Positions 1 through 51,143 of a stretch of DNA of 51,143 nucleotides are shown here, piece after piece. A program made the position numbers and the translations under genes. Position 1 is the first letter of the stretch. Each line of letters opens with the position of its first letter. This DNA comes from SAR86 cluster bacterium AG-313-D11 (GTDB lineage: Bacteria > Pseudomonadota > Gammaproteobacteria > Magnimaribacterales > D2472). The DNA lies in contig QBVW01000005.1 in the NCBI GenBank assembly GCA_003284215.1, positions 68,881 to 120,023 on the forward strand, read 5' to 3'. The notes beneath the pieces were generated by a model. That model was given only the letters and a program-made list of their open reading frames with translations, searched no databases and was not told the origin of the DNA.

Positions 1-34
1 TATTAGATCCTGCCAAACTAACAAAGGGAGGAGT

Positions 35-379
35 ATGAGCACCCTTTTAGAAAAAAAATGTACCGCATGTGAATTGGGAGCACCATTGGTTCTAGAAAAA
101 GATCAGCCTGAGCTTCTCAAAGACTTAGAGGGTTGGCTGGTAGACAAATCAAATATTTCAAAATTAGTGAAAATATATAACTTTAGTGGTTATTTACAAA
201 CTCTCAATTTTGTAAATTTAATTGCAGATTTAGCTGAATCTGAGGATCATCATCCAAAAGTTACTTTTGAGTGGGGCACAGTATGTTTAGAGTGGTGGTC
301 ACATAAAATAGAGGGTCTACATATGAATGATTTTATTTGTGCCGCTAAATCAGATGAAATTTATACTAGTTTGAAGTAA
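35..379 (+). CDS. phhB: pterin-4a-carbinolamine dehydratase
   Basis: Predicted cytoplasmic enzyme that dehydrates 4a-hydroxytetrahydrobiopterin to the quinonoid dihydropterin, recycling the cofactor of aromatic amino acid hydroxylases. The 114-residue protein has the usual family length. It carries the family signature EDHHP (residues 70-74), followed by aromatic residues and a second His (WWSHKIEGLH, about 87-96) with a downstream Asp. The start is supported by a strong ribosome-binding site, GGGAGGAG, directly upstream. No phenylalanine hydroxylase is in view, so the hydroxylase partner is unknown. A TAG at 4-6 may close the preceding gene outside the window. Confidence 0.9.
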   Translation: MSTLLEKKCTACELGAPLVLEKDQPELLKDLEGWLVDKSNISKLVKIYNFSGYLQTLNFVNLIADLAESEDHHPKVTFEWGTVCLEWWSHKIEGLHMNDFICAAKSDEIYTSLK

Positions 380-414
380 AGCCAGCCTTTGATTGAATAT
401 CTAAACTTTTCAAT

Positions 415-1449
415 ATGTTTTTTTTTAGAAAAATTAAGCTCTTAGCTTTTTTATTGATTTCAATATGTGCTTCATCAGAATCCATGATGGAGCATTCAAT
501 AGATCACGAATCAATTAATAGAACTTATTTAAAATATATTCCAACAGATATTAATCCTAAAAATCAAGTTGATTTGTTTATTGGGCTTCATGGCTATACA
601 GGGACAGCTTCTGGTTTTGAAAAACAAACCACTGGAGGATTTAATTATGCTGCTGATAAGTATCAATTTATAGCGATCTATCCCCAAGGAGTATTCTTTA
701 ATAGCATTAAGAATGATGCAAGTTCATTTATCTCGTCTTGGAATGATTTGGTGGGCTCTAAAACAAAAACACCTAATGGAGAGATATGCTCGATTGATGC
801 AGATATCTATCCACAGTATCCTAATTGCAATGCGGGAGGACGCTGTTCGTGGACAAGTTGCAATGATGATCTTGGCTTTATAAAAAAAATAATTGATCGC
901 GCAAAAGAAGAACACAAAATTAGAGATATATATTTGTTAGGTATGAGCAATGGCGGTATGATGGCTCAAGCCTTGGCCTGCAAATATCCAACTATTTTTA
1001 AAGGTGTTATAAATATTGGAGGCATGCAGCACAAAGGCCTTAGTTGTATCCCTGAAAAGCCTGTAAATTTTATTATTTATGGTGGTGCCATGGATACAAC
1101 TGTCCCTCCAATAAATATTAAAGCTTCAGATGGGTATTTTTATGAGCCAATTAGCGATACCTTTCAAGCTTGGTCAGAAAAATTTAAATGCAAATTAAAT
1201 AGCAAATCAAATTTTAGTTTTTATGATAATTTTGAAAAAAATATAGCCTCTGACTGTATGAATAAGGTGCAAATAATAAGCCTACTAAATAAAGATAAAG
1301 GACATTTTTGGCCTGGCATAGATCGAAGCGTGGGATATTGCTACTCTCAACCACAATCAAATCTTGATTATTCAAAGTGTAATTTTTCAATTTCCAATGA
1401 ATGGGGAAACGATTTTTTGATCAAGTTGTTATTTGACTTAAAAAATTAA
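415..1449 (+). CDS. secreted PHB-depolymerase/feruloyl-esterase-like hydrolase
   Basis: Probable exported alpha/beta-hydrolase of the esterase PHB depolymerase (LpqC) family, which cleaves ester bonds in polyesters or hydroxycinnamoyl-polysaccharides. A signal peptide covers about residues 1-22: a Lys/Arg-containing start, then a hydrophobic stretch ending in CASSES. The oxyanion region GLHGYTG is at 57-63. The nucleophile elbow GMSNGG puts the Ser at 178, and Asp227 (GGAMDTTVPP) and His297 (KGHFWPG) complete a plausible triad. Several cysteines (CSIDAD, CNAGGRCSWTSC) suggest disulfides, in keeping with export. It follows phhB by 35 bp without an obvious ribosome-binding site. The substrate cannot be told from sequence. 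Confidence 0.8.
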   Translation: MFFFRKIKLLAFLLISICASSESMMEHSIDHESINRTYLKYIPTDINPKNQVDLFIGLHGYTGTASGFEKQTTGGFNYAADKYQFIAIYPQGVFFNSIKNDASSFISSWNDLVGSKTKTPNGEICSIDADIYPQYPNCNAGGRCSWTSCNDDLGFIKKIIDRAKEEHKIRDIYLLGMSNGGMMAQALACKYPTIFKGVINIGGMQHKGLSCIPEKPVNFIIYGGAMDTTVPPINIKASDGYFYEPISDTFQAWSEKFKCKLNSKSNFSFYDNFEKNIASDCMNKVQIISLLNKDKGHFWPGIDRSVGYCYSQPQSNLDYSKCNFSISNEWGNDFLIKLLFDLKN

Positions 1450-1544
1450 GCAACCTCATCTAGCATATTTAGCAAAAACTTGTTTTTGAAGGCCAATTAC
1501 ATTATAAAATAAGTACACTTATCTAATCTAATAGGGGAAGTTAG

Positions 1545-3875
1545 ATGTCATCTATTTATTTAAAACCACTTTTTGAGAAAAAAGCAGATCCATTAACTCT
1601 TATCTTAAGGGATATTTTTAAAGATAATAATTATGCCTTGCCCTACTTAGGAGCTTTAACCCTCGGATTGGGTGTAGCCCAATCTCCAAATTTGCATGCT
1701 GATGAAACTCTCGAAGAGGTTGTGGTAACAGCAAGCAAAAGATCAGAGAACCTTCAAAATGTTGCAATGAGCGTTCAAGCTATAGGCGCTGCTGAACTAG
1801 ATTTAAAGAATGTAAAAGGTCTTGACGATATTGCTAATTTATCACCAGCAGTAACACTTGATGCTGGCGGCCCTGGCAACTCTACTTTTTATATCAGAGG
1901 TGTGTCAGATGGCGGATTTGGAAATCCCTCAGGAGCAGCCTCAACTACAGCGCTTTACTTAGATGAACAGCCCTTAACTACCATTGGTCAAACCCCTGAT
2001 TTACACGTATTTGATGTTGAGCGAGTTGAGATATTAAGCGGACCACAAGGGACCCTGTATGGTTCAAGCTCTACATCTGGAAATATAAAAATTATTACTA
2101 AAAAACCTGATGTAAGCTCGGTAGATTATGGTTTTGATCTTGAATATGGCTCTATTACAGATGGATCTAATGATGAATCATTAGAAGCATTCATAAACAT
2201 GCCACTCGGAGCCAATACTGCCGTAAGAGTTAGTGCATATGATCTTCAAGATGGAGGCTGGATTGATAATGAATTTACCTCAAAAACTTTTACAAATAGT
2301 GGTTATACAATTGATAACAGCACACATGCAAAAGATGATTATAACGAATTAAATAAAAGTGGATACCGAGTAAGGCTAGCATCAGAAATAATGGGTCAAA
2401 ATCTTGACCTATCAATACTTGATCAAACATCTGAATTTGGCGGATCTTGGGAGACTGATGAAGCTGTAGGACCAAGATCAAACTCTCGATTTAATGAAGA
2501 GTATTTTGATGATGACTTTAGTCAAATTTCATTATCACTAAGCGGAGATTTAAGTGATGCTATTGAATATATTTTTACCGCTTCGTCTTTTGATAGGGAC
2601 GTAGAATACACTTACGACTATTCCGAATATGTTGAATATTACAACTACGATGGTCCAACATATACATGTGATTATTATGATTATTATTATTATTACAATA
2701 TTTCAGGTTGCCAAGATCCAAGAATGTCATATACACAAATTGATGAGCATGAAAGAGAGTCATATGAGGTAAGAATTCAATCAAAGGGTGATTCAGGCTT
2801 TCAATGGATTCTAGGCGCATTTAGTGAAACCTCTAAAAGAGATTATGAAATTGCATACCTATGGCCTGGAGCAAATCCAGGCAATCTGTCATTTGGTGTT
2901 CCAAATGGCCAGTGGTGGAATCTTGATAATACAAGAGAGGAAGATGTAGAAGCTATTTTTGGAGAGGGACGTTTAAATATTAATGATAAAACTAAATTAA
3001 CTGTAGGTTTTAGGTCATACGATCAAGACACCATGGTTGACGCAAAAGATGGTTATTTTGGTGTATTTGATGGAGTGGAAAAGGTATTCAATTCTAATGA
3101 TTCAGGAGTCGTTCCAAAAGTTAACATTGCACACAATATAAATGATGATGTGATGGTATATGGAACATATTCAGAGGGCTTTAGAGCTAGTGGAATTAAT
3201 AGAGTGCGACCTGCTCAAACTGCATTTATTCCTGAAACATATGACTCTGACTATTTAGAAAGTCTTGAGTTTGGATTTAAATCAACTTTAGCTGATGGGA
3301 AGCTAATTCTAAATGGAGCATATTTTATGATGGATTGGAGTGATTTCCAGTCTACTACGTATAATTTAGATTTTTCCACAGTAGCTTTTGTTGACAACGT
3401 AGGTAATGCAGAAATCAATGGTCTTGAGTTAGATGCAACTTATAAACCAAATGATACATTAACATTATCAGGTTATATGGTTTCTAATGATCCATCTTTA
3501 TCAGAGGATTATTATGATGTATCTGGAGTACTCCAGGCTAATTCAGGCAATAGACTCGCCTATGTTCCTGAGTTATCTTATGTACTTGGACTTGATAAAG
3601 TTTTAAGTATCTTTGGAATGCCAGGCTATGTTTCAGTTGATTATTCATATACTGGCGATAGATATACTAGTCAGGCTAATGATCTTAAGCTTCCCTCATA
3701 TGCTATTTCGAATATGAGAGTAGGGGTCGAATCAGGCAATAGGTCCATGGAAGTTTTTATTAGCAATTTAACTGACGAAAATGGCTATCAGTCTAGATAT
3801 GACGACTTTGGCGATATAAGAAGGACTCAAAATAGGCCGAGAGTTATTGGCTTAAGATTCAAATATAGATATTAG
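1545..3875 (+). CDS. TonB-dependent outer-membrane receptor, Tyr-rich loop
   Basis: A 776-residue ligand-gated outer-membrane channel driven by TonB/ExbBD. After an unusually long leader of about 52 residues (charged first 30, then hydrophobic LGALTLGLGVAQ, cleavage likely near LHA-DE) come a TonB box region (ETLEEVVVTASKR) and a plug domain with the usual GPQGTLYGSSSTSGNIKIITKKP (about 166-187). The beta-barrel ends in the aromatic RFKYRY. The start is supported by GGGGAAG upstream. Residues about 351-391 are extremely rich in Tyr and Asp and contain a Cys pair (TCDYYDYYYYYNISGC), probably an exposed loop. It resembles the receptors usually annotated as pesticin/FyuA-like in marine proteobacteria. 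The ligand is unknown. Confidence 0.9.
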   Translation: MSSIYLKPLFEKKADPLTLILRDIFKDNNYALPYLGALTLGLGVAQSPNLHADETLEEVVVTASKRSENLQNVAMSVQAIGAAELDLKNVKGLDDIANLSPAVTLDAGGPGNSTFYIRGVSDGGFGNPSGAASTTALYLDEQPLTTIGQTPDLHVFDVERVEILSGPQGTLYGSSSTSGNIKIITKKPDVSSVDYGFDLEYGSITDGSNDESLEAFINMPLGANTAVRVSAYDLQDGGWIDNEFTSKTFTNSGYTIDNSTHAKDDYNELNKSGYRVRLASEIMGQNLDLSILDQTSEFGGSWETDEAVGPRSNSRFNEEYFDDDFSQISLSLSGDLSDAIEYIFTASSFDRDVEYTYDYSEYVEYYNYDGPTYTCDYYDYYYYYNISGCQDPRMSYTQIDEHERESYEVRIQSKGDSGFQWILGAFSETSKRDYEIAYLWPGANPGNLSFGVPNGQWWNLDNTREEDVEAIFGEGRLNINDKTKLTVGFRSYDQDTMVDAKDGYFGVFDGVEKVFNSNDSGVVPKVNIAHNINDDVMVYGTYSEGFRASGINRVRPAQTAFIPETYDSDYLESLEFGFKSTLADGKLILNGAYFMMDWSDFQSTTYNLDFSTVAFVDNVGNAEINGLELDATYKPNDTLTLSGYMVSNDPSLSEDYYDVSGVLQANSGNRLAYVPELSYVLGLDKVLSIFGMPGYVSVDYSYTGDRYTSQANDLKLPSYAISNMRVGVESGNRSMEVFISNLTDENGYQSRYDDFGDIRRTQNRPRVIGLRFKYRY

Positions 3876-3906
3876 AAATAATACCTTTCAAAGCCCCTTA
3901 AAGTTT

Positions 3907-5403
3907 TTAATATAAACTTTGCTCGTATTTTTTTATTTGTGAAATATTTTTTATTATAGAAATAACAAGTAATAGGTACACAAATAATAATGGAACAGAA
4001 AAAATTACCATTATCCATTTAAATGAATCAACTCCCCCTAAAAACATTAATAGAGTTGGCTGTATTATAAGCAATATAGCAAATATAAGCCTTAACTTTC
4101 CTGTGCTTTCAATATTTGAACTTTTCATAGATGCTGAAGCAAGAATGTATGAAGCTGAATCATATGTTGTGCATAAAAATATAATACATATGACACCAAA
4201 ACCAATTAAAAGATAGTTGCTATAACTGAGCGATGATAGCGTTTTAATAACTATTTGTTCACGAGTTAGCAATCCTTCTTTTAGAAGAGAAGGAGAATTT
4301 AAAACCTCTGCTTCAAATAGATATATTGATAAATTGGACAATATTGACATGCTAATCATGCAACCAATACTTCCAATAAATATAACCCCCAAAATGACAG
4401 TCCTTAATGATTTCTGATTAGATATATTTACTATGAAAGCACCTACCATTGGTGCCAATGCCATCCACCAAGCCCAATAAAAAACTGTCCAATCTTTGCT
4501 AATGTCGGTGCCTGTTGTAAAACTCATTTCCGGATATTTTTTAAATAAGAAAATGTAGCTCTCTATAGATTTCGAAAAAATATATTGAGTTGGCCCTAAA
4601 ATAAAGACTATTAACAAAAATAATAAAACTAAAATGATATTGAAATTACTTAGTCTCTTAATGCCTTTTTGAACTCCAAGAAAAGCGCTGGTTGCAAATA
4701 TTGCTAGACAAACAGTTATTGTAAAGATGTCTAGATTAAATGTTCGCTCAACATTGAATATACTTGATAAGATCGAAGAAATTAATGGGAAAGACAAGCC
4801 TAAGCCTACACCAGCACCGCAGAGTATTGCCCCAATAAACAATGAATCAAATATGACCTCTAAGAACCTATTTTCTATGTTGAAAATTCCAGAGAATGTT
4901 AATTTAGATTTTTGATTTATTGTAATTGCTAAGCCAAATGCAACTGCAGGTAGACAATAAATAGCCCATGCTGTAAATGACCAATGAAAAATGGGATAAG
5001 CTCTTGAGTAAATTAAAGCAGTATCAAGATCCAAGTTATTTGTTTGCAATATATTAAAATAATCTATCCATTCAATAGTTGCCCAATACAAAAGAGCAGC
5101 ACCAATGCCTGCTGCAAAAAGCATTGAACTCCATGAAAAAAATGAATAGGTCTCCCTGTTTTGTAAAGAAATTTTAATATCACCATATTTTGATAGAGAG
5201 ATAAATATTAAAAAAATTAATACAGAAAAACTTCCATACATATACATAGGCTCAAAAAAAGCTGCTAAAAAGTCATAAGTTTTAAATAGGAATTTTGCAC
5301 TTCCATCAGGATCCGATAATACATATATTGATAGGATTAAAGAGAGTACAATCGCAAGAGAGATAATAGTTTTATTCCATTCTGAACTTATTTTAAAAAA
5401 CAT
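3907..5403 (-). CDS. BCCT-family transporter (betaine/carnitine/choline type)
   Basis: Predicted inner-membrane secondary transporter of quaternary amines, 498 residues and about 12 membrane segments. The family signature is clear at residues 305-321 (WTVFYWAWWMALAPMVG). The other conserved box, which normally reads like GLLYWGVAEP, is GAALLYWATIEWIDYF here (101-116), so the usual Glu-Pro is replaced and substrate specificity may differ. It has neither the long cytoplasmic C-terminus of osmo-activated BetP-type members nor a long N-terminal tail, which argues for substrate uptake rather than an osmosensor role. Its ATG abuts the ATG of the divergent TPR-sulfotransferase with no gap. Confidence 0.9.
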   Translation of the reverse strand: MFFKISSEWNKTIISLAIVLSLILSIYVLSDPDGSAKFLFKTYDFLAAFFEPMYMYGSFSVLIFLIFISLSKYGDIKISLQNRETYSFFSWSSMLFAAGIGAALLYWATIEWIDYFNILQTNNLDLDTALIYSRAYPIFHWSFTAWAIYCLPAVAFGLAITINQKSKLTFSGIFNIENRFLEVIFDSLFIGAILCGAGVGLGLSFPLISSILSSIFNVERTFNLDIFTITVCLAIFATSAFLGVQKGIKRLSNFNIILVLLFLLIVFILGPTQYIFSKSIESYIFLFKKYPEMSFTTGTDISKDWTVFYWAWWMALAPMVGAFIVNISNQKSLRTVILGVIFIGSIGCMISMSILSNLSIYLFEAEVLNSPSLLKEGLLTREQIVIKTLSSLSYSNYLLIGFGVICIIFLCTTYDSASYILASASMKSSNIESTGKLRLIFAILLIIQPTLLMFLGGVDSFKWIMVIFSVPLLFVYLLLVISIIKNISQIKKYEQSLY

Positions 5404-7371
5404 ATGTCAGAGAATACCAACCTTAAGCTTGCATTAGATAACGCCATTGATTTATTTAACAATAATAATTTAAATGAATGCATAGAACAACTTGAAGAAA
5501 TACTAAACATCCATTCCACTAACCTAGAAGCGCTAGAGATGCTTTTAGATTTAAATATAAAAATAAATAAAGCTGAAGAAGCTTTAGAAATTATTAAAAA
5601 ATTAATTCAACTTGATCCAAATAAAAAAGAACATCAAGAAAAATTAATAAAAGTTTATCAATTTCTTAATGATGAACAGGCATATCAATCTGCATTAATT
5701 GATTTGCATAAAAATTTCCCATCGATTGAAACTGCACGCCTCATTTCTAATATACACATTGAAAATGATAGAGAAGAAGAATCTGATCAAGTGATTCAAA
5801 CTTTCTTCGAATCAGATAAAACATATGGCGATTTATATAAAGGCATTAGACATGCCAAAGCAGGAAGATTAAAGCTTGCTGAAGAGTCATATAAAAAGGT
5901 ACTTAAAAAAGAGAAGAATAATATTGATGCCCTCAGGTTATTAGGATTGCTTGCATTTAAAACAAAAGATTATGAAATAGCCGAGAGGCTTTTTTTAAAA
6001 GTTCTTAAATTGAATCCTTCGTTTTCATTAGCTTGGGACAATCTAGCAAAACTGTATAGAATTCAAAACAAACTTTTAAAATCTATACCAGCTTTTGAGA
6101 ATCTTCTTAAGTTAGATCCAAGTAACTTTGAAGCTTTGGTATCTTTGGGAACCATATATATAAAATTATCTAAGTATCATGAAGGTATTAAGTTATATGA
6201 AGAATCATTAAAAATTAAACCAGAGAATCCCAGAGTCTATCTAAGTCTTGGTCATGCTCTCAAGACAATTGGAGAGCGAAAAAAAAGCGAAGCAGCATAT
6301 CAAAACACAATTAAATATTTTCCCTTATCTGGCGAAGCATATTGGAGCTTGGCTAATCTAAAAACTTACGAGTTTTCAGATAAAGAAATTGCAAATATGG
6401 AGCTATCTCTAAAAAGAAATATGCATCAGAATGAAATAATTCAGATGCACTTTGCTCTAGGAAAAGCATATGAATCAAATAGACAATTTGATAAATCATT
6501 TAAGCACTATAAGGATGGTAATTGGCAACAAAGAAAGCAGATTAGTTACAACGCGGAAGACTATAAAATCTCTATAGATGAGATAATTGATTTTTTTGAA
6601 AATAATAATAATATCTTTGATTTAAAGGCTGAAGCAGGCTCTGATGAACCAATTTTTATTTTAGGGTTACCTAGATCTGGCTCAACATTAATTGAGCAAA
6701 TTCTAGCCTCTCATTCACTTATTGAAGGTACACAAGAGCTGCCAAATATTATGGCAATTTCTAGAGACATTAAGTTAATTGATCAAAAGAGTGGCTACCC
6801 AGATAATCTATTAAAGCTCAATCAATCCTCTTTTGATGAGTTAGGAAAAAAATATATTGATGAAACAAAATGGGCTCGATCTTCAAAACCATTTTTTATT
6901 GATAAGATGCCAAATAACTTTTTTCACATAGGCCTAATAAAATTGATCTTACCTAAGGCAAAAATTATAGATGCTAGAAGAAACCCAATGGATGCCTGCT
7001 TTAGTTGCTTTAAACAGTACTTTGCAAAGGGCCAGCATTTTACTTATGACCTTGATGATATCGCTAGATATTACAAGGACTACGTAAGGCTCATGGATTA
7101 TTGGAATAAGTTATTTCCAGATGAAATTTTTACAATCCAATATGAGCAAATCATAGAAAATCCAAATGACAGAATTTCTGATCTCCTAGAATTTTGCAAT
7201 GTTAAGTTTGAAGATAATTGTTTAAATTTTCATAAATCAAAGCGAGCAGTAAAAACGGCTAGCTCAGAACAGGTAAGACAGCCTATGTATAAGACTGGCA
7301 TCAATTATTGGAGGAATTACATTAAGAATCTTGATGTTTTATTGGAACATTTTCCTAATTATAAAGAGTAA
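5404..7371 (+). CDS. TPR-repeat sulfotransferase
   Basis: A 655-residue protein joining an N-terminal tetratricopeptide solenoid (about residues 1-370; repeats such as LDPNKKEHQEKL, LNPSFSLAWDNLAKLY and LDPSNFEALVSLGTIY) to a C-terminal PAPS-dependent sulfotransferase domain. The 5'-phosphosulfate loop is FILGLPRSGSTLIEQ near residue 418, and a second PAPS-contact region lies around DARRNPMDACFS. Family members sulfate tyrosines, glycans or small molecules; no acceptor can be assigned. There is no signal peptide. The start has no recognisable ribosome-binding site and directly abuts the divergent BCCT gene. This fold combination is common in marine bacteria (family knowledge). Confidence 0.88.
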   Translation: MSENTNLKLALDNAIDLFNNNNLNECIEQLEEILNIHSTNLEALEMLLDLNIKINKAEEALEIIKKLIQLDPNKKEHQEKLIKVYQFLNDEQAYQSALIDLHKNFPSIETARLISNIHIENDREEESDQVIQTFFESDKTYGDLYKGIRHAKAGRLKLAEESYKKVLKKEKNNIDALRLLGLLAFKTKDYEIAERLFLKVLKLNPSFSLAWDNLAKLYRIQNKLLKSIPAFENLLKLDPSNFEALVSLGTIYIKLSKYHEGIKLYEESLKIKPENPRVYLSLGHALKTIGERKKSEAAYQNTIKYFPLSGEAYWSLANLKTYEFSDKEIANMELSLKRNMHQNEIIQMHFALGKAYESNRQFDKSFKHYKDGNWQQRKQISYNAEDYKISIDEIIDFFENNNNIFDLKAEAGSDEPIFILGLPRSGSTLIEQILASHSLIEGTQELPNIMAISRDIKLIDQKSGYPDNLLKLNQSSFDELGKKYIDETKWARSSKPFFIDKMPNNFFHIGLIKLILPKAKIIDARRNPMDACFSCFKQYFAKGQHFTYDLDDIARYYKDYVRLMDYWNKLFPDEIFTIQYEQIIENPNDRISDLLEFCNVKFEDNCLNFHKSKRAVKTASSEQVRQPMYKTGINYWRNYIKNLDVLLEHFPNYKE

Positions 7372-7449
7372 GTTTGATCATCCTTTATGGAACACAATTA
7401 AATTTATAGGCTAAAAATAAGCTGTCTTTTTTTTCATCAAGGCATACGC

Positions 7450-7455
7450 TATAAT
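7450..7455 (+). promoter_or_regulatory. -10 element (TATAAT) of guaB
   Basis: A perfect TATAAT ends 5 nt before the guaB ATG. With normal -10 to start-site spacing, transcription would begin at or within 1-2 nt of the ATG, giving a leaderless message. No ribosome-binding site is present. No good -35 hexamer is seen at 16-18 bp; the T-rich run at 7427-7434 occupies that position. In AT-rich DNA a lone -10 match is only moderate evidence. Confidence 0.45.
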
Positions 7456-7460
7456 CCTTT

Positions 7461-8924
7461 ATGGAAAAGATCAAACATAAAGCCTTAACCTTTGATGACG
7501 TACTGCTTTTGCCAAGATTTACGGATTTTCTTCCTGCCGAAGCTCAATTACAAACAAAGGTCTCAAGAAACATCTCATTAAAAATTCCTCTAGTATCTGC
7601 TGCAATGGATACAGTGACGGAAGCTGCCATGGCAATTGCGCTTGCTGAAAATGGTGGGATTGGAATTCTTCATAAAAATAACTCAATTGAAGAACAGGCC
7701 GCAGAAGTTAGAGTTGTAAAAAAATACGAAAGTGGTGTTGTCAGAGACCCTTCTACAATTCAATCACACAAAACAATAGATGAGCTTATGCAATTAACTA
7801 GCGAGCTCAGTATTTCTGGTATGCCAGTTGTTGATAATGGAAAATTAATGGGAATTGTTACTAGGAGAGACTTTAGATATGCCGATAACTTATCTGATCT
7901 AGTTTCTTCAATTATGACGCCATATGAAAAATTAATCACAGTAAAAGAAGGTTTTGATCAAGAAGAGGTCAAGAAATTAATGTACAACAATAGAATTGAA
8001 AAAATTCTAGTGACCGATGAAGACAACTCTTTAACTGGATTGGTCACCATGAAAGATATTGATAAATCTGCCGAACATCCTCTTGCAACTAAAGATTCTA
8101 GAGGTCAGTTGCAAGTTGGTGCTGCTCTTGGAACTGGAGAAGAAACCCTAGATAGGGCTAGGGCTTTATCTGAGGCAGGAGTTGATTTATTGGTCATAGA
8201 TAGTGCTCATGGTCATTCTCAGAATGTAATTGATACTATCAAGCTCGTTAAAAAAGAGCTTCCAGATATAGATGTTATGGGTGGTAATGTTGCAACTCCC
8301 GAGGGAGCTCAAGCCTTGATAGATGCTGGTGCTGATTCAGTTAAAATTGGGATGGGTCCTGGGTCAATTTGCACAACTAGAATTATTGCAGGAATTGGAG
8401 TTCCCCAGATCACAGCTATCCTCTCAATTAAAGAAAAGCTTTCAACTAGTTCTGTTCCACTTATTGCTGATGGGGGCATCAGATTTTCAGGTGATGTTTC
8501 CAAAGCGCTTGCCGCTGGAGCAGATGCAGTGATGTTAGGTGGTATTTTTGCAGGCACAGAAGAGGCTCCCGGAGAGTTGGAACTTTATCAAGGAAGAAGC
8601 TTTAAAACCTATAGAGGAATGGGCTCTATCGGAGCAATGTCTGAGAGAAATGATACAAACAGATACTCTCAAGATGGCATAAGCAATGAGAAGTTGGTGC
8701 CTGAAGGGGTGGAAGGAAGAGTGCCTTTTAAAGGCTGGGTTGTGAATGTAATTGATCAACTAATTGGCGGAATTCGACAAAGTATGGGATATGTTGGATG
8801 TAAGACAATTGGGGAAATGCATAAAAACACTCAATTTGTCGAGATCACAAATGCTGGAATTACAGAGAGTCATGTCCATGATGTGATGATTACAAAGGAA
8901 GCTCCTAACTACCAACGAAGCTAG
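7461..8924 (+). CDS. guaB: IMP dehydrogenase
   Basis: Catalyses NAD-dependent oxidation of IMP to XMP, the committed step of guanine nucleotide synthesis. Its 487 residues match the bacterial family length. The N-terminal barrel segment begins ALTFDDVLLLP. Two CBS domains (about 95-205) interrupt the barrel. The catalytic loop GPGSICTTR places the nucleophile at Cys304, followed by the flap motif and YRGMGS. guaB and guaA are usually adjacent; here guaA lies 5.9 kb downstream with purine-uptake and salvage genes between. The convergent purine permease gene ends 9 bp from the guaB stop. Confidence 0.97.
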   Translation: MEKIKHKALTFDDVLLLPRFTDFLPAEAQLQTKVSRNISLKIPLVSAAMDTVTEAAMAIALAENGGIGILHKNNSIEEQAAEVRVVKKYESGVVRDPSTIQSHKTIDELMQLTSELSISGMPVVDNGKLMGIVTRRDFRYADNLSDLVSSIMTPYEKLITVKEGFDQEEVKKLMYNNRIEKILVTDEDNSLTGLVTMKDIDKSAEHPLATKDSRGQLQVGAALGTGEETLDRARALSEAGVDLLVIDSAHGHSQNVIDTIKLVKKELPDIDVMGGNVATPEGAQALIDAGADSVKIGMGPGSICTTRIIAGIGVPQITAILSIKEKLSTSSVPLIADGGIRFSGDVSKALAAGADAVMLGGIFAGTEEAPGELELYQGRSFKTYRGMGSIGAMSERNDTNRYSQDGISNEKLVPEGVEGRVPFKGWVVNVIDQLIGGIRQSMGYVGCKTIGEMHKNTQFVEITNAGITESHVHDVMITKEAPNYQRS

Positions 8925-8933
8925 CTGAGCATA

Positions 8934-10223
8934 TCAAAGGAATACAAATTTAGATAAAAATATAAAAGTTAGAAACCAAGCTCCTGCAGATATAAGATTT
9001 ATCTTTCCCAATGCAATTTTTAGAACAACATATGAGATAAAACCCAGTGCAATTCCATTTGCTATAGAAAAAGTTAACGGAATCATAACAATGATAACTA
9101 TTGCTGGAAGAAGTTCAGATGTATCTGACCAGTTCAACCTTTCCATTCCACCCAACATTAATATCGCTACATATATAAGCGCTCCGGAAGTAGCATGTGC
9201 AGGTATTATGCTTGCCAAAGGTGAAAAGAATATTGCAATCAAGAATAAAAAGCCCACGGTTACAGCTGTTAATCCTGTTCTACCACCAGCCTCAACACCA
9301 GCAGAACTTTCTACATAGCTAGTAACCGGCGCACATCCTAAAAAAGCTCCAACTGCACTAGAGGAGCTATCAGCTTTGAGAGCCTTATCAAGATTATCCA
9401 CATTTCCAGATTCATCAACTAACTTTGCTTGATTAGCTACCCCAAGAAGTGTCCCTGCGGTGTCAAATAAATTTACAAATAGAAACGACATAATCACACT
9501 GATCATTGCCAAATCAAGCGCTCCCAAAATGTCTAATTTCATAAATACAGGCATAAATGGAGGGGGGAGGGAAACCAGTCCTTTGAATTCAACTATACCA
9601 ATTAAAATTGATGCAATTGTAATAAACATGACGCCAATAAGTATTGCACCAGAAACTTTTCTGACTGCTAAAATAGCAATTAACAGAAATCCAATTATTG
9701 AAAGCATAGTTTCAGTCTTGAGCAGATCTCCCATACTTAAGAGAGTTGCTTCATTCGGCACTATGATGCCACCATTCTTTAAGCCAATAAGTCCAATGAA
9801 GAGTCCCACACCAGAACCCATTGCAATCCTAAGATTCATAGGAATGCTTTCTAACATCCATTGCCTAATTGGGGTGATGCTCATTATCCAAAATAAAATA
9901 CCAGCTATGAATACAGCTCCAAGGGCAATTTCCCATGAATAACCCATCTCTCCAACAACTGTATAAGTAAAAAATGCATTTAGTCCCATTCCAGGAGCCA
10001 ATGCTACTGGCCAATTGGCGTAACATCCCATCACAATGCATGCTAAAGCTGCTGCTATGCAAGTGCCAACAAAACTTGCGCCAAGATCCATTCCAGTAGC
10101 TGACATCATTTGCGGATTGACAAAAATAATGTAAGCCATTGTTATAAAAGTAGTAAATCCCGCCATTATTTCGCTTTGAATGGTGGTGTTTGATTCTTTT
10201 AATTTAAATAATTTTTCAAGCAT
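8934..10223 (-). CDS. AzgA-type purine (adenine/guanine/hypoxanthine) permease
   Basis: Inner-membrane nucleobase:proton symporter of the AzgA-like subgroup of the NCS2/NAT superfamily, 429 residues with about 12-14 membrane helices. Family landmarks are FTTFITMAYIIFVNP near the N-terminus, MGLNAFFTY, GSGVGLFIGLIGLKNGG and LFDTAGTLLGVANQA. It lies tail-to-tail with guaB and head-to-head with the second TonB receptor. This places purine import beside GMP synthesis and a phosphoribosyltransferase and supports a purine substrate. The exact base (adenine versus guanine/hypoxanthine) cannot be read from sequence. Confidence 0.92.
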   Translation of the reverse strand: MLEKLFKLKESNTTIQSEIMAGFTTFITMAYIIFVNPQMMSATGMDLGASFVGTCIAAALACIVMGCYANWPVALAPGMGLNAFFTYTVVGEMGYSWEIALGAVFIAGILFWIMSITPIRQWMLESIPMNLRIAMGSGVGLFIGLIGLKNGGIIVPNEATLLSMGDLLKTETMLSIIGFLLIAILAVRKVSGAILIGVMFITIASILIGIVEFKGLVSLPPPFMPVFMKLDILGALDLAMISVIMSFLFVNLFDTAGTLLGVANQAKLVDESGNVDNLDKALKADSSSSAVGAFLGCAPVTSYVESSAGVEAGGRTGLTAVTVGFLFLIAIFFSPLASIIPAHATSGALIYVAILMLGGMERLNWSDTSELLPAIVIIVMIPLTFSIANGIALGFISYVVLKIALGKINLISAGAWFLTFIFLSKFVFL

Positions 10224-10452
10224 TAAATTCCATATTTCTATTTAAAAATTTAGTTTACAACCTATACTATTAGATTGTTATAAGTTCAAAAATAACTTAA
10301 GGCAAATATAGATTGATTTAATAATTCATAGCTACTATAGCTGAAAATTTAATTTAATTTATTTTCAATATCTTGGCATAGTTGTTGCATCTATCAAATA
10401 CATATAAGTTTCTGAGAGGCTTATCAATAATACAAAAACACGGGATATTCAT

Positions 10453-12792
10453 ATGAACTACGCCACCTTTAATAATAAATTTTTATTTACTATTCCTTTA
10501 TTATTGTTTGGAATTTCTTTGTCGGCTCAAGAAAATATAATTGAAGAAGTGTTTGTTACTGCAGAAAAACGTAGTGAAAGTCTTCAAGATATCTCTCAGG
10601 CAGTTACTGCTTTAAATGATCGAGATATAGAATCAAAAAATATAGAATCGATGGTTGATTTAAGTGCTATTGTTCCAGGAGTAACGGTTTCTAAGAATGA
10701 GGGTTATAAAACTGTTATTTCTATCCGAGGTATCGGCAATGAAACCAATCAGAATGCTATTGCAGCACCATCTGTAGCTTTTCATATGGATGGAATTTTT
10801 GTTGCTTCTCCCTTTGCTCTCCAGACTGATTTTATAGATGTAGATAGAATTGAGGTTATAAGAGGGCCACAAGGCACTTTATTTGGACAAAACTCAACTG
10901 GTGGAGCAATCAATGTTATCAGTAAAAAACCTTCAATGAATGAATCATTTGGTAAATCTGATATCACTTTTGGAAATTATGGTCTTTCCAAGTTTCGTTC
11001 CTCAAGCAATATCCCTCTTGGACAAAATATAGCAAGTAGAATTTCATTTGCTATTACTGAAAGAGATGGCTTCAGCGATAATATTGTTACTGGTCAAGAT
11101 TTGGATGATGCCAGTAGCGTGAGTATTAGAGGAGACTTGCTTATTGATCTCAACGAAAATAATAGTCTAAGATTTTTTGGTCAGTTTTTTGATGTTGATC
11201 GTAATGGCTCAGCCATGAGAGGAATTGATGATCCTTCTCCTAACATAAGAGACTTATCTCAAGACACTATTTCAAAGCACAAGCTTTCATCATCTATTAT
11301 TGCAGCAATTTATGAATCCGATTTAGGTTTTGCATCTTTCAAAGCTATGGCAAGCATCCAAGAAGACGATATCTTAGTAGTAAGGGACAATGATAGACAT
11401 AATTTTGGTGATCTAGTCTTATCTATTCCGGGACTTGGATCAGATGCTGTTTATCAGCGAGCTGAATTTAATCCTGAAACATCTATTGTTGATACTACTA
11501 CTTTTGAGATCAATCTAATATCCAATGAACCAATCTTAAATGGAAAACTTGATTGGACTATTGGTGCTTTTTATATGGAGCATGAAATCGAAAATACCAT
11601 TAGGGGTTACAGAGATAATGATCTTTCTGGTCAATTGAGATATTTGTGCGGAGAATCATTTGCAAATCCTGCATATTGTTACATCCATGACTATGGTATA
11701 CCAGGGAGGTTTGATGTTTTTGCTGCTGAATGGGATTTTGTTACTGATGCTCTCCCTACAAGAAAGTCATATTCAATTTACGGACAAGGAACATATAGTT
11801 TAAGTAATGATTTTCGTCTTGTTGCTGGCATGAGATATTCAGAGGATACATTTAAAACAAACGTTACAAACTTTTTCAATACAGAAACATTTGCAGAAAA
11901 AGGTACCTCTGATGAGACAACTGGAAAGATTACCGGCGAAATGGATATATCTAATTCAACTATGGCGTATCTGTCATTTGCAAGAGGATTTAAACCAGGC
12001 GGCAGTAATTTAACTTTTGGTTTTACTGAAGCAGAAGATGCTTCTGCTGGGCGACCTATTGCACCAGCTCTAGTATTCCCTACATTTGAAGCTGAAACTG
12101 TTGATTCAATTGAATTTGGTCTCAAAACAGATTTAATGGATGGAAGAGCGCGTGCTAATATCGCAGCTTTTTCTTATACATATGAGAATCTTCAATTTCA
12201 AGCAACTGACCCAGATCCATATAGAGGTGGAGTAGCAAATATTCCAGAATCAGAAATGTCTGGGTTTGAGGTTGAATTTAAAGGCTTTTTAACTGATGCT
12301 GTGGTTCTAGATATGAATCTTTCCCTTCTTGATTCAGAGGTCACTTCAGATTACATGGTTTTAGATAATGTCGATGCCTATCAATATTTCTTTGGCCAAG
12401 AAGATTTGCGCTATGGCTTAAGAGAAAATGTTAAGGGTAATGAATTAGCAAAAAGTCCAGAGTTTTCAGCTGATGTTAGCCTTACATATGAAACAGTACT
12501 TGCTTCTGGAATTCCTTTTACTGGAATAATTCAATATATTCGCAGAGGTGACTTTCAACAAAGAGTATCCAATAACTCTATTGTTGATGCAATTGATTCA
12601 TATGACTTGCTAAATATAACAGCAAGTATTGATTTTGCAGATGAGAAGTGGGGATTAGATTTTAAGATTCTTAACGCAACAGATGAAGATGGAGTAAATT
12701 CCAGTATGACAGATGTTTTCGGGGTTGCTGCTACAGGGCTTGAGCTTATCCCGCCTCGTCAATTTATGGTGCGATTGAGAATGAGCTATTAG
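10453..12792 (+). CDS. TonB-dependent receptor in purine locus
   Basis: A 779-residue outer-membrane active-transport channel. A conventional signal peptide (about 1-24, ending SLSAQ) is followed by a TonB-box-like stretch (EEVFVTAEKRSESLQD), a plug with GPQGTLFGQNSTGGAINVISKKP, a barrel, and the C-terminal RQFMVRLRMSY. The phosphoribosyltransferase starts 15 bp after its stop codon, so the two are probably co-transcribed; the divergent neighbour is the purine permease. This context makes a nucleobase, nucleoside or nucleotide a reasonable ligand hypothesis, although no receptor motif shows it directly. The 229-bp upstream gap has only weak promoter-like hexamers (for example TTGGCA at 10373). 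Confidence 0.92.
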   Translation: MNYATFNNKFLFTIPLLLFGISLSAQENIIEEVFVTAEKRSESLQDISQAVTALNDRDIESKNIESMVDLSAIVPGVTVSKNEGYKTVISIRGIGNETNQNAIAAPSVAFHMDGIFVASPFALQTDFIDVDRIEVIRGPQGTLFGQNSTGGAINVISKKPSMNESFGKSDITFGNYGLSKFRSSSNIPLGQNIASRISFAITERDGFSDNIVTGQDLDDASSVSIRGDLLIDLNENNSLRFFGQFFDVDRNGSAMRGIDDPSPNIRDLSQDTISKHKLSSSIIAAIYESDLGFASFKAMASIQEDDILVVRDNDRHNFGDLVLSIPGLGSDAVYQRAEFNPETSIVDTTTFEINLISNEPILNGKLDWTIGAFYMEHEIENTIRGYRDNDLSGQLRYLCGESFANPAYCYIHDYGIPGRFDVFAAEWDFVTDALPTRKSYSIYGQGTYSLSNDFRLVAGMRYSEDTFKTNVTNFFNTETFAEKGTSDETTGKITGEMDISNSTMAYLSFARGFKPGGSNLTFGFTEAEDASAGRPIAPALVFPTFEAETVDSIEFGLKTDLMDGRARANIAAFSYTYENLQFQATDPDPYRGGVANIPESEMSGFEVEFKGFLTDAVVLDMNLSLLDSEVTSDYMVLDNVDAYQYFFGQEDLRYGLRENVKGNELAKSPEFSADVSLTYETVLASGIPFTGIIQYIRRGDFQQRVSNNSIVDAIDSYDLLNITASIDFADEKWGLDFKILNATDEDGVNSSMTDVFGVAATGLELIPPRQFMVRLRMSY

Positions 12793-12807
12793 CCTGATAA
12801 ATAACTG

Positions 12808-13377
12808 ATGGATAAATTATTTATACAAGCTGACGAGTTATTAAGCGATTCTTTTAAACTCGCTTGGCAAGTATTTGAAAGCGGATACCGCCCCAACTAT
12901 ATCATTGGTGTATGGAGAGGCGGGGCACCCATTGGCATAGCTGTTCAGGAATTTTTAGATGTTCTTGACGTTCCCTCCGATCATATTGCAATTCGGACTT
13001 CTCATTATAAAGGAATGGGTGAGAGAGATAATAAGGTTCAAGTCTATGGTTTAAACTACATTATTAAGCAAGTCGAATCAGAAGATTCTCTTTTAATAGT
13101 TGATGATGTTCATGACACAGGTATATCGATTCAAAAAATAATTTTAGATCTGCAAACTGCTTGTAAAAAAAATACACCTGAAATTAAAGTTGCCACGCCA
13201 TATTTCAAGCCAAAGAAAAATAGAACAGAAAGAAAGCCTGATTTTTATATTCACGAAACTGATAAATGGCTTGTGTTTCCTCACGAGCTTGAGGGTTTAT
13301 CTATAAAAGAAATTATTGATTCCAAACCAGAGCTTGACGATTTAATTAATAAAATAAAACCTTACCTTTCAAGGTAA
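12808..13377 (+). CDS. purine-type phosphoribosyltransferase (PRTase)
   Basis: A 189-residue type I phosphoribosyltransferase of the Gpt/Hpt-like COG2236 group, predicted to join a purine base to PRPP for salvage. The PRPP-binding loop is LLIVDDVHDTG (about 95-105). The N-terminal region GVWRGGAPIG (34-43) is the usual pyrophosphate-contact loop. There is no signal or membrane segment, so the protein is cytoplasmic. It lies between a TonB receptor and the MBL-fold gene/guaA on the same strand, which fits xanthine/guanine/hypoxanthine salvage feeding GMP. The last bases form a perfect inverted repeat (13361-13368 with 13371-13378) across the stop codon. Confidence 0.82.
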   Translation: MDKLFIQADELLSDSFKLAWQVFESGYRPNYIIGVWRGGAPIGIAVQEFLDVLDVPSDHIAIRTSHYKGMGERDNKVQVYGLNYIIKQVESEDSLLIVDDVHDTGISIQKIILDLQTACKKNTPEIKVATPYFKPKKNRTERKPDFYIHETDKWLVFPHELEGLSIKEIIDSKPELDDLINKIKPYLSR

Positions 13378-13427
13378 GTATCTAATATATTTAGGTCTAT
13401 AATGATTTTTTATAATTTATTTTATTA

Positions 13428-14786
13428 ATGCAAAGCGTCGCAACAATAGGTAATGCAACTTTAATTGCATATGATAATAATCTACCTATATTAAGTACAG
13501 ATCCTTGGTTTGGCGATGAAGATGACGCATATTTTGGCAGTTGGACTTTGAGTCATGAAATTCCAAATAATTATAAAAAAGACATATTAAATTCAGAGTA
13601 TATTTGGTTTTCTCACGGCCATCCTGATCATTTAAATCCTCATTCCATGAAAAGGCTTGAAGGAAAAAACCTTTTATTGCCTGATCATGTAGGTTCTAGA
13701 ATCTATGATGATCTCTGCAAGAAAGATTTTAATATTAAGATTTTGCCAGATAGGAAATGGATTGATTTAAATAAAAATGTTCAAATTATGTGCATTACAA
13801 CCATTTTACAAGACTCAATTTTATTGATGGGTATTGGTAATAAATTATTTATTAATCTGAATGATGCTGGGACAAGGGGTTGTACGAGATTTATCAGAAA
13901 GGAAGCAAGGAAATTTTTAGATGTGTATTTGTTAAGCCTTTCTGGATATGGCGATGCAGATATGATTAATTGTTATGACGAGAATGAAAATTTTATTATC
14001 CCACCTGCAAAAAATAATACACTGGTTGGCGAGCAACTAAGTCTTACAGCTAAATCTGTCAATGCTAATCATGTAATTCCATTCAGTTCTCATCATCAAT
14101 ATCAGAGATCTGATTCAATCTGGGCACAAGAATATGTCACTCCTATTCATGCATATAGTATTGGCCTGCATGAGGATATTAACTTCATACCACCATTTGT
14201 AGAAATTGATTGTAGATCTGGTTGTTTCAAAGAAATTCAACCTAACAAAATTAATCCTTATATTTTTCAACCTGAACAATTTGAGGACAATTGGTCAGAT
14301 GAATTAACAGTTGAAGATTTACAAGTAGTTAAAAGGTACTTTATTGAAAAAGAAGTTATTTTCAAAAGATTTGGCTTTGTTAATTTTATAGTTGGTAAAA
14401 AACATCATTCTATTTCTTTGAATAAATCGTTATCAAAAAGAGGCATTCAGTTTGAAGTTCCTAGATCTAGCTTAATGAAAGCCGTAAATTATGAGATTTT
14501 CGATGATTTGTTAGTAGGTAATTTTATGCGTACAACTTTTTTTGGCTTAAATTCTCTGTATGATCATGATTTTGCTCCTTTGCTTACCAAGTATGCTGAT
14601 AATGGGAAGGCAAAAACAGAAGAGGAAGTAAGCAGATATATCAATGAATATAAAAAAAGAGTAGGTCGACAATTTATATTCGAAACATTCATGGATAAAT
14701 CAGCAAATATACTTAATAGATTTTTAACTAATAGAGAATCTAGGGCTAGAAGGCTGATAAAGTTAATTTATTACAAAATTAAATAG
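13428..14786 (+). CDS. MBL-fold metallohydrolase-like protein
   Basis: A 452-residue protein with a metallo-beta-lactamase-fold N-terminal half. [12 protein letters not shown] (about 62-73) gives the HxHxDH metal site, and LFINLNDAG (about 142-150) and [14 protein letters not shown] (about 219-232) look like later fold motifs, resembling CMP-Neu5Ac-hydroxylase/UlaG-type members. The C-terminal 200 residues are not recognised and end in a basic stretch. It starts without a ribosome-binding site, with TATAAT 11 nt upstream (13411-13416). guaA follows within about 17 bp, so co-expression is likely. Its reaction is unknown; a role in processing a purine-derived or sugar-nucleotide compound is only a guess from context. 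Confidence 0.7.
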
Positions 14787-14803
14787 TTTTATTGAGAAAA
14801 GAT

Positions 14804-16375
14804 ATGAAATTAGATTTGGCTGAGAAAAAAGTAGATACTATTTTGGTTTTAGATTTTGGCTCTCAATATACGCAACTCATTGCTAGAAGAATTAGGGAGT
14901 TAAATGTATTTTCTTTAATACTTCCCTGGGATATCAAAAGTGAAAAAATTAAATCTTTGAACCCTAAAGGAGTCATTCTATCTGGAGGCCCTGAGTCAGT
15001 TACCGAGTTAAATACTCCCAGAATCCCTGAAATAATCTTTGAATTAGATATACCAGTACTAGGGATTTGCTATGGGATGCAAACTTTGGCAGAACAGTTT
15101 GGTGGACAAGTCTCTTCTTCAAAGAAGAAAGAATTTGGGCATGCTCAAATTCAAGTAGCGCAACCATCATTACTTTTTGATGGTTTTGCCTTAGGAACTT
15201 TTATTGATGTTTGGATGAGCCATGGTGATCATGTTTCAACGCTCCCAGATAAATTCAATTTGATAGCCTCAACTTCTTCAGCGCCAATTGCTGCCATGGA
15301 GCATATATCTAAACCTATATATGCTTTGCAATTTCATCCTGAGGTAACTCAGACAAAGCAAGGCAATATTGTCTTAGAAAATTTTATATTTAAAATATGT
15401 CAATGCATCGCACAATGGAAAATGGACGATTTAATTGAGCAAAGAATTGAAGGAATAAAAGAAAAAGTAGGTGATCAAAAAGTATTACTAGGTTTATCTG
15501 GCGGAGTTGATTCATCTGTTACAGCAATGCTTTTAGATAAAGCTATTGGAAAAAATTTAATTTGTGTTTTTGTTGATAATGGATTGCTTAGAAAAAATGA
15601 GGCTGAAGAGGTAGAAAATTTATTTAAAGATAAGATGGATTTAAACTTATTGGTAGTAGATGCAAAGAAAGCTTTTTATAGACATCTTCAAGGCATCTCA
15701 GACCCTGAGCAAAAAAGAAAAGTTATTGGCAGAACATTTATTGATATTTTTGATAATGAGGCTGCTAAATTCAAAGATGAAATTAATTTTTTAGCTCAAG
15801 GCACTATTTACCCTGATGTTATTGAATCATCTGAATCAGAGTCAAAAGAAGCTCGAGTTATCAAATCTCATCATAATGTTGGCGGCCTTCCTGATGACAT
15901 GAACATGAAATTAGTAGAACCTCTACGTGATTTATTTAAGGATGAAGTCAGGAAGATGGGTTCCATGCTTGGCCTTCCATCAGAAATGCTAAATCGGCAT
16001 CCCTTCCCAGGGCCTGGCTTAGGAGTAAGAATCCTAGGCGAGATAACTCAAGAAAAAGTTACTACTTTGCAAAATGCAGATGCAATCTTCATAGAAGAAT
16101 TAATCAACGCTAACCTTTATGACCAGGTAAGCCAAGCATTCTGTGCATACCTTCCAGTGAAGTCTGTTGGAGTAGTTGGAGATGAAAGAAGGTATGCTGA
16201 TGTAATTGCTATAAGAGCCGTAGAAACTGTTGATTTTATGACAGCCACCTGGGCAAAACTCCCATATGATTTTTTAGCACATGTCTCCAATAGAATAGTC
16301 AATGAGTCAGAGGAGGTGAGCAGGGTAGTCTATGATATTTCTAGTAAACCACCTGCCACTATTGAGTGGGAATAG
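14804..16375 (+). CDS. guaA: GMP synthase (glutamine-hydrolysing)
   Basis: Converts XMP, ATP and glutamine to GMP. The glutamine amidotransferase domain has VLGICYGMQ with the nucleophile Cys and LQFHPEV with the His. It is followed by the ATP-pyrophosphatase P-loop [10 protein letters not shown] and the C-terminal dimerisation domain ending in PPATIEWE. I chose the ATG at 14804 (523 residues), preceded by GAGAAAAG, over the in-frame TTG at 14792, which would add four residues. The gene is intact, but its last codons coincide with the left boundary repeat of an inserted element, as expected for a site-specific integration at the guaA 3' end that restores the reading frame. Confidence 0.96.
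16358..16371 (+). repeat. left end repeat (attL-like) in guaA terminus
   Basis: ACTATTGAGTGGGA lies inside the last codons of guaA (T-I-E-W-E). It is repeated exactly at 17666-17679. A further inverted CTCAATAG occurs at 16503-16510, within CTATTG-ccgct-CAATAG (16494-16510), which resembles paired core-type sites. The role as a recombination core is inferred. Confidence 0.65.
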
Positions 16376-16413
16376 TCTGTAGCCCTACAACCCCCATTCC
16401 TGCGTTATTTAGT

Positions 16414-16487
16414 AGTTACACGTTAGTTACACACCCTTTGTAACTAAAGCATTCCTTCGTCCGAGTTACACGAAAAGTTACACGAAA
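16414..16487 (+). repeat. AGTTACACG direct-repeat array, left arm
   Basis: AGTTACAC-type units begin at 16414, 16425 (AGTTACACA), 16464 and 16476. The last two form a perfect tandem 12-mer, AGTTACACGAAA x2 (16464-16487). The first pair is spaced 11 bp, and an inverted GTAACT lies at 16440-16445. Helically phased short repeats just inside an element end are typical of integrase arm-type sites, but iterated regulator operators are also possible. They are too short and closely spaced for CRISPR. Confidence 0.6.
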
Positions 16488-16526
16488 TATCTTCTATTGC
16501 CGCTCAATAGTTGCTGGCAATAAAAT

Positions 16527-17135
16527 TTAAACGAGTTCTAAAGACTCTGGTTTACGTAGAAAAAACATAGCCAAAATAATCATAGTTATCGGGAAGATAA
16601 AGATTAACGTTACTGATAAAAATACCGTCATACCTATTACGCCCTGTATCACTGACATAATGGCAAAAATCTTTAATAAGGTAGGAAGTTCAGTTGATTT
16701 CGCTAAAAGTAAAATACCTATTAACAAATCTATAATACCTAATATAACAATTGCACCGATGCCAACTGATAGATTAATCTTTAAAAAGGCGTCTTTGTTT
16801 TGCGTTACGATATTTTCCGGTAGTACAACGCTGGCTATATCAAGGAACAGGGTGCCCAACCAAAGGGTATTGATTGCAACCATAATCAATACTAACAAAT
16901 CAATATGATTAAAGTTCAACTGTTCGTTGAGAATATTTTTTAGATTGAGATAAATATAGATGGTTAATAAAAGAATAGAAGCAAACAGAATGTCGGAAAA
17001 TCCTAGAGACATCATGTCCTGCCATAATATATCGTAATCTCCAACCGATGGACTCATTCCAAGCCAGTAGATAGGGTGAGCTACCGCTACTAATATTGCT
17101 GCAACACCGGGTAACAAATAATCTTTATTCTGCAT
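16527..17135 (-). CDS. polytopic membrane protein, unrecognised, paired with Xre regulator
   Basis: About 202 residues with roughly six hydrophobic helices (near 6-26, 47-66, 76-104, 115-143, 150-172 and 174-190) and a short charged tail (RKPESLELV). I chose the ATG at 17135 because AGAGG lies 8 nt upstream; the GTG at 17168 in the same frame has no suitable site. No family is recognised. It lies 39 bp after the Xre gene on the same strand, so the two form a bicistron, an arrangement that recalls regulator plus membrane-protein pairs such as DUF2975/Xre, but I see no DUF2975 motif. It is cargo of the guaA-linked element; function unknown. Confidence 0.7.
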   Translation of the reverse strand: MQNKDYLLPGVAAILVAVAHPIYWLGMSPSVGDYDILWQDMMSLGFSDILFASILLLTIYIYLNLKNILNEQLNFNHIDLLVLIMVAINTLWLGTLFLDIASVVLPENIVTQNKDAFLKINLSVGIGAIVILGIIDLLIGILLLAKSTELPTLLKIFAIMSVIQGVIGMTVFLSVTLIFIFPITMIILAMFFLRKPESLELV

Positions 17136-17174
17136 AATTAAACCTCTAAATATAATTTTCTTAGTCACACTTCA

Positions 17175-17408
17175 TCATGAAATGCCATCAATTTTGTTTG
17201 CGTTATCACTTACATACACGAGAATATCGCCAGGCTGACAATCCAGTTCACGGCATATAGCCATCAGAGTGCTAAAGCGAATAGCCTTAACCTTACCTGT
17301 CTTTAGTAGCGACAAATTGGTTATAGAAATTCCAATTTTTTGAGATAGCTCTTTCAGAGACATCTTCTTTTTCGCCATTTCTACATCTAAAGTGATACAA
17401 ATTTCCAT
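17175..17408 (-). CDS. Xre/Cro-type HTH regulator (YozG-like)
   Basis: A compact 77-residue DNA-binding protein that is essentially one helix-turn-helix: SLKELSQKIGISITNLSLLKTGK, then the subgroup-typical KAIRFSTLMAICRELDCQPGDIL. I start it at 17408 because AGGA lies 7 nt upstream; the ATG two codons earlier would be only 1 nt from that site. It precedes the membrane-protein gene on the same strand. A perfect 7-bp-arm palindrome about 100 bp upstream (17507-17523) is a candidate operator. No dimerisation or sensor domain is seen, so the signal is unknown. Confidence 0.88.
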   Translation of the reverse strand: MEICITLDVEMAKKKMSLKELSQKIGISITNLSLLKTGKVKAIRFSTLMAICRELDCQPGDILVYVSDNANKIDGIS

Positions 17409-17506
17409 GAGCATATCCTAACCTAGGTATTTATGTTTTACAACTAATTATTATTGTTTAACATAAATTAATTGTTATTAAGCATTTAATTAGTTCTTTA
17501 AGAAAT

Positions 17507-17523
17507 GTTACAATGTTTGTAAC
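17507..17523. promoter_or_regulatory. palindromic operator candidate GTTACAA-TGT-TTGTAAC
   Basis: Perfect inverted repeat with 7-bp arms and a 3-bp centre in the gap upstream of the Xre gene. It directly precedes a TATAAT (17525-17530) that could serve rightward transcription toward the small ORF at 17567, so a bound protein would lie between a -35 and that -10. Its half-sites share GTTACA with the arm repeats. The binding protein (Xre or an integrase) is inferred. Confidence 0.5.
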
Positions 17524-17566
17524 TTATAATGTATTAAGCTGCTAATAACACTGAGGAATTGTTTTA

Positions 17567-17683
17567 ATGGGCAGAACAAAAATAGAAAGTAAGAGTTACA
17601 CGAAAGTTACACGCTTTTATTTTCGTGCTTGTAGCCCATTATCTATAAGGGTTTGTAAATCAGCGACTATTGAGTGGGAGTAA
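17567..17683 (+). CDS. possible 38-codon ORF running into the displaced guaA tail
   Basis: ATG with GAGGAA eight nt upstream and TATAAT at 17525-17530 opens a 38-codon frame. The frame starts MGRTKIESKSYTK, runs through the right-hand AGTTACACG pair, and ends in frame as K-S-A-T-I-E-W-E-stop, the displaced C-terminus of a GMP synthase. No homolog is recognised. It may be a real small protein of the element, or a chance frame joined to the end repeat. Translation signals are better than for many nearby genes, but length and content give little support. Confidence 0.3.
   Translation: MGRTKIESKSYTKVTRFYFRACSPLSIRVCKSATIEWE
17594..17613 (+). repeat. AGTTACACG direct-repeat pair, right arm
   Basis: AGTTACACGAA at 17594-17604 is followed directly by AGTTACACG at 17605-17613, an 11-bp period matching the left array in sequence and orientation. 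It lies about 60 bp inside the right end repeat. A related AGTTACAAC occurs at 17730-17738, outside that repeat. Interpreted as arm-type sites; protein unknown. Confidence 0.55.
17666..17683 (+). repeat. right end repeat (attR-like), duplicated guaA tail
   Basis: An exact copy of ACTATTGAGTGGGA followed by GTAA, so the five codons T-I-E-W-E plus stop are kept with GAG replacing GAA. Weaker coding-level similarity (K-S-A against K-P-P-A) extends about four codons upstream. It marks the right boundary of the inserted segment and implies the copy came from a slightly different guaA allele. Confidence 0.65.
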
Positions 17684-17773
17684 TTAATAACCTTATAAGT
17701 TATTGATTTTATTTAATATTTTAATAAAAAGTTACAACAAACTAACAACAAGCTAAATTTAGCGTCCCTCAAA

Positions 17774-17822
17774 CCCATACGCTATAAGAGTTTCTTTAAG
17801 GGTTAGTTAGGAGTGGGAGTAG
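17774..17822 (+). repeat. third, degenerate end repeat; rest of the 17684-17891 gap
   Basis: Imperfect copy, exactly 139 bp downstream, of 17635-17683. It shares CCCAT, three variable bases, CTATAAG, one base, GTTT, and then, at identical spacing, GAGTGGGAGTA followed by G (E-W-E-stop in frame). The ACTATT part is lost. This suggests tandem insertion remnants at the guaA end. Apart from this and the AGTTACAAC at 17730, I see nothing recognisable in 17684-17891. Confidence 0.5.
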
Positions 17823-17891
17823 TTTAAGTCTCTTAAATTCTTGCTAAATAAAGCTTTGTAATGCTTAGACTATTTTGTGTCTGGTAAGAAT

Positions 17892-19172
17892 TTAATTAGA
17901 TTCTTTATTATTTTGAATTCTTGCAGCTTTTATAAATGGCGCAAAAATAGTTCCTAGAATATACCCTGGGGCTTTTACTAAGTCTAAAAGAAATCCAATA
18001 ATCCCACAACAAACCCAATTAACTGGAAAGAGGAATTGAATTGAAATATTATTTTTTAAAGGGAAAAAGATGCCTCTATATAGAAAAGAAGCTAAGCAGA
18101 TTATTGAAACATATATTTTAGTTATATGAGGTATGTACCACACTGACTCCTCTACCCATGAGGCAAAATATCCATTCCAGTTGTAGATTACAAAAGAAAT
18201 TATTACAAAAAAAGTAATTTTATGAACATTTCTAAATATCGAGCTTTGTGATTTAGGAAGGGCGATGCGATTGTAAATCACTGATACAAGAAGTATGAGA
18301 GCAATTGATATTAACCAAATTTTTGTTATGTGGGGGATATAATAAGCACTAGTTTCCCATCCAACAATTGCGTTCCATTTTGGAATCAGGACTAATGTAA
18401 AGAGCAATATAACTATTAGGTACAAATCCTTAATTTTGTGAGAAATATCTTGGACCGCAGTATAAATTGAATAAATAAAAAATTTTTTTGCACATTGAAA
18501 AAAATTTCTTGGAAGATTTGGGTAAACTAAATATGAATTTTCAGGCGTTACAGATTCATATTGTTCATTTACTCTATTTTTCCAATCTACATCTCCGCCC
18601 GATCTTACCCCTTCAGTTATTTTGAAACCATTAAGATAATCCTTTTTTTTCATTAATGACCCAGGAGATGTCTGAATACCTTTTGCCCCAAATGAACATG
18701 CTCTTAAAAGTTTTTGAAAGTATGTATCTGCTAAATATTTGGTATTACCAAGAACAACCTCTGCATCTGTATTTTTGATGATATTACAGTAATCATTAAT
18801 CCAGTTCTCATTCGGTATAGTGGTCGCATCTAATAGAGCTATCCACTCATGCTTAGCCACCTCTACTCCATAATTTGTTGCTTCATATGGGAAGGCTCTT
18901 CCCTTAGGAGTATCTAAAAGAAGATTTTTAATAAGGGGCACTCTTTTTAAAATTAATAATAATCTATCAAATCGATACGCCCTTCCAATCCTTTTATAGG
19001 TAATAGTAAAGTTAGATTTTATAGATTCAGTTAACTTATTAATTTCATCATTTGAACTTGAATCGACTATTACAACTTCTGAGGGTAAGTTTAATTGAAG
19101 ATTGAGCGCTTTGACTGCATCACGTAAATCATTAGGGTTATCTAAGGTAGGAATAATTACACTTATATGCAT
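17892..19172 (-). CDS. family 2 glycosyltransferase with C-terminal membrane helices
   Basis: A 426-residue protein. The first 230 or so residues form a GT-A fold typical of GT2: ISVIIPTLDNPNDLRDAV at the N-terminus, VIVDSSSND, and WIALLDATTIPNENW as the nucleotide-sugar/metal (DxD-like) region. The remainder has about five hydrophobic segments, suggesting membrane anchoring or a role in lipid-linked sugar transfer. It is the first gene right of the guaA-linked repeats and opens the glycan region. It is divergent from the FkbM gene across a 100-bp gap. Donor and acceptor are unknown. Confidence 0.8.
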   Translation of the reverse strand: MHISVIIPTLDNPNDLRDAVKALNLQLNLPSEVVIVDSSSNDEINKLTESIKSNFTITYKRIGRAYRFDRLLLILKRVPLIKNLLLDTPKGRAFPYEATNYGVEVAKHEWIALLDATTIPNENWINDYCNIIKNTDAEVVLGNTKYLADTYFQKLLRACSFGAKGIQTSPGSLMKKKDYLNGFKITEGVRSGGDVDWKNRVNEQYESVTPENSYLVYPNLPRNFFQCAKKFFIYSIYTAVQDISHKIKDLYLIVILLFTLVLIPKWNAIVGWETSAYYIPHITKIWLISIALILLVSVIYNRIALPKSQSSIFRNVHKITFFVIISFVIYNWNGYFASWVEESVWYIPHITKIYVSIICLASFLYRGIFFPLKNNISIQFLFPVNWVCCGIIGFLLDLVKAPGYILGTIFAPFIKAARIQNNKESN

Positions 19173-19272
19173 TTTAAAATTAGAGCAGATCTGATATTTA
19201 ATTCAATTTATTTTACTATGATAATTTCGTTATGGTTAAAATTAGACAAACAATAGATACACCTTAAGATGT

Positions 19273-20025
19273 ATGAATATGAAAAATAGAATTAGTATTA
19301 AAAGAAGAGCTAGGTTGTTTTTAGCGTTTTTTTTGCCAAGTAAAGCTATGAAGTATTTAGGATTTATTTACGGAGCTTTGCTGCCATCAAAGAAATCCTA
19401 TTCATCCATGGGAGAAGATTTAATCATTGAGCAGTATTTTAAAGAAAAAAATATTTTACAAGGTGTATACATAGATATTGGATGTTTTCATCCCATATGG
19501 GCTTCAAATACTCATAAACTTCATAAAGAGGGGTGGACAGGTTTTTGTTTTGACATAGATCAAAGTAAATTGAATGTGATGAGATTCTTTAGAAGAAAGA
19601 ATGTTCAAACCTTTTTCCAGGCTGTCACAGCAAAGCCTAGCAAAGAACCATTTACTCATGTTTACAAATTCTTAACACCTTGGTCAGACATTGATACTTG
19701 TGACTTAGATGTGGCGAATGATTATGCTAAAAAATTTGATTTAGATTATGAGATTAGCAGGGTTCCTTCTGCTGATATAAATACAATCTTGAGTAAACTT
19801 CCAAAGTTCAATTTTTTGAATATTGATGTTGAGGGGTTAGATGAGGATATTTTAATGTCTATGGATCTTAATAAATATTCGCCGGACGTAATATTATTTG
19901 AAAATGTAGATGTATGGGGCGGAACTGAACAAATTAGGAACAAACTGGAGTTATTTTGTTATGAGAGATTATTTATTTCTTCTTTTTCAGTTTGCTATGC
20001 AAAATCAATTTTAAGGAAAATATAA
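19273..20025 (+). CDS. FkbM-family methyltransferase
   Basis: A 250-residue predicted SAM-dependent O-methyltransferase of the FkbM type, common in polysaccharide loci, where it methylates sugar hydroxyls. Visible landmarks are SSMGEDLIIEQYF, the SAM loop YIDIGCFHP (about 65-73), CFDIDQSKL, and the family C-terminal block NFLNIDVEGLDEDIL followed by PDVILFEN. The short basic N-terminus has a hydrophobic patch and may be membrane-proximal. The start lacks a good ribosome-binding site; the ATG six bases downstream is equally possible. Confidence 0.82.
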   Translation: MNMKNRISIKRRARLFLAFFLPSKAMKYLGFIYGALLPSKKSYSSMGEDLIIEQYFKEKNILQGVYIDIGCFHPIWASNTHKLHKEGWTGFCFDIDQSKLNVMRFFRRKNVQTFFQAVTAKPSKEPFTHVYKFLTPWSDIDTCDLDVANDYAKKFDLDYEISRVPSADINTILSKLPKFNFLNIDVEGLDEDILMSMDLNKYSPDVILFENVDVWGGTEQIRNKLELFCYERLFISSFSVCYAKSILRKI

Positions 20026-20174
20026 CTGATATTTTCCTTCATATTTACCAATGAGGTGAATTAATGTTCTGTCGATTAAAATGCAAATCACTATCAGCTT
20101 GTATTTATAGATAATTTAAGTATTTAGAAATATAATAGAGAAGGAATTTCTTCCAATAATTTATAATAATAGCT

Positions 20175-21311
20175 ATGAAAATCCCATTTAATAAACCTGC
20201 ATTCATAGAAAATTCAAAAAATGAAATCTTATCTTCACTCGAAAGTGGCAATTTATCTGGTAGAGGCCCTTTCACTTTAAAAGTAGAGGAATTGTTGTTG
20301 CAACAAAACCCAAAAGTTTCAAAAATTCTTTTATCGACCTCCTGTACTCATGCGCTAGAAGCATCAGCTATTTTGCTTGACCTTAAACCAGGAGATGAAG
20401 TAATTGTCCCATCATATACATTTGTTACTTCAGCTCTTGCTTTTTACATGCATGGAGCCGCAATACGATTTTGCGATGTAAGGAAAGACACCTTGAACAT
20501 TGATGAAACTCTAATTGAGGGACTAATTACAAAAAAAACGAAAGCAATCGTAGTAGTGCATTATGCAGGAGTGTCTTGCGAGATGGATGAAATTATGAAA
20601 ATTGCAAAAAAATACAATCTAAAAGTAATTGAAGATAATGCACATGGGCTATTTGGTAAATATAAGGGCAATAATTTAGGTAGTATAGGGGACTTATCAA
20701 CTCACAGTTTCCATGAAACTAAAAATTTTAGCTGTGGTGAGGGCGGAGCCTTGTTTGTAAGAAATAAAGATTTTGTTGAGAGAGCAGAAATAATATTCGA
20801 AAAAGGAACTAATAGGTCAATGTTTCTAAATGGTCAAGTTGACAAGTATACTTGGGTTGATAAAGGCTCCAGCTATATTATGTCTGATATCCTTGCAGCA
20901 CTTCTATATTCTCAACTTTTATTTTATAAAAAAATACAATCTAAAAGAGAGCTTTTGTGGAAAAATTACTTTGATCAATTGAGTAATTGGTCTAAAGTAA
21001 ATGAAATTCAACTTCCATTCGTGCCTAATTATTGTGAGCAGGCTTTTCATATGTTCTATATGCTTATGCCAAGCAATCAAGTGCGAACAGAATTTATAAA
21101 ATATTTAGCCAAAAATAATATCTCTTCTGTTTTTCATTATTTGCCTTTGGATTCTTCCTCTATGGGAGCTTCTATAAGACTAGATGATCAAGCTGATTGC
21201 ACAATATCCAAAGAGGTCAGTCAATGTATTGTTAGGCTGCCTTTATTTTTTGATTTAAACTTAAATGATCAGGAAAAAGTAATTAGTACAGTCACTAAAT
21301 TTAAAGTATAA
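20175..21311 (+). CDS. WecE-like sugar-nucleotide 4-aminotransferase
   Basis: A 378-residue PLP enzyme of the DegT/DnrJ/EryC1 family, closest by eye to WecE/RffA, which aminates dTDP-4-keto-6-deoxyglucose to dTDP-4-amino-4,6-dideoxygalactose. Matching features are the N-terminal PFNKPAF, GNLSGRGPFT, PGDEVIVPSYTFV, VHYAGVSCEMD, EDNAH (Asp154) and SFHETKNFSCGEGGA with the Schiff-base Lys183. It is the first gene of an eight-gene rightward operon; TATAAT ends 7 nt before its ATG and there is no ribosome-binding site. No 4,6-dehydratase is in the window, so the keto-sugar must come from elsewhere. Confidence 0.88.
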   Translation: MKIPFNKPAFIENSKNEILSSLESGNLSGRGPFTLKVEELLLQQNPKVSKILLSTSCTHALEASAILLDLKPGDEVIVPSYTFVTSALAFYMHGAAIRFCDVRKDTLNIDETLIEGLITKKTKAIVVVHYAGVSCEMDEIMKIAKKYNLKVIEDNAHGLFGKYKGNNLGSIGDLSTHSFHETKNFSCGEGGALFVRNKDFVERAEIIFEKGTNRSMFLNGQVDKYTWVDKGSSYIMSDILAALLYSQLLFYKKIQSKRELLWKNYFDQLSNWSKVNEIQLPFVPNYCEQAFHMFYMLMPSNQVRTEFIKYLAKNNISSVFHYLPLDSSSMGASIRLDDQADCTISKEVSQCIVRLPLFFDLNLNDQEKVISTVTKFKV

Positions 21312-21322
21312 AGTTTAAAAAA

Positions 21323-22108
21323 ATGATTAAATACAACATTCAAGACCATGTGATAGTTGTAACGGGCGCAGCAGGTCAGCTAGGACAAGCAATTGTGAGC
21401 AGGGCTATTGGTTTGGGCGCTAAGGTTGCTTGTCTAGATACTTCTTTAGAAAATCTTGAAAAGATTTCTATTTCTAATGGCTGGGGAGACAGCGTTCTTC
21501 TTTTCCAATCAGATATTACAAATAAAGAAAGTATTGAATTAACATTCAATCAGATTGTTAATAAATACAATAAGATAGATGCTTTGATCAATAATGCAGG
21601 TGTGAGTGTTTTTGATCCATGGTTTGATAGAAATGAAGAAGACTTCGACTGGGTAATGAATGTTAATCTAAAAGGTACATTCAATTGTATGAAAGAGTTT
21701 TTTAAGCTTTTAATTGATTCTAATTATCCTGGTGCAGTTGTGAATGTAGCATCTCATTATGGAATAATCAGCCCTGATCCTAAAATTTATACTGATTGTG
21801 ATCGAAGAAACTCTGAGATATATGGAGCTACTAAGGCTGGCGTCATTCAAATGACAAAATATTTTGCTGTTAATGCTATAGCAGACGGCGCAAAAGTTCG
21901 GGTCAATGCTATTGCACCTGGCGGTATTAAAAATAGCGCTTCTCCTCAAGGAGATGATTTTCAAAGACTTTATTCTGAGAGATGCCCAATGAAAAGAATG
22001 GCAGAGGTTGATGAGATTGTTGGACCTATTTTATTTCTTGTATCATCAGATGCATCATATATTAATGGCCAAACTATAGTAATAGATGGTGGGATGACAG
22101 CGTGGTAA
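21323..22108 (+). CDS. short-chain dehydrogenase/reductase in sugar operon
   Basis: A 261-residue classical SDR, NAD(P)-dependent. It has the Rossmann glycine motif TGAAGQLG (14-21), NNAG (90-93), and the catalytic set Ser144, Tyr167 and Lys171 (YGATK). The C-terminal SSDASYINGQTIVIDGG is typical of FabG-like members. It sits 11 bp after the aminotransferase and 24 bp before the NeuB-like synthase, so it very likely oxidises or reduces a hydroxyl/keto group of the same sugar. One idea is that it makes the carbonyl used by the class III aminotransferase downstream. The substrate is inferred from context only. Confidence 0.85.
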   Translation: MIKYNIQDHVIVVTGAAGQLGQAIVSRAIGLGAKVACLDTSLENLEKISISNGWGDSVLLFQSDITNKESIELTFNQIVNKYNKIDALINNAGVSVFDPWFDRNEEDFDWVMNVNLKGTFNCMKEFFKLLIDSNYPGAVVNVASHYGIISPDPKIYTDCDRRNSEIYGATKAGVIQMTKYFAVNAIADGAKVRVNAIAPGGIKNSASPQGDDFQRLYSERCPMKRMAEVDEIVGPILFLVSSDASYINGQTIVIDGGMTAW

Positions 22109-22132
22109 AATATAAAATCTAAAGGAGAAGTT

Positions 22133-22987
22133 ATGGGTAATAAAACTATTAAGGTTAAAGAAAAAGTTATTGGTGTTGGTGAGCCAGTATACATAATCGC
22201 AGAGGTCGGTATAAATCATGATGGTGATATGAGTAAAGCTATTCAATTAGTCCAAGAAGCGAAAAATTCAGGAGCTGACGCCGTTAAGCTACAGACATAC
22301 ATTACTGAAAAAAGAGTTCCAAAAGATCACGCAGTCTATGATATTTTAAAAAAATGTGAGCTTACTCACGCTCAGCAGACAGAGCTATTTGATTTAGGTA
22401 AAGAACTTGATATTACAGTATTTAGCACGCCATTTGACGATGAATCTGTCGACTTTCTTGTTGACCTAGATACTCCTATTTTTAAAATAGCAAGTTTTGA
22501 TAGTGTTAATACTAAGTTATTAAATAAAGTTGGCTCAACTGGAAAACCAGTAATTATGTCTACTGGCATGACCAGTCTTGATGAGCTAGGTGCAGCATGG
22601 AGAGCCCTTGGTGGCAACGATGATGGTACTGGCTGTGATTTAGCATTAATGCATTGTGTATCTTCATATCCATTAGAGGATAAGGGCGCTAATTTAGCAA
22701 TCATTCAGCTTTTGCATGAGGTGCATGGAGGGCCTGTTGGTTATTCTGATCACACCATAGGAGCTGAGATGCCAATATATGCAATAGCAGCTGGCGCATG
22801 CATGATTGAGAAACATTTCACGCTAGATATCACTGCTGAAGGTCCAGATCATTCTATGTCAGCCGATCCATCTACTTTATCCAAACTTGTAACAAAAGCT
22901 AAATGGATTCAAGAGGTTATAGGGCAAAAAGAAATGAGAGTTAGGGAGGCTGAAGAGGGAGCAATTTCATATCGAAGACCAAGCTAA
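22133..22987 (+). CDS. NeuB-like PEP-condensing sialic/nonulosonic acid synthase lacking SAF domain
   Basis: Predicted TIM-barrel synthase that condenses phosphoenolpyruvate with an aldose to a 2-keto-3-deoxy sugar acid. Family motifs are all present: AEVGINHDG (24-32), VKLQTY, FSTPFD (97-102), KIASFD, STGM (143-146), CVSSYP (175-180), GYSDHT (203-208) and EKHFTLD with GPDHSMS (226-243). At 284 residues it stops at SYRRPS, exactly where normal 340-350-residue NeuB/PseI/LegI proteins enter the SAF (antifreeze-like) domain. The next gene starts 3 bp later, so no remnant can be hidden downstream. The start has AAAGGAG upstream. Confidence 0.88.
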   Translation: MGNKTIKVKEKVIGVGEPVYIIAEVGINHDGDMSKAIQLVQEAKNSGADAVKLQTYITEKRVPKDHAVYDILKKCELTHAQQTELFDLGKELDITVFSTPFDDESVDFLVDLDTPIFKIASFDSVNTKLLNKVGSTGKPVIMSTGMTSLDELGAAWRALGGNDDGTGCDLALMHCVSSYPLEDKGANLAIIQLLHEVHGGPVGYSDHTIGAEMPIYAIAAGACMIEKHFTLDITAEGPDHSMSADPSTLSKLVTKAKWIQEVIGQKEMRVREAEEGAISYRRPS

Positions 22988-22990
22988 AAT

Positions 22991-24040
22991 ATGCCCCCTA
23001 AAGTTATATTTAGATGTGATGCTGGGGATGCACCCGAAATAGGCACCGGCCACATTGCAAGATCTAAAACATTAGCAAGTGCAATTGTAAAACATGGACT
23101 AGTAAAGCTAGAAGATATTTTCTTTTATACAAGAGATGATGAAGGTTTTAACTTGGGAAAAAAATACCTAGCTTCATCTGGTATTCAGTTTCAGGAATTA
23201 TCTGGCAATAAACTTAAGGCTAATTCTAAATCTGAAAAAGATATTCTTATCAATACAGAGGCAAAGTTAATTTTTTTTGATCGACTTGAAACCAGCAAAG
23301 ATATTGTTTCCAATATTCAAAAAGAAGGCATCAAAGTTGTAACATTTGATGATTATGGTTCAGGACGTAATTATGTTGATTTAGCAATCTCTGCTATTTT
23401 TGATGATGTAAATAAATCTTTAAATCTTGTTACTGGTTATGAATATTTAATCTTATCAAAAGACTTCTATTCTTGTGGCCCCATAAAGGCAAATGTTCAA
23501 AATCTAGTAGCAACATTTGGTGGAAATGATGCAAGAGATATCTGCTCTCATTTTATAAAGCATCTTCATGAAATACCATGCAATATTCAAGTAGACATCA
23601 TTCTAGGGAAAGTAAATAACGAAGCTCTTATTAAATATAGAAAAGATATTTCATCAATAGTTTCGGGTGACAATATAAAATTACATGTTTTTCCTCAAAA
23701 TTATCACGAAATAATTTCAAATGCCGACGTGGCAATATCTTCAGGAGGCCTTTCTATTTTTGAATTTGCTGCATATGGAGTCCCGACTATAGGCTTGCCT
23801 CAATATCAGCATCAACTCAGAACAATTGAAAATTTACAAAATGCAGGCATTTCTATTCTAGGAACTGATGGAATGAATTTATCAAGCACTAAAATTAGCT
23901 CTGCCTTAAAATATTTAATGCAAGATCATGTAGCAAGAAAACAAATGGCTGAGAAGTCTAGAAAATGTATTGACGGAAATGGCATTGAAAGGATAATAGA
24001 ACTCTTAAACACTAACTTTAAGGATATTTTTTATGAGTAA
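22991..24040 (+). CDS. PseG-like nucleotide-sugar hydrolase
   Basis: A 349-residue GT-B-fold protein related to PseG, which removes UDP from an N-acylated amino sugar so that the free sugar can be used by a NeuB-type synthase. Visible features are FRCDAGDAPEIGTGHIARSKTLA at the N-terminus (the PseG hallmark GxGHxxR), LIFFDRLE, the mid-protein ATFGGNDAR, and the C-terminal sugar-nucleotide site SSGGLSIFEFAAYGVPTIGLPQ. It overlaps the formyltransferase by 8 bp. Position directly after neuB fits the known order of reactions. Confidence 0.82.
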   Translation: MPPKVIFRCDAGDAPEIGTGHIARSKTLASAIVKHGLVKLEDIFFYTRDDEGFNLGKKYLASSGIQFQELSGNKLKANSKSEKDILINTEAKLIFFDRLETSKDIVSNIQKEGIKVVTFDDYGSGRNYVDLAISAIFDDVNKSLNLVTGYEYLILSKDFYSCGPIKANVQNLVATFGGNDARDICSHFIKHLHEIPCNIQVDIILGKVNNEALIKYRKDISSIVSGDNIKLHVFPQNYHEIISNADVAISSGGLSIFEFAAYGVPTIGLPQYQHQLRTIENLQNAGISILGTDGMNLSSTKISSALKYLMQDHVARKQMAEKSRKCIDGNGIERIIELLNTNFKDIFYE

Positions 24041-24962
24041 AAAGAAAGTCATTATCTTTGGTTGCCAAGCTATTGCAATCGATATACTCAGACATCTCCA
24101 CTCATTGGAAACTGTCGATGTTGAAATGGTAATAACTTATGAAATTTTATCAGATATCAGTCGAGGTCAAGAGTCAATTATTGATGTCGCAGAGCAGTTG
24201 AACATTCCAATTTCAAGTCCAGGCAGGATTTCAAATGATTTAGTTCAAGAAATTGAAAAAATTCAACCAGATCTAATAATATCTGCATATTACAGAAAGA
24301 TTTTTCCTAAAAACCTGATAAAAATTCCTAAATTGGGAATTGTAAATATTCATCCTAGTTCTTTGCCAGATTACAGAGGGCCTGTACCAACTGCGTGGGC
24401 AATGCTAAAAGGAGAAAAGGTATTTGGAGTTACCATTCATCAGATTGATGAAGGCATAGATACAGGAGATATACTTGTTCAGTCTCTTCATGACATTGAC
24501 GAAGAGGAAACCGGATATGATTTATATTTAAAAGCTATGAGTATAGGTTCAAAATTATTTATAGATAATTTTGAAAATATTATTAATAATAAAATCTTAC
24601 CAAAAAAACAGCGTCCAGGAGGAAGTTACTTTGGTAAATTAGATTCAAAGGTTTTTATTAATTGGAAAGATTCAGCAGAATCAATTAAAAATCAAGTTAG
24701 GGTACGATCAGTTCCTTACAATCCAATAGAAACTATTTTAGAGAATAAATATTTTTTTATTAACAGAGTATCAATTGATGATGAGAATAAATTTCCTATT
24801 CAAACGCCAGGCAAAATTCTCAAAGTCTATCAAGATGATCGCTTGCTAGTATCATGCTCTAATGGAGCTTTAATTATCGAAGATTATAGTGTCTTTCCCC
24901 CATTTAGTGGTGTAGAAAAAGAAATCTATTTGAAGGTTGGTCGACATTTTGATGATCTGTAA
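24033..24962 (+). CDS. sugar N-formyltransferase (Fmt/ArnA-N fold)
   Basis: A 309-residue enzyme of the formyl-tetrahydrofolate transferase family, predicted to N-formylate an amino sugar. The catalytic Asn-His-Asp set is in place: Asn105 and His107 in NIHPSSLPDYRGPVP, and Asp143 in IDTGDIL. The C-terminal part (GGSYFGKLDSKVFINW) resembles ArnA/VioF-like members rather than the tRNA-formylase tail. It overlaps the PseG-like gene, so the amino group put on by the WecE-like or class III aminotransferase is the probable target. A housekeeping fmt is not expected in such an operon. Confidence 0.83.
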   Translation: MSKKKVIIFGCQAIAIDILRHLHSLETVDVEMVITYEILSDISRGQESIIDVAEQLNIPISSPGRISNDLVQEIEKIQPDLIISAYYRKIFPKNLIKIPKLGIVNIHPSSLPDYRGPVPTAWAMLKGEKVFGVTIHQIDEGIDTGDILVQSLHDIDEEETGYDLYLKAMSIGSKLFIDNFENIINNKILPKKQRPGGSYFGKLDSKVFINWKDSAESIKNQVRVRSVPYNPIETILENKYFFINRVSIDDENKFPIQTPGKILKVYQDDRLLVSCSNGALIIEDYSVFPPFSGVEKEIYLKVGRHFDDL

Positions 24963-24987
24963 TTTCTAAAGCTTATGAAAAACTAAT

Positions 24988-26313
24988 ATGAAAAAAAATT
25001 TAAATTCTGGGCAACTCATGTGGCAAAGAGCTATCAAGGCAATTCCTGGTGGAAATGGCTTATTATCTAAAAGACCTGACAGATATGCTCCAGATATCTG
25101 GCCATCGTACTTCTCAAAATCCTCAGGTGTAGAAGTTATTGACCTTGATGGAAATAAGTTTATTGATATGGCACAAATGGGAATTGGTAGCGCTATATTA
25201 GGCTATTCAAATCCAGAATTAATTAATGCAATAACAGAGATGCTCAAGGATGGAGTTAATTGCACTTTAAATGCTCCAGAGGAGGTGCTGCTTGCAGAAA
25301 AATTATTAGATTTAAACCCTTTTGCTGGGGGGGTACGATTTGCACGATCTGGTGGAGAAGCTATGGCAATAGCTATAAGGATGGCAAGAGCCCATAGCGG
25401 TAGGGACAAAGTAATATTTTCTGGCTATCACGGCTGGTGCGATTGGTACTTAGCAACAAACCTAAATAAGAATGACGGTTTGAGTGAGCATTTAATTCCA
25501 GGCTTAGATACTAAGGGAGTTCCTGCAGGCCTTATTAACACTGCAATCCCATTTACTTATAATGATATAGAAAACTTTGAGACAACAATTAAAAACAATC
25601 CTGATGCAGGGGTAATTTGTCTTGAAGGCGCTAGATATGACTTTCCCTCCAAAGAATTTCTAGAAGCAGTGTCCCAACTTGCAAAAAAATATAACATGGT
25701 CATTGTATCTGACGAAATTACTTCAGGATGGAGAATGACGGATGGAGGAGTTTATAAAATTAATGGCTTTAATCCAGATATAGTTGTTTACGCAAAAGCA
25801 ATGGGGGGCGGCTTTGCAATTTCAGCAATTGTAGGCACTGAAGAAGTCATGAATACATCTCAGGATACTTTTATGAGTTCAACTATGTGGACTGAAAGAG
25901 TTGGATTCACCGCTGCTTTAACAACCATCAATATATTAACAAGGGAAAAAGTCTGGGAACATTTAATTGATATGGGGGATAGAATCGGTAAAGGATGGCT
26001 TAAGCTATCAGAAAAACATGGAATAGATATATCTGTTACAGACTTCAAACCTCTTATTACAATGAAATTTGGATATAAAGAAAGGAATCAAGCCTTAGCA
26101 ACACTTTTTATTCAAGAAATGCTTCAGAGAGGGTATTTAGCTGCGACCAGTGTTTACTTAAGCTATGCTCATAATAAAAAAATTATTGATGAATATCTTA
26201 TTGCTGTAGATGAATGCTTTGAAATTCTTTCTCATTCAATTGCTAATAACACCGAGATGGAACTTTTAGATAGCAGAGTAAGATCTGATTCATTTAATAG
26301 AATCACTCCATGA
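24988..26313 (+). CDS. class III aminotransferase (HemL-like) in sugar operon
   Basis: A 441-residue PLP aminotransferase of the class III/glutamate-1-semialdehyde group. Features are SGVEVIDLDGNKFIDMAQMGIGSAILGY near the N-terminus, FARSGGEAMAIAIRMARA, FSGYHGWCDWY, SDEITSGWR and the Schiff-base Lys270 in YAKAMGGGF. It superficially resembles HemL, but its place between a sugar formyltransferase and a cytidylyltransferase (4-bp overlap) argues for amination of a sugar carbonyl, probably a terminal one because this class favours primary-amine positions. It is one of two aminotransferases in the operon, implying a diamino sugar or two alternative sites. Confidence 0.83.
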   Translation: MKKNLNSGQLMWQRAIKAIPGGNGLLSKRPDRYAPDIWPSYFSKSSGVEVIDLDGNKFIDMAQMGIGSAILGYSNPELINAITEMLKDGVNCTLNAPEEVLLAEKLLDLNPFAGGVRFARSGGEAMAIAIRMARAHSGRDKVIFSGYHGWCDWYLATNLNKNDGLSEHLIPGLDTKGVPAGLINTAIPFTYNDIENFETTIKNNPDAGVICLEGARYDFPSKEFLEAVSQLAKKYNMVIVSDEITSGWRMTDGGVYKINGFNPDIVVYAKAMGGGFAISAIVGTEEVMNTSQDTFMSSTMWTERVGFTAALTTINILTREKVWEHLIDMGDRIGKGWLKLSEKHGIDISVTDFKPLITMKFGYKERNQALATLFIQEMLQRGYLAATSVYLSYAHNKKIIDEYLIAVDECFEILSHSIANNTEMELLDSRVRSDSFNRITP

Positions 26314-27053
26314 TAGGAGCTATTATTCAAGCTCGAATGGGATCATCTAGACTGCCTGGAAAAGTCTTAAAAGAAATTGGCAATAAAACACTTCTTGAAT
26401 TTCAAATTGATAGAATCCGACAAGCAAGCAGTCTGCAGAAAGTAATTGTTGCTACTTCTACCAAAAAAGCTGATGATCCAATTGAAAAATATTGTTTTAC
26501 AAATAATATACTTTGTTTTAGAGGGCCTGAGAATGATGTTTTATCGAGGTATTTTGAATGTGCCTCGTTTTACAAATTAACCACAATTATTAGATTAACA
26601 GCAGATTGCCCATTTACTGATCCTGAAATTATTGACAAAGTCGTTAATCTTTTTTTTGAACAAGGTGTTGATTACTGCTCAAATACCGTGCCCCCAGATA
26701 CAAGTCATTGGCCTGATGGAAGTGATGTTGAAGTATTTTCATTTCAGGCATTAGAAAGGGCTCATAAAGAGTCAATAAAAGCAGATGATAGAGAGCATGT
26801 AACATTTTATTTTTGGCAAGAACAATCTCATAGATTTAAAACTGCACAATTGCTAAATAATAATGATTGGTCAAAATATAGATTTACTGTTGATTATCCA
26901 GAAGATTTAAAGGTTGTGAACTTGCTGTCAAATGAAATTAAATCTAGGAATGTATTTGGTCATATTGAGGAGATAATTAATATCTTAAAAGATAGACCTG
27001 ATATAAAAAAGCTAAATGAGCAATATTACTTTGGTCTTGGTTGGAAACAATAA
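26310..27053 (+). CDS. SpsF-like CMP-sugar cytidylyltransferase
   Basis: A 247-residue nucleotidyltransferase of the SpsF/NeuA-like group, predicted to activate the 2-keto-3-deoxy sugar acid as a CMP derivative. The N-terminal signature MIGAIIQARMGSSRLPGKVLKEIG is intact, with RLTADCPFTDPEIID (about 92-106) and FTVDYPEDL (about 192-200) as later family blocks. Start and upstream stop overlap by 4 bp (ATGA). It supplies the activation step that follows the NeuB-like reaction; the presence of this class rather than a NeuA/PseF-type enzyme is part of what makes the operon unusual. Confidence 0.85.
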   Translation: MIGAIIQARMGSSRLPGKVLKEIGNKTLLEFQIDRIRQASSLQKVIVATSTKKADDPIEKYCFTNNILCFRGPENDVLSRYFECASFYKLTTIIRLTADCPFTDPEIIDKVVNLFFEQGVDYCSNTVPPDTSHWPDGSDVEVFSFQALERAHKESIKADDREHVTFYFWQEQSHRFKTAQLLNNNDWSKYRFTVDYPEDLKVVNLLSNEIKSRNVFGHIEEIINILKDRPDIKKLNEQYYFGLGWKQ

Positions 27054-27099
27054 CACTTTTTCTAAAATTTATACTACTAACTAAATAATATATCCATAA

Positions 27100-27906
27100 A
27101 TGGAAAAAATAGAAAAAAGAGCGTTAGAGTTATGGGGAGATGATCTTCATAAAGCTTATCCAGCATCTGCCCATAGCCCTCAATTGCAAGAAGTATTTCA
27201 AGAAAAGTGGACTGAATCGCTAAAAGGTAACTTCTTGGAAATAGGTTGTGGATGTGGTGCTGACCTAGAAATATTTTCTAAAATCTCAGAAATTAATTCA
27301 ATTGATGCAATTGATTTAGGCTCGACCGCAGATGATCTTGCTAAAAAATATAAGCATCGAGATGACATTAAAATTAAAAGAGGTAACGCGCTAGCTTTAG
27401 AGTTTGATAACAATGCGTTTGATTTGGTGTATTCTTTTGGAGTTTTCCATCATACTGCAAACCCCCTTAAATGCATTTCAGAATCAAAAAGAGTATTAAA
27501 AAAAGATGGGCGAATGTTTTTATATCTATATAGTTCTCACGAAGATATATTTCTCAAAAGAGTAGGCATTGTTATTGAAAACATAATTATGAAATTTTTT
27601 CAATATATCCCATATTTTGTTCAAAATATTGTTTGTATTTTGCTTGCCCCAGTATGCTGGGCACTTTTTTCTATTCCTGCAAGAATTTTAAAGCTAATGG
27701 GTTATAAGATTGCATCAAGTAAAATTCCATTTTATTGGGGCACTCATCCTTTTTCTATTATTGGAGATGTTAAAGATAGATTGATGTCGCCTGTAAACCA
27801 CAGGTTTACAAAATTGCAGATGATTAAAATTCTAAAAGATCAAAATTTTAGTTCTTTTGAGGTTATTAAGAGAGCATCTGGCCTATATATATATGCAGTA
27901 AAATAG
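27100..27906 (+). CDS. class I SAM-dependent methyltransferase
   Basis: A 268-residue UbiE-like methyltransferase. The SAM-binding motif I is NFLEIGCGCGAD (about 45-56); motif II is SIDAIDLG; and VYSFGVFHHTANPLKCISESKRVLKKDGRMFLYLY gives the later motifs. A hydrophobic patch at about 160-200 (FFQYIPYFVQNIVCILLAPVCWALF) suggests membrane association. It is the last gene of the rightward sugar operon, 46 bp after the cytidylyltransferase, and meets a leftward gene head-on at 27919. Probable target is the sugar product; this is inferred from context. Confidence 0.8.
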   Translation: MEKIEKRALELWGDDLHKAYPASAHSPQLQEVFQEKWTESLKGNFLEIGCGCGADLEIFSKISEINSIDAIDLGSTADDLAKKYKHRDDIKIKRGNALALEFDNNAFDLVYSFGVFHHTANPLKCISESKRVLKKDGRMFLYLYSSHEDIFLKRVGIVIENIIMKFFQYIPYFVQNIVCILLAPVCWALFSIPARILKLMGYKIASSKIPFYWGTHPFSIIGDVKDRLMSPVNHRFTKLQMIKILKDQNFSSFEVIKRASGLYIYAVK

Positions 27907-27918
27907 CCTTCTAATTAT

Positions 27919-29007
27919 TTAAGCTGAGCCTGGATCATTAACTCCCTTCCGATACTTTATCTTCTTGATTATAAAATTTTTGTCATTTATTCCATCTTTA
28001 AAAACATCAATTTCATTCATTTCAATATATGTGACATGGGCATTAAATTTATTAATAAAATTTTTGTATACGCTACCACTTATTATCGAGCTTTTTTTGA
28101 ATATATTGAAAAGAATTAATCGAGTACGAGAAATAATAATATTTTTACCATATGTATTAAACGGATGACGTAACTTTTCACATTCATCTTTTAGCTTATC
28201 TTTTATTTCTGATTTATTGTTGATAAATTCAATGCCAAGAATTTTTTTGCACAGCTCTCTTGCTAATACAAAATTTTTATCTTTAATTGATAATATTATT
28301 TCCTTTGAAGAATTAATATTAAAAGATTTCTTGTCGAAAGACGTTTTTGTAAGATAATTTGCTGTTTCATAACCTTGAGCAAAGTAATTAGTAATCAATT
28401 CACACTTACAGCCGATTGATACACCGAAAACAACTGCACTAGACATTGTGCATGCAAGAATATTTTCAAATTGAGAAAGTATAAAATATAAATTTCTATA
28501 AAAAGCATCATTTTGAGGTCCAGCTGAAATAGTTTTAATACCTTTTGATTCCCAAAACTTAACTGATGAATCTATTTTTTGATCTGTGCCTCTGTGTTTT
28601 ACTAAGATTTCTAGCTCTAACGGATTGAGATGGGAAATTAATTTATAGAGATTTTTGTCATTTGCTTTGCTTGGAGGTGGGGCAATAATTAAAGTTTTTC
28701 CATTTTTTATAGGAGCTTCACTTTTATGCATATCATGCAATAGAAGCCAAGGATGAGGTATTTTAATGGCTGGTTTAACATTATAAGATCTTTCATAAAT
28801 ATCTTTATTGTATGCCCAATGAATTGGTTCAATAGATTCAATATCATATGCACTGACAGTATGATTGAAATCCACCCCATGAGATATTGAAAGACATATA
28901 GGATAGTCATCATCCAAGCCAAGATATTGCTTGAGAATGTATGCTGACCCCATCATATTTGAGAGCGAGTAATGCTTAGAGAACTTTTTTAAAACATTTA
29001 TTTTCAA
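27919..29007 (-). CDS. unrecognised glycan-region protein, possibly a glycosyltransferase
   Basis: A 362-residue protein with no confident family. There is no signal peptide or clear membrane helix. Features are LSISHGVDFNH near residue 42, then Rossmann-like strands (GKTLIIAPPPSK, LEILVKHRGTD, ILACTMSSAVVFGVSIGCKCELITNY) arranged as in the C-terminal half of a GT-B enzyme or a capsule-synthesis protein. The C-terminus is Lys/Asn-rich. It overlaps the upstream PhyH oxygenase gene by 4 bp, so the two are made together. A glycosyl or sugar-phosphate transferase role is a guess from fold-like pattern and location. Confidence 0.6.
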   Translation of the reverse strand: MKINVLKKFSKHYSLSNMMGSAYILKQYLGLDDDYPICLSISHGVDFNHTVSAYDIESIEPIHWAYNKDIYERSYNVKPAIKIPHPWLLLHDMHKSEAPIKNGKTLIIAPPPSKANDKNLYKLISHLNPLELEILVKHRGTDQKIDSSVKFWESKGIKTISAGPQNDAFYRNLYFILSQFENILACTMSSAVVFGVSIGCKCELITNYFAQGYETANYLTKTSFDKKSFNINSSKEIILSIKDKNFVLARELCKKILGIEFINNKSEIKDKLKDECEKLRHPFNTYGKNIIISRTRLILFNIFKKSSIISGSVYKNFINKFNAHVTYIEMNEIDVFKDGINDKNFIIKKIKYRKGVNDPGSA

Positions 29008-29798
29008 ATCTGCTCTTTGCTACTGTTGTATGTTTGAACAAAGGTAATTCTTTTTCCATTATCAAAAGCGGGCATGGCTCCATGGACAATGCTTTGATCA
29101 CAAAAAGCAATGTCACCAGGTAAAAGTAATAGGGGCTCTAGATTTTTTTTCTTGTAGAAAATTGCATCTGTTGAAGAGCTACCTTTTTTTCGTAAGAATT
29201 TCGAGTTTACTTGGCACATTAGATAATTTTTTATCTTCTTTTTATGACTTCCTGGAATTACGGCAAATGGGCCACAACTTAAATCACTTTGGTCACTGAT
29301 AGCTAAAAAAATCTTGAAATATGGTTTCACTGAATCAATGTGATGAGTTCTAGGATTTGTAACCCCATCATGAAAATAGATATTAGAGTTCTTTGCTGAC
29401 ATTGATGTAGAGTATTTTTTTGTAAGTGATAGAAAGTGATGGTTATTTAATTTATGGCAAATCTTTTCAGATTCAGGAAATCTTTCTTTAAGCCAATGAT
29501 GGGGGTTAAATACGTCTATAAAATTATTATCAAACTTTTCCTGCTTACCTCTAATATCTGCAACCGAAACTTTAGATTTTGCTAAAACGTCATATGACTG
29601 TTTTTTTTGAGAGATAACCAAGTTAGAGGATTCTTTTTGTGAATTAATCTCTTTTTTAAGCGCTTTAAAGCTTTCACTTAATGTATTTATCTCATCATCT
29701 TTAAAAAAATTTTTAATAATTATAAATCCATGTTTTTTAAGACTGTCATATGCAACTTTTTCATTGAAAGAGTGCATTTCAAAGTATAATTTTTCCAT
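29004..29798 (-). CDS. PhyH-family Fe(II)/2-oxoglutarate dioxygenase
   Basis: A 264-residue member of the phytanoyl-CoA dioxygenase-like family, which hydroxylates or halogenates varied small molecules with non-haem iron and 2-oxoglutarate. The iron facial triad is visible as THHIDSV (HxD) and the distal His in CDQSIVHGAMP; GKRITF supplies the 2-oxoglutarate Arg. An amphipathic helical stretch (about 36-75) follows the start. It overlaps the next leftward gene by 4 bp. In a glycan region, likely substrates are a lipid carrier, fatty acyl group or sugar, but none can be assigned. Confidence 0.8.
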   Translation of the reverse strand: MEKLYFEMHSFNEKVAYDSLKKHGFIIIKNFFKDDEINTLSESFKALKKEINSQKESSNLVISQKKQSYDVLAKSKVSVADIRGKQEKFDNNFIDVFNPHHWLKERFPESEKICHKLNNHHFLSLTKKYSTSMSAKNSNIYFHDGVTNPRTHHIDSVKPYFKIFLAISDQSDLSCGPFAVIPGSHKKKIKNYLMCQVNSKFLRKKGSSSTDAIFYKKKNLEPLLLLPGDIAFCDQSIVHGAMPAFDNGKRITFVQTYNSSKEQI

Positions 29799-29879
29799 AA
29801 GTGAATTTTAAATTTTAATTAAGTGATTGTACATCTATGTTAAAGTTCCCTTTAAACAATATGTTGATATAGATCAATC

Positions 29880-32249
29880 ATGAGCCTTTCAGCTGATTTT
29901 TTATTTTTTTTAATAGAAAAAATCTCTATTTCCTTCGATTTTTGGTTACCTGTTATTGGGTTCATTCATTTACTTTTATTGCTAGCTTTGAAAAAAAGAA
30001 TTTGGCCAATTGCTTTAGTCTTTTCTCTTTTAATTTTTTGGGTTTTAGCAGGGCATCCCCTCATACAGAGCATTCAAAATGCAGGCATTGATTCAATGCT
30101 TGAGTTAAGAGCACCCGATGGTAGAGAGGTAATTTTTTGGATAGAAACAAACCTTGGCTCAACTTTGCCGGATACAAACTATATATTTTTGTGGTCATTA
30201 ATATCATTTTTTTATTTACTGATATGGTTTGTTTTAATTAGATTTTTTGCAAATTCAAAATTTTCTAGACATATTAACCTTCTCGAAAAACTTATCATTG
30301 CAATAATGGTAATTTATATTCCCCTTGCCTCTGTTGCAGAAAAAAGAAGCGCTTTAAAAATTGCATTAAATCAATTAGATATAACCTCAAAAGCTTTGAG
30401 CGTTGATCAAAGCCACTTAGAAGTAAAAGAAGGAGATTTAGGAGTGCCAATTTTTTTATATTTAGGCGAGAGCACAAGTTCAATGAATATGGGGATTTAT
30501 GGGTATCCGCGCGATACTACTCCAACTTTGGAAAGTTTTTCAAAAGATAATGATAATTTTATCAAAATTCCAAATGTGTGGGCTACACACACTCATACTA
30601 TACCTTCTTTATTGGATGCCTTTAGTATCCCAGAAAGTATGAAAAATCCCAATAGCTCTTCTTCTATTTTTCAAAGAAGTGGCTATCCCCTAATACCCAT
30701 ACTTAATAGCGTTGGAATTAATACGCATATAGTAGCAAATCATGTTCATGAAGAATTTTTATCACTGGTTTTCAATGAAGCAAGTACACTTATAGTTCCC
30801 AAAATAGCTAGAGGAGCTATTGACCCCTATAAAGAGTTAAAGAAATTTGATCATGAAGTTTTAAATGAAGCATTTAAAATTTTTGAATCTAATGAGAATA
30901 ATAAAAGTCAATTATATATTTTTCATTCTTATGCAGGACATGGAGATTATAGGAATTTTATTCCAAAGAAATATCACGTTAATGTAGATGACTTCCTTCA
31001 AGAAATACCTCCCTCTGCAATTATGGGCAATGTTCCATTTAAAGATGTTAACTTCATAGAATCTTATGACAGCGCAATCGCATACATTGATACCAATATT
31101 GTTAAAGCAATAAATTTTGTAAAACAATATGAGCATCCAATGATTTTTATTTACTTTCCAGATCACGGAGAGTCGGTTTACACAAGAAGAGCCCATGATT
31201 CTTCTAAATTTACAGTTGAAATGGCTCAAATACCAATGTTTGTATATTTTAATGATTTAGCTATTAATAAAAATCCTGAAAAATTTTTACGTATGCAACA
31301 AAGAATAATGGGTAATAAATTTGCTACTCTTTCTCAAATTCCATCTTTAATTGCAGAGATCATGGATATTGAGATATTAGACTCCAGAAATCAAGATAGT
31401 CTGATCAAATGTTCTATTGGTATAAATGACTGTCAAGACTCACTATTACTTGTTAGAGAGGTCACAGACAATAAGTCTGTTGTTAAAACATCAATCGAAC
31501 AAAAGCTAGACGCGGGGATGATTGATGCAACAGATGATGCGACTAACCACTATAACTTAATAAAAACTTTAGATATTGATGCATCTCCAGGAATTTGCTA
31601 TCACCGCTCTAACTCCATTGGAAAAGCAATTAGAGGCTTGGCGGTGACAGACTGCTTAGAAATTGATTTGGTAATTGAAGAAGGGGACCTATACATCTTT
31701 CACCCCCCACAAGAAAACTATGGATTTAAATTTAGTAAGTTATTAGAAATTATTCACGAACGCAAAGTCGCTTTATGGATAGATGGAAAAAATATAGATA
31801 ACATAAAAAATTGTAATACTTTTGTTGATAAGACCGCATTTTTATCTAATAAAAATATTAGTCTGTTAATTGAATTTCCTTCTTCGGTCTTCGAACAATC
31901 AAAAAAATTAGAAAATTGTATCTTTTCTCTAAAAGATCTAGGTTTTTCAACGTCATACTATGTACCTGAAATAGGCTCAAAATGTTCTGATCATTTACAA
32001 AAAGGGCTCAAAATGGAAAACTCAGAGTACTGTAGATTATTAATAAATAGAATAAATTGGGTAATAAATACTGATTATTTTTCTGATATTTCGTTTGATT
32101 ATTCTGCATTATTAGCTATATCGAATATAGATAATGCAGCGAGCTTGAGATGGAATATGTGGGGTTTAGAGCCTTCAGATGTATTAAAAATTCCACTGAA
32201 GAAATTTAATTTTATTATTCCAATTAACTCTGATCCAAATGACATATAG
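29880..32249 (+). CDS. sulfatase-fold phosphoethanolamine-transferase-like protein fused to a GDPD/FAM151-like domain
   Basis: A 789-residue protein with three parts. Residues 1-155 hold about four membrane helices. Residues 188-500 form an alkaline-phosphatase-superfamily domain like EptA/OpgE/Cpt: GEST with Glu197 and nucleophile Thr199, YGYPRDTTP (207-215), and metal ligands Asp428-His429 in PDHGES. Residues about 560-789 look like a PLC-type phosphodiesterase: His575-Arg576, Glu594-x-Asp596 and His608-Pro-Pro at GDPD-like spacing, closest by eye to FAM151/menorin domains. The enzyme probably acts in the periplasm, adding or removing phospho-head-groups on a glycan or lipid A. The fusion is unusual. 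Confidence 0.75.
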   Translation: MSLSADFLFFLIEKISISFDFWLPVIGFIHLLLLLALKKRIWPIALVFSLLIFWVLAGHPLIQSIQNAGIDSMLELRAPDGREVIFWIETNLGSTLPDTNYIFLWSLISFFYLLIWFVLIRFFANSKFSRHINLLEKLIIAIMVIYIPLASVAEKRSALKIALNQLDITSKALSVDQSHLEVKEGDLGVPIFLYLGESTSSMNMGIYGYPRDTTPTLESFSKDNDNFIKIPNVWATHTHTIPSLLDAFSIPESMKNPNSSSSIFQRSGYPLIPILNSVGINTHIVANHVHEEFLSLVFNEASTLIVPKIARGAIDPYKELKKFDHEVLNEAFKIFESNENNKSQLYIFHSYAGHGDYRNFIPKKYHVNVDDFLQEIPPSAIMGNVPFKDVNFIESYDSAIAYIDTNIVKAINFVKQYEHPMIFIYFPDHGESVYTRRAHDSSKFTVEMAQIPMFVYFNDLAINKNPEKFLRMQQRIMGNKFATLSQIPSLIAEIMDIEILDSRNQDSLIKCSIGINDCQDSLLLVREVTDNKSVVKTSIEQKLDAGMIDATDDATNHYNLIKTLDIDASPGICYHRSNSIGKAIRGLAVTDCLEIDLVIEEGDLYIFHPPQENYGFKFSKLLEIIHERKVALWIDGKNIDNIKNCNTFVDKTAFLSNKNISLLIEFPSSVFEQSKKLENCIFSLKDLGFSTSYYVPEIGSKCSDHLQKGLKMENSEYCRLLINRINWVINTDYFSDISFDYSALLAISNIDNAASLRWNMWGLEPSDVLKIPLKKFNFIIPINSDPNDI

Positions 32250-32302
32250 TAATTTGCTAAAATATTGATAATGCTTAATAAACAAAATATTTATTATAAA
32301 AA

Positions 32303-33031
32303 ATGAAATATCCTAAAGAATATTTTAAGGTTAATTTCCCAAAAGAAAGACCAATGCTTGATAAAGAAATTAAGAAAATATATGACGCTCAGTATATTGA
32401 CAACAGACAAGGTAAAAGTCCTATGTCTAATATTGCACAAAGACTTGAGTCATGGATGCATAAGCAGGTTGCAAACGCTATAAAACCTGATTCAAGATTA
32501 TTAGAGATTGGTGCCGGGACACTAAATCATTTAAATTATGAAAAAGGTTATAAGACTTATGATGTTGTTGAGCCATTTCAAGAATTGCTAGATCAGTCCC
32601 ATCAAAAAAAATTTATAAATAATTTCTATAAAGATATTTTTGAGGTTAATGAAAAATACGACTTTATTTTTTCAGTTGCAACTTTAGAGCACCTTACGAG
32701 CCTGCCTCAAATAGTTTCAAAAGCAGCAATTCAGTTAGATAAAAATGGAAAATTTCTTGCAGCTATACCATCAGAGGGAGGTTTCTTGTGGGGGACATCA
32801 TGGAGAATTTCTACAGGATTAGAGTTTTTTATTAGGCATAGACTTAATTATGGAAATCTGATGAGACATGAGCATGTAAATAATTTTTTAGAAATAGAAT
32901 CTTTATTAAGAATTATTTTTAAAAAAGTACATAAGAGACATTTAGGAATGAGCGATCATTTATCTTTATATCAATTTTTTGAATGCTCAGATCCTATTAT
33001 GGAAGTCTGTCAAAAATTTTCACGCATTTAA
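32303..33031 (+). CDS. class I SAM-dependent methyltransferase
   Basis: A 242-residue predicted methyltransferase. Motif I is LLEIGAGTLNHL (about 64-75), followed by DVVEPF, FIFSVATLEHL and LDKNGKFLAAIPSEGG, an arrangement typical of sugar or lipid methyltransferases in O-antigen loci. The C-terminal part (GMSDHLSLYQFFEC) is not recognised. It lies 53 bp after the sulfatase-fusion gene on the same strand, with no ribosome-binding site, and is convergent with the Wzy-like gene. The target is unknown. Confidence 0.78.
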   Translation: MKYPKEYFKVNFPKERPMLDKEIKKIYDAQYIDNRQGKSPMSNIAQRLESWMHKQVANAIKPDSRLLEIGAGTLNHLNYEKGYKTYDVVEPFQELLDQSHQKKFINNFYKDIFEVNEKYDFIFSVATLEHLTSLPQIVSKAAIQLDKNGKFLAAIPSEGGFLWGTSWRISTGLEFFIRHRLNYGNLMRHEHVNNFLEIESLLRIIFKKVHKRHLGMSDHLSLYQFFECSDPIMEVCQKFSRI

Positions 33032-33040
33032 TTCAAAAAG

Positions 33041-34249
33041 TTAACCTGAAGCTTTCTCAATCTTTTTGTGAAGAACTGAGCTAGAAGAAAAAATCAATGC
33101 CCAAAAATAAAAGTTATTACTAAAATCCCAATTAACTGTTTCAATAAGAAATGCAAATAAGATAGAAAAGTAAATTATGTTCTCACTTAATCCACTTACC
33201 AAATTGTTGATACTTTCTTTTAAAAAAATGTATAGATAAGAAATTGTAAAAATTGCTATGCTAATGCCCCCATATACAATCAAACTTCCAAACATAAAGT
33301 GTGGTCTAGATCCATAGATTAGCTCAAAGTTAGAAAGCCCAAGTGGTATAAAAAGACTATCTTTGACAGCCTCCAAACTATACAACTTATAGATACCATA
33401 GTTTCCAAGAATGAAATCAATTTCTTTGATCGAGAATAGAATTTCTCTAAAATGAATAGAGGGGTAATTATATGATCCTGAGATGGCTACAATTATGTGA
33501 GATAAGAATATATAGCTTAAACCTAAACCTAATAGCAAAATCCCTAGAGTTTTTTTAGAATAGCTTTTTAAAATAAAAACAATAAGTAAAGCTGCAAAAA
33601 TTAGAAATGCAAATTTAGCCTTTGTAATTGCAAGAGAAATAATTAATAAAATATATATAATTTTTTTTGAAAAATTTTGAAATATTGTTTGATATTTCAC
33701 AAAGGCAAGTCCAGCTCCAATGCAATAAGCTGATCCATTTGCAGAAGCAAAAAATCCATTTACTAGAATTGTAGGATTTGTTCCATTTGAATAAGGGTAG
33801 TCAAAGTCCATAACTTGATAAAGAATATTTGTATCACTTAAAAATCCTTCAGCAAGACCAAGAATTACACCTACAGATCCAACTATAGATGAAATAATTA
33901 TGGCATTAGCGGCATGCTCGAAATGATTGCCTGTAGAAAAAAAAATACATTTACTAATTATTAATGTTATTAATAGCAATATCAGAGCTCTATCAGCGTA
34001 GCTAAAAAAAATAAATAAGACAGCTATATTGAAAACTATTAATATTTCTAAAATTAAAGAGTTAGATAATTTTTGTGAGTTCTCCATGATATTTAGAACG
34101 GTACAGCAAGCAAAAGTTAAAATTAGAATAAAAGCAAAAATTATAGAACTAATTGGAGAGTGTTCTCTTAGAGCATAGTAAAGTGGGAAACTTAAAAGAA
34201 TAATATAGGCCAAGCTATCAACAATTTTTCTTAAACGGACTTCAATCAT
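33041..34249 (-). CDS. Wzy/WaaL-like O-antigen polymerase or ligase
   Basis: A 402-residue integral membrane protein with about ten to twelve hydrophobic segments and a larger periplasmic loop in the C-terminal half (about 265-310; SIHFREILFSIKEIDFILGNYGIYKLYSLEAVKDS), as in O-antigen polymerases and ligases. Sequence is weakly conserved in this group, so the call rests on topology and place: directly downstream of the gtrA/gtrB-like pair on the same strand inside a glycan cluster. Polymerase versus ligase cannot be settled. Confidence 0.65.
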   Translation of the reverse strand: MIEVRLRKIVDSLAYIILLSFPLYYALREHSPISSIIFAFILILTFACCTVLNIMENSQKLSNSLILEILIVFNIAVLFIFFSYADRALILLLITLIISKCIFFSTGNHFEHAANAIIISSIVGSVGVILGLAEGFLSDTNILYQVMDFDYPYSNGTNPTILVNGFFASANGSAYCIGAGLAFVKYQTIFQNFSKKIIYILLIISLAITKAKFAFLIFAALLIVFILKSYSKKTLGILLLGLGLSYIFLSHIIVAISGSYNYPSIHFREILFSIKEIDFILGNYGIYKLYSLEAVKDSLFIPLGLSNFELIYGSRPHFMFGSLIVYGGISIAIFTISYLYIFLKESINNLVSGLSENIIYFSILFAFLIETVNWDFSNNFYFWALIFSSSSVLHKKIEKASG

Positions 34250-34267
34250 CTACGTTATTGATTAGGA

Positions 34268-35224
34268 TTACTTAAGGCTTTCTTCAATTGTGTAATTTGG
34301 TCTTTTCTTTGATTCTAAAAATAATTTTCCAATGTATTCGCTTATTACTCCAAGAGCAATAAGTTGGATTGATCCTAAGAAGTAAATAGGAAGAATTGTT
34401 GAAGCCCATCCAGGCATTATGTTCTCATTAAATATTGATTGATAAAGATAATAAATAGTTATTATGATCGATAGAAGAGCAACAATAGATCCCATTACAA
34501 AGATCAGTCTTAGCGGAATTAATGAGAAAGATGTTATTCCATTCAAAGCCAGGCCTAAACTTTTTTTATGGCTATACTTTGCACTGCCGTGCCTTCTTTT
34601 TCCTAAATTGTATTCAATAATTGTATTTTTATAACCAAGCATTGGAATCACGCCCCTTAAAAAAACATTGTATTCCTTATAATCCTTCAATGTATTAATT
34701 GCTTTTCTAGATAAAAGCCTAAAATCGGCATGATTTTTGATAACCTCTGCTCCAACAACATTAAGGAATGCATAGAATATCTTTGCTAATAAATTTTTAG
34801 CAGTTCCATCTACAGACCTATCTTTTTTTACTCCATATACAATCTCAAATCCATCTAGATAATTTTTAACCATCTTTTCAATTACATTGACATCGTCCTG
34901 AAGATCAATATCAATCGAAATCACAATTTCTTCTTCAGAGTTCATTAGACCTGCGAGTAAAGCATTTTGATGCCCAAAGTTCCTTGAAAACTTTATACAT
35001 GAAAGCTTGCTCTCAACAGCATTAATGTTTTTTAATATTGGCCAGCTTTCATCAGAGCTACCGTCATCAATAACTAGAATTCTAGAATGCGAATAATTGA
35101 TTAAGTCTTTGTTACCAAGGTCTTTTAGGGTTTGAAGAAGCGTCCTAATGCTCGATTCAATTGTTTGCATTTCATTAAAACAAGGGCAAAGTATTAATAA
35201 TGATGGCTTATTATTTTCTTTCAT
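34268..35224 (-). CDS. GtrB-like undecaprenyl-phosphate glycosyltransferase
   Basis: A 318-residue GT2 enzyme of the DPM1/GtrB type. It transfers a hexose from a nucleotide sugar to undecaprenyl phosphate on the cytoplasmic face. The N-terminal GT-A domain has ILCPCFNEMQTIESS, RILVIDDGSSDES, FSRNFGHQNALLAG and the metal site SIDIDLQDD (about 103-111). Two C-terminal membrane helices follow (about 235-260 and 270-300). It is 9 bp from the GtrA-like flippase gene upstream and 18 bp from the Wzy-like gene downstream, forming a three-gene leftward operon. Confidence 0.88.
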   Translation of the reverse strand: MKENNKPSLLILCPCFNEMQTIESSIRTLLQTLKDLGNKDLINYSHSRILVIDDGSSDESWPILKNINAVESKLSCIKFSRNFGHQNALLAGLMNSEEEIVISIDIDLQDDVNVIEKMVKNYLDGFEIVYGVKKDRSVDGTAKNLLAKIFYAFLNVVGAEVIKNHADFRLLSRKAINTLKDYKEYNVFLRGVIPMLGYKNTIIEYNLGKRRHGSAKYSHKKSLGLALNGITSFSLIPLRLIFVMGSIVALLSIIITIYYLYQSIFNENIMPGWASTILPIYFLGSIQLIALGVISEYIGKLFLESKKRPNYTIEESLK

Positions 35225-35233
35225 ATTTTGTGA

Positions 35234-35626
35234 TTATTTTTCAAGTTGTTTCGTAAATAGATATTTTTCAAGTAAATAGAAACTAACAAGAATATAGCAT
35301 GATATTCCAGCAATCTGAGATAAAGCGCTATTAAGCTCTAAATAATTTTTAGAAATATATAAAGTTATTAAATTGACGAGGTAGGCCAATGCCAAAATAA
35401 TAAAGAAATTTAAGCTTTTGTAGGCATTGAGATATTTTTGCCTAAAAGTAAATTTTGTATTGAGGACTATTGATTGAAAAATTCCACCTGCAATACCAAA
35501 AAAATTAGATATTTCGTCAGAAAAGCCAATTGATATAAGTGCTATTATTATTAATATAGATGAAGTGGTATTTGCAATACCAACAAGCAAGTATCTACTA
35601 AAAATTTTTGGTAATTGATTTTCCAT
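35234..35626 (-). CDS. GtrA-like membrane protein (lipid-linked sugar flippase)
   Basis: A 130-residue protein with four membrane helices, the length and topology of the GtrA family (RYLLVGIANTTSSILIIIAL at the N-terminus; SFYLLEKYLFTK at the C-terminus). GtrA proteins are thought to flip undecaprenyl-phosphate-linked sugars to the periplasm. The pairing with a GtrB-like transferase 9 bp downstream is the classical arrangement used to decorate O-antigen or lipid A. It is the first gene of its leftward operon. No third, periplasmic GT-C transferase follows; the Wzy-like membrane protein occupies that position. Confidence 0.85.
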   Translation of the reverse strand: MENQLPKIFSRYLLVGIANTTSSILIIIALISIGFSDEISNFFGIAGGIFQSIVLNTKFTFRQKYLNAYKSLNFFIILALAYLVNLITLYISKNYLELNSALSQIAGISCYILVSFYLLEKYLFTKQLEK

Positions 35627-35798
35627 AATTAATTCAAACGTGGATTTTATCTATTTTAACTTACTTTATTTTTGCCGTATAAGTTCTTTAATGGAGAAAG
35701 GATTTCAGGGTATATAAATTTCTATTAATTTAAAGCCTACCAAATCTATAAAATTATCTCTATAATCCACTTTTTAAATTTTTTATAATGGAAGAATA

Positions 35799-36485
35799 AT
35801 GTCAAATCAAAATCAAGAAAATCTCAAGCCTGATGATGCAAAAAACGTCGGGAAATTTTTTGATGGCTATGCGTCAGATTTTTCTAGTATTTATTTAGAA
35901 GATGAGAGACCCAGAAGTGCTTTTAATAAGGTGATGGATAAGTTTTTTAGAAAAGATATTGAGGATAGGCTTGTAGATACTTTAGATAACTGCAAAAAAG
36001 AATCAATTCAAAATGTGCTTGATATAGGATGTGGGCCAGGGCATCTTGTGGTGAAACTGCTTGAACAAAACAAAAATGTTACAGCATTAGATATAGCTCC
36101 TAATATGCTTGCTATTACAAATGAAAGAGTTGCTTCAATGAAATTAAATTCTTCTTATGAATCTATTTTAGCTGATTACGGAGAGCATCAATTTTCTGAA
36201 AAATTTGATGCTATTTCGGTTATGGGCTTTTTTGATTATGTACAGGATCCAGTAACAATCCTGAAAAAACTTCTTAATGATGCTACCCAAGAAATATATA
36301 TATCAATTCCAGGCAGCAGCGGTTTTCTTGCTTTTCAGAGAAGGATTAGGTATTGGCTCAGGAGATGTCCTTTGTATTTGTACTCAAAAGAATCTATAAG
36401 CCAGCATCTGAAAGATGCTGGATGCTTTGAAAATACAGAATTTGTAGACACAGAGAGAGGATATTACCTCATTATAAGGAAGTAA
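35799..36485 (+). CDS. class I SAM-dependent methyltransferase
   Basis: A 228-residue methyltransferase with a clear SAM site: NVLDIGCGPGHLVVKLLE (motif I, about 71-88), VTALDIAPNML, and FDAISVMGFFDYVQDP as the later motif. The C-terminal basic region (RRIRYWLRRCPLYLYSKESI) resembles ubiquinone/Mg-protoporphyrin-type enzymes that act on membrane-bound substrates. The start is supported by GGAAG upstream. An AAGGAAG spanning its stop codon probably serves the following deacetylase gene, so the two are translationally linked. Substrate not assignable. Confidence 0.8.
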   Translation: MSNQNQENLKPDDAKNVGKFFDGYASDFSSIYLEDERPRSAFNKVMDKFFRKDIEDRLVDTLDNCKKESIQNVLDIGCGPGHLVVKLLEQNKNVTALDIAPNMLAITNERVASMKLNSSYESILADYGEHQFSEKFDAISVMGFFDYVQDPVTILKKLLNDATQEIYISIPGSSGFLAFQRRIRYWLRRCPLYLYSKESISQHLKDAGCFENTEFVDTERGYYLIIRK

Positions 36486-36489
36486 AATT

Positions 36490-37353
36490 CTGAAAAAATC
36501 ACCTTTTTACCTATCAATTGACTTAGAAGATTTCACATTTGATCTTATGAGAAGCATTGGGGTTGAGCCTAGGGTCAACTTTGATGCATTATCTCTTGGT
36601 TATAAACTAGCAAATGATTTTTCAAAAAATAAACTTAATAGCAAAAAGCTTACATTTTTTACCACTGGAACGGTTGCATTAACTTTTCCAGAACTATTAA
36701 AACAAATCGCTTCTGATGGCCATGAAATCGCATGTCATTATCATTATCACGATTTAATGTACAAAGAATCAAATGATCAGATTGATAGGAATCTTTCATT
36801 AGCCAAGGAAGCAATTTTTCAAGCTTCTGGAGAAGAGCCAATAGGCTTTAGGGCTCCAGTTTTCTCAATCCCAAAAGATAGAATTGATATATTTGATGTA
36901 ATTGAAAAACATTTTTTGTATGACTCTAGTTATGTGCTTTTTTTAAATAAATACACAAAAGAAGAATATTATAGAGAAAAACCATTTACTCTAAAGAAAC
37001 TAAAGGAATTCCCAATAGTCCCTAAATCATTCTTTTATCAAAAAGCATCTATAAAATCTGGGGGAACATTCTTAAGATTGTTTACAAAAAAAATGATGCT
37101 GGAAGTAATGGAATTCAACAAAGAACTTGGATTTACTCCTTTGGTTTATATGCATCCATATGATTATCTTGAAAACAGAGAATTTTGGGTGTCCTTAAAA
37201 GAATTCTTAAAATCAAAAAACTTATCATCACTTACAAAATATCCCCGTCAGTTTCAATGGCAGGGCCTAAGAAATAAAACAGTTTTCCCAAAATTAGAAT
37301 TTATTTTAGACAGTTATGAGCATCAAGGTAAGATGTCAGAACTTTTAAAATGA
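36490..37353 (+). CDS. polysaccharide deacetylase, probable CTG start
   Basis: NodB-type metal-dependent deacetylase that removes N-acetyl groups from surface or cell-wall sugars. The first in-frame ATG (36547) would cut off YLSIDLEDFTFD, the first catalytic motif (Asp11, Asp14 in the numbering used here). The frame is open from 36478. A strong AAGGAAG (36476-36482) sits 7 nt before CTG at 36490, and 4 nt before ATT at 36487. I therefore start at CTG, giving 288 residues. The metal site CHYHYHDL (His83, 85, 87) and GFRAPVFS follow. The gene overlaps the next by 4 bp. Confidence 0.75.
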   Translation: MKKSPFYLSIDLEDFTFDLMRSIGVEPRVNFDALSLGYKLANDFSKNKLNSKKLTFFTTGTVALTFPELLKQIASDGHEIACHYHYHDLMYKESNDQIDRNLSLAKEAIFQASGEEPIGFRAPVFSIPKDRIDIFDVIEKHFLYDSSYVLFLNKYTKEEYYREKPFTLKKLKEFPIVPKSFFYQKASIKSGGTFLRLFTKKMMLEVMEFNKELGFTPLVYMHPYDYLENREFWVSLKEFLKSKNLSSLTKYPRQFQWQGLRNKTVFPKLEFILDSYEHQGKMSELLK

Positions 37354-38465
37354 TCAAACCCTCCATAGCATTTATTTGCGGTAACGGAGATACTTTATAT
37401 AGATTTCGTCTAGAAATAATTAAAAGATTTCTTGAAAAAGACTATGCTGTCTACGCACTTGCGCCTGAAATACCAGATGACTTTTTAGCAGAGCTTCAAT
37501 CTCTTGGAGTTATCTTTAAAAAAATTAATTTTAAGCGTAAAACCGTAAATATCTTTGATACATTTTTTAGTATTTTATATTTGACAAAAGAGCTAAAGAC
37601 ATTAAATCCTAATATTGTTTTTTCTTATACCCATAAAGCAGTTGTTGTTGGATCAATATGCGCATTTCTGGCTGGAAGGCTTAGGTCATTTTCACTAATT
37701 ACTGGAACTGGCCATATTTTTGATAATTCTACAATTGTGGAGAGGTTGAAAAGGTTTCTTGGTATTCTAGGTTTTAAATTAGCCTTGAGGGCAAATGAGA
37801 AAATTTTTTTTCAAAATCCAGATGACTTAAGATTATTTTGTAATTTAAAAATGGTCCCTGAAAATAAAACTTTTTTAGTCAATGGTTCAGGCGTTGATTT
37901 GGATAAATTCTTTGTTAGACCTATTCCTGAGCAACCAATATTCTTATGTATGTCTCGCCTAATAAAATCAAAGGGTTTAATAGAATTCGCTGAAGCTTCT
38001 AGAATTGTAAAAAAGCACTTTCCTTCTGCGCGCTTCTTATTGCATGGATTTCCTGATAATCATAATGATTCAATTGATGAAGAAGAAATAATTAGTTCAT
38101 GGAAAGAAAAATATGGTGTCGAGTATTTAGGTTTTTCCAATGATCCAGTCAGCGACATCTCAAAATGCAGTGTTTATGTTTTACTTTCATATAACGAAGG
38201 AACGCCTAGAAGCGTTTTGGAAGCAATGTCATTAGGGAGACCAATCATTACAACAGATGTTCCTGGTTGTAGAGAGACAGTTAAAAATGGAAAAAATGGA
38301 TATCTAGTTCCTCATAAAAATTCATATGAAGCTGCGCAGGCTATGATGAGATTAATGGATCCATTATTGAGACAAAGTATGGCTCGATCTTCAAGAGAGT
38401 ATTGTGAAGAAAAATTTGACGTCCATATTGTAAATAGAAAAATCTTCTCTGAAATGAAGATTTAG
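37350..38465 (+). CDS. family 4 glycosyltransferase
   Basis: A 371-residue GT-B enzyme. The N-terminal acceptor half begins SIAFICGNGDTLYRFRLEIIKRF and contains SYTHKAVVVGSICAFLAGR and SLITGTGHIF, as in PglA/WbpH/CapM-like transferases of lipid-linked oligosaccharide assembly. The C-terminal donor half has LCMSRLIKSKGLIEF and the nucleotide-binding EGTPRSVLEAMSLGRPIITTDVPGCRE. ATGA overlap with the deacetylase suggests a functional pair in which a sugar is deacetylated and extended. It is the last gene of the glycan region on this strand. Confidence 0.87.
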   Translation: MIKPSIAFICGNGDTLYRFRLEIIKRFLEKDYAVYALAPEIPDDFLAELQSLGVIFKKINFKRKTVNIFDTFFSILYLTKELKTLNPNIVFSYTHKAVVVGSICAFLAGRLRSFSLITGTGHIFDNSTIVERLKRFLGILGFKLALRANEKIFFQNPDDLRLFCNLKMVPENKTFLVNGSGVDLDKFFVRPIPEQPIFLCMSRLIKSKGLIEFAEASRIVKKHFPSARFLLHGFPDNHNDSIDEEEIISSWKEKYGVEYLGFSNDPVSDISKCSVYVLLSYNEGTPRSVLEAMSLGRPIITTDVPGCRETVKNGKNGYLVPHKNSYEAAQAMMRLMDPLLRQSMARSSREYCEEKFDVHIVNRKIFSEMKI

Positions 38466-38489
38466 TATCATAATAATGTGAGGGAAAAA

Positions 38490-39149
38490 ATGGTAATGAA
38501 TGTAACATCCGCAGTCGAAAAAAGGTCTTCAGTCCGCGCTTTTCTTAATAATCCAATACCTAATGAGTTAATTAAAGAACTTTTAACAAAATCTTCAAGA
38601 AGTGCTTCAGGCGGGAATGTTCAGCCTTGGAAAATATTTGTAATTAACAATTCTGCAATGAATGATTTTCTTGAATTTCAAAGAAATTGGACTAAACCTG
38701 AGACGCCAGCTTACGATATTTATCCCCCAAAACTTAAAGAGCCCTATAGAACATCTAGGTATGAGTTAGGTGAACAAATGTATGAATTGTTGGGCATAGG
38801 AAGAGATGATAAAGATGCAAGATTGACGCAAGTTATGCAGAATTTTAGATTTTTTGGAGCGCCCTGTGCTTTTTTCTGCTTTGTTGATCGACAAATGGGT
38901 CCTCCGCAATGGTCTGATTTAGGAATGTTTTTACAAACTTTTATGTTATTGGCTAAAGAAGCTGGGCTAGACACTTGTGCTCAAGAGGCTTGGTCAATGA
39001 AGCATGATAGTGTTTCTAAGTTTGTAAAAGCTGAAGATAGCGACATATTATTTTGCGGCATGGCAATAGGGTATAGAGATGAAAATGCTGCTGTTAATTT
39101 ATTAAAGTCAGAAAGAAGACCGCTTACAGAATGGGCTAAATTTTTATAA
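38490..39149 (+). CDS. nitroreductase-family FMN oxidoreductase
   Basis: A 219-residue flavin enzyme of the nitroreductase fold, reducing nitroaromatics, quinones or enones with NAD(P)H. Typical blocks are VEKRSSVRAFLNNPIP (FMN-phosphate arginines), SSRSASGGNVQPW, and LGMFLQTFMLLAKEAGLDTCAQEAW near the C-terminus. I start at the ATG 38490 because GAGGG lies 5 nt upstream; the GTG at 38478 overlaps that site. It is 24 bp after the glycosyltransferase but appears unrelated in function, so the boundary of the glycan region falls here. Confidence 0.85.
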   Translation: MVMNVTSAVEKRSSVRAFLNNPIPNELIKELLTKSSRSASGGNVQPWKIFVINNSAMNDFLEFQRNWTKPETPAYDIYPPKLKEPYRTSRYELGEQMYELLGIGRDDKDARLTQVMQNFRFFGAPCAFFCFVDRQMGPPQWSDLGMFLQTFMLLAKEAGLDTCAQEAWSMKHDSVSKFVKAEDSDILFCGMAIGYRDENAAVNLLKSERRPLTEWAKFL

Positions 39150-39165
39150 GAAACACCTAATTAAC

Positions 39166-39654
39166 TTGTCGATAGTCAATAAGAATATTAATCATTTCAT
39201 GACTGAGGCTATGAATATGGCAAAGTTAGCATTTAATAATGATGAAGTGCCAGTCGGCGCAATTGTCGTAAAAAATGGAAAAATTATTGGGAGAGGTTTT
39301 AATCAAGTAATAGCAAAAAATTCAGTTTCCTCTCATGCAGAAATTAATGCAATTAATGAAGCAAGTCAATTTATAAAAAATTATCGATTAAAAGGGTGTG
39401 ATATCTTCGTGACTCTAGAACCTTGTCATATGTGCGCAAAAGCAATATTAGATGCCAGAATAGATACTCTATATTTTGGTGCAAACGAACTAAAGACAGG
39501 CGCAATTGAATCAATCGATCAATTTCTTGATAGAGACGACCTTAATCACAAAGTTTTTTATAGTGGGGGGCACATGAAGGAGGAATCATCCAATCTTCTT
39601 AAAAACTTTTTTCAATCTAAGAGATTAAATCAATCTTCTCGAGTATTATTTTAA
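39166..39654 (+). CDS. tadA: tRNA(Arg) adenosine-34 deaminase
   Basis: Deaminates the wobble adenosine of tRNA-Arg(ACG) to inosine. The zinc/catalytic set is His57 and Glu59 in SHAEINAI and Cys87/Cys90 in EPCHMCAKAI; the N-terminal EVPVGAIVV is also diagnostic. The frame begins at TTG with no ribosome-binding site. The alternative ATG at 39199 would leave little before the first conserved helix (MTEAMNMAKLAF), so the TTG start is preferred, with modest certainty. The C-terminus overlaps the convergent xthA by 9 bp. Confidence 0.9.
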   Translation: MSIVNKNINHFMTEAMNMAKLAFNNDEVPVGAIVVKNGKIIGRGFNQVIAKNSVSSHAEINAINEASQFIKNYRLKGCDIFVTLEPCHMCAKAILDARIDTLYFGANELKTGAIESIDQFLDRDDLNHKVFYSGGHMKEESSNLLKNFFQSKRLNQSSRVLF

Positions 39655-40455
39655 TTCTAGCCAAATTGGACAATGATCTGATGGTTTTTCCATCGCCCTA
39701 GCAGAATAGTCTATTCCTGTACTTGCCATTGCATGCTCTAAATTTTCTGATAATAGTATGTGATCGATTCTTAATCCTCTTTTAGGGTCATCATCAAACA
39801 TCCTTGAGCGATAATCGAACCATGAAAAAATTGATCCCTCGTAAGGATTTTGTATTCTCCATGAATCTATAAAACCTAAGTCTCTAACTTTATTCCACAT
39901 TTCTATTTCTTCTGGAAGAAATGCTGTTTTTCCATCGCGTAACCATCTCTTTGCATTTTGTTCCCCTATCCCAATATCTAATTGTGTAGGAGCAACATTA
40001 AAATCTCCCATTACAATCAAATTCTCTTCAACTTTTTTAAGCTTTTTGATGTGATTTTCTAAATCATTGTAAAATTTTATTTTTTTTGGAAATTTCGTTT
40101 CATGCGACCTATTTTCCCCCTGAGGAAAATACCCATTCATGATAGTAATTTTTTTTCTTTTCCATTTAAAAGTAGCCTGTATAAATCTTTTTTGGTCATC
40201 CTCTGAATCACCTACAAAACCTTTTTGGACATTTTCAGGCTTTTTTTTGCTTAGAATTGCCACCCCATAGTGGCCTTTTTGTCCCCAAAATTCTGGGTGA
40301 TACCCAATTTTTTTAATTTCATCAATTGGAAACTCAGGATCATTTACTTTAGTTTCTTGTATTCCAATTACATCAGGATCGATGGTATCTCTTAGATGAA
40401 TAAGTTGGTGGGGGCGAGCTCTTATGCTATTTATATTAAAAGATACAATTTTCAT
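39646..40455 (-). CDS. xthA: exodeoxyribonuclease III
   Basis: A 269-residue AP endonuclease/3' exonuclease of the Exo III family, acting in base-excision repair. Family signatures are clear: FNINSIRARPHQLIHL at the start, GIQETKV, GYFPQGENR, VMGDFNVAPTQLDIG, GLRIDHILLS and the C-terminal SDHCPIWLELK. The gene ends inside tadA on the opposite strand (9 bp). The prc stop codon lies 2 bp upstream of its start, so it is probably transcribed with prc. Confidence 0.94.
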   Translation of the reverse strand: MKIVSFNINSIRARPHQLIHLRDTIDPDVIGIQETKVNDPEFPIDEIKKIGYHPEFWGQKGHYGVAILSKKKPENVQKGFVGDSEDDQKRFIQATFKWKRKKITIMNGYFPQGENRSHETKFPKKIKFYNDLENHIKKLKKVEENLIVMGDFNVAPTQLDIGIGEQNAKRWLRDGKTAFLPEEIEMWNKVRDLGFIDSWRIQNPYEGSIFSWFDYRSRMFDDDPKRGLRIDHILLSENLEHAMASTGIDYSARAMEKPSDHCPIWLELK

Positions 40456-40457
40456 AT

Positions 40458-42575
40458 TTATGCGGCTTTAGATAGGTAAATGTTTTGATTAAATATTGTA
40501 TAGTCTGAAAGTATTTGCATGCCTTCATTTAAAAGATAGTCATTTTCAACGTCTATCTCAGAATCTCTCTCGTCGTCTTCATTTTCTTTCGCATCATTGT
40601 AATCTTGCATAGACTCATAAGAATTAAAAGTTTCTAAATTAAGAGAGGCGCGTCTTTTGTTCTCTAAATCTAAAGCCCATGACTGTCTTTCTTCTTTTTC
40701 AGCTCTTCTATTGGTTAAGTTCAAGGAGATAACTTCCTTGTTTTTTTGGATCTCATATCTTTTTCTAATATCAAGGATGTATTGTAAGTTAGGACTTTGG
40801 TCAAGCCTTCTTAAATGTTCATCATTTAATTTAGAAATTAAAGTTGGCCCCATAGAAAATTTCTTAAAACGTACTGGTTTAATTTCATCCCATGGAAGGG
40901 CCGTATCGTATGAACTTTCACCAATTTCTTCAACATCCCATGTGCTTGGTAATGTAATATCGGGATGAATGCCTTTGTTTTGCATCCCAGCCCCAGTAAT
41001 TCTATAAAACTTTGATTCAGTAATTTTGATTTGTCCGGAGCTCAAATTATCTAATTTTTGAACAGTCCCTTTTCCAAATGTTTTTTGTCCGATGATTATC
41101 CCCCTTTGATAATCTTGAATAGCTCCCGCAAAAATTTCTGATGCAGATGCAGAATATCTATCTACCATAACTGCCATTGGTTTTTTCCAAATTTGCTTAG
41201 CTCGAGCATCTCCCCAAGGTCTTACGCTTCCATTGCTTTCTTTTACTTGCAATGTTGCTCCAGAGGAAACAAACAATCCAGTTAATTTATTTGCCTCAAA
41301 AAGGGAGCCACCTGAATTACCTCGGAGATCAATCAAGACAGCGTCTACTCTCTGATCAATAAATTTTCTTAGTATGGTTTCGACATCTCTTGAGCTACTT
41401 CTAAAATCAGGCTCTCTATTTCGCCATGCTTTGAAATCTATATAAAAGGTAGGTAAATCTATTATGCCAACCTTTATTGTTTGCAAATTTCTTTGAATTT
41501 CAATTATCCTAGATTTTGCTGCTTGTTCCTCTAGTTTCACTTCTTCACGAGTTATTATTACAAATTTCCTTTCACTAAAATCCTCTGTTTTTCCTGGAAT
41601 AAGCTCTAACTCAACTTGGGTGCCAGCTTTACCACGAATCAATTGAACCACTTCATCTATTCTCCAACCCACTACATCAGTTGGAGTTGAATTAAGTTCT
41701 TCAACTTGAGAAATCTTTACTATTTTGTCATCTGGATTAATTTTTCCTGTTTTTTCTGCTGGACCCCCAGGCACAACACTTACTATGGTTGGGTAATCAT
41801 CCTCTGTTGTAAGCAAGGCTCCAATTCCCTCAAGCTTAAGACTCATTGTCATTTCAAAATCCTCAGCTGATTTAGGAGAGAAGTATGATGAATGCGGATC
41901 AAAATAAGACGTCAAATTATTCATTGAAATTGAAAAGATATCTTCCTCATTTCGTTGAGAGATTCTACGGAGTCTATTTTTATATCTTTTCTCAATGGTT
42001 TCTGTTGCTTCGTCTAATTCTTTGTCGGCAAGCATTGATGTTAAAACATCATTTTTTGCTAGTCTTCCCCATGCTTTTTTAAGCTCAAATTTGCTCTTCT
42101 GCCATTTTTTTTGATCATCATCAATCAAGATAATTTCCTCTTTTGTAAAATCAAAATTCTTTTTAGAAACTTCTTTAAATTGATAGTTAGTTGCCTCAAT
42201 TAACCGGTTAAAGTATAGATTTATAAATGCAAACTCAGACTTTAAGTCTATAGAGCAAAGAGAGATTTTTGAGTATTTTTTTTGATAGCTAGTTGGATCA
42301 TCAAATCGAGAAAATTTCCTTTTAAATGAGACTATTTCATTTTTCGTAAAATATATTTTCTGTGAATCTAGCTGGTCCACCAATGAATCAAAAATTTCAG
42401 AATTAATGGAAGTCAAGTCCTTATCATTAAAAAAATGTTCGCTGACCATCTTATTATAAATTTCCTGACAAAGAACTTGTTTTTCCTGTGATACCAGTAT
42501 ATTTATTTTTGCCCCAACGCCAACGCTAAGCAACAGTATTGCTAAGAAGCTAAAAGCTTTTTTCTGTTTAAACAA
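40458..42575 (-). CDS. prc: tail-specific (carboxy-terminal processing) protease Prc
   Basis: A 705-residue periplasmic serine protease that trims C-terminal tails and regulates cell-wall hydrolases. A signal peptide is present (about 1-22, AFSFLAILLLSVGVGAK). It is followed by the N-terminal helical domain typical of proteobacterial Prc, a PDZ domain (about 235-325; LEGIGALLTTEDDYPTIVSVVPGGPAEK), and the S41 core with DLRGNSGGSL, the nucleophile in DRYSASASEI (about 473) and the general-base Lys in GQKTFGKGT (about 498), spaced as in E. coli Prc. The long acidic C-terminal region (EDDERDSEIDVEND) is distinctive. Confidence 0.93.
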   Translation of the reverse strand: MFKQKKAFSFLAILLLSVGVGAKINILVSQEKQVLCQEIYNKMVSEHFFNDKDLTSINSEIFDSLVDQLDSQKIYFTKNEIVSFKRKFSRFDDPTSYQKKYSKISLCSIDLKSEFAFINLYFNRLIEATNYQFKEVSKKNFDFTKEEIILIDDDQKKWQKSKFELKKAWGRLAKNDVLTSMLADKELDEATETIEKRYKNRLRRISQRNEEDIFSISMNNLTSYFDPHSSYFSPKSAEDFEMTMSLKLEGIGALLTTEDDYPTIVSVVPGGPAEKTGKINPDDKIVKISQVEELNSTPTDVVGWRIDEVVQLIRGKAGTQVELELIPGKTEDFSERKFVIITREEVKLEEQAAKSRIIEIQRNLQTIKVGIIDLPTFYIDFKAWRNREPDFRSSSRDVETILRKFIDQRVDAVLIDLRGNSGGSLFEANKLTGLFVSSGATLQVKESNGSVRPWGDARAKQIWKKPMAVMVDRYSASASEIFAGAIQDYQRGIIIGQKTFGKGTVQKLDNLSSGQIKITESKFYRITGAGMQNKGIHPDITLPSTWDVEEIGESSYDTALPWDEIKPVRFKKFSMGPTLISKLNDEHLRRLDQSPNLQYILDIRKRYEIQKNKEVISLNLTNRRAEKEERQSWALDLENKRRASLNLETFNSYESMQDYNDAKENEDDERDSEIDVENDYLLNEGMQILSDYTIFNQNIYLSKAA

Positions 42576-42603
42576 GATAATTAATTTACAATATTTATTA
42601 ATA

Positions 42604-43215
42604 ATGAAAGCTAACTATATAGAATTTTACTTTGACTGTTCAAGTCCCTGGACATATTTAGCATTTGCCGAGATTGTATCATTATCACAAAGACATGAGC
42701 TAGATATAGACTGGAAGCCAGTGCTGGTTGGAGGAGTTTTTAATAACGTTAATCAAGACGTGTATGAGTTTAGAAAAAAGCCTAATCCTTTAAAGCTCAG
42801 CTACTCAAATGATGACTTACATTTATGGTCAAAGGTTAGAGGAATTAGCATCAGCTTTCCGGAAGTATTCCCAGTTAATTCCGTCAAGGCGATGCGAGGT
42901 TGTTTATTTGCTAACAAAGAAAATCACTTAGCTGAGTTTGCGGATAACGTATTTCAAGCTTATTGGAGTGAAGGCAAAGATATCAGCCAGGAAGACTTAT
43001 TGGTAGACATTGCTAAGAATTCAAATTTAGATACTGAAGAATTTAAAAAATTTATAGCTTCGCAAGAGGCCAAAGATCTATTGATAAAAAATACTGATGA
43101 ATTAATTGAGCGAGGGGGTTTTGGTTCGCCGACTTTTTTTTATAAAGAAAAAATGTTTTTTGGCAATGATCGCTTACATCTTTTAGAAGAAGCAATTTCA
43201 AAAAATTTAATTTAA
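42604..43215 (+). CDS. DsbA-fold/2-hydroxychromene-2-carboxylate isomerase family protein
   Basis: A 203-residue thioredoxin-fold protein of the kappa-GST/HCCA isomerase group. The N-terminal FYFDCSSPWTYLAF carries the Ser-Pro-Trp active-site pattern in place of CxxC. The helical insertion contains VFPVNSVKAMRGCLFA, and the C-terminal GGFGSPTFFY has the conserved cis-Pro. Members isomerise aromatic-ring cleavage products or conjugate glutathione; here the substrate is unknown. Its stop overlaps by 4 bp the end of the convergent acyl-CoA dehydrogenase gene. Confidence 0.85.
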   Translation: MKANYIEFYFDCSSPWTYLAFAEIVSLSQRHELDIDWKPVLVGGVFNNVNQDVYEFRKKPNPLKLSYSNDDLHLWSKVRGISISFPEVFPVNSVKAMRGCLFANKENHLAEFADNVFQAYWSEGKDISQEDLLVDIAKNSNLDTEEFKKFIASQEAKDLLIKNTDELIERGGFGSPTFFYKEKMFFGNDRLHLLEEAISKNLI

Positions 43216-44297
43216 ACCTGCGTTTTATATGCTTCTTCTCGAACAAGTTCTGGGCTACCAAGAATTTGACGATTTAATCCAATGCGTTTGAACCAGTAAT
43301 GCAGGCCAAGCAAGTCTGTGAAACCCATGCCGCCATGTACTTCGGTAGCTTTCTTGGATATGCCTTTGCTCATTTCAGAGACATGTGCCTTTGCATGACA
43401 GGCCATTAATCTTGCCTCAGCAGGAGAATAATCGTGGCAATGTGCAGCGTGCCAAACTAATGCGTAGCAGGGCTCTAAGTCAGCAGCCATTTCAGCACAC
43501 ATGTGCTTTACAGCCTGAAATGATCCAATGACTCTGCCAAACTGTTTTCGCTCCATAGCATAATCGACTGCTTTACCTATCATAGTTTGTGATGCGCCAA
43601 GAGAATCTGCAGCAAGCATAATCCTTCCAGCATCAATGGCTTGGTTGATTGGGTTTGTAGAATCAGAAGAATTTTCTAACAATTCTGCTTTTAAGTTCTG
43701 ACAAATAACTTCTGAATATTGTCTGGTTTTATCAACTGTAGTTAGTTTGACTATTTCTATGTTTTTAGATCTTGCATCCACAACAAATATTTGACCTTTT
43801 TCATCAGCGAGCAATAAATGAGTTGCATCATTTGCATCGAGTACAAACATAGCTCTTCCATTTAATACATTGTCCGAAAAAGAGATTCCAGCATCATTTC
43901 TTTTGCCTATGAATTCACTAAAACCAACTCCAAAACGATATTCATTGATGGCGATTTTAGAAAGATAATTTTCTTGTTGGGGTTTACTGCCTGCATGCCT
44001 AATCGCTGTTGGCGCCATAACATAGGGCGCAATAAATGGAGTAGGGCCGACACCACCTCCCAAAGCTTCTGAAACAACAGCTGCAAAGAGCAAATCCAGA
44101 CCTAGACCACCAAACTCTTCTGGAATCAATAGCCCATTTATACCTAGATTTAGAAGGCCTTGATGAATTTCTGCAGAAAGATTTTTTTCATCACCGCTAG
44201 TAATATGTTTAATATTATCTATTGTGGCATGCTCTTCTAGATACTTTTTTACATTGTCTTGAAAAAAGGATTGTTCTTCTGATAAGCCAAAATACAT
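43212..44297 (-). CDS. acyl-CoA dehydrogenase, small subunit-like
   Basis: A 361-residue acyl-CoA dehydrogenase-fold flavoprotein, last gene of the leftward acyl-CoA operon. The N-terminal helical domain begins LSEEQSFFQDNVKKYL, followed by LLIPEEFGGLGLDLLF and the C-terminal ERKQFGRVIGSFQAVKHMCAEMAADLE and EVHGGMGFT. The middle beta-domain is divergent and lacks the usual CMTEP/AGSD strand motifs, so FAD or substrate binding may be altered. With the adjacent 407-residue paralog (1-bp gap) it resembles two-subunit dehydrogenases of the FadE28/FadE29 (ChsE) type. Confidence 0.82.
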   Translation of the reverse strand: MYFGLSEEQSFFQDNVKKYLEEHATIDNIKHITSGDEKNLSAEIHQGLLNLGINGLLIPEEFGGLGLDLLFAAVVSEALGGGVGPTPFIAPYVMAPTAIRHAGSKPQQENYLSKIAINEYRFGVGFSEFIGKRNDAGISFSDNVLNGRAMFVLDANDATHLLLADEKGQIFVVDARSKNIEIVKLTTVDKTRQYSEVICQNLKAELLENSSDSTNPINQAIDAGRIMLAADSLGASQTMIGKAVDYAMERKQFGRVIGSFQAVKHMCAEMAADLEPCYALVWHAAHCHDYSPAEARLMACHAKAHVSEMSKGISKKATEVHGGMGFTDLLGLHYWFKRIGLNRQILGSPELVREEAYKTQV

Positions 44298-44298
44298 T

Positions 44299-45522
44299 TT
44301 ATGCTCCTTCTACTTTTGGTTCTTTAGGCATGCCTAGACCTCGCTCGGCAATGATATTCTTTTGAATTTGACTGGTTCCTCCACCGATAATGAGGCCAAG
44401 AAAATACATGTATATGAATTGCCATGTACCGTCATTTTTAAGATGCGGGCTATCTTCATACAAGGTTCCAATTTCACCCATCACATCAATTGCAAGGCTT
44501 TCTAATTCATGCCTTAACTCTGTGCCAGTGAGTTTTTGTATCATTTTGCCTATCTTGACATCAGCTCCTGGATTTAACTTAGCTGATAACAGTCTTAAGG
44601 CGTGAGATTGTTGGGCTAAAACTTTGCCTTGAATTTTCATTAATCGATCTCGGTAAATTGGATGCTCAATTAATGGCTTTCCATCTAACGTTTCTTCTTT
44701 CATTAGATGCATCAACATATTTACTCTATTCATGGTTGCATCTGGTGGAGCCAAGGAACCTCTTTCATGCCCTAAAGTTGCATTTGCAACTGCCCAGCCT
44801 TCACCTCTTTTGCCTACAATATTGCCTACAGGAATTTTCACGTCTGTAAAAAAGACTTCATTAAATCCAGCCTTCAAAGTCATATCAACAAGTGGTCTAA
44901 TTTCAATGCCTGAGGTATCCATTGGAATCAATAAGTAGCTTATTCCAGCATGTTTTGGTGCATCTGGTTCAGTTCTCACAAGACAAAAACACATTTGTGA
45001 GTATTGAGCGGTACTGGTCCATATTTTTTGACCATTAATCACCCATTCATCTCCAACTAACTCCCCCTTAGTTTGTAAACTTGCCAGATCACTCCCCGCA
45101 TTTGGCTCAGAGTAACCTTGGCACCAAATCATTTCTCCATGAAGTGTAGGTTTGATATAGGCTTTTTTTTGTTCCTCAGTACCCATCTCCAATAGAGTGG
45201 GAACCAGCATATCAATACCTTGACCACCCATTGCTCCTGGAGTGTTAGATTTTGAAAATTCTGCAGCAATAATTCTGCTTTTCAGAATATCTGCTTCGCC
45301 GCCATATCCTCCATATTCTTTTGGCACTGAGCGAGCAAAATAGCCATTTTCAATTAAGGTTTTTTGCCATTCAGACCTAGACATTTGGGGGCCACCAGAA
45401 CCTCCTAAACTTCCTAATGGATTATTAGAACCATCCGAGAAAGATAATCCTTTATATTTTTCACAAAAGCTTTCAACCTCTTTTGTGAAGTCTTGATATT
45501 CAGGTCCGTATTCTAAATCCAT
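44299..45522 (-). CDS. acyl-CoA dehydrogenase, large subunit-like
   Basis: A 407-residue flavoprotein with full middle-domain motifs: GYSEPNAGSDLASLQTKGELVGDEWVINGQKIWTS, and a C-terminal GGGTSQIQKNIIAERGLGMP. In single-subunit enzymes this last block usually reads YEGTSQIQ with the catalytic Glu; here Gly stands in that place, as in FadE17/FadE29-like members. It lies 13 bp after the crotonase gene and 1 bp before the second dehydrogenase. Predicted role is alpha,beta-desaturation of a branched or cyclic acyl-CoA within the atu-like pathway; the in-cell partner is inferred. Confidence 0.85.
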   Translation of the reverse strand: MDLEYGPEYQDFTKEVESFCEKYKGLSFSDGSNNPLGSLGGSGGPQMSRSEWQKTLIENGYFARSVPKEYGGYGGEADILKSRIIAAEFSKSNTPGAMGGQGIDMLVPTLLEMGTEEQKKAYIKPTLHGEMIWCQGYSEPNAGSDLASLQTKGELVGDEWVINGQKIWTSTAQYSQMCFCLVRTEPDAPKHAGISYLLIPMDTSGIEIRPLVDMTLKAGFNEVFFTDVKIPVGNIVGKRGEGWAVANATLGHERGSLAPPDATMNRVNMLMHLMKEETLDGKPLIEHPIYRDRLMKIQGKVLAQQSHALRLLSAKLNPGADVKIGKMIQKLTGTELRHELESLAIDVMGEIGTLYEDSPHLKNDGTWQFIYMYFLGLIIGGGTSQIQKNIIAERGLGMPKEPKVEGA

Positions 45523-45535
45523 AATTCTTCCTTAT

Positions 45536-46327
45536 TTATTTCCAATTAGGTTTTCTTTTTTCTAAAAATGCAGCAATACCTTCCTTAGCATCATCACCTT
45601 CAAAGCATTTAGCAATTTGTTTTTGTAGATAAGGCAGAGCTTCATCAAATTCTAAAGCGTCTTGTTTCTCATATGCCTCTAGACCAAATTGCATAGTTCC
45701 TGGCGCCAGACTAGCTAGCTCTTCAGCCAGCTCGCTAACTCTTTTATCCAATTCATGAGCCGCTACAGATTCATTAATCAACCCCCATCTTTCAGCATGA
45801 TTGGCATTGATGGGCTGACCTCGCATAATAAAATCAAGCCCAGCTCTTTTAGGCATCACTCTGAACAATCCAGCCATGACCATAAAAGGCCACAAGCCTC
45901 TGTGTATCTCAGGTGCTGAAAACTTTGCAGTATCGACTGCTATGGCATGTGTTGCATTGGTTAAAATCAACAAGGCTCCGGCTAAAACAGAGCCTTGAAT
46001 TTTGCATATAGCTGGTTTGTGTAGTCTTCTAAGAGAGAAACTGATGTCATCTGCACCCTCTATTTTTGGGACATTAGAATCTTCTTTAGCAAGCCTTAGA
46101 TCAGCTCCAGCGCAAAAAATATCTCCTTCCGCATCAATAACAACAACCCTGATTTCTCTTTCTTGTTTCGCGTACGCTAAAGCATAATTCAGCTCATTCA
46201 TCATTACATTATTTAATGCGTTTTTTTTCTCAGGTCGATTTAATGTAATGGTTAAAATATTATTTTTAATACTTACTTTCGTTGCTTGAAAATTCAAACC
46301 CTCTAAAGATAATTTATCTTCGCTCAT
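45536..46327 (-). CDS. enoyl-CoA hydratase/isomerase (AtuE-like crotonase)
   Basis: A 263-residue crotonase-fold enzyme. LNRPEKKNALNNVM and FCAGADLRLAKED give the oxyanion and CoA-binding blocks. Of the two glutamates in typical hydratases, the second is kept (SAPEIHRGLWPF), while the first (the GGGxEL region) is replaced (LAGALLILTNATH). Hydration chemistry may therefore differ, as in isohexenylglutaconyl-CoA hydratase-like members. It overlaps the AtuA-like gene by 4 bp, which supports participation in the carboxylase-dependent pathway. Specific substrate not proven. Confidence 0.8.
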   Translation of the reverse strand: MSEDKLSLEGLNFQATKVSIKNNILTITLNRPEKKNALNNVMMNELNYALAYAKQEREIRVVVIDAEGDIFCAGADLRLAKEDSNVPKIEGADDISFSLRRLHKPAICKIQGSVLAGALLILTNATHAIAVDTAKFSAPEIHRGLWPFMVMAGLFRVMPKRAGLDFIMRGQPINANHAERWGLINESVAAHELDKRVSELAEELASLAPGTMQFGLEAYEKQDALEFDEALPYLQKQIAKCFEGDDAKEGIAAFLEKRKPNWK

Positions 46328-48099
46328 ATGTTTTCCTCAAATAAAGATTTAGGGATATCTGCATACTTAGCTCTTAAGTATTCCCCGAGAGATTTAGCTT
46401 GGCCATCTTTCCTAGTATTAGAAGAAACTCCATCTTCTAATATGTCATGAATGTAAAAATTTAGTGAAAGTATGTTTGGAAGCTCATACCTATCTATTTC
46501 AAATTCCCTTATGTCAGGCATCAATTCTTTGATTTTTTCGACAGTTAGATAATTATTTAAAAAAGAGAATGCATTTTCATTTTTTGCCCATACACCGATA
46601 TTCGCACAACCGCCTTTATCACCAGATCTAGCACCAAAAAGTTCTCCTAATGGTTTGTTGAGAGTTTGACCTGATGGAGGAGGAGGTATTTCAATTGGTT
46701 GTTTTTGATAATAGGTTTCTTCAAAATGGAGTTGATTAGTTGGCTTTACATTAATTTCCTTGCCGTCAATATGAACAGTCTCTTCAATGTGTTTGCTATC
46801 TATCAAAGCAGGCCAATAGACTAAGACCGGTCCTCCGGATCTTACTCCGCCTCCAGTAAAAAATCCTGGATAATTGGCTAAAGCAAGCTCTATCATTTTT
46901 GCTGTAAACATTCTACCTACTAAATCAGGATCTTTTGATTTGACCATAATTCTAAGAGAGGCCATTGCTTCTTCATTAGAATTGGGATCTTTTTTATCCG
47001 TTCTATCTAATAAAATTGAAACCTCATCAAATTGCTCTTTGCCTCCAACAGAGTTAAATAGTGCATCACTAATAATTTGAGCTTTTTCTTCAATATCTAT
47101 GCCTGTAAGAATAAACTCCATACCATTTCTATAACCACCAGCAAGATTAATACAGACTTTGTGAGTATTAGTTGGTGAGCTTCCCCTGCAACCTGATACA
47201 TAAACTCTGTCTTTGGAGACCTCCTCAATATTCAAGGTATCAAAATGAGCTATAACATCTGGATTTAAGTATGCAGGAGCACTAATTTCATATAAAAGTT
47301 GCGCTGTTACAGTTCCAGTAGATACTAAACCCCCAGTGCCTGGATGTTTGGTAATGTAAAAACTTCCATCGTTTTTGATTTCAGCTATTGGATAGCCTAC
47401 ATTGTCAAAGCTGGGCACCTCTTTAAAAAAAGAATAATTCCCACCGGTTGCCTGGCAACCACACTCAATAATATGACCTGCTGCTAATGCGCCAGCCAAT
47501 GCATCATAATCATCTCTCTTCCAATTAAATTTCCATGCCGCTGGACCAATTACTACTGCAGCATCCGTCACCCTTGGGCATACTACAATATCAGCTCCCT
47601 CATCTAATGCTTCTTTAATTCCCCAAGCTCCAAGATAAGCGTTTGCTGTGAGTGTTTGACATCCTGATTTATCAATCGGGATATTTTTATCAATGTTAAG
47701 AAATGATTCTCCTTCATTTTTTAAGGAGTTCATTCTTGGCATTAAATCGTCGCCAGTTATGTAAGCTACTTTGAGGGAAATATTGAGCTCATTTAAGATT
47801 TTCTCTATTTCATTGGCCATAGAAGAGGGGTTCAAGCCACCCGCATTTGTAACAATTTTAATATTTTGCTCTTTGCATGACTTAGCTACTGCTTTCACTT
47901 GTTTAAGAAAAGTACCCACGTATCCTTTATCCTCTCCGCGCTGCATCTTTTGATTAAAAAGAATTGTCATGGTGAGTTCTGCTAAATAGTCTCCAGTCAG
48001 AACATCTATAGGCCCTCCATCCACCATTTCTTTAGCTGCAGATAATTTATCTCCGTAATAGCCGCTACAATTTGCAATCCTTATAATTTCTTCGCTCAA
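46324..48099 (-). CDS. atuA: AtuA-like protein (DUF1446, acyclic terpene utilisation)
   Basis: A 591-residue member of the AtuA family, found with geranyl-CoA carboxylase genes in Pseudomonas and with other short-chain carboxylase clusters. The conserved N-terminus IANCSGYYGDKLSAAKEMV, LTGDYLAELTMTIL, VTNAGGLNP and CPRVTDAAVVIGPAAW are present. The C-terminal domain contains LGELFGARSGDKGGCANIGVWA. Its biochemical role is not established. It overlaps TetR upstream and the crotonase downstream by 4 bp each, so it is translationally coupled in the operon. Confidence 0.88.
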   Translation of the reverse strand: MSEEIIRIANCSGYYGDKLSAAKEMVDGGPIDVLTGDYLAELTMTILFNQKMQRGEDKGYVGTFLKQVKAVAKSCKEQNIKIVTNAGGLNPSSMANEIEKILNELNISLKVAYITGDDLMPRMNSLKNEGESFLNIDKNIPIDKSGCQTLTANAYLGAWGIKEALDEGADIVVCPRVTDAAVVIGPAAWKFNWKRDDYDALAGALAAGHIIECGCQATGGNYSFFKEVPSFDNVGYPIAEIKNDGSFYITKHPGTGGLVSTGTVTAQLLYEISAPAYLNPDVIAHFDTLNIEEVSKDRVYVSGCRGSSPTNTHKVCINLAGGYRNGMEFILTGIDIEEKAQIISDALFNSVGGKEQFDEVSILLDRTDKKDPNSNEEAMASLRIMVKSKDPDLVGRMFTAKMIELALANYPGFFTGGGVRSGGPVLVYWPALIDSKHIEETVHIDGKEINVKPTNQLHFEETYYQKQPIEIPPPPSGQTLNKPLGELFGARSGDKGGCANIGVWAKNENAFSFLNNYLTVEKIKELMPDIREFEIDRYELPNILSLNFYIHDILEDGVSSNTRKDGQAKSLGEYLRAKYADIPKSLFEENI

Positions 48100-48698
48100 G
48101 ATTTCTCCATTTTTATGCCATCAATAATGATTTTTGTTAAAAAGTTACTAGTTTGTTCAGGAGTTTGTTGTAACTCTTTTAAGAGTTTCTTAGATTGAAA
48201 ATATCTACCAAGGCCTCCTAATAGTAATGCAGTTGCCTGAGTATCAATTTCCTTGATCTCATTTTTAATTCTCGCTTCATCTAAAAGATTTTTTATTAGG
48301 TCAGTTATGTATTGCTCATGATAGTCCACCATAGGCTTAGACGAATTTAAACTACTAAGAGATAGTGTGAATCTTTCAAATCTTGGCCCAACTGCTTGAT
48401 TGGCAACAGTTAAAAAACTTTCTAATTTTTTAATTGGAGATGAATGAGTGTTCATTGCATCCACAGCAATCTTACCGTGTTTTTTTAACACTCTATCAAC
48501 TGTTGTCACTATAAGCTCCTCTTTGCTCGGTGCAATTTCGTATAGAGTTCTTAATGAAATTTTCAATTTTTTTGCAAGATCAGACATTGTTGAAAATGAC
48601 TTTCCTTGATCAAGCATACTTTCTAGCTCATCCATCACTTCAAGATGACGCTTTCCAATTTGAGGTGATTTGTCTGAAAGGATGGCTTGAGATTTCAT
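48096..48698 (-). CDS. TetR-family regulator within the acyl-CoA operon
   Basis: A 200-residue repressor-like protein. The N-terminal helix-turn-helix is SDLAKKLKISLRTLYEIAPSKEELIVTTVDRVL (about 40-72); the C-terminal ligand domain is unassigned. I start at the ATG 48698, 1 nt after the biotin carboxylase stop; the longer frame from 48746 would overlap that gene by 47 bp. It overlaps atuA by 4 bp, so the regulator is made as part of the operon and is likely autoregulatory, sensing an acyl-CoA intermediate (inferred by analogy with AtuR/PsrA/LiuR-type control). Confidence 0.82.
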   Translation of the reverse strand: MKSQAILSDKSPQIGKRHLEVMDELESMLDQGKSFSTMSDLAKKLKISLRTLYEIAPSKEELIVTTVDRVLKKHGKIAVDAMNTHSSPIKKLESFLTVANQAVGPRFERFTLSLSSLNSSKPMVDYHEQYITDLIKNLLDEARIKNEIKEIDTQATALLLGGLGRYFQSKKLLKELQQTPEQTSNFLTKIIIDGIKMEKS

Positions 48699-48699
48699 G

Positions 48700-50619
48700 C
48701 TATTTTTCAAGAACGAGAAGGGTAGCCCCGTTGTCAACTTGATCATTAAGTTTAATCATCACTTTAGCTATCTTGCCTGTCTCAGTTGCTTTAATTGCAT
48801 GTTCCATTTTCATTGCCTCAATAATTACTAAAGTATCTCCAGCATTTACTTTACTGCCTTTTTTAACCTTTACATCAATAACTTTTCCAGGCATTGGAGC
48901 GATCAAACCTCCCTCAGGGACGTCATTACCCGGTTCTATGAACCTGGGTAGAACAGATGCATTTACGTCTCCAAACGGCATGTTAATAGTGATTTCACTG
49001 CCTGCCTCAGTTACATGAGCATAAAATCTGTGAGAGTCTATCTCCACATCAATGCCAGCAATATCACAATGGTAAATTTCACAAATGGAGCCCATAACCT
49101 CATATAAATTATCTTTATTTAATTTATATTGCACTTCTATCTCATCTTGTATAAAAAGCAACTTAACTCTTTGAAGCGGCATTCTTCCATTGGTCCAGTT
49201 TCCAGGCATAAAACCTGTAACAGGGTCAGAGACTCTATTTTGTTGTGCTAGCCATAAAGCAAGTGCTGTTGATGTTTGATGAAGTTCATTTACAGAAAGA
49301 TTCTTTTTAGTTTCTAAAGTTTCGCGTTCAATAAAGTCTGTTGTTGTATTTCCGCTTATGAAGCTTTCATTTCTTAAGCAAGAAATTAAAAATTGACGAT
49401 TTGTTACTACACCTCCCATGTGAGCTCTTTCAAGTCCACGTGCCAATTTATTTGCGGCATCAATTCTATTAGGTGCCCAAGAAATAACCTTAGATAGCAT
49501 GGGATCAAAATCTGTTCCAATGACACTACCTTCTTCCACTCCTGAATCCCATCTTACCTCTGAAGCTAGACTAGTATCATATGCGTGCAATGTTCCTATT
49601 TCAGGTAAAAAGTTATTTCCAGGATCTTCAGCATATAATCTCGCTTCAATTGCATGTCCATGCCAATCAATATCATCTTGAGCAAATTCAAGCTCATCTC
49701 CTCTCGCTATCTTGATTTGCTCAGCAACCAAATCTATTCCTGTAACTTCTTCTGTAACTGGATGCTCAACTTGCAGTCTAGTATTAACCTCTAAAAACCA
49801 GAATTCATCTGTTTTATCATCAAATAAAAATTCAACAGTTCCTGCAGAGCAGTATTTAATTTTTTTAGCTAATTTTACAGCTGCTTCACCCATCTCCTCT
49901 CGTAAAAATGGATCAATTCTTGGAGAAGGCGACTCCTCAATAATTTTTTGATGTCTTCTTTGTATGGAGCATTCTCGTTCTCCCAAATGAACGACATTAC
50001 CGTGTTCATCACCTAAGATTTGTATTTCAATATGACGCGATTTTTCTACATATCTTTCTATAAAAATTCTGTCATCACCAAAACCTGAGAGAGCTTCTCT
50101 TTTGGCGCTTATGATCGAATCTTTTAATTCACTTTCTTTTTTAACAATTCGCATTCCTTTACCACCACCTCCAGCAGCAGCTTTAATCAAGATCGGGTAG
50201 CCAATACTTTTTACATCTTTGGTGTTTGAGGTCATTGGCAGAGTGGGGACCCCAGATTTTTCAGCTAGTTCTTTGGCTTTTAATTTGTCACCCATTACTT
50301 TGATTACATGAGGGGATGGACCAATCCAAATTAATTTATTGCTTTTAACTTTTCTTGCAAAGGCTGCATTTTCTGATAAAAATCCATATCCTGGATGAAT
50401 TGCTTCTGCTCCAGATTGTATAGCCGCATCAATGATGGCAGAACCATCCATGTAGCTAGAAGATAACTTGATGGCTTCATCAGCCATCTTTACAAATGGA
50501 GCATCCTTATCAGCATCAACAAAAACAGCTATACATTTGATACCCATAAATTGAGCGGTTTGCATGATTCGACATGCAATTTCTCCCCGATTAGCAACAA
50601 GAATTGAATTAAACCTCAT
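48700..50619 (-). CDS. biotin-dependent acyl-CoA carboxylase alpha subunit (AtuF/MccA-like)
   Basis: A 639-residue biotin carboxylase plus biotin carrier. The N-terminal ANRGEIACRIMQTA, the glycine-rich ATP loop AAAGGGGKGMRIV, and EVNTRLQVEHPVTEEVTGIDLV define the carboxylase domain. The C-terminal carrier has EAMKMEH with the biotinylated Lys604. It loads CO2 for transfer by the adjacent beta subunit to a beta-methyl enoyl-CoA (3-methylcrotonyl- or geranyl-CoA type). It overlaps the beta-subunit gene by 4 bp. AtuA next door favours the atu reading over leucine catabolism, but the substrate cannot be fixed from the alpha subunit. Confidence 0.88.
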   Translation of the reverse strand: MRFNSILVANRGEIACRIMQTAQFMGIKCIAVFVDADKDAPFVKMADEAIKLSSSYMDGSAIIDAAIQSGAEAIHPGYGFLSENAAFARKVKSNKLIWIGPSPHVIKVMGDKLKAKELAEKSGVPTLPMTSNTKDVKSIGYPILIKAAAGGGGKGMRIVKKESELKDSIISAKREALSGFGDDRIFIERYVEKSRHIEIQILGDEHGNVVHLGERECSIQRRHQKIIEESPSPRIDPFLREEMGEAAVKLAKKIKYCSAGTVEFLFDDKTDEFWFLEVNTRLQVEHPVTEEVTGIDLVAEQIKIARGDELEFAQDDIDWHGHAIEARLYAEDPGNNFLPEIGTLHAYDTSLASEVRWDSGVEEGSVIGTDFDPMLSKVISWAPNRIDAANKLARGLERAHMGGVVTNRQFLISCLRNESFISGNTTTDFIERETLETKKNLSVNELHQTSTALALWLAQQNRVSDPVTGFMPGNWTNGRMPLQRVKLLFIQDEIEVQYKLNKDNLYEVMGSICEIYHCDIAGIDVEIDSHRFYAHVTEAGSEITINMPFGDVNASVLPRFIEPGNDVPEGGLIAPMPGKVIDVKVKKGSKVNAGDTLVIIEAMKMEHAIKATETGKIAKVMIKLNDQVDNGATLLVLEK

Positions 50620-51143
50620 AATCTAAATACCCCGTACTCTTTAGCACCATCTATTGAAGAGTTAGAAACTATAGATAGGCAAAATCCAATAACGCTTCTA
50701 GTATCTCTTGGATCAATAATGCCATCATCTGTAACCATGCTGCTTGCAACAAGACCCTCTGACATTTGATCTGACATTTGCTCAACTGTCTCTACGATTT
50801 GAGCATCAAGTTTTTCATCAAATTTTTCACCTTTTCTTGCCGCTTGACCTCTTCGCACAATAGACATTACTCCAGCAATCTGCTTTGAACCCATAACAGC
50901 AATTTTTGCTGTGGGCCAGAGAAAGGTGAACCTATTGTTATATGCTCTGCCTGACATAGCGTATGTACCTGCGCCAAATGAAGCACCAATAATAATTGTG
51001 ATATGAGGTACATTAGAGTTAGACACTGCATTAATAAGCTGAGAGCCTTTTTTAATAATAGCCTGTCTTTCGAAATCTTTTCCTACTAAAAACCCCGTGA
51101 CATTTTGAAGAAAAATTAATGGTATGTTTCGTTTATTGCATAG
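50616..51143 (-). CDS. carboxyltransferase beta subunit (AtuC/MccB-like), 5' end beyond the window
   Basis: Partial gene: the open frame runs to the window edge, so about the last 175 residues are visible. The edge-proximal peptide reads NIPLIFLQNVTGF, then NAVSNSNVPHIT, the diagnostic GASFGAGTYAMSGRAY, FLWPTAKIAVMG and DDGIIDPRDTR, all hallmarks of methylcrotonyl-/geranyl-/acetyl-CoA carboxyltransferase beta subunits, close to the C-terminus. GTG at 51024 is internal, not the start. It is the most upstream visible gene of the leftward operon, and its stop overlaps the alpha-subunit start (ATGA). Confidence 0.9.
   Translation of the reverse strand, partial: LCNKRNIPLIFLQNVTGFLVGKDFERQAIIKKGSQLINAVSNSNVPHITIIIGASFGAGTYAMSGRAYNNRFTFLWPTAKIAVMGSKQIAGVMSIVRRGQAARKGEKFDEKLDAQIVETVEQMSDQMSEGLVASSMVTDDGIIDPRDTRSVIGFCLSIVSNSSIDGAKEYGVFRL

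Follow-up and report, generated by a model that had tools for sequence, protein, structure and literature searches.

A recombinase-free cassette bounded by the guaA tail in a SAR86 genome, probably mobilised in trans

Directly behind guaA in the SAR86 genome AG-313-D11 lies a short segment that is most probably a non-autonomous integrative cassette on which a tyrosine integrase from the guaA-island family, one that reads the repeat GTTACACG, acts in trans (probability about 0.82). The window is the whole stretch of 51,143 nucleotides that we analysed. The 14-bp tail of guaA, ACTATTGAGTGGGA, recurs exactly downstream, and each copy is followed by the end of TIEWE-stop, restored on the right side through 17683 (Table 1). 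The original prediction had placed this recurrence about 1.3 kb downstream with TIEWE-stop kept, and its coordinates were right. It had also claimed that no recombinase lies between the copies. None was found there, by open reading frame content or by a PF00589 search, and the sole PF00589 match of the genome is an open frame of 314 aa on a different contig. Across the 1,301,831 bases searched (75% complete), the exact 14-mer occurs twice, both times at this locus as one of the two cores, and the reversed-pattern control gives 0. When up to two mismatches are allowed, 4 matches are present in the window where 0.23 would be expected, and 0 of 100 shuffles reach that number.

Table 1. Features of the cassette and its surroundings, in window coordinates.
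Feature	Position	Strand	Remarks
guaA	14804..16375	+	GMP synthase, 523 aa; NCBIfam NF000848, E 1e-241; last codons are the target site
Left core ACTATTGAGTGGGA	16358..16371	+	Exact 14-bp guaA tail
attL-like end	16372..16500	+	Repeats; conserved in G001, G054, G030
Box CCCTACAACCCCCATTCCTGCG	16383-16404	+	Within attL-like end
GTTACAC(G)	16415, 16426, 16465, 16477	+	Four repeats in attL-like end
Box GCATTCCTTCGTC	16449-16461	+	Within attL-like end
Cargo gene 2	16527..17135	-	202-aa membrane protein; ATG at 17135; alternative GTG at 17168 gives 213 aa
Cargo gene 1	17175..17414	-	79-aa Cro/C1-type regulator; Pfam HTH_26, E 6e-23
Palindrome GTTACAA-TGT-TTGTAAC	17507..17523	.	Upstream of regulator
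attR-like end	17590..17665	+	GTTACACG at 17595 and 17606; then AGCCC...AAGGGTTT at 17633-17654; 11 bases to core
Right core ACTATTGAGTGGGA	17666..17679	+	Exact recurrence of 14-bp guaA tail
Relic of next cassette	17684..17824	+	Cargo-less; two halves match both ends of the 1.85-kb G015 cassette, 93% and 92%
Degenerate third core GAGTGGGAGTAG	17811-17822	+	Closes the relic

Both cores adjoin conserved ends. The attL-like end is 100% identical in G001, 88% over 103 bases in G054 and 83% over 104 in G030. The attR-like end is 92-93% identical over 97-123 bases in G030, G033, G057 and G058. All five copies of GTTACACG in the window fall inside the two ends, where they are placed like the arm sites of a tyrosine integrase, and we infer that an integrase binds them. 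Integrase-bearing guaA islands have a layout similar to that of the attL-like end, but with other arm repeats. Neither these arm-like repeats nor the degenerate third core had been part of the original prediction.

The same unit is present in G001, another species of the genus, with 3 differences inside 1308 bp. Over 16358-17683 (1326 bp) there are 5 differences, the 3 within the unit and 2 just past the right core. Mismatches begin with the base immediately before the left core and the base immediately after the right core. Identity is 81% over the 100 bases left of this block and there is no similarity rightward, the right flanks being unrelated. The guaA genes of the two genomes are 82.3% identical over 1553 bases, so that a cassette with 99.8% identity sits in a host whose guaA has diverged by 18%. 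In G015 the element is absent: at the core, guaA runs directly into sequence that shares 93% identity with window 17661-17755. One other genome among 203 of the order carries this very cassette. The cargo and repeats are not a constant feature of the relatives: the membrane protein is full-length in 2 of the 203, with one further weak match (27%) that contains internal stops. On these comparisons, 16358-17679 is a discrete mobile unit.

Site-specific recombination at the guaA 3' end, within the 14-bp core, would have inserted the cassette and, by the exchange, restored the end of the gene. The attL-like and attR-like ends are both complete and have arm-type repeats, and the cassette holds two genes and no recombinase. 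The helper would belong to the tyrosine integrases of guaA islands and would recognise GTTACACG through its arm-binding domain. Its action in trans, a circular intermediate and passage between cells are inferred steps; the cores, end repeats, exact edges, near-identity in a second host and absence in a third can be read from the sequences themselves.

The main alternative, which we consider unlikely, is that a larger guaA island lost its integrase and left a dead remnant, now fixed in the chromosome. Consistent with decay, 16358-17679 holds no recombinase, the adjoining unit at 17684-17824 is plainly a relic, some relatives have decayed or hybrid cassette ends, and in G054 all that is left of an integrase, next to a class A end, is a piece resembling the N-terminus. 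A fixed remnant would, however, diverge along with its host, and here both ends are intact, the edges fall at the cores, the right neighbours differ, and near-identity persists between hosts whose guaA is 18% diverged. The original prediction of a minimal passenger, a cis-mobilisable element or a stripped remnant is thus supported, and a mobile passenger is favoured over an immobile remnant because the near-identical unit with edges at the cores occurs in another species. The two outcomes that it had named as refuting, cargo and repeats fixed in all relatives or the 14-mer repeated elsewhere in the genome, were not seen.

Homologous recombination of guaA regions, following DNA uptake for instance, is a very improbable route of spread; the repeats would then mark an old insertion only. 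Conserved guaA could give homology on the left side, but such exchange would bring flanking DNA along, and near-identity is bounded by the 14-bp core, with the 81% left and absent right similarity given above. In addition, the array position of the class C cassette shared by G030 and G059 differs between the two genomes, and its left flanks are unrelated.

A mobile cassette at this site is no lone relic: by comparison of loci, it belongs to a family of cassettes lined up behind guaA. Of 107 genomes of the family, 66 contain the strict core pattern, 24 of them in at least two copies, and a few of these copies lie away from guaA; the reversed control gives 0. Our catalogue comprises 84 loci. In 74, a guaA end precedes the first core; the other 10 have none there (G128, G132, G063, G122, G126 and five contigs retrieved because of a stray core). 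Downstream of the first core of each locus, over 698 kb in total, there are 126 loose matches on the guaA strand, overlaps counted, and 0 on the opposite strand; the reversed pattern also gives 0. The rate is taken only from 40 loci of the order, picked from the guaA table before the arrays were known, a few of which meet a contig end within about 1 kb. Further cores on the guaA strand follow in 18 of these 40 (15 without three doubtful ones). Other loci were selected: twelve for at least two pattern matches, six for a core away from a known guaA end, and G112, G096 and G155 for an integrase. A guaA comparison between G128 and G131 (25%) is void, the first core of G128 not being at guaA.

Over all fetched loci, cores bound 68 segments, 60 of them in guaA-confirmed arrays and 56 with a strict right core; doubtful are G006, G018 (long guaA duplication), G067, the second of G075, one of G059 and two of G010. 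Only 2 of the 68 hold a PF00589 match, counted from the full match list for the 42 genomes that contain them. The segments have a median length of 1.3 kb and one to a few genes, they occur in dozens of genomes, and integrase-free arrays are the rule. They sort into about ten end classes in which the ends are conserved and the cargo varies. The cassette studied here shares its ends with differently loaded cassettes in G030 and G057 (85-87% over 118-180 bases) and in G033 (93% over about 100 bases). In 21 of 65 segments with a called ORF (ATG start, at least 60 aa), no more than 60 bases separate the core from the start of the first gene, and some ATGs overlap the guaA stop. A Pfam scan covered 40 of the 117 called ORFs.

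Where might the helper reside? Named genomes contain 10 integrase relatives, 8 of them directly after guaA. Sister cassettes have the same layout, and two other end classes match, in direct alignment, the ends of guaA islands with an integrase, from SAR86, SAR92 and Cellvibrionales. The attL of a Cellvibrionales island is 94% identical over 190 bases to the integrase-less G009 cassette, which retains a 47-codon stretch 53% identical to an integrase start. Island attL sequences from SAR92, UBA7415 and SAR86 match integrase-less SAR86 cassettes, G142 and a G048 site, at 86-89% over 111-125 bases. In the G084 cassette, a 472-aa ORF gives a weak match, below cut-off, to an "integrase repeat" model. 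The end class of the window has only a 29-base box (90%) and the GCATTCCTTCGTC box in common with class H integrase islands, so its helper is a guess by family. Mobilisation by host XerC/XerD in place of an island integrase is the least probable reading: most genomes do hold only one or two PF00589 matches, of Xer-like size (about 300 aa), but islands with an integrase, the same core and matching ends exist, and the cassette ends are long with class-specific arm repeats, which would not be expected at Xer sites.

When 203 genomes of the order were searched with both ends, no integrase was found beside GTTACACG ends. Incomplete genomes are frequent (of 120, 40 are at least 90% complete and clean), so this absence means little either way. 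In viral contigs, the arm pattern occurs in 22, with no guaA end in the contexts around the matches; one of the 22 (contig L099) has a longer run of similar repeats, in which no core was seen and no integrase identified. The core pattern occurs in 16 viral contigs, including guaA ends of other bacteria (by eye), with no related ends, and two specific end patterns gave 0 and 0. An integrase alignment found one distant viral match, without guaA beside it, and the integrase P0004 had none in phage records. Similarity searches with the cassette gave no match in phage records and, in plasmid records, one match only, 155 bases at 69% inside the regulator gene. The 94-aa P0005 found itself and 8 weak matches in the 203 genomes, and no match in viral contigs.

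Integrase-less units at att sites are known. CIMEs are described as keeping attL and attR without integration or transfer genes and as accreting in tandem at one gene-end site, having decayed from ICEs or IMEs and ended in tandem with another element (PMC5704250). The cassette resembles them in its retained ends (two exact cores, with arm-like repeats in conserved ends), in its gene content (only the HTH_26 regulator and the membrane protein, no PF00589 match) and in tandem accretion at a gene end. The integrase of its own that marks an IME or autonomous island was not found in 16358-17679. Unlike CIMEs, the cassettes are short units that recur across dozens of genomes, fall into about ten end classes and usually stand in integrase-free arrays. 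No integrase element adjoins the window cassette. The sister G009 keeps an integrase start. The Microcin H47 island of E. coli is small, lacks recombination genes and is excised and integrated by functions elsewhere in the cell, but it spans 13 kb at another site, and its abstract describes no family of one-gene cassettes (PMC3191183). Dehalococcoides ssrA islands are reported as tandem units after one gene, bounded by direct repeats of the gene end; 15 lack an integration module and were suggested as possible CIMEs, but the site is ssrA and the enzyme a serine recombinase (PMC3146451). The CR2-sul2 unit lies between att cores at the guaA 3' end without its own integrase, and experiments are reported in which the GIsul2 integrase excises and integrates it; it differs in lying inside GIsul2 and in carrying a putative ISCR2-type transposase and sul2 (PMC9376610). 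Neither gene is among the two cargo genes of the window cassette, and no integrase island adjoins it.

Integron cassettes are short, mostly in one orientation, with a 3' recombination site, in a tandem array behind a fixed gene. The guaA cassettes share all of these traits. They differ in that the core is the guaA tail, the arms consist of tandem repeats like those of phage-type attachment sites, and the known integrases are carried by islands that occupy the same guaA site. Tentatively, and at somewhat less than even odds, guaA may serve as an integron-like platform in SAR86 and other marine bacteria. Small recombinase-free cassettes with class-specific ends would line up in tandem after this essential gene, many with promoterless genes starting at the guaA stop, and several rare guaA-island integrases with differing arm specificities would mobilise this pool in trans between species and between genera. 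Abundant in surface ocean waters, SAR86 has small genomes in which few mobile elements have been recognised. If the proposal holds, a shared cassette pool with integrases mostly in other cells would explain gene exchange in streamlined, almost integrase-free cells. The guaA core and arm repeats would then mark cargo that integrase-based island finders would miss, and helper-cassette specificity would become directly testable.

In 63 segments of roughly 400 nt or longer, the reading frame of TIEWE stays open upstream of the right core, with a median of 33 codons; the medians of the other two frames are 6 and 7. This openness suggested a short coupling ORF, which we rejected: variable columns are spread evenly over codon positions (91, 91, 87), and start codons and ribosome sites are not conserved. 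The stem-loop signal at the attR end, upstream of cores, is weak (mean z -0.71; 25 of 68 below -1). No terminators were found and promoter-like sites are no commoner than in shuffles; Rfam gave no match on 16300-18000.

As for the cargo, the predicted Xre regulator was confirmed. The membrane protein matched no Pfam family. A hydropathy scan gives six peaks, two of them overlapping, so the predicted membrane protein stands but its six helices become five or six. Its relatives lie in three genomes, all from a single other genus of the class, each adjoining a similar small regulator (by eye). The membrane protein had only a weak PHROG match (E 0.008), and the regulator matched generic repressor families. 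The integrase and phage-derived genes expected of phage satellites (PICI, PICMI) were not found in the cassette. The palindrome upstream of the regulator gene is a possible operator.

The window cassette begins within guaA; a run of 14 bases near the guaA stop (the core) recurs exactly downstream and re-forms the final residues of guaA, TIEWE-stop. These two copies are the only exact ones in the genome assembly. The original prediction had placed a regulator and a membrane protein, but no recombinase, between the copies, and each of these points held. The membrane protein matched no Pfam or NCBIfam family, and the segment contains no PF00589 match. Counting both strands, the 51-kb window contains five copies of the repeat GTTACACG, three at the left (attL-like) cassette end and two at the right (attR-like) end.

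Features of the window cassette and its surroundings
Feature	Position	Strand	Description
guaA	14804-16375		
Left core	16358-16371		14 bases near the guaA stop
Inverted guaA-tail-like copy	16494-16517	minus	P-A-T-I-E-R-Q-stop, within left end; 83% over 24 bases
Cargo regulator	between cores	minus	79 aa, HTH_26
Cargo membrane protein	between cores	minus	202-213 aa
Right core	17666-17679		exact repeat of left core
Relic cassette	17684-17824		141 bp, two ends only, fused
Downstream genes	17892-20025		family-2 glycosyltransferase and FkbM methyltransferase; a surface-glycan gene cluster may begin here

Comparison with other genomes of the order, SAR86 (203, given here as G numbers; loci or contigs are given as L numbers) suggests that the cassette moves as a unit. 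G001, another species of the same genus, shares the segment with five differences in 1326 bases counted from 16358, three within the unit and two just past the right core, while its guaA is 82.3% identical to that of the window over 1553 bases. On the left of the core, the adjoining 100 bases are 81% identical between the two; on the right, the adjoining 100 bases are unlike (23%). The first mismatches stand 1 base beyond each core. The cassette is missing from G015, of the same genus, where the guaA end is followed directly by a stretch that matches window 17661-17755 at 93% identity. This neighbor is a 1.85-kb cassette, complete in G015, of which the window retains a cargo-less relic. The deletion point of the relic falls in a ~27-base repeat resembling both ends. 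The cargo membrane protein is full-length in 2 of the 203 genomes, with one further match that is weak and broken. In a 369-genome sample of the class, its relatives outside the window genome lie in three genomes of one genus (52, 40, and 33%), each adjoining a similar small regulator as judged by eye. Reading the element as a passenger or cis-mobilisable element is supported, and taken singly it is CIME-like.

The window cassette belongs to a larger set. Within the family, the pattern AYTATTGARTGGGARTRR matched in 66 of 107 genomes (reversed control, 0), with two or more matches in 24 of the 107, a few of them not at guaA. We scanned 698 kb lying beyond the first core, on its downstream side, at 84 loci, 74 of which have guaA before that core. 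A loose core pattern gave 126 matches on the guaA strand, overlaps counted, and a strict one 56; both gave none on the other strand or reversed. Of 40 guaA loci drawn from the guaA table before arrays (rows of core-bounded segments) were known, 18 had at least one further core, or 15 without the doubtful G006, G018, and G067. All loci together yielded 68 core-to-core segments, 60 of them within guaA-confirmed arrays, with a median of 1.3 kb and up to four in a row. A second guaA 3′ end stands beside guaA in L041 (G018; 74 codons, 70% identity to window GuaA), L061 (G049; 115 codons, 79%), and L038 (G021; 98 codons, 30%). Four loci, L151 (G008), L152 (G025), L155 (G010), and L156 (G024), have cores at a distance from the known guaA end. 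Just before each such core, and after another gene, is a short guaA-like scrap that by eye resembles YDTSSK...TIEWE; the four may have a second attachment platform in common.

Most right ends are built alike, with two tandem repeats spaced by about 11-12 bases, then an AAACCC...GGGTTT-like stretch, then about 11-20 bases and the core. Sorted by eye on the repeat, right ends fall into ten or eleven classes, labeled by us. Class A is complete in the window, G001, G030, G033, and G057, while G054 has its left end and G058 its right end. In the last (L168), guaA lacks its last ~30 codons and passes straight into the class A right end, which reflects a deletion or else a fault in assembly. Members of one class keep their ends and vary in cargo: class A carries the regulator and membrane protein in the window and a MAPEG-family protein in G030, whereas G033 and G057 have another protein, without a Pfam family. 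Conversely, 469 bases are common at 99% to G022, G039, and G048, and the right end of G048 is of a different class. The cassettes of G022 and G039, from different genera, are 99.5% identical, whereas their guaA ends are 74% identical over 228 bases. The class C cassette occupies the second array position in G030 and the first in G059.

Cargo is mixed. Of 117 called ORFs, 40 cassette proteins were scanned and 27 gave a Pfam match with E of 0.001 or lower; these include the integrase and the resolvase of G155, and two more rest on matches below cut-off. Among the families are flavodoxin-like, FkbM methyltransferase, acyltransferase, amine oxidase, dienelactone hydrolase, metallo-hydrolase, nuclease, and MORN. 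With ATG starts only, 92 of the 117 ORFs lie on the guaA strand, the window cassette genes being exceptions, and the first gene starts within 60 bases of the core in 21 of 65 segments with a called ORF. At 63 right ends, the guaA-tail frame stays open far longer than either alternative frame and shows no bias in codon position.

Integrases are rare inside the segments. Across all matches in the 42 segment-bearing genomes, PF00589 was found in segments of G112 and G155 only. A tblastn search with ten integrases and one resolvase returned the same two genomes and, in G009, the remnant of an integrase (47 codons); a 472-aa ORF in G084 weakly matches an integrase-repeat model, under its cut-off. 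Most likely, a guaA-family integrase from another element would bind the arm repeats and core and act in trans, excising the cassette as a putative circle. Insertion of the circle at the guaA tail would regenerate TIEWE-stop, arrays would grow by repeated insertion, and cassettes would pass between cells by a presumed route. The sequences themselves show how the ends are built, where the edges exactly lie, that two diverged hosts carry the cassette, and that integrase islands with matching ends exist for other classes. The CR2-sul2 unit is, like the window cassette, an integrase-less unit at guaA, and experiment showed its mobilization there by an island integrase (PMC9376610), which by analogy makes trans mobilization of guaA cassettes plausible. 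A cassette set with class-specific guaA ends and helpers elsewhere goes beyond the systems we found described; titles and abstract openings of the open-licence literature, among the matches listed, held no description of a SAR86 guaA cassette system.

Candidate helpers occur at guaA itself. In G112 an integrase of 438 aa, accompanied by a serine resolvase, comes directly after guaA, and relatives follow guaA in G096 and G155. Matches to the G112 integrase at E 0.001 or better occur in 4 of the 203 genomes. Eight of ten relatives in named genomes lie just after guaA: SAR86 (three), Cellvibrionales, SAR92, UBA7415, an alphaproteobacterium, and Mariprofundus. As for the remaining pair, L218 lacks guaA in the 6 kb upstream and L223 starts just 381 bases ahead of the match. 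At its left end, the Cellvibrionales island matches the left ends of the integrase-less G009 cassette (94% over 190 bases) and of one in G008 (91% over 138 bases). The left ends of the SAR92, UBA7415, and G096 islands match those of G142 and of a G048 site (86-89% over 111-125 bases). With this latter group the left end of the window cassette shares only the box CCCTACAACCC(C/G)CATNCCTNCG (90% over 29 bases) and GCATTCCTTCGTC. Integrase islands also have a CTACTATT(G/A)CACTTC stretch at about the position of the inverted guaA-tail-like copy in the window.

No integrase was found adjoining a class A end. Beside the class A left end of G054 (L146, 3241-3525) is a 94-aa ORF with no credible Pfam family, which scored 17.6 bits against a profile built from the N-terminal parts of ten guaA integrases (best of 200 shuffles, 6.4). 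The ORF may be an arm-binding domain without the catalytic part, a reading that is suggestive only. In L130 (G132), a guaA-integrase relative is located after what by eye appears to be a leucine tRNA gene, so the integrase family may also use tRNA sites.
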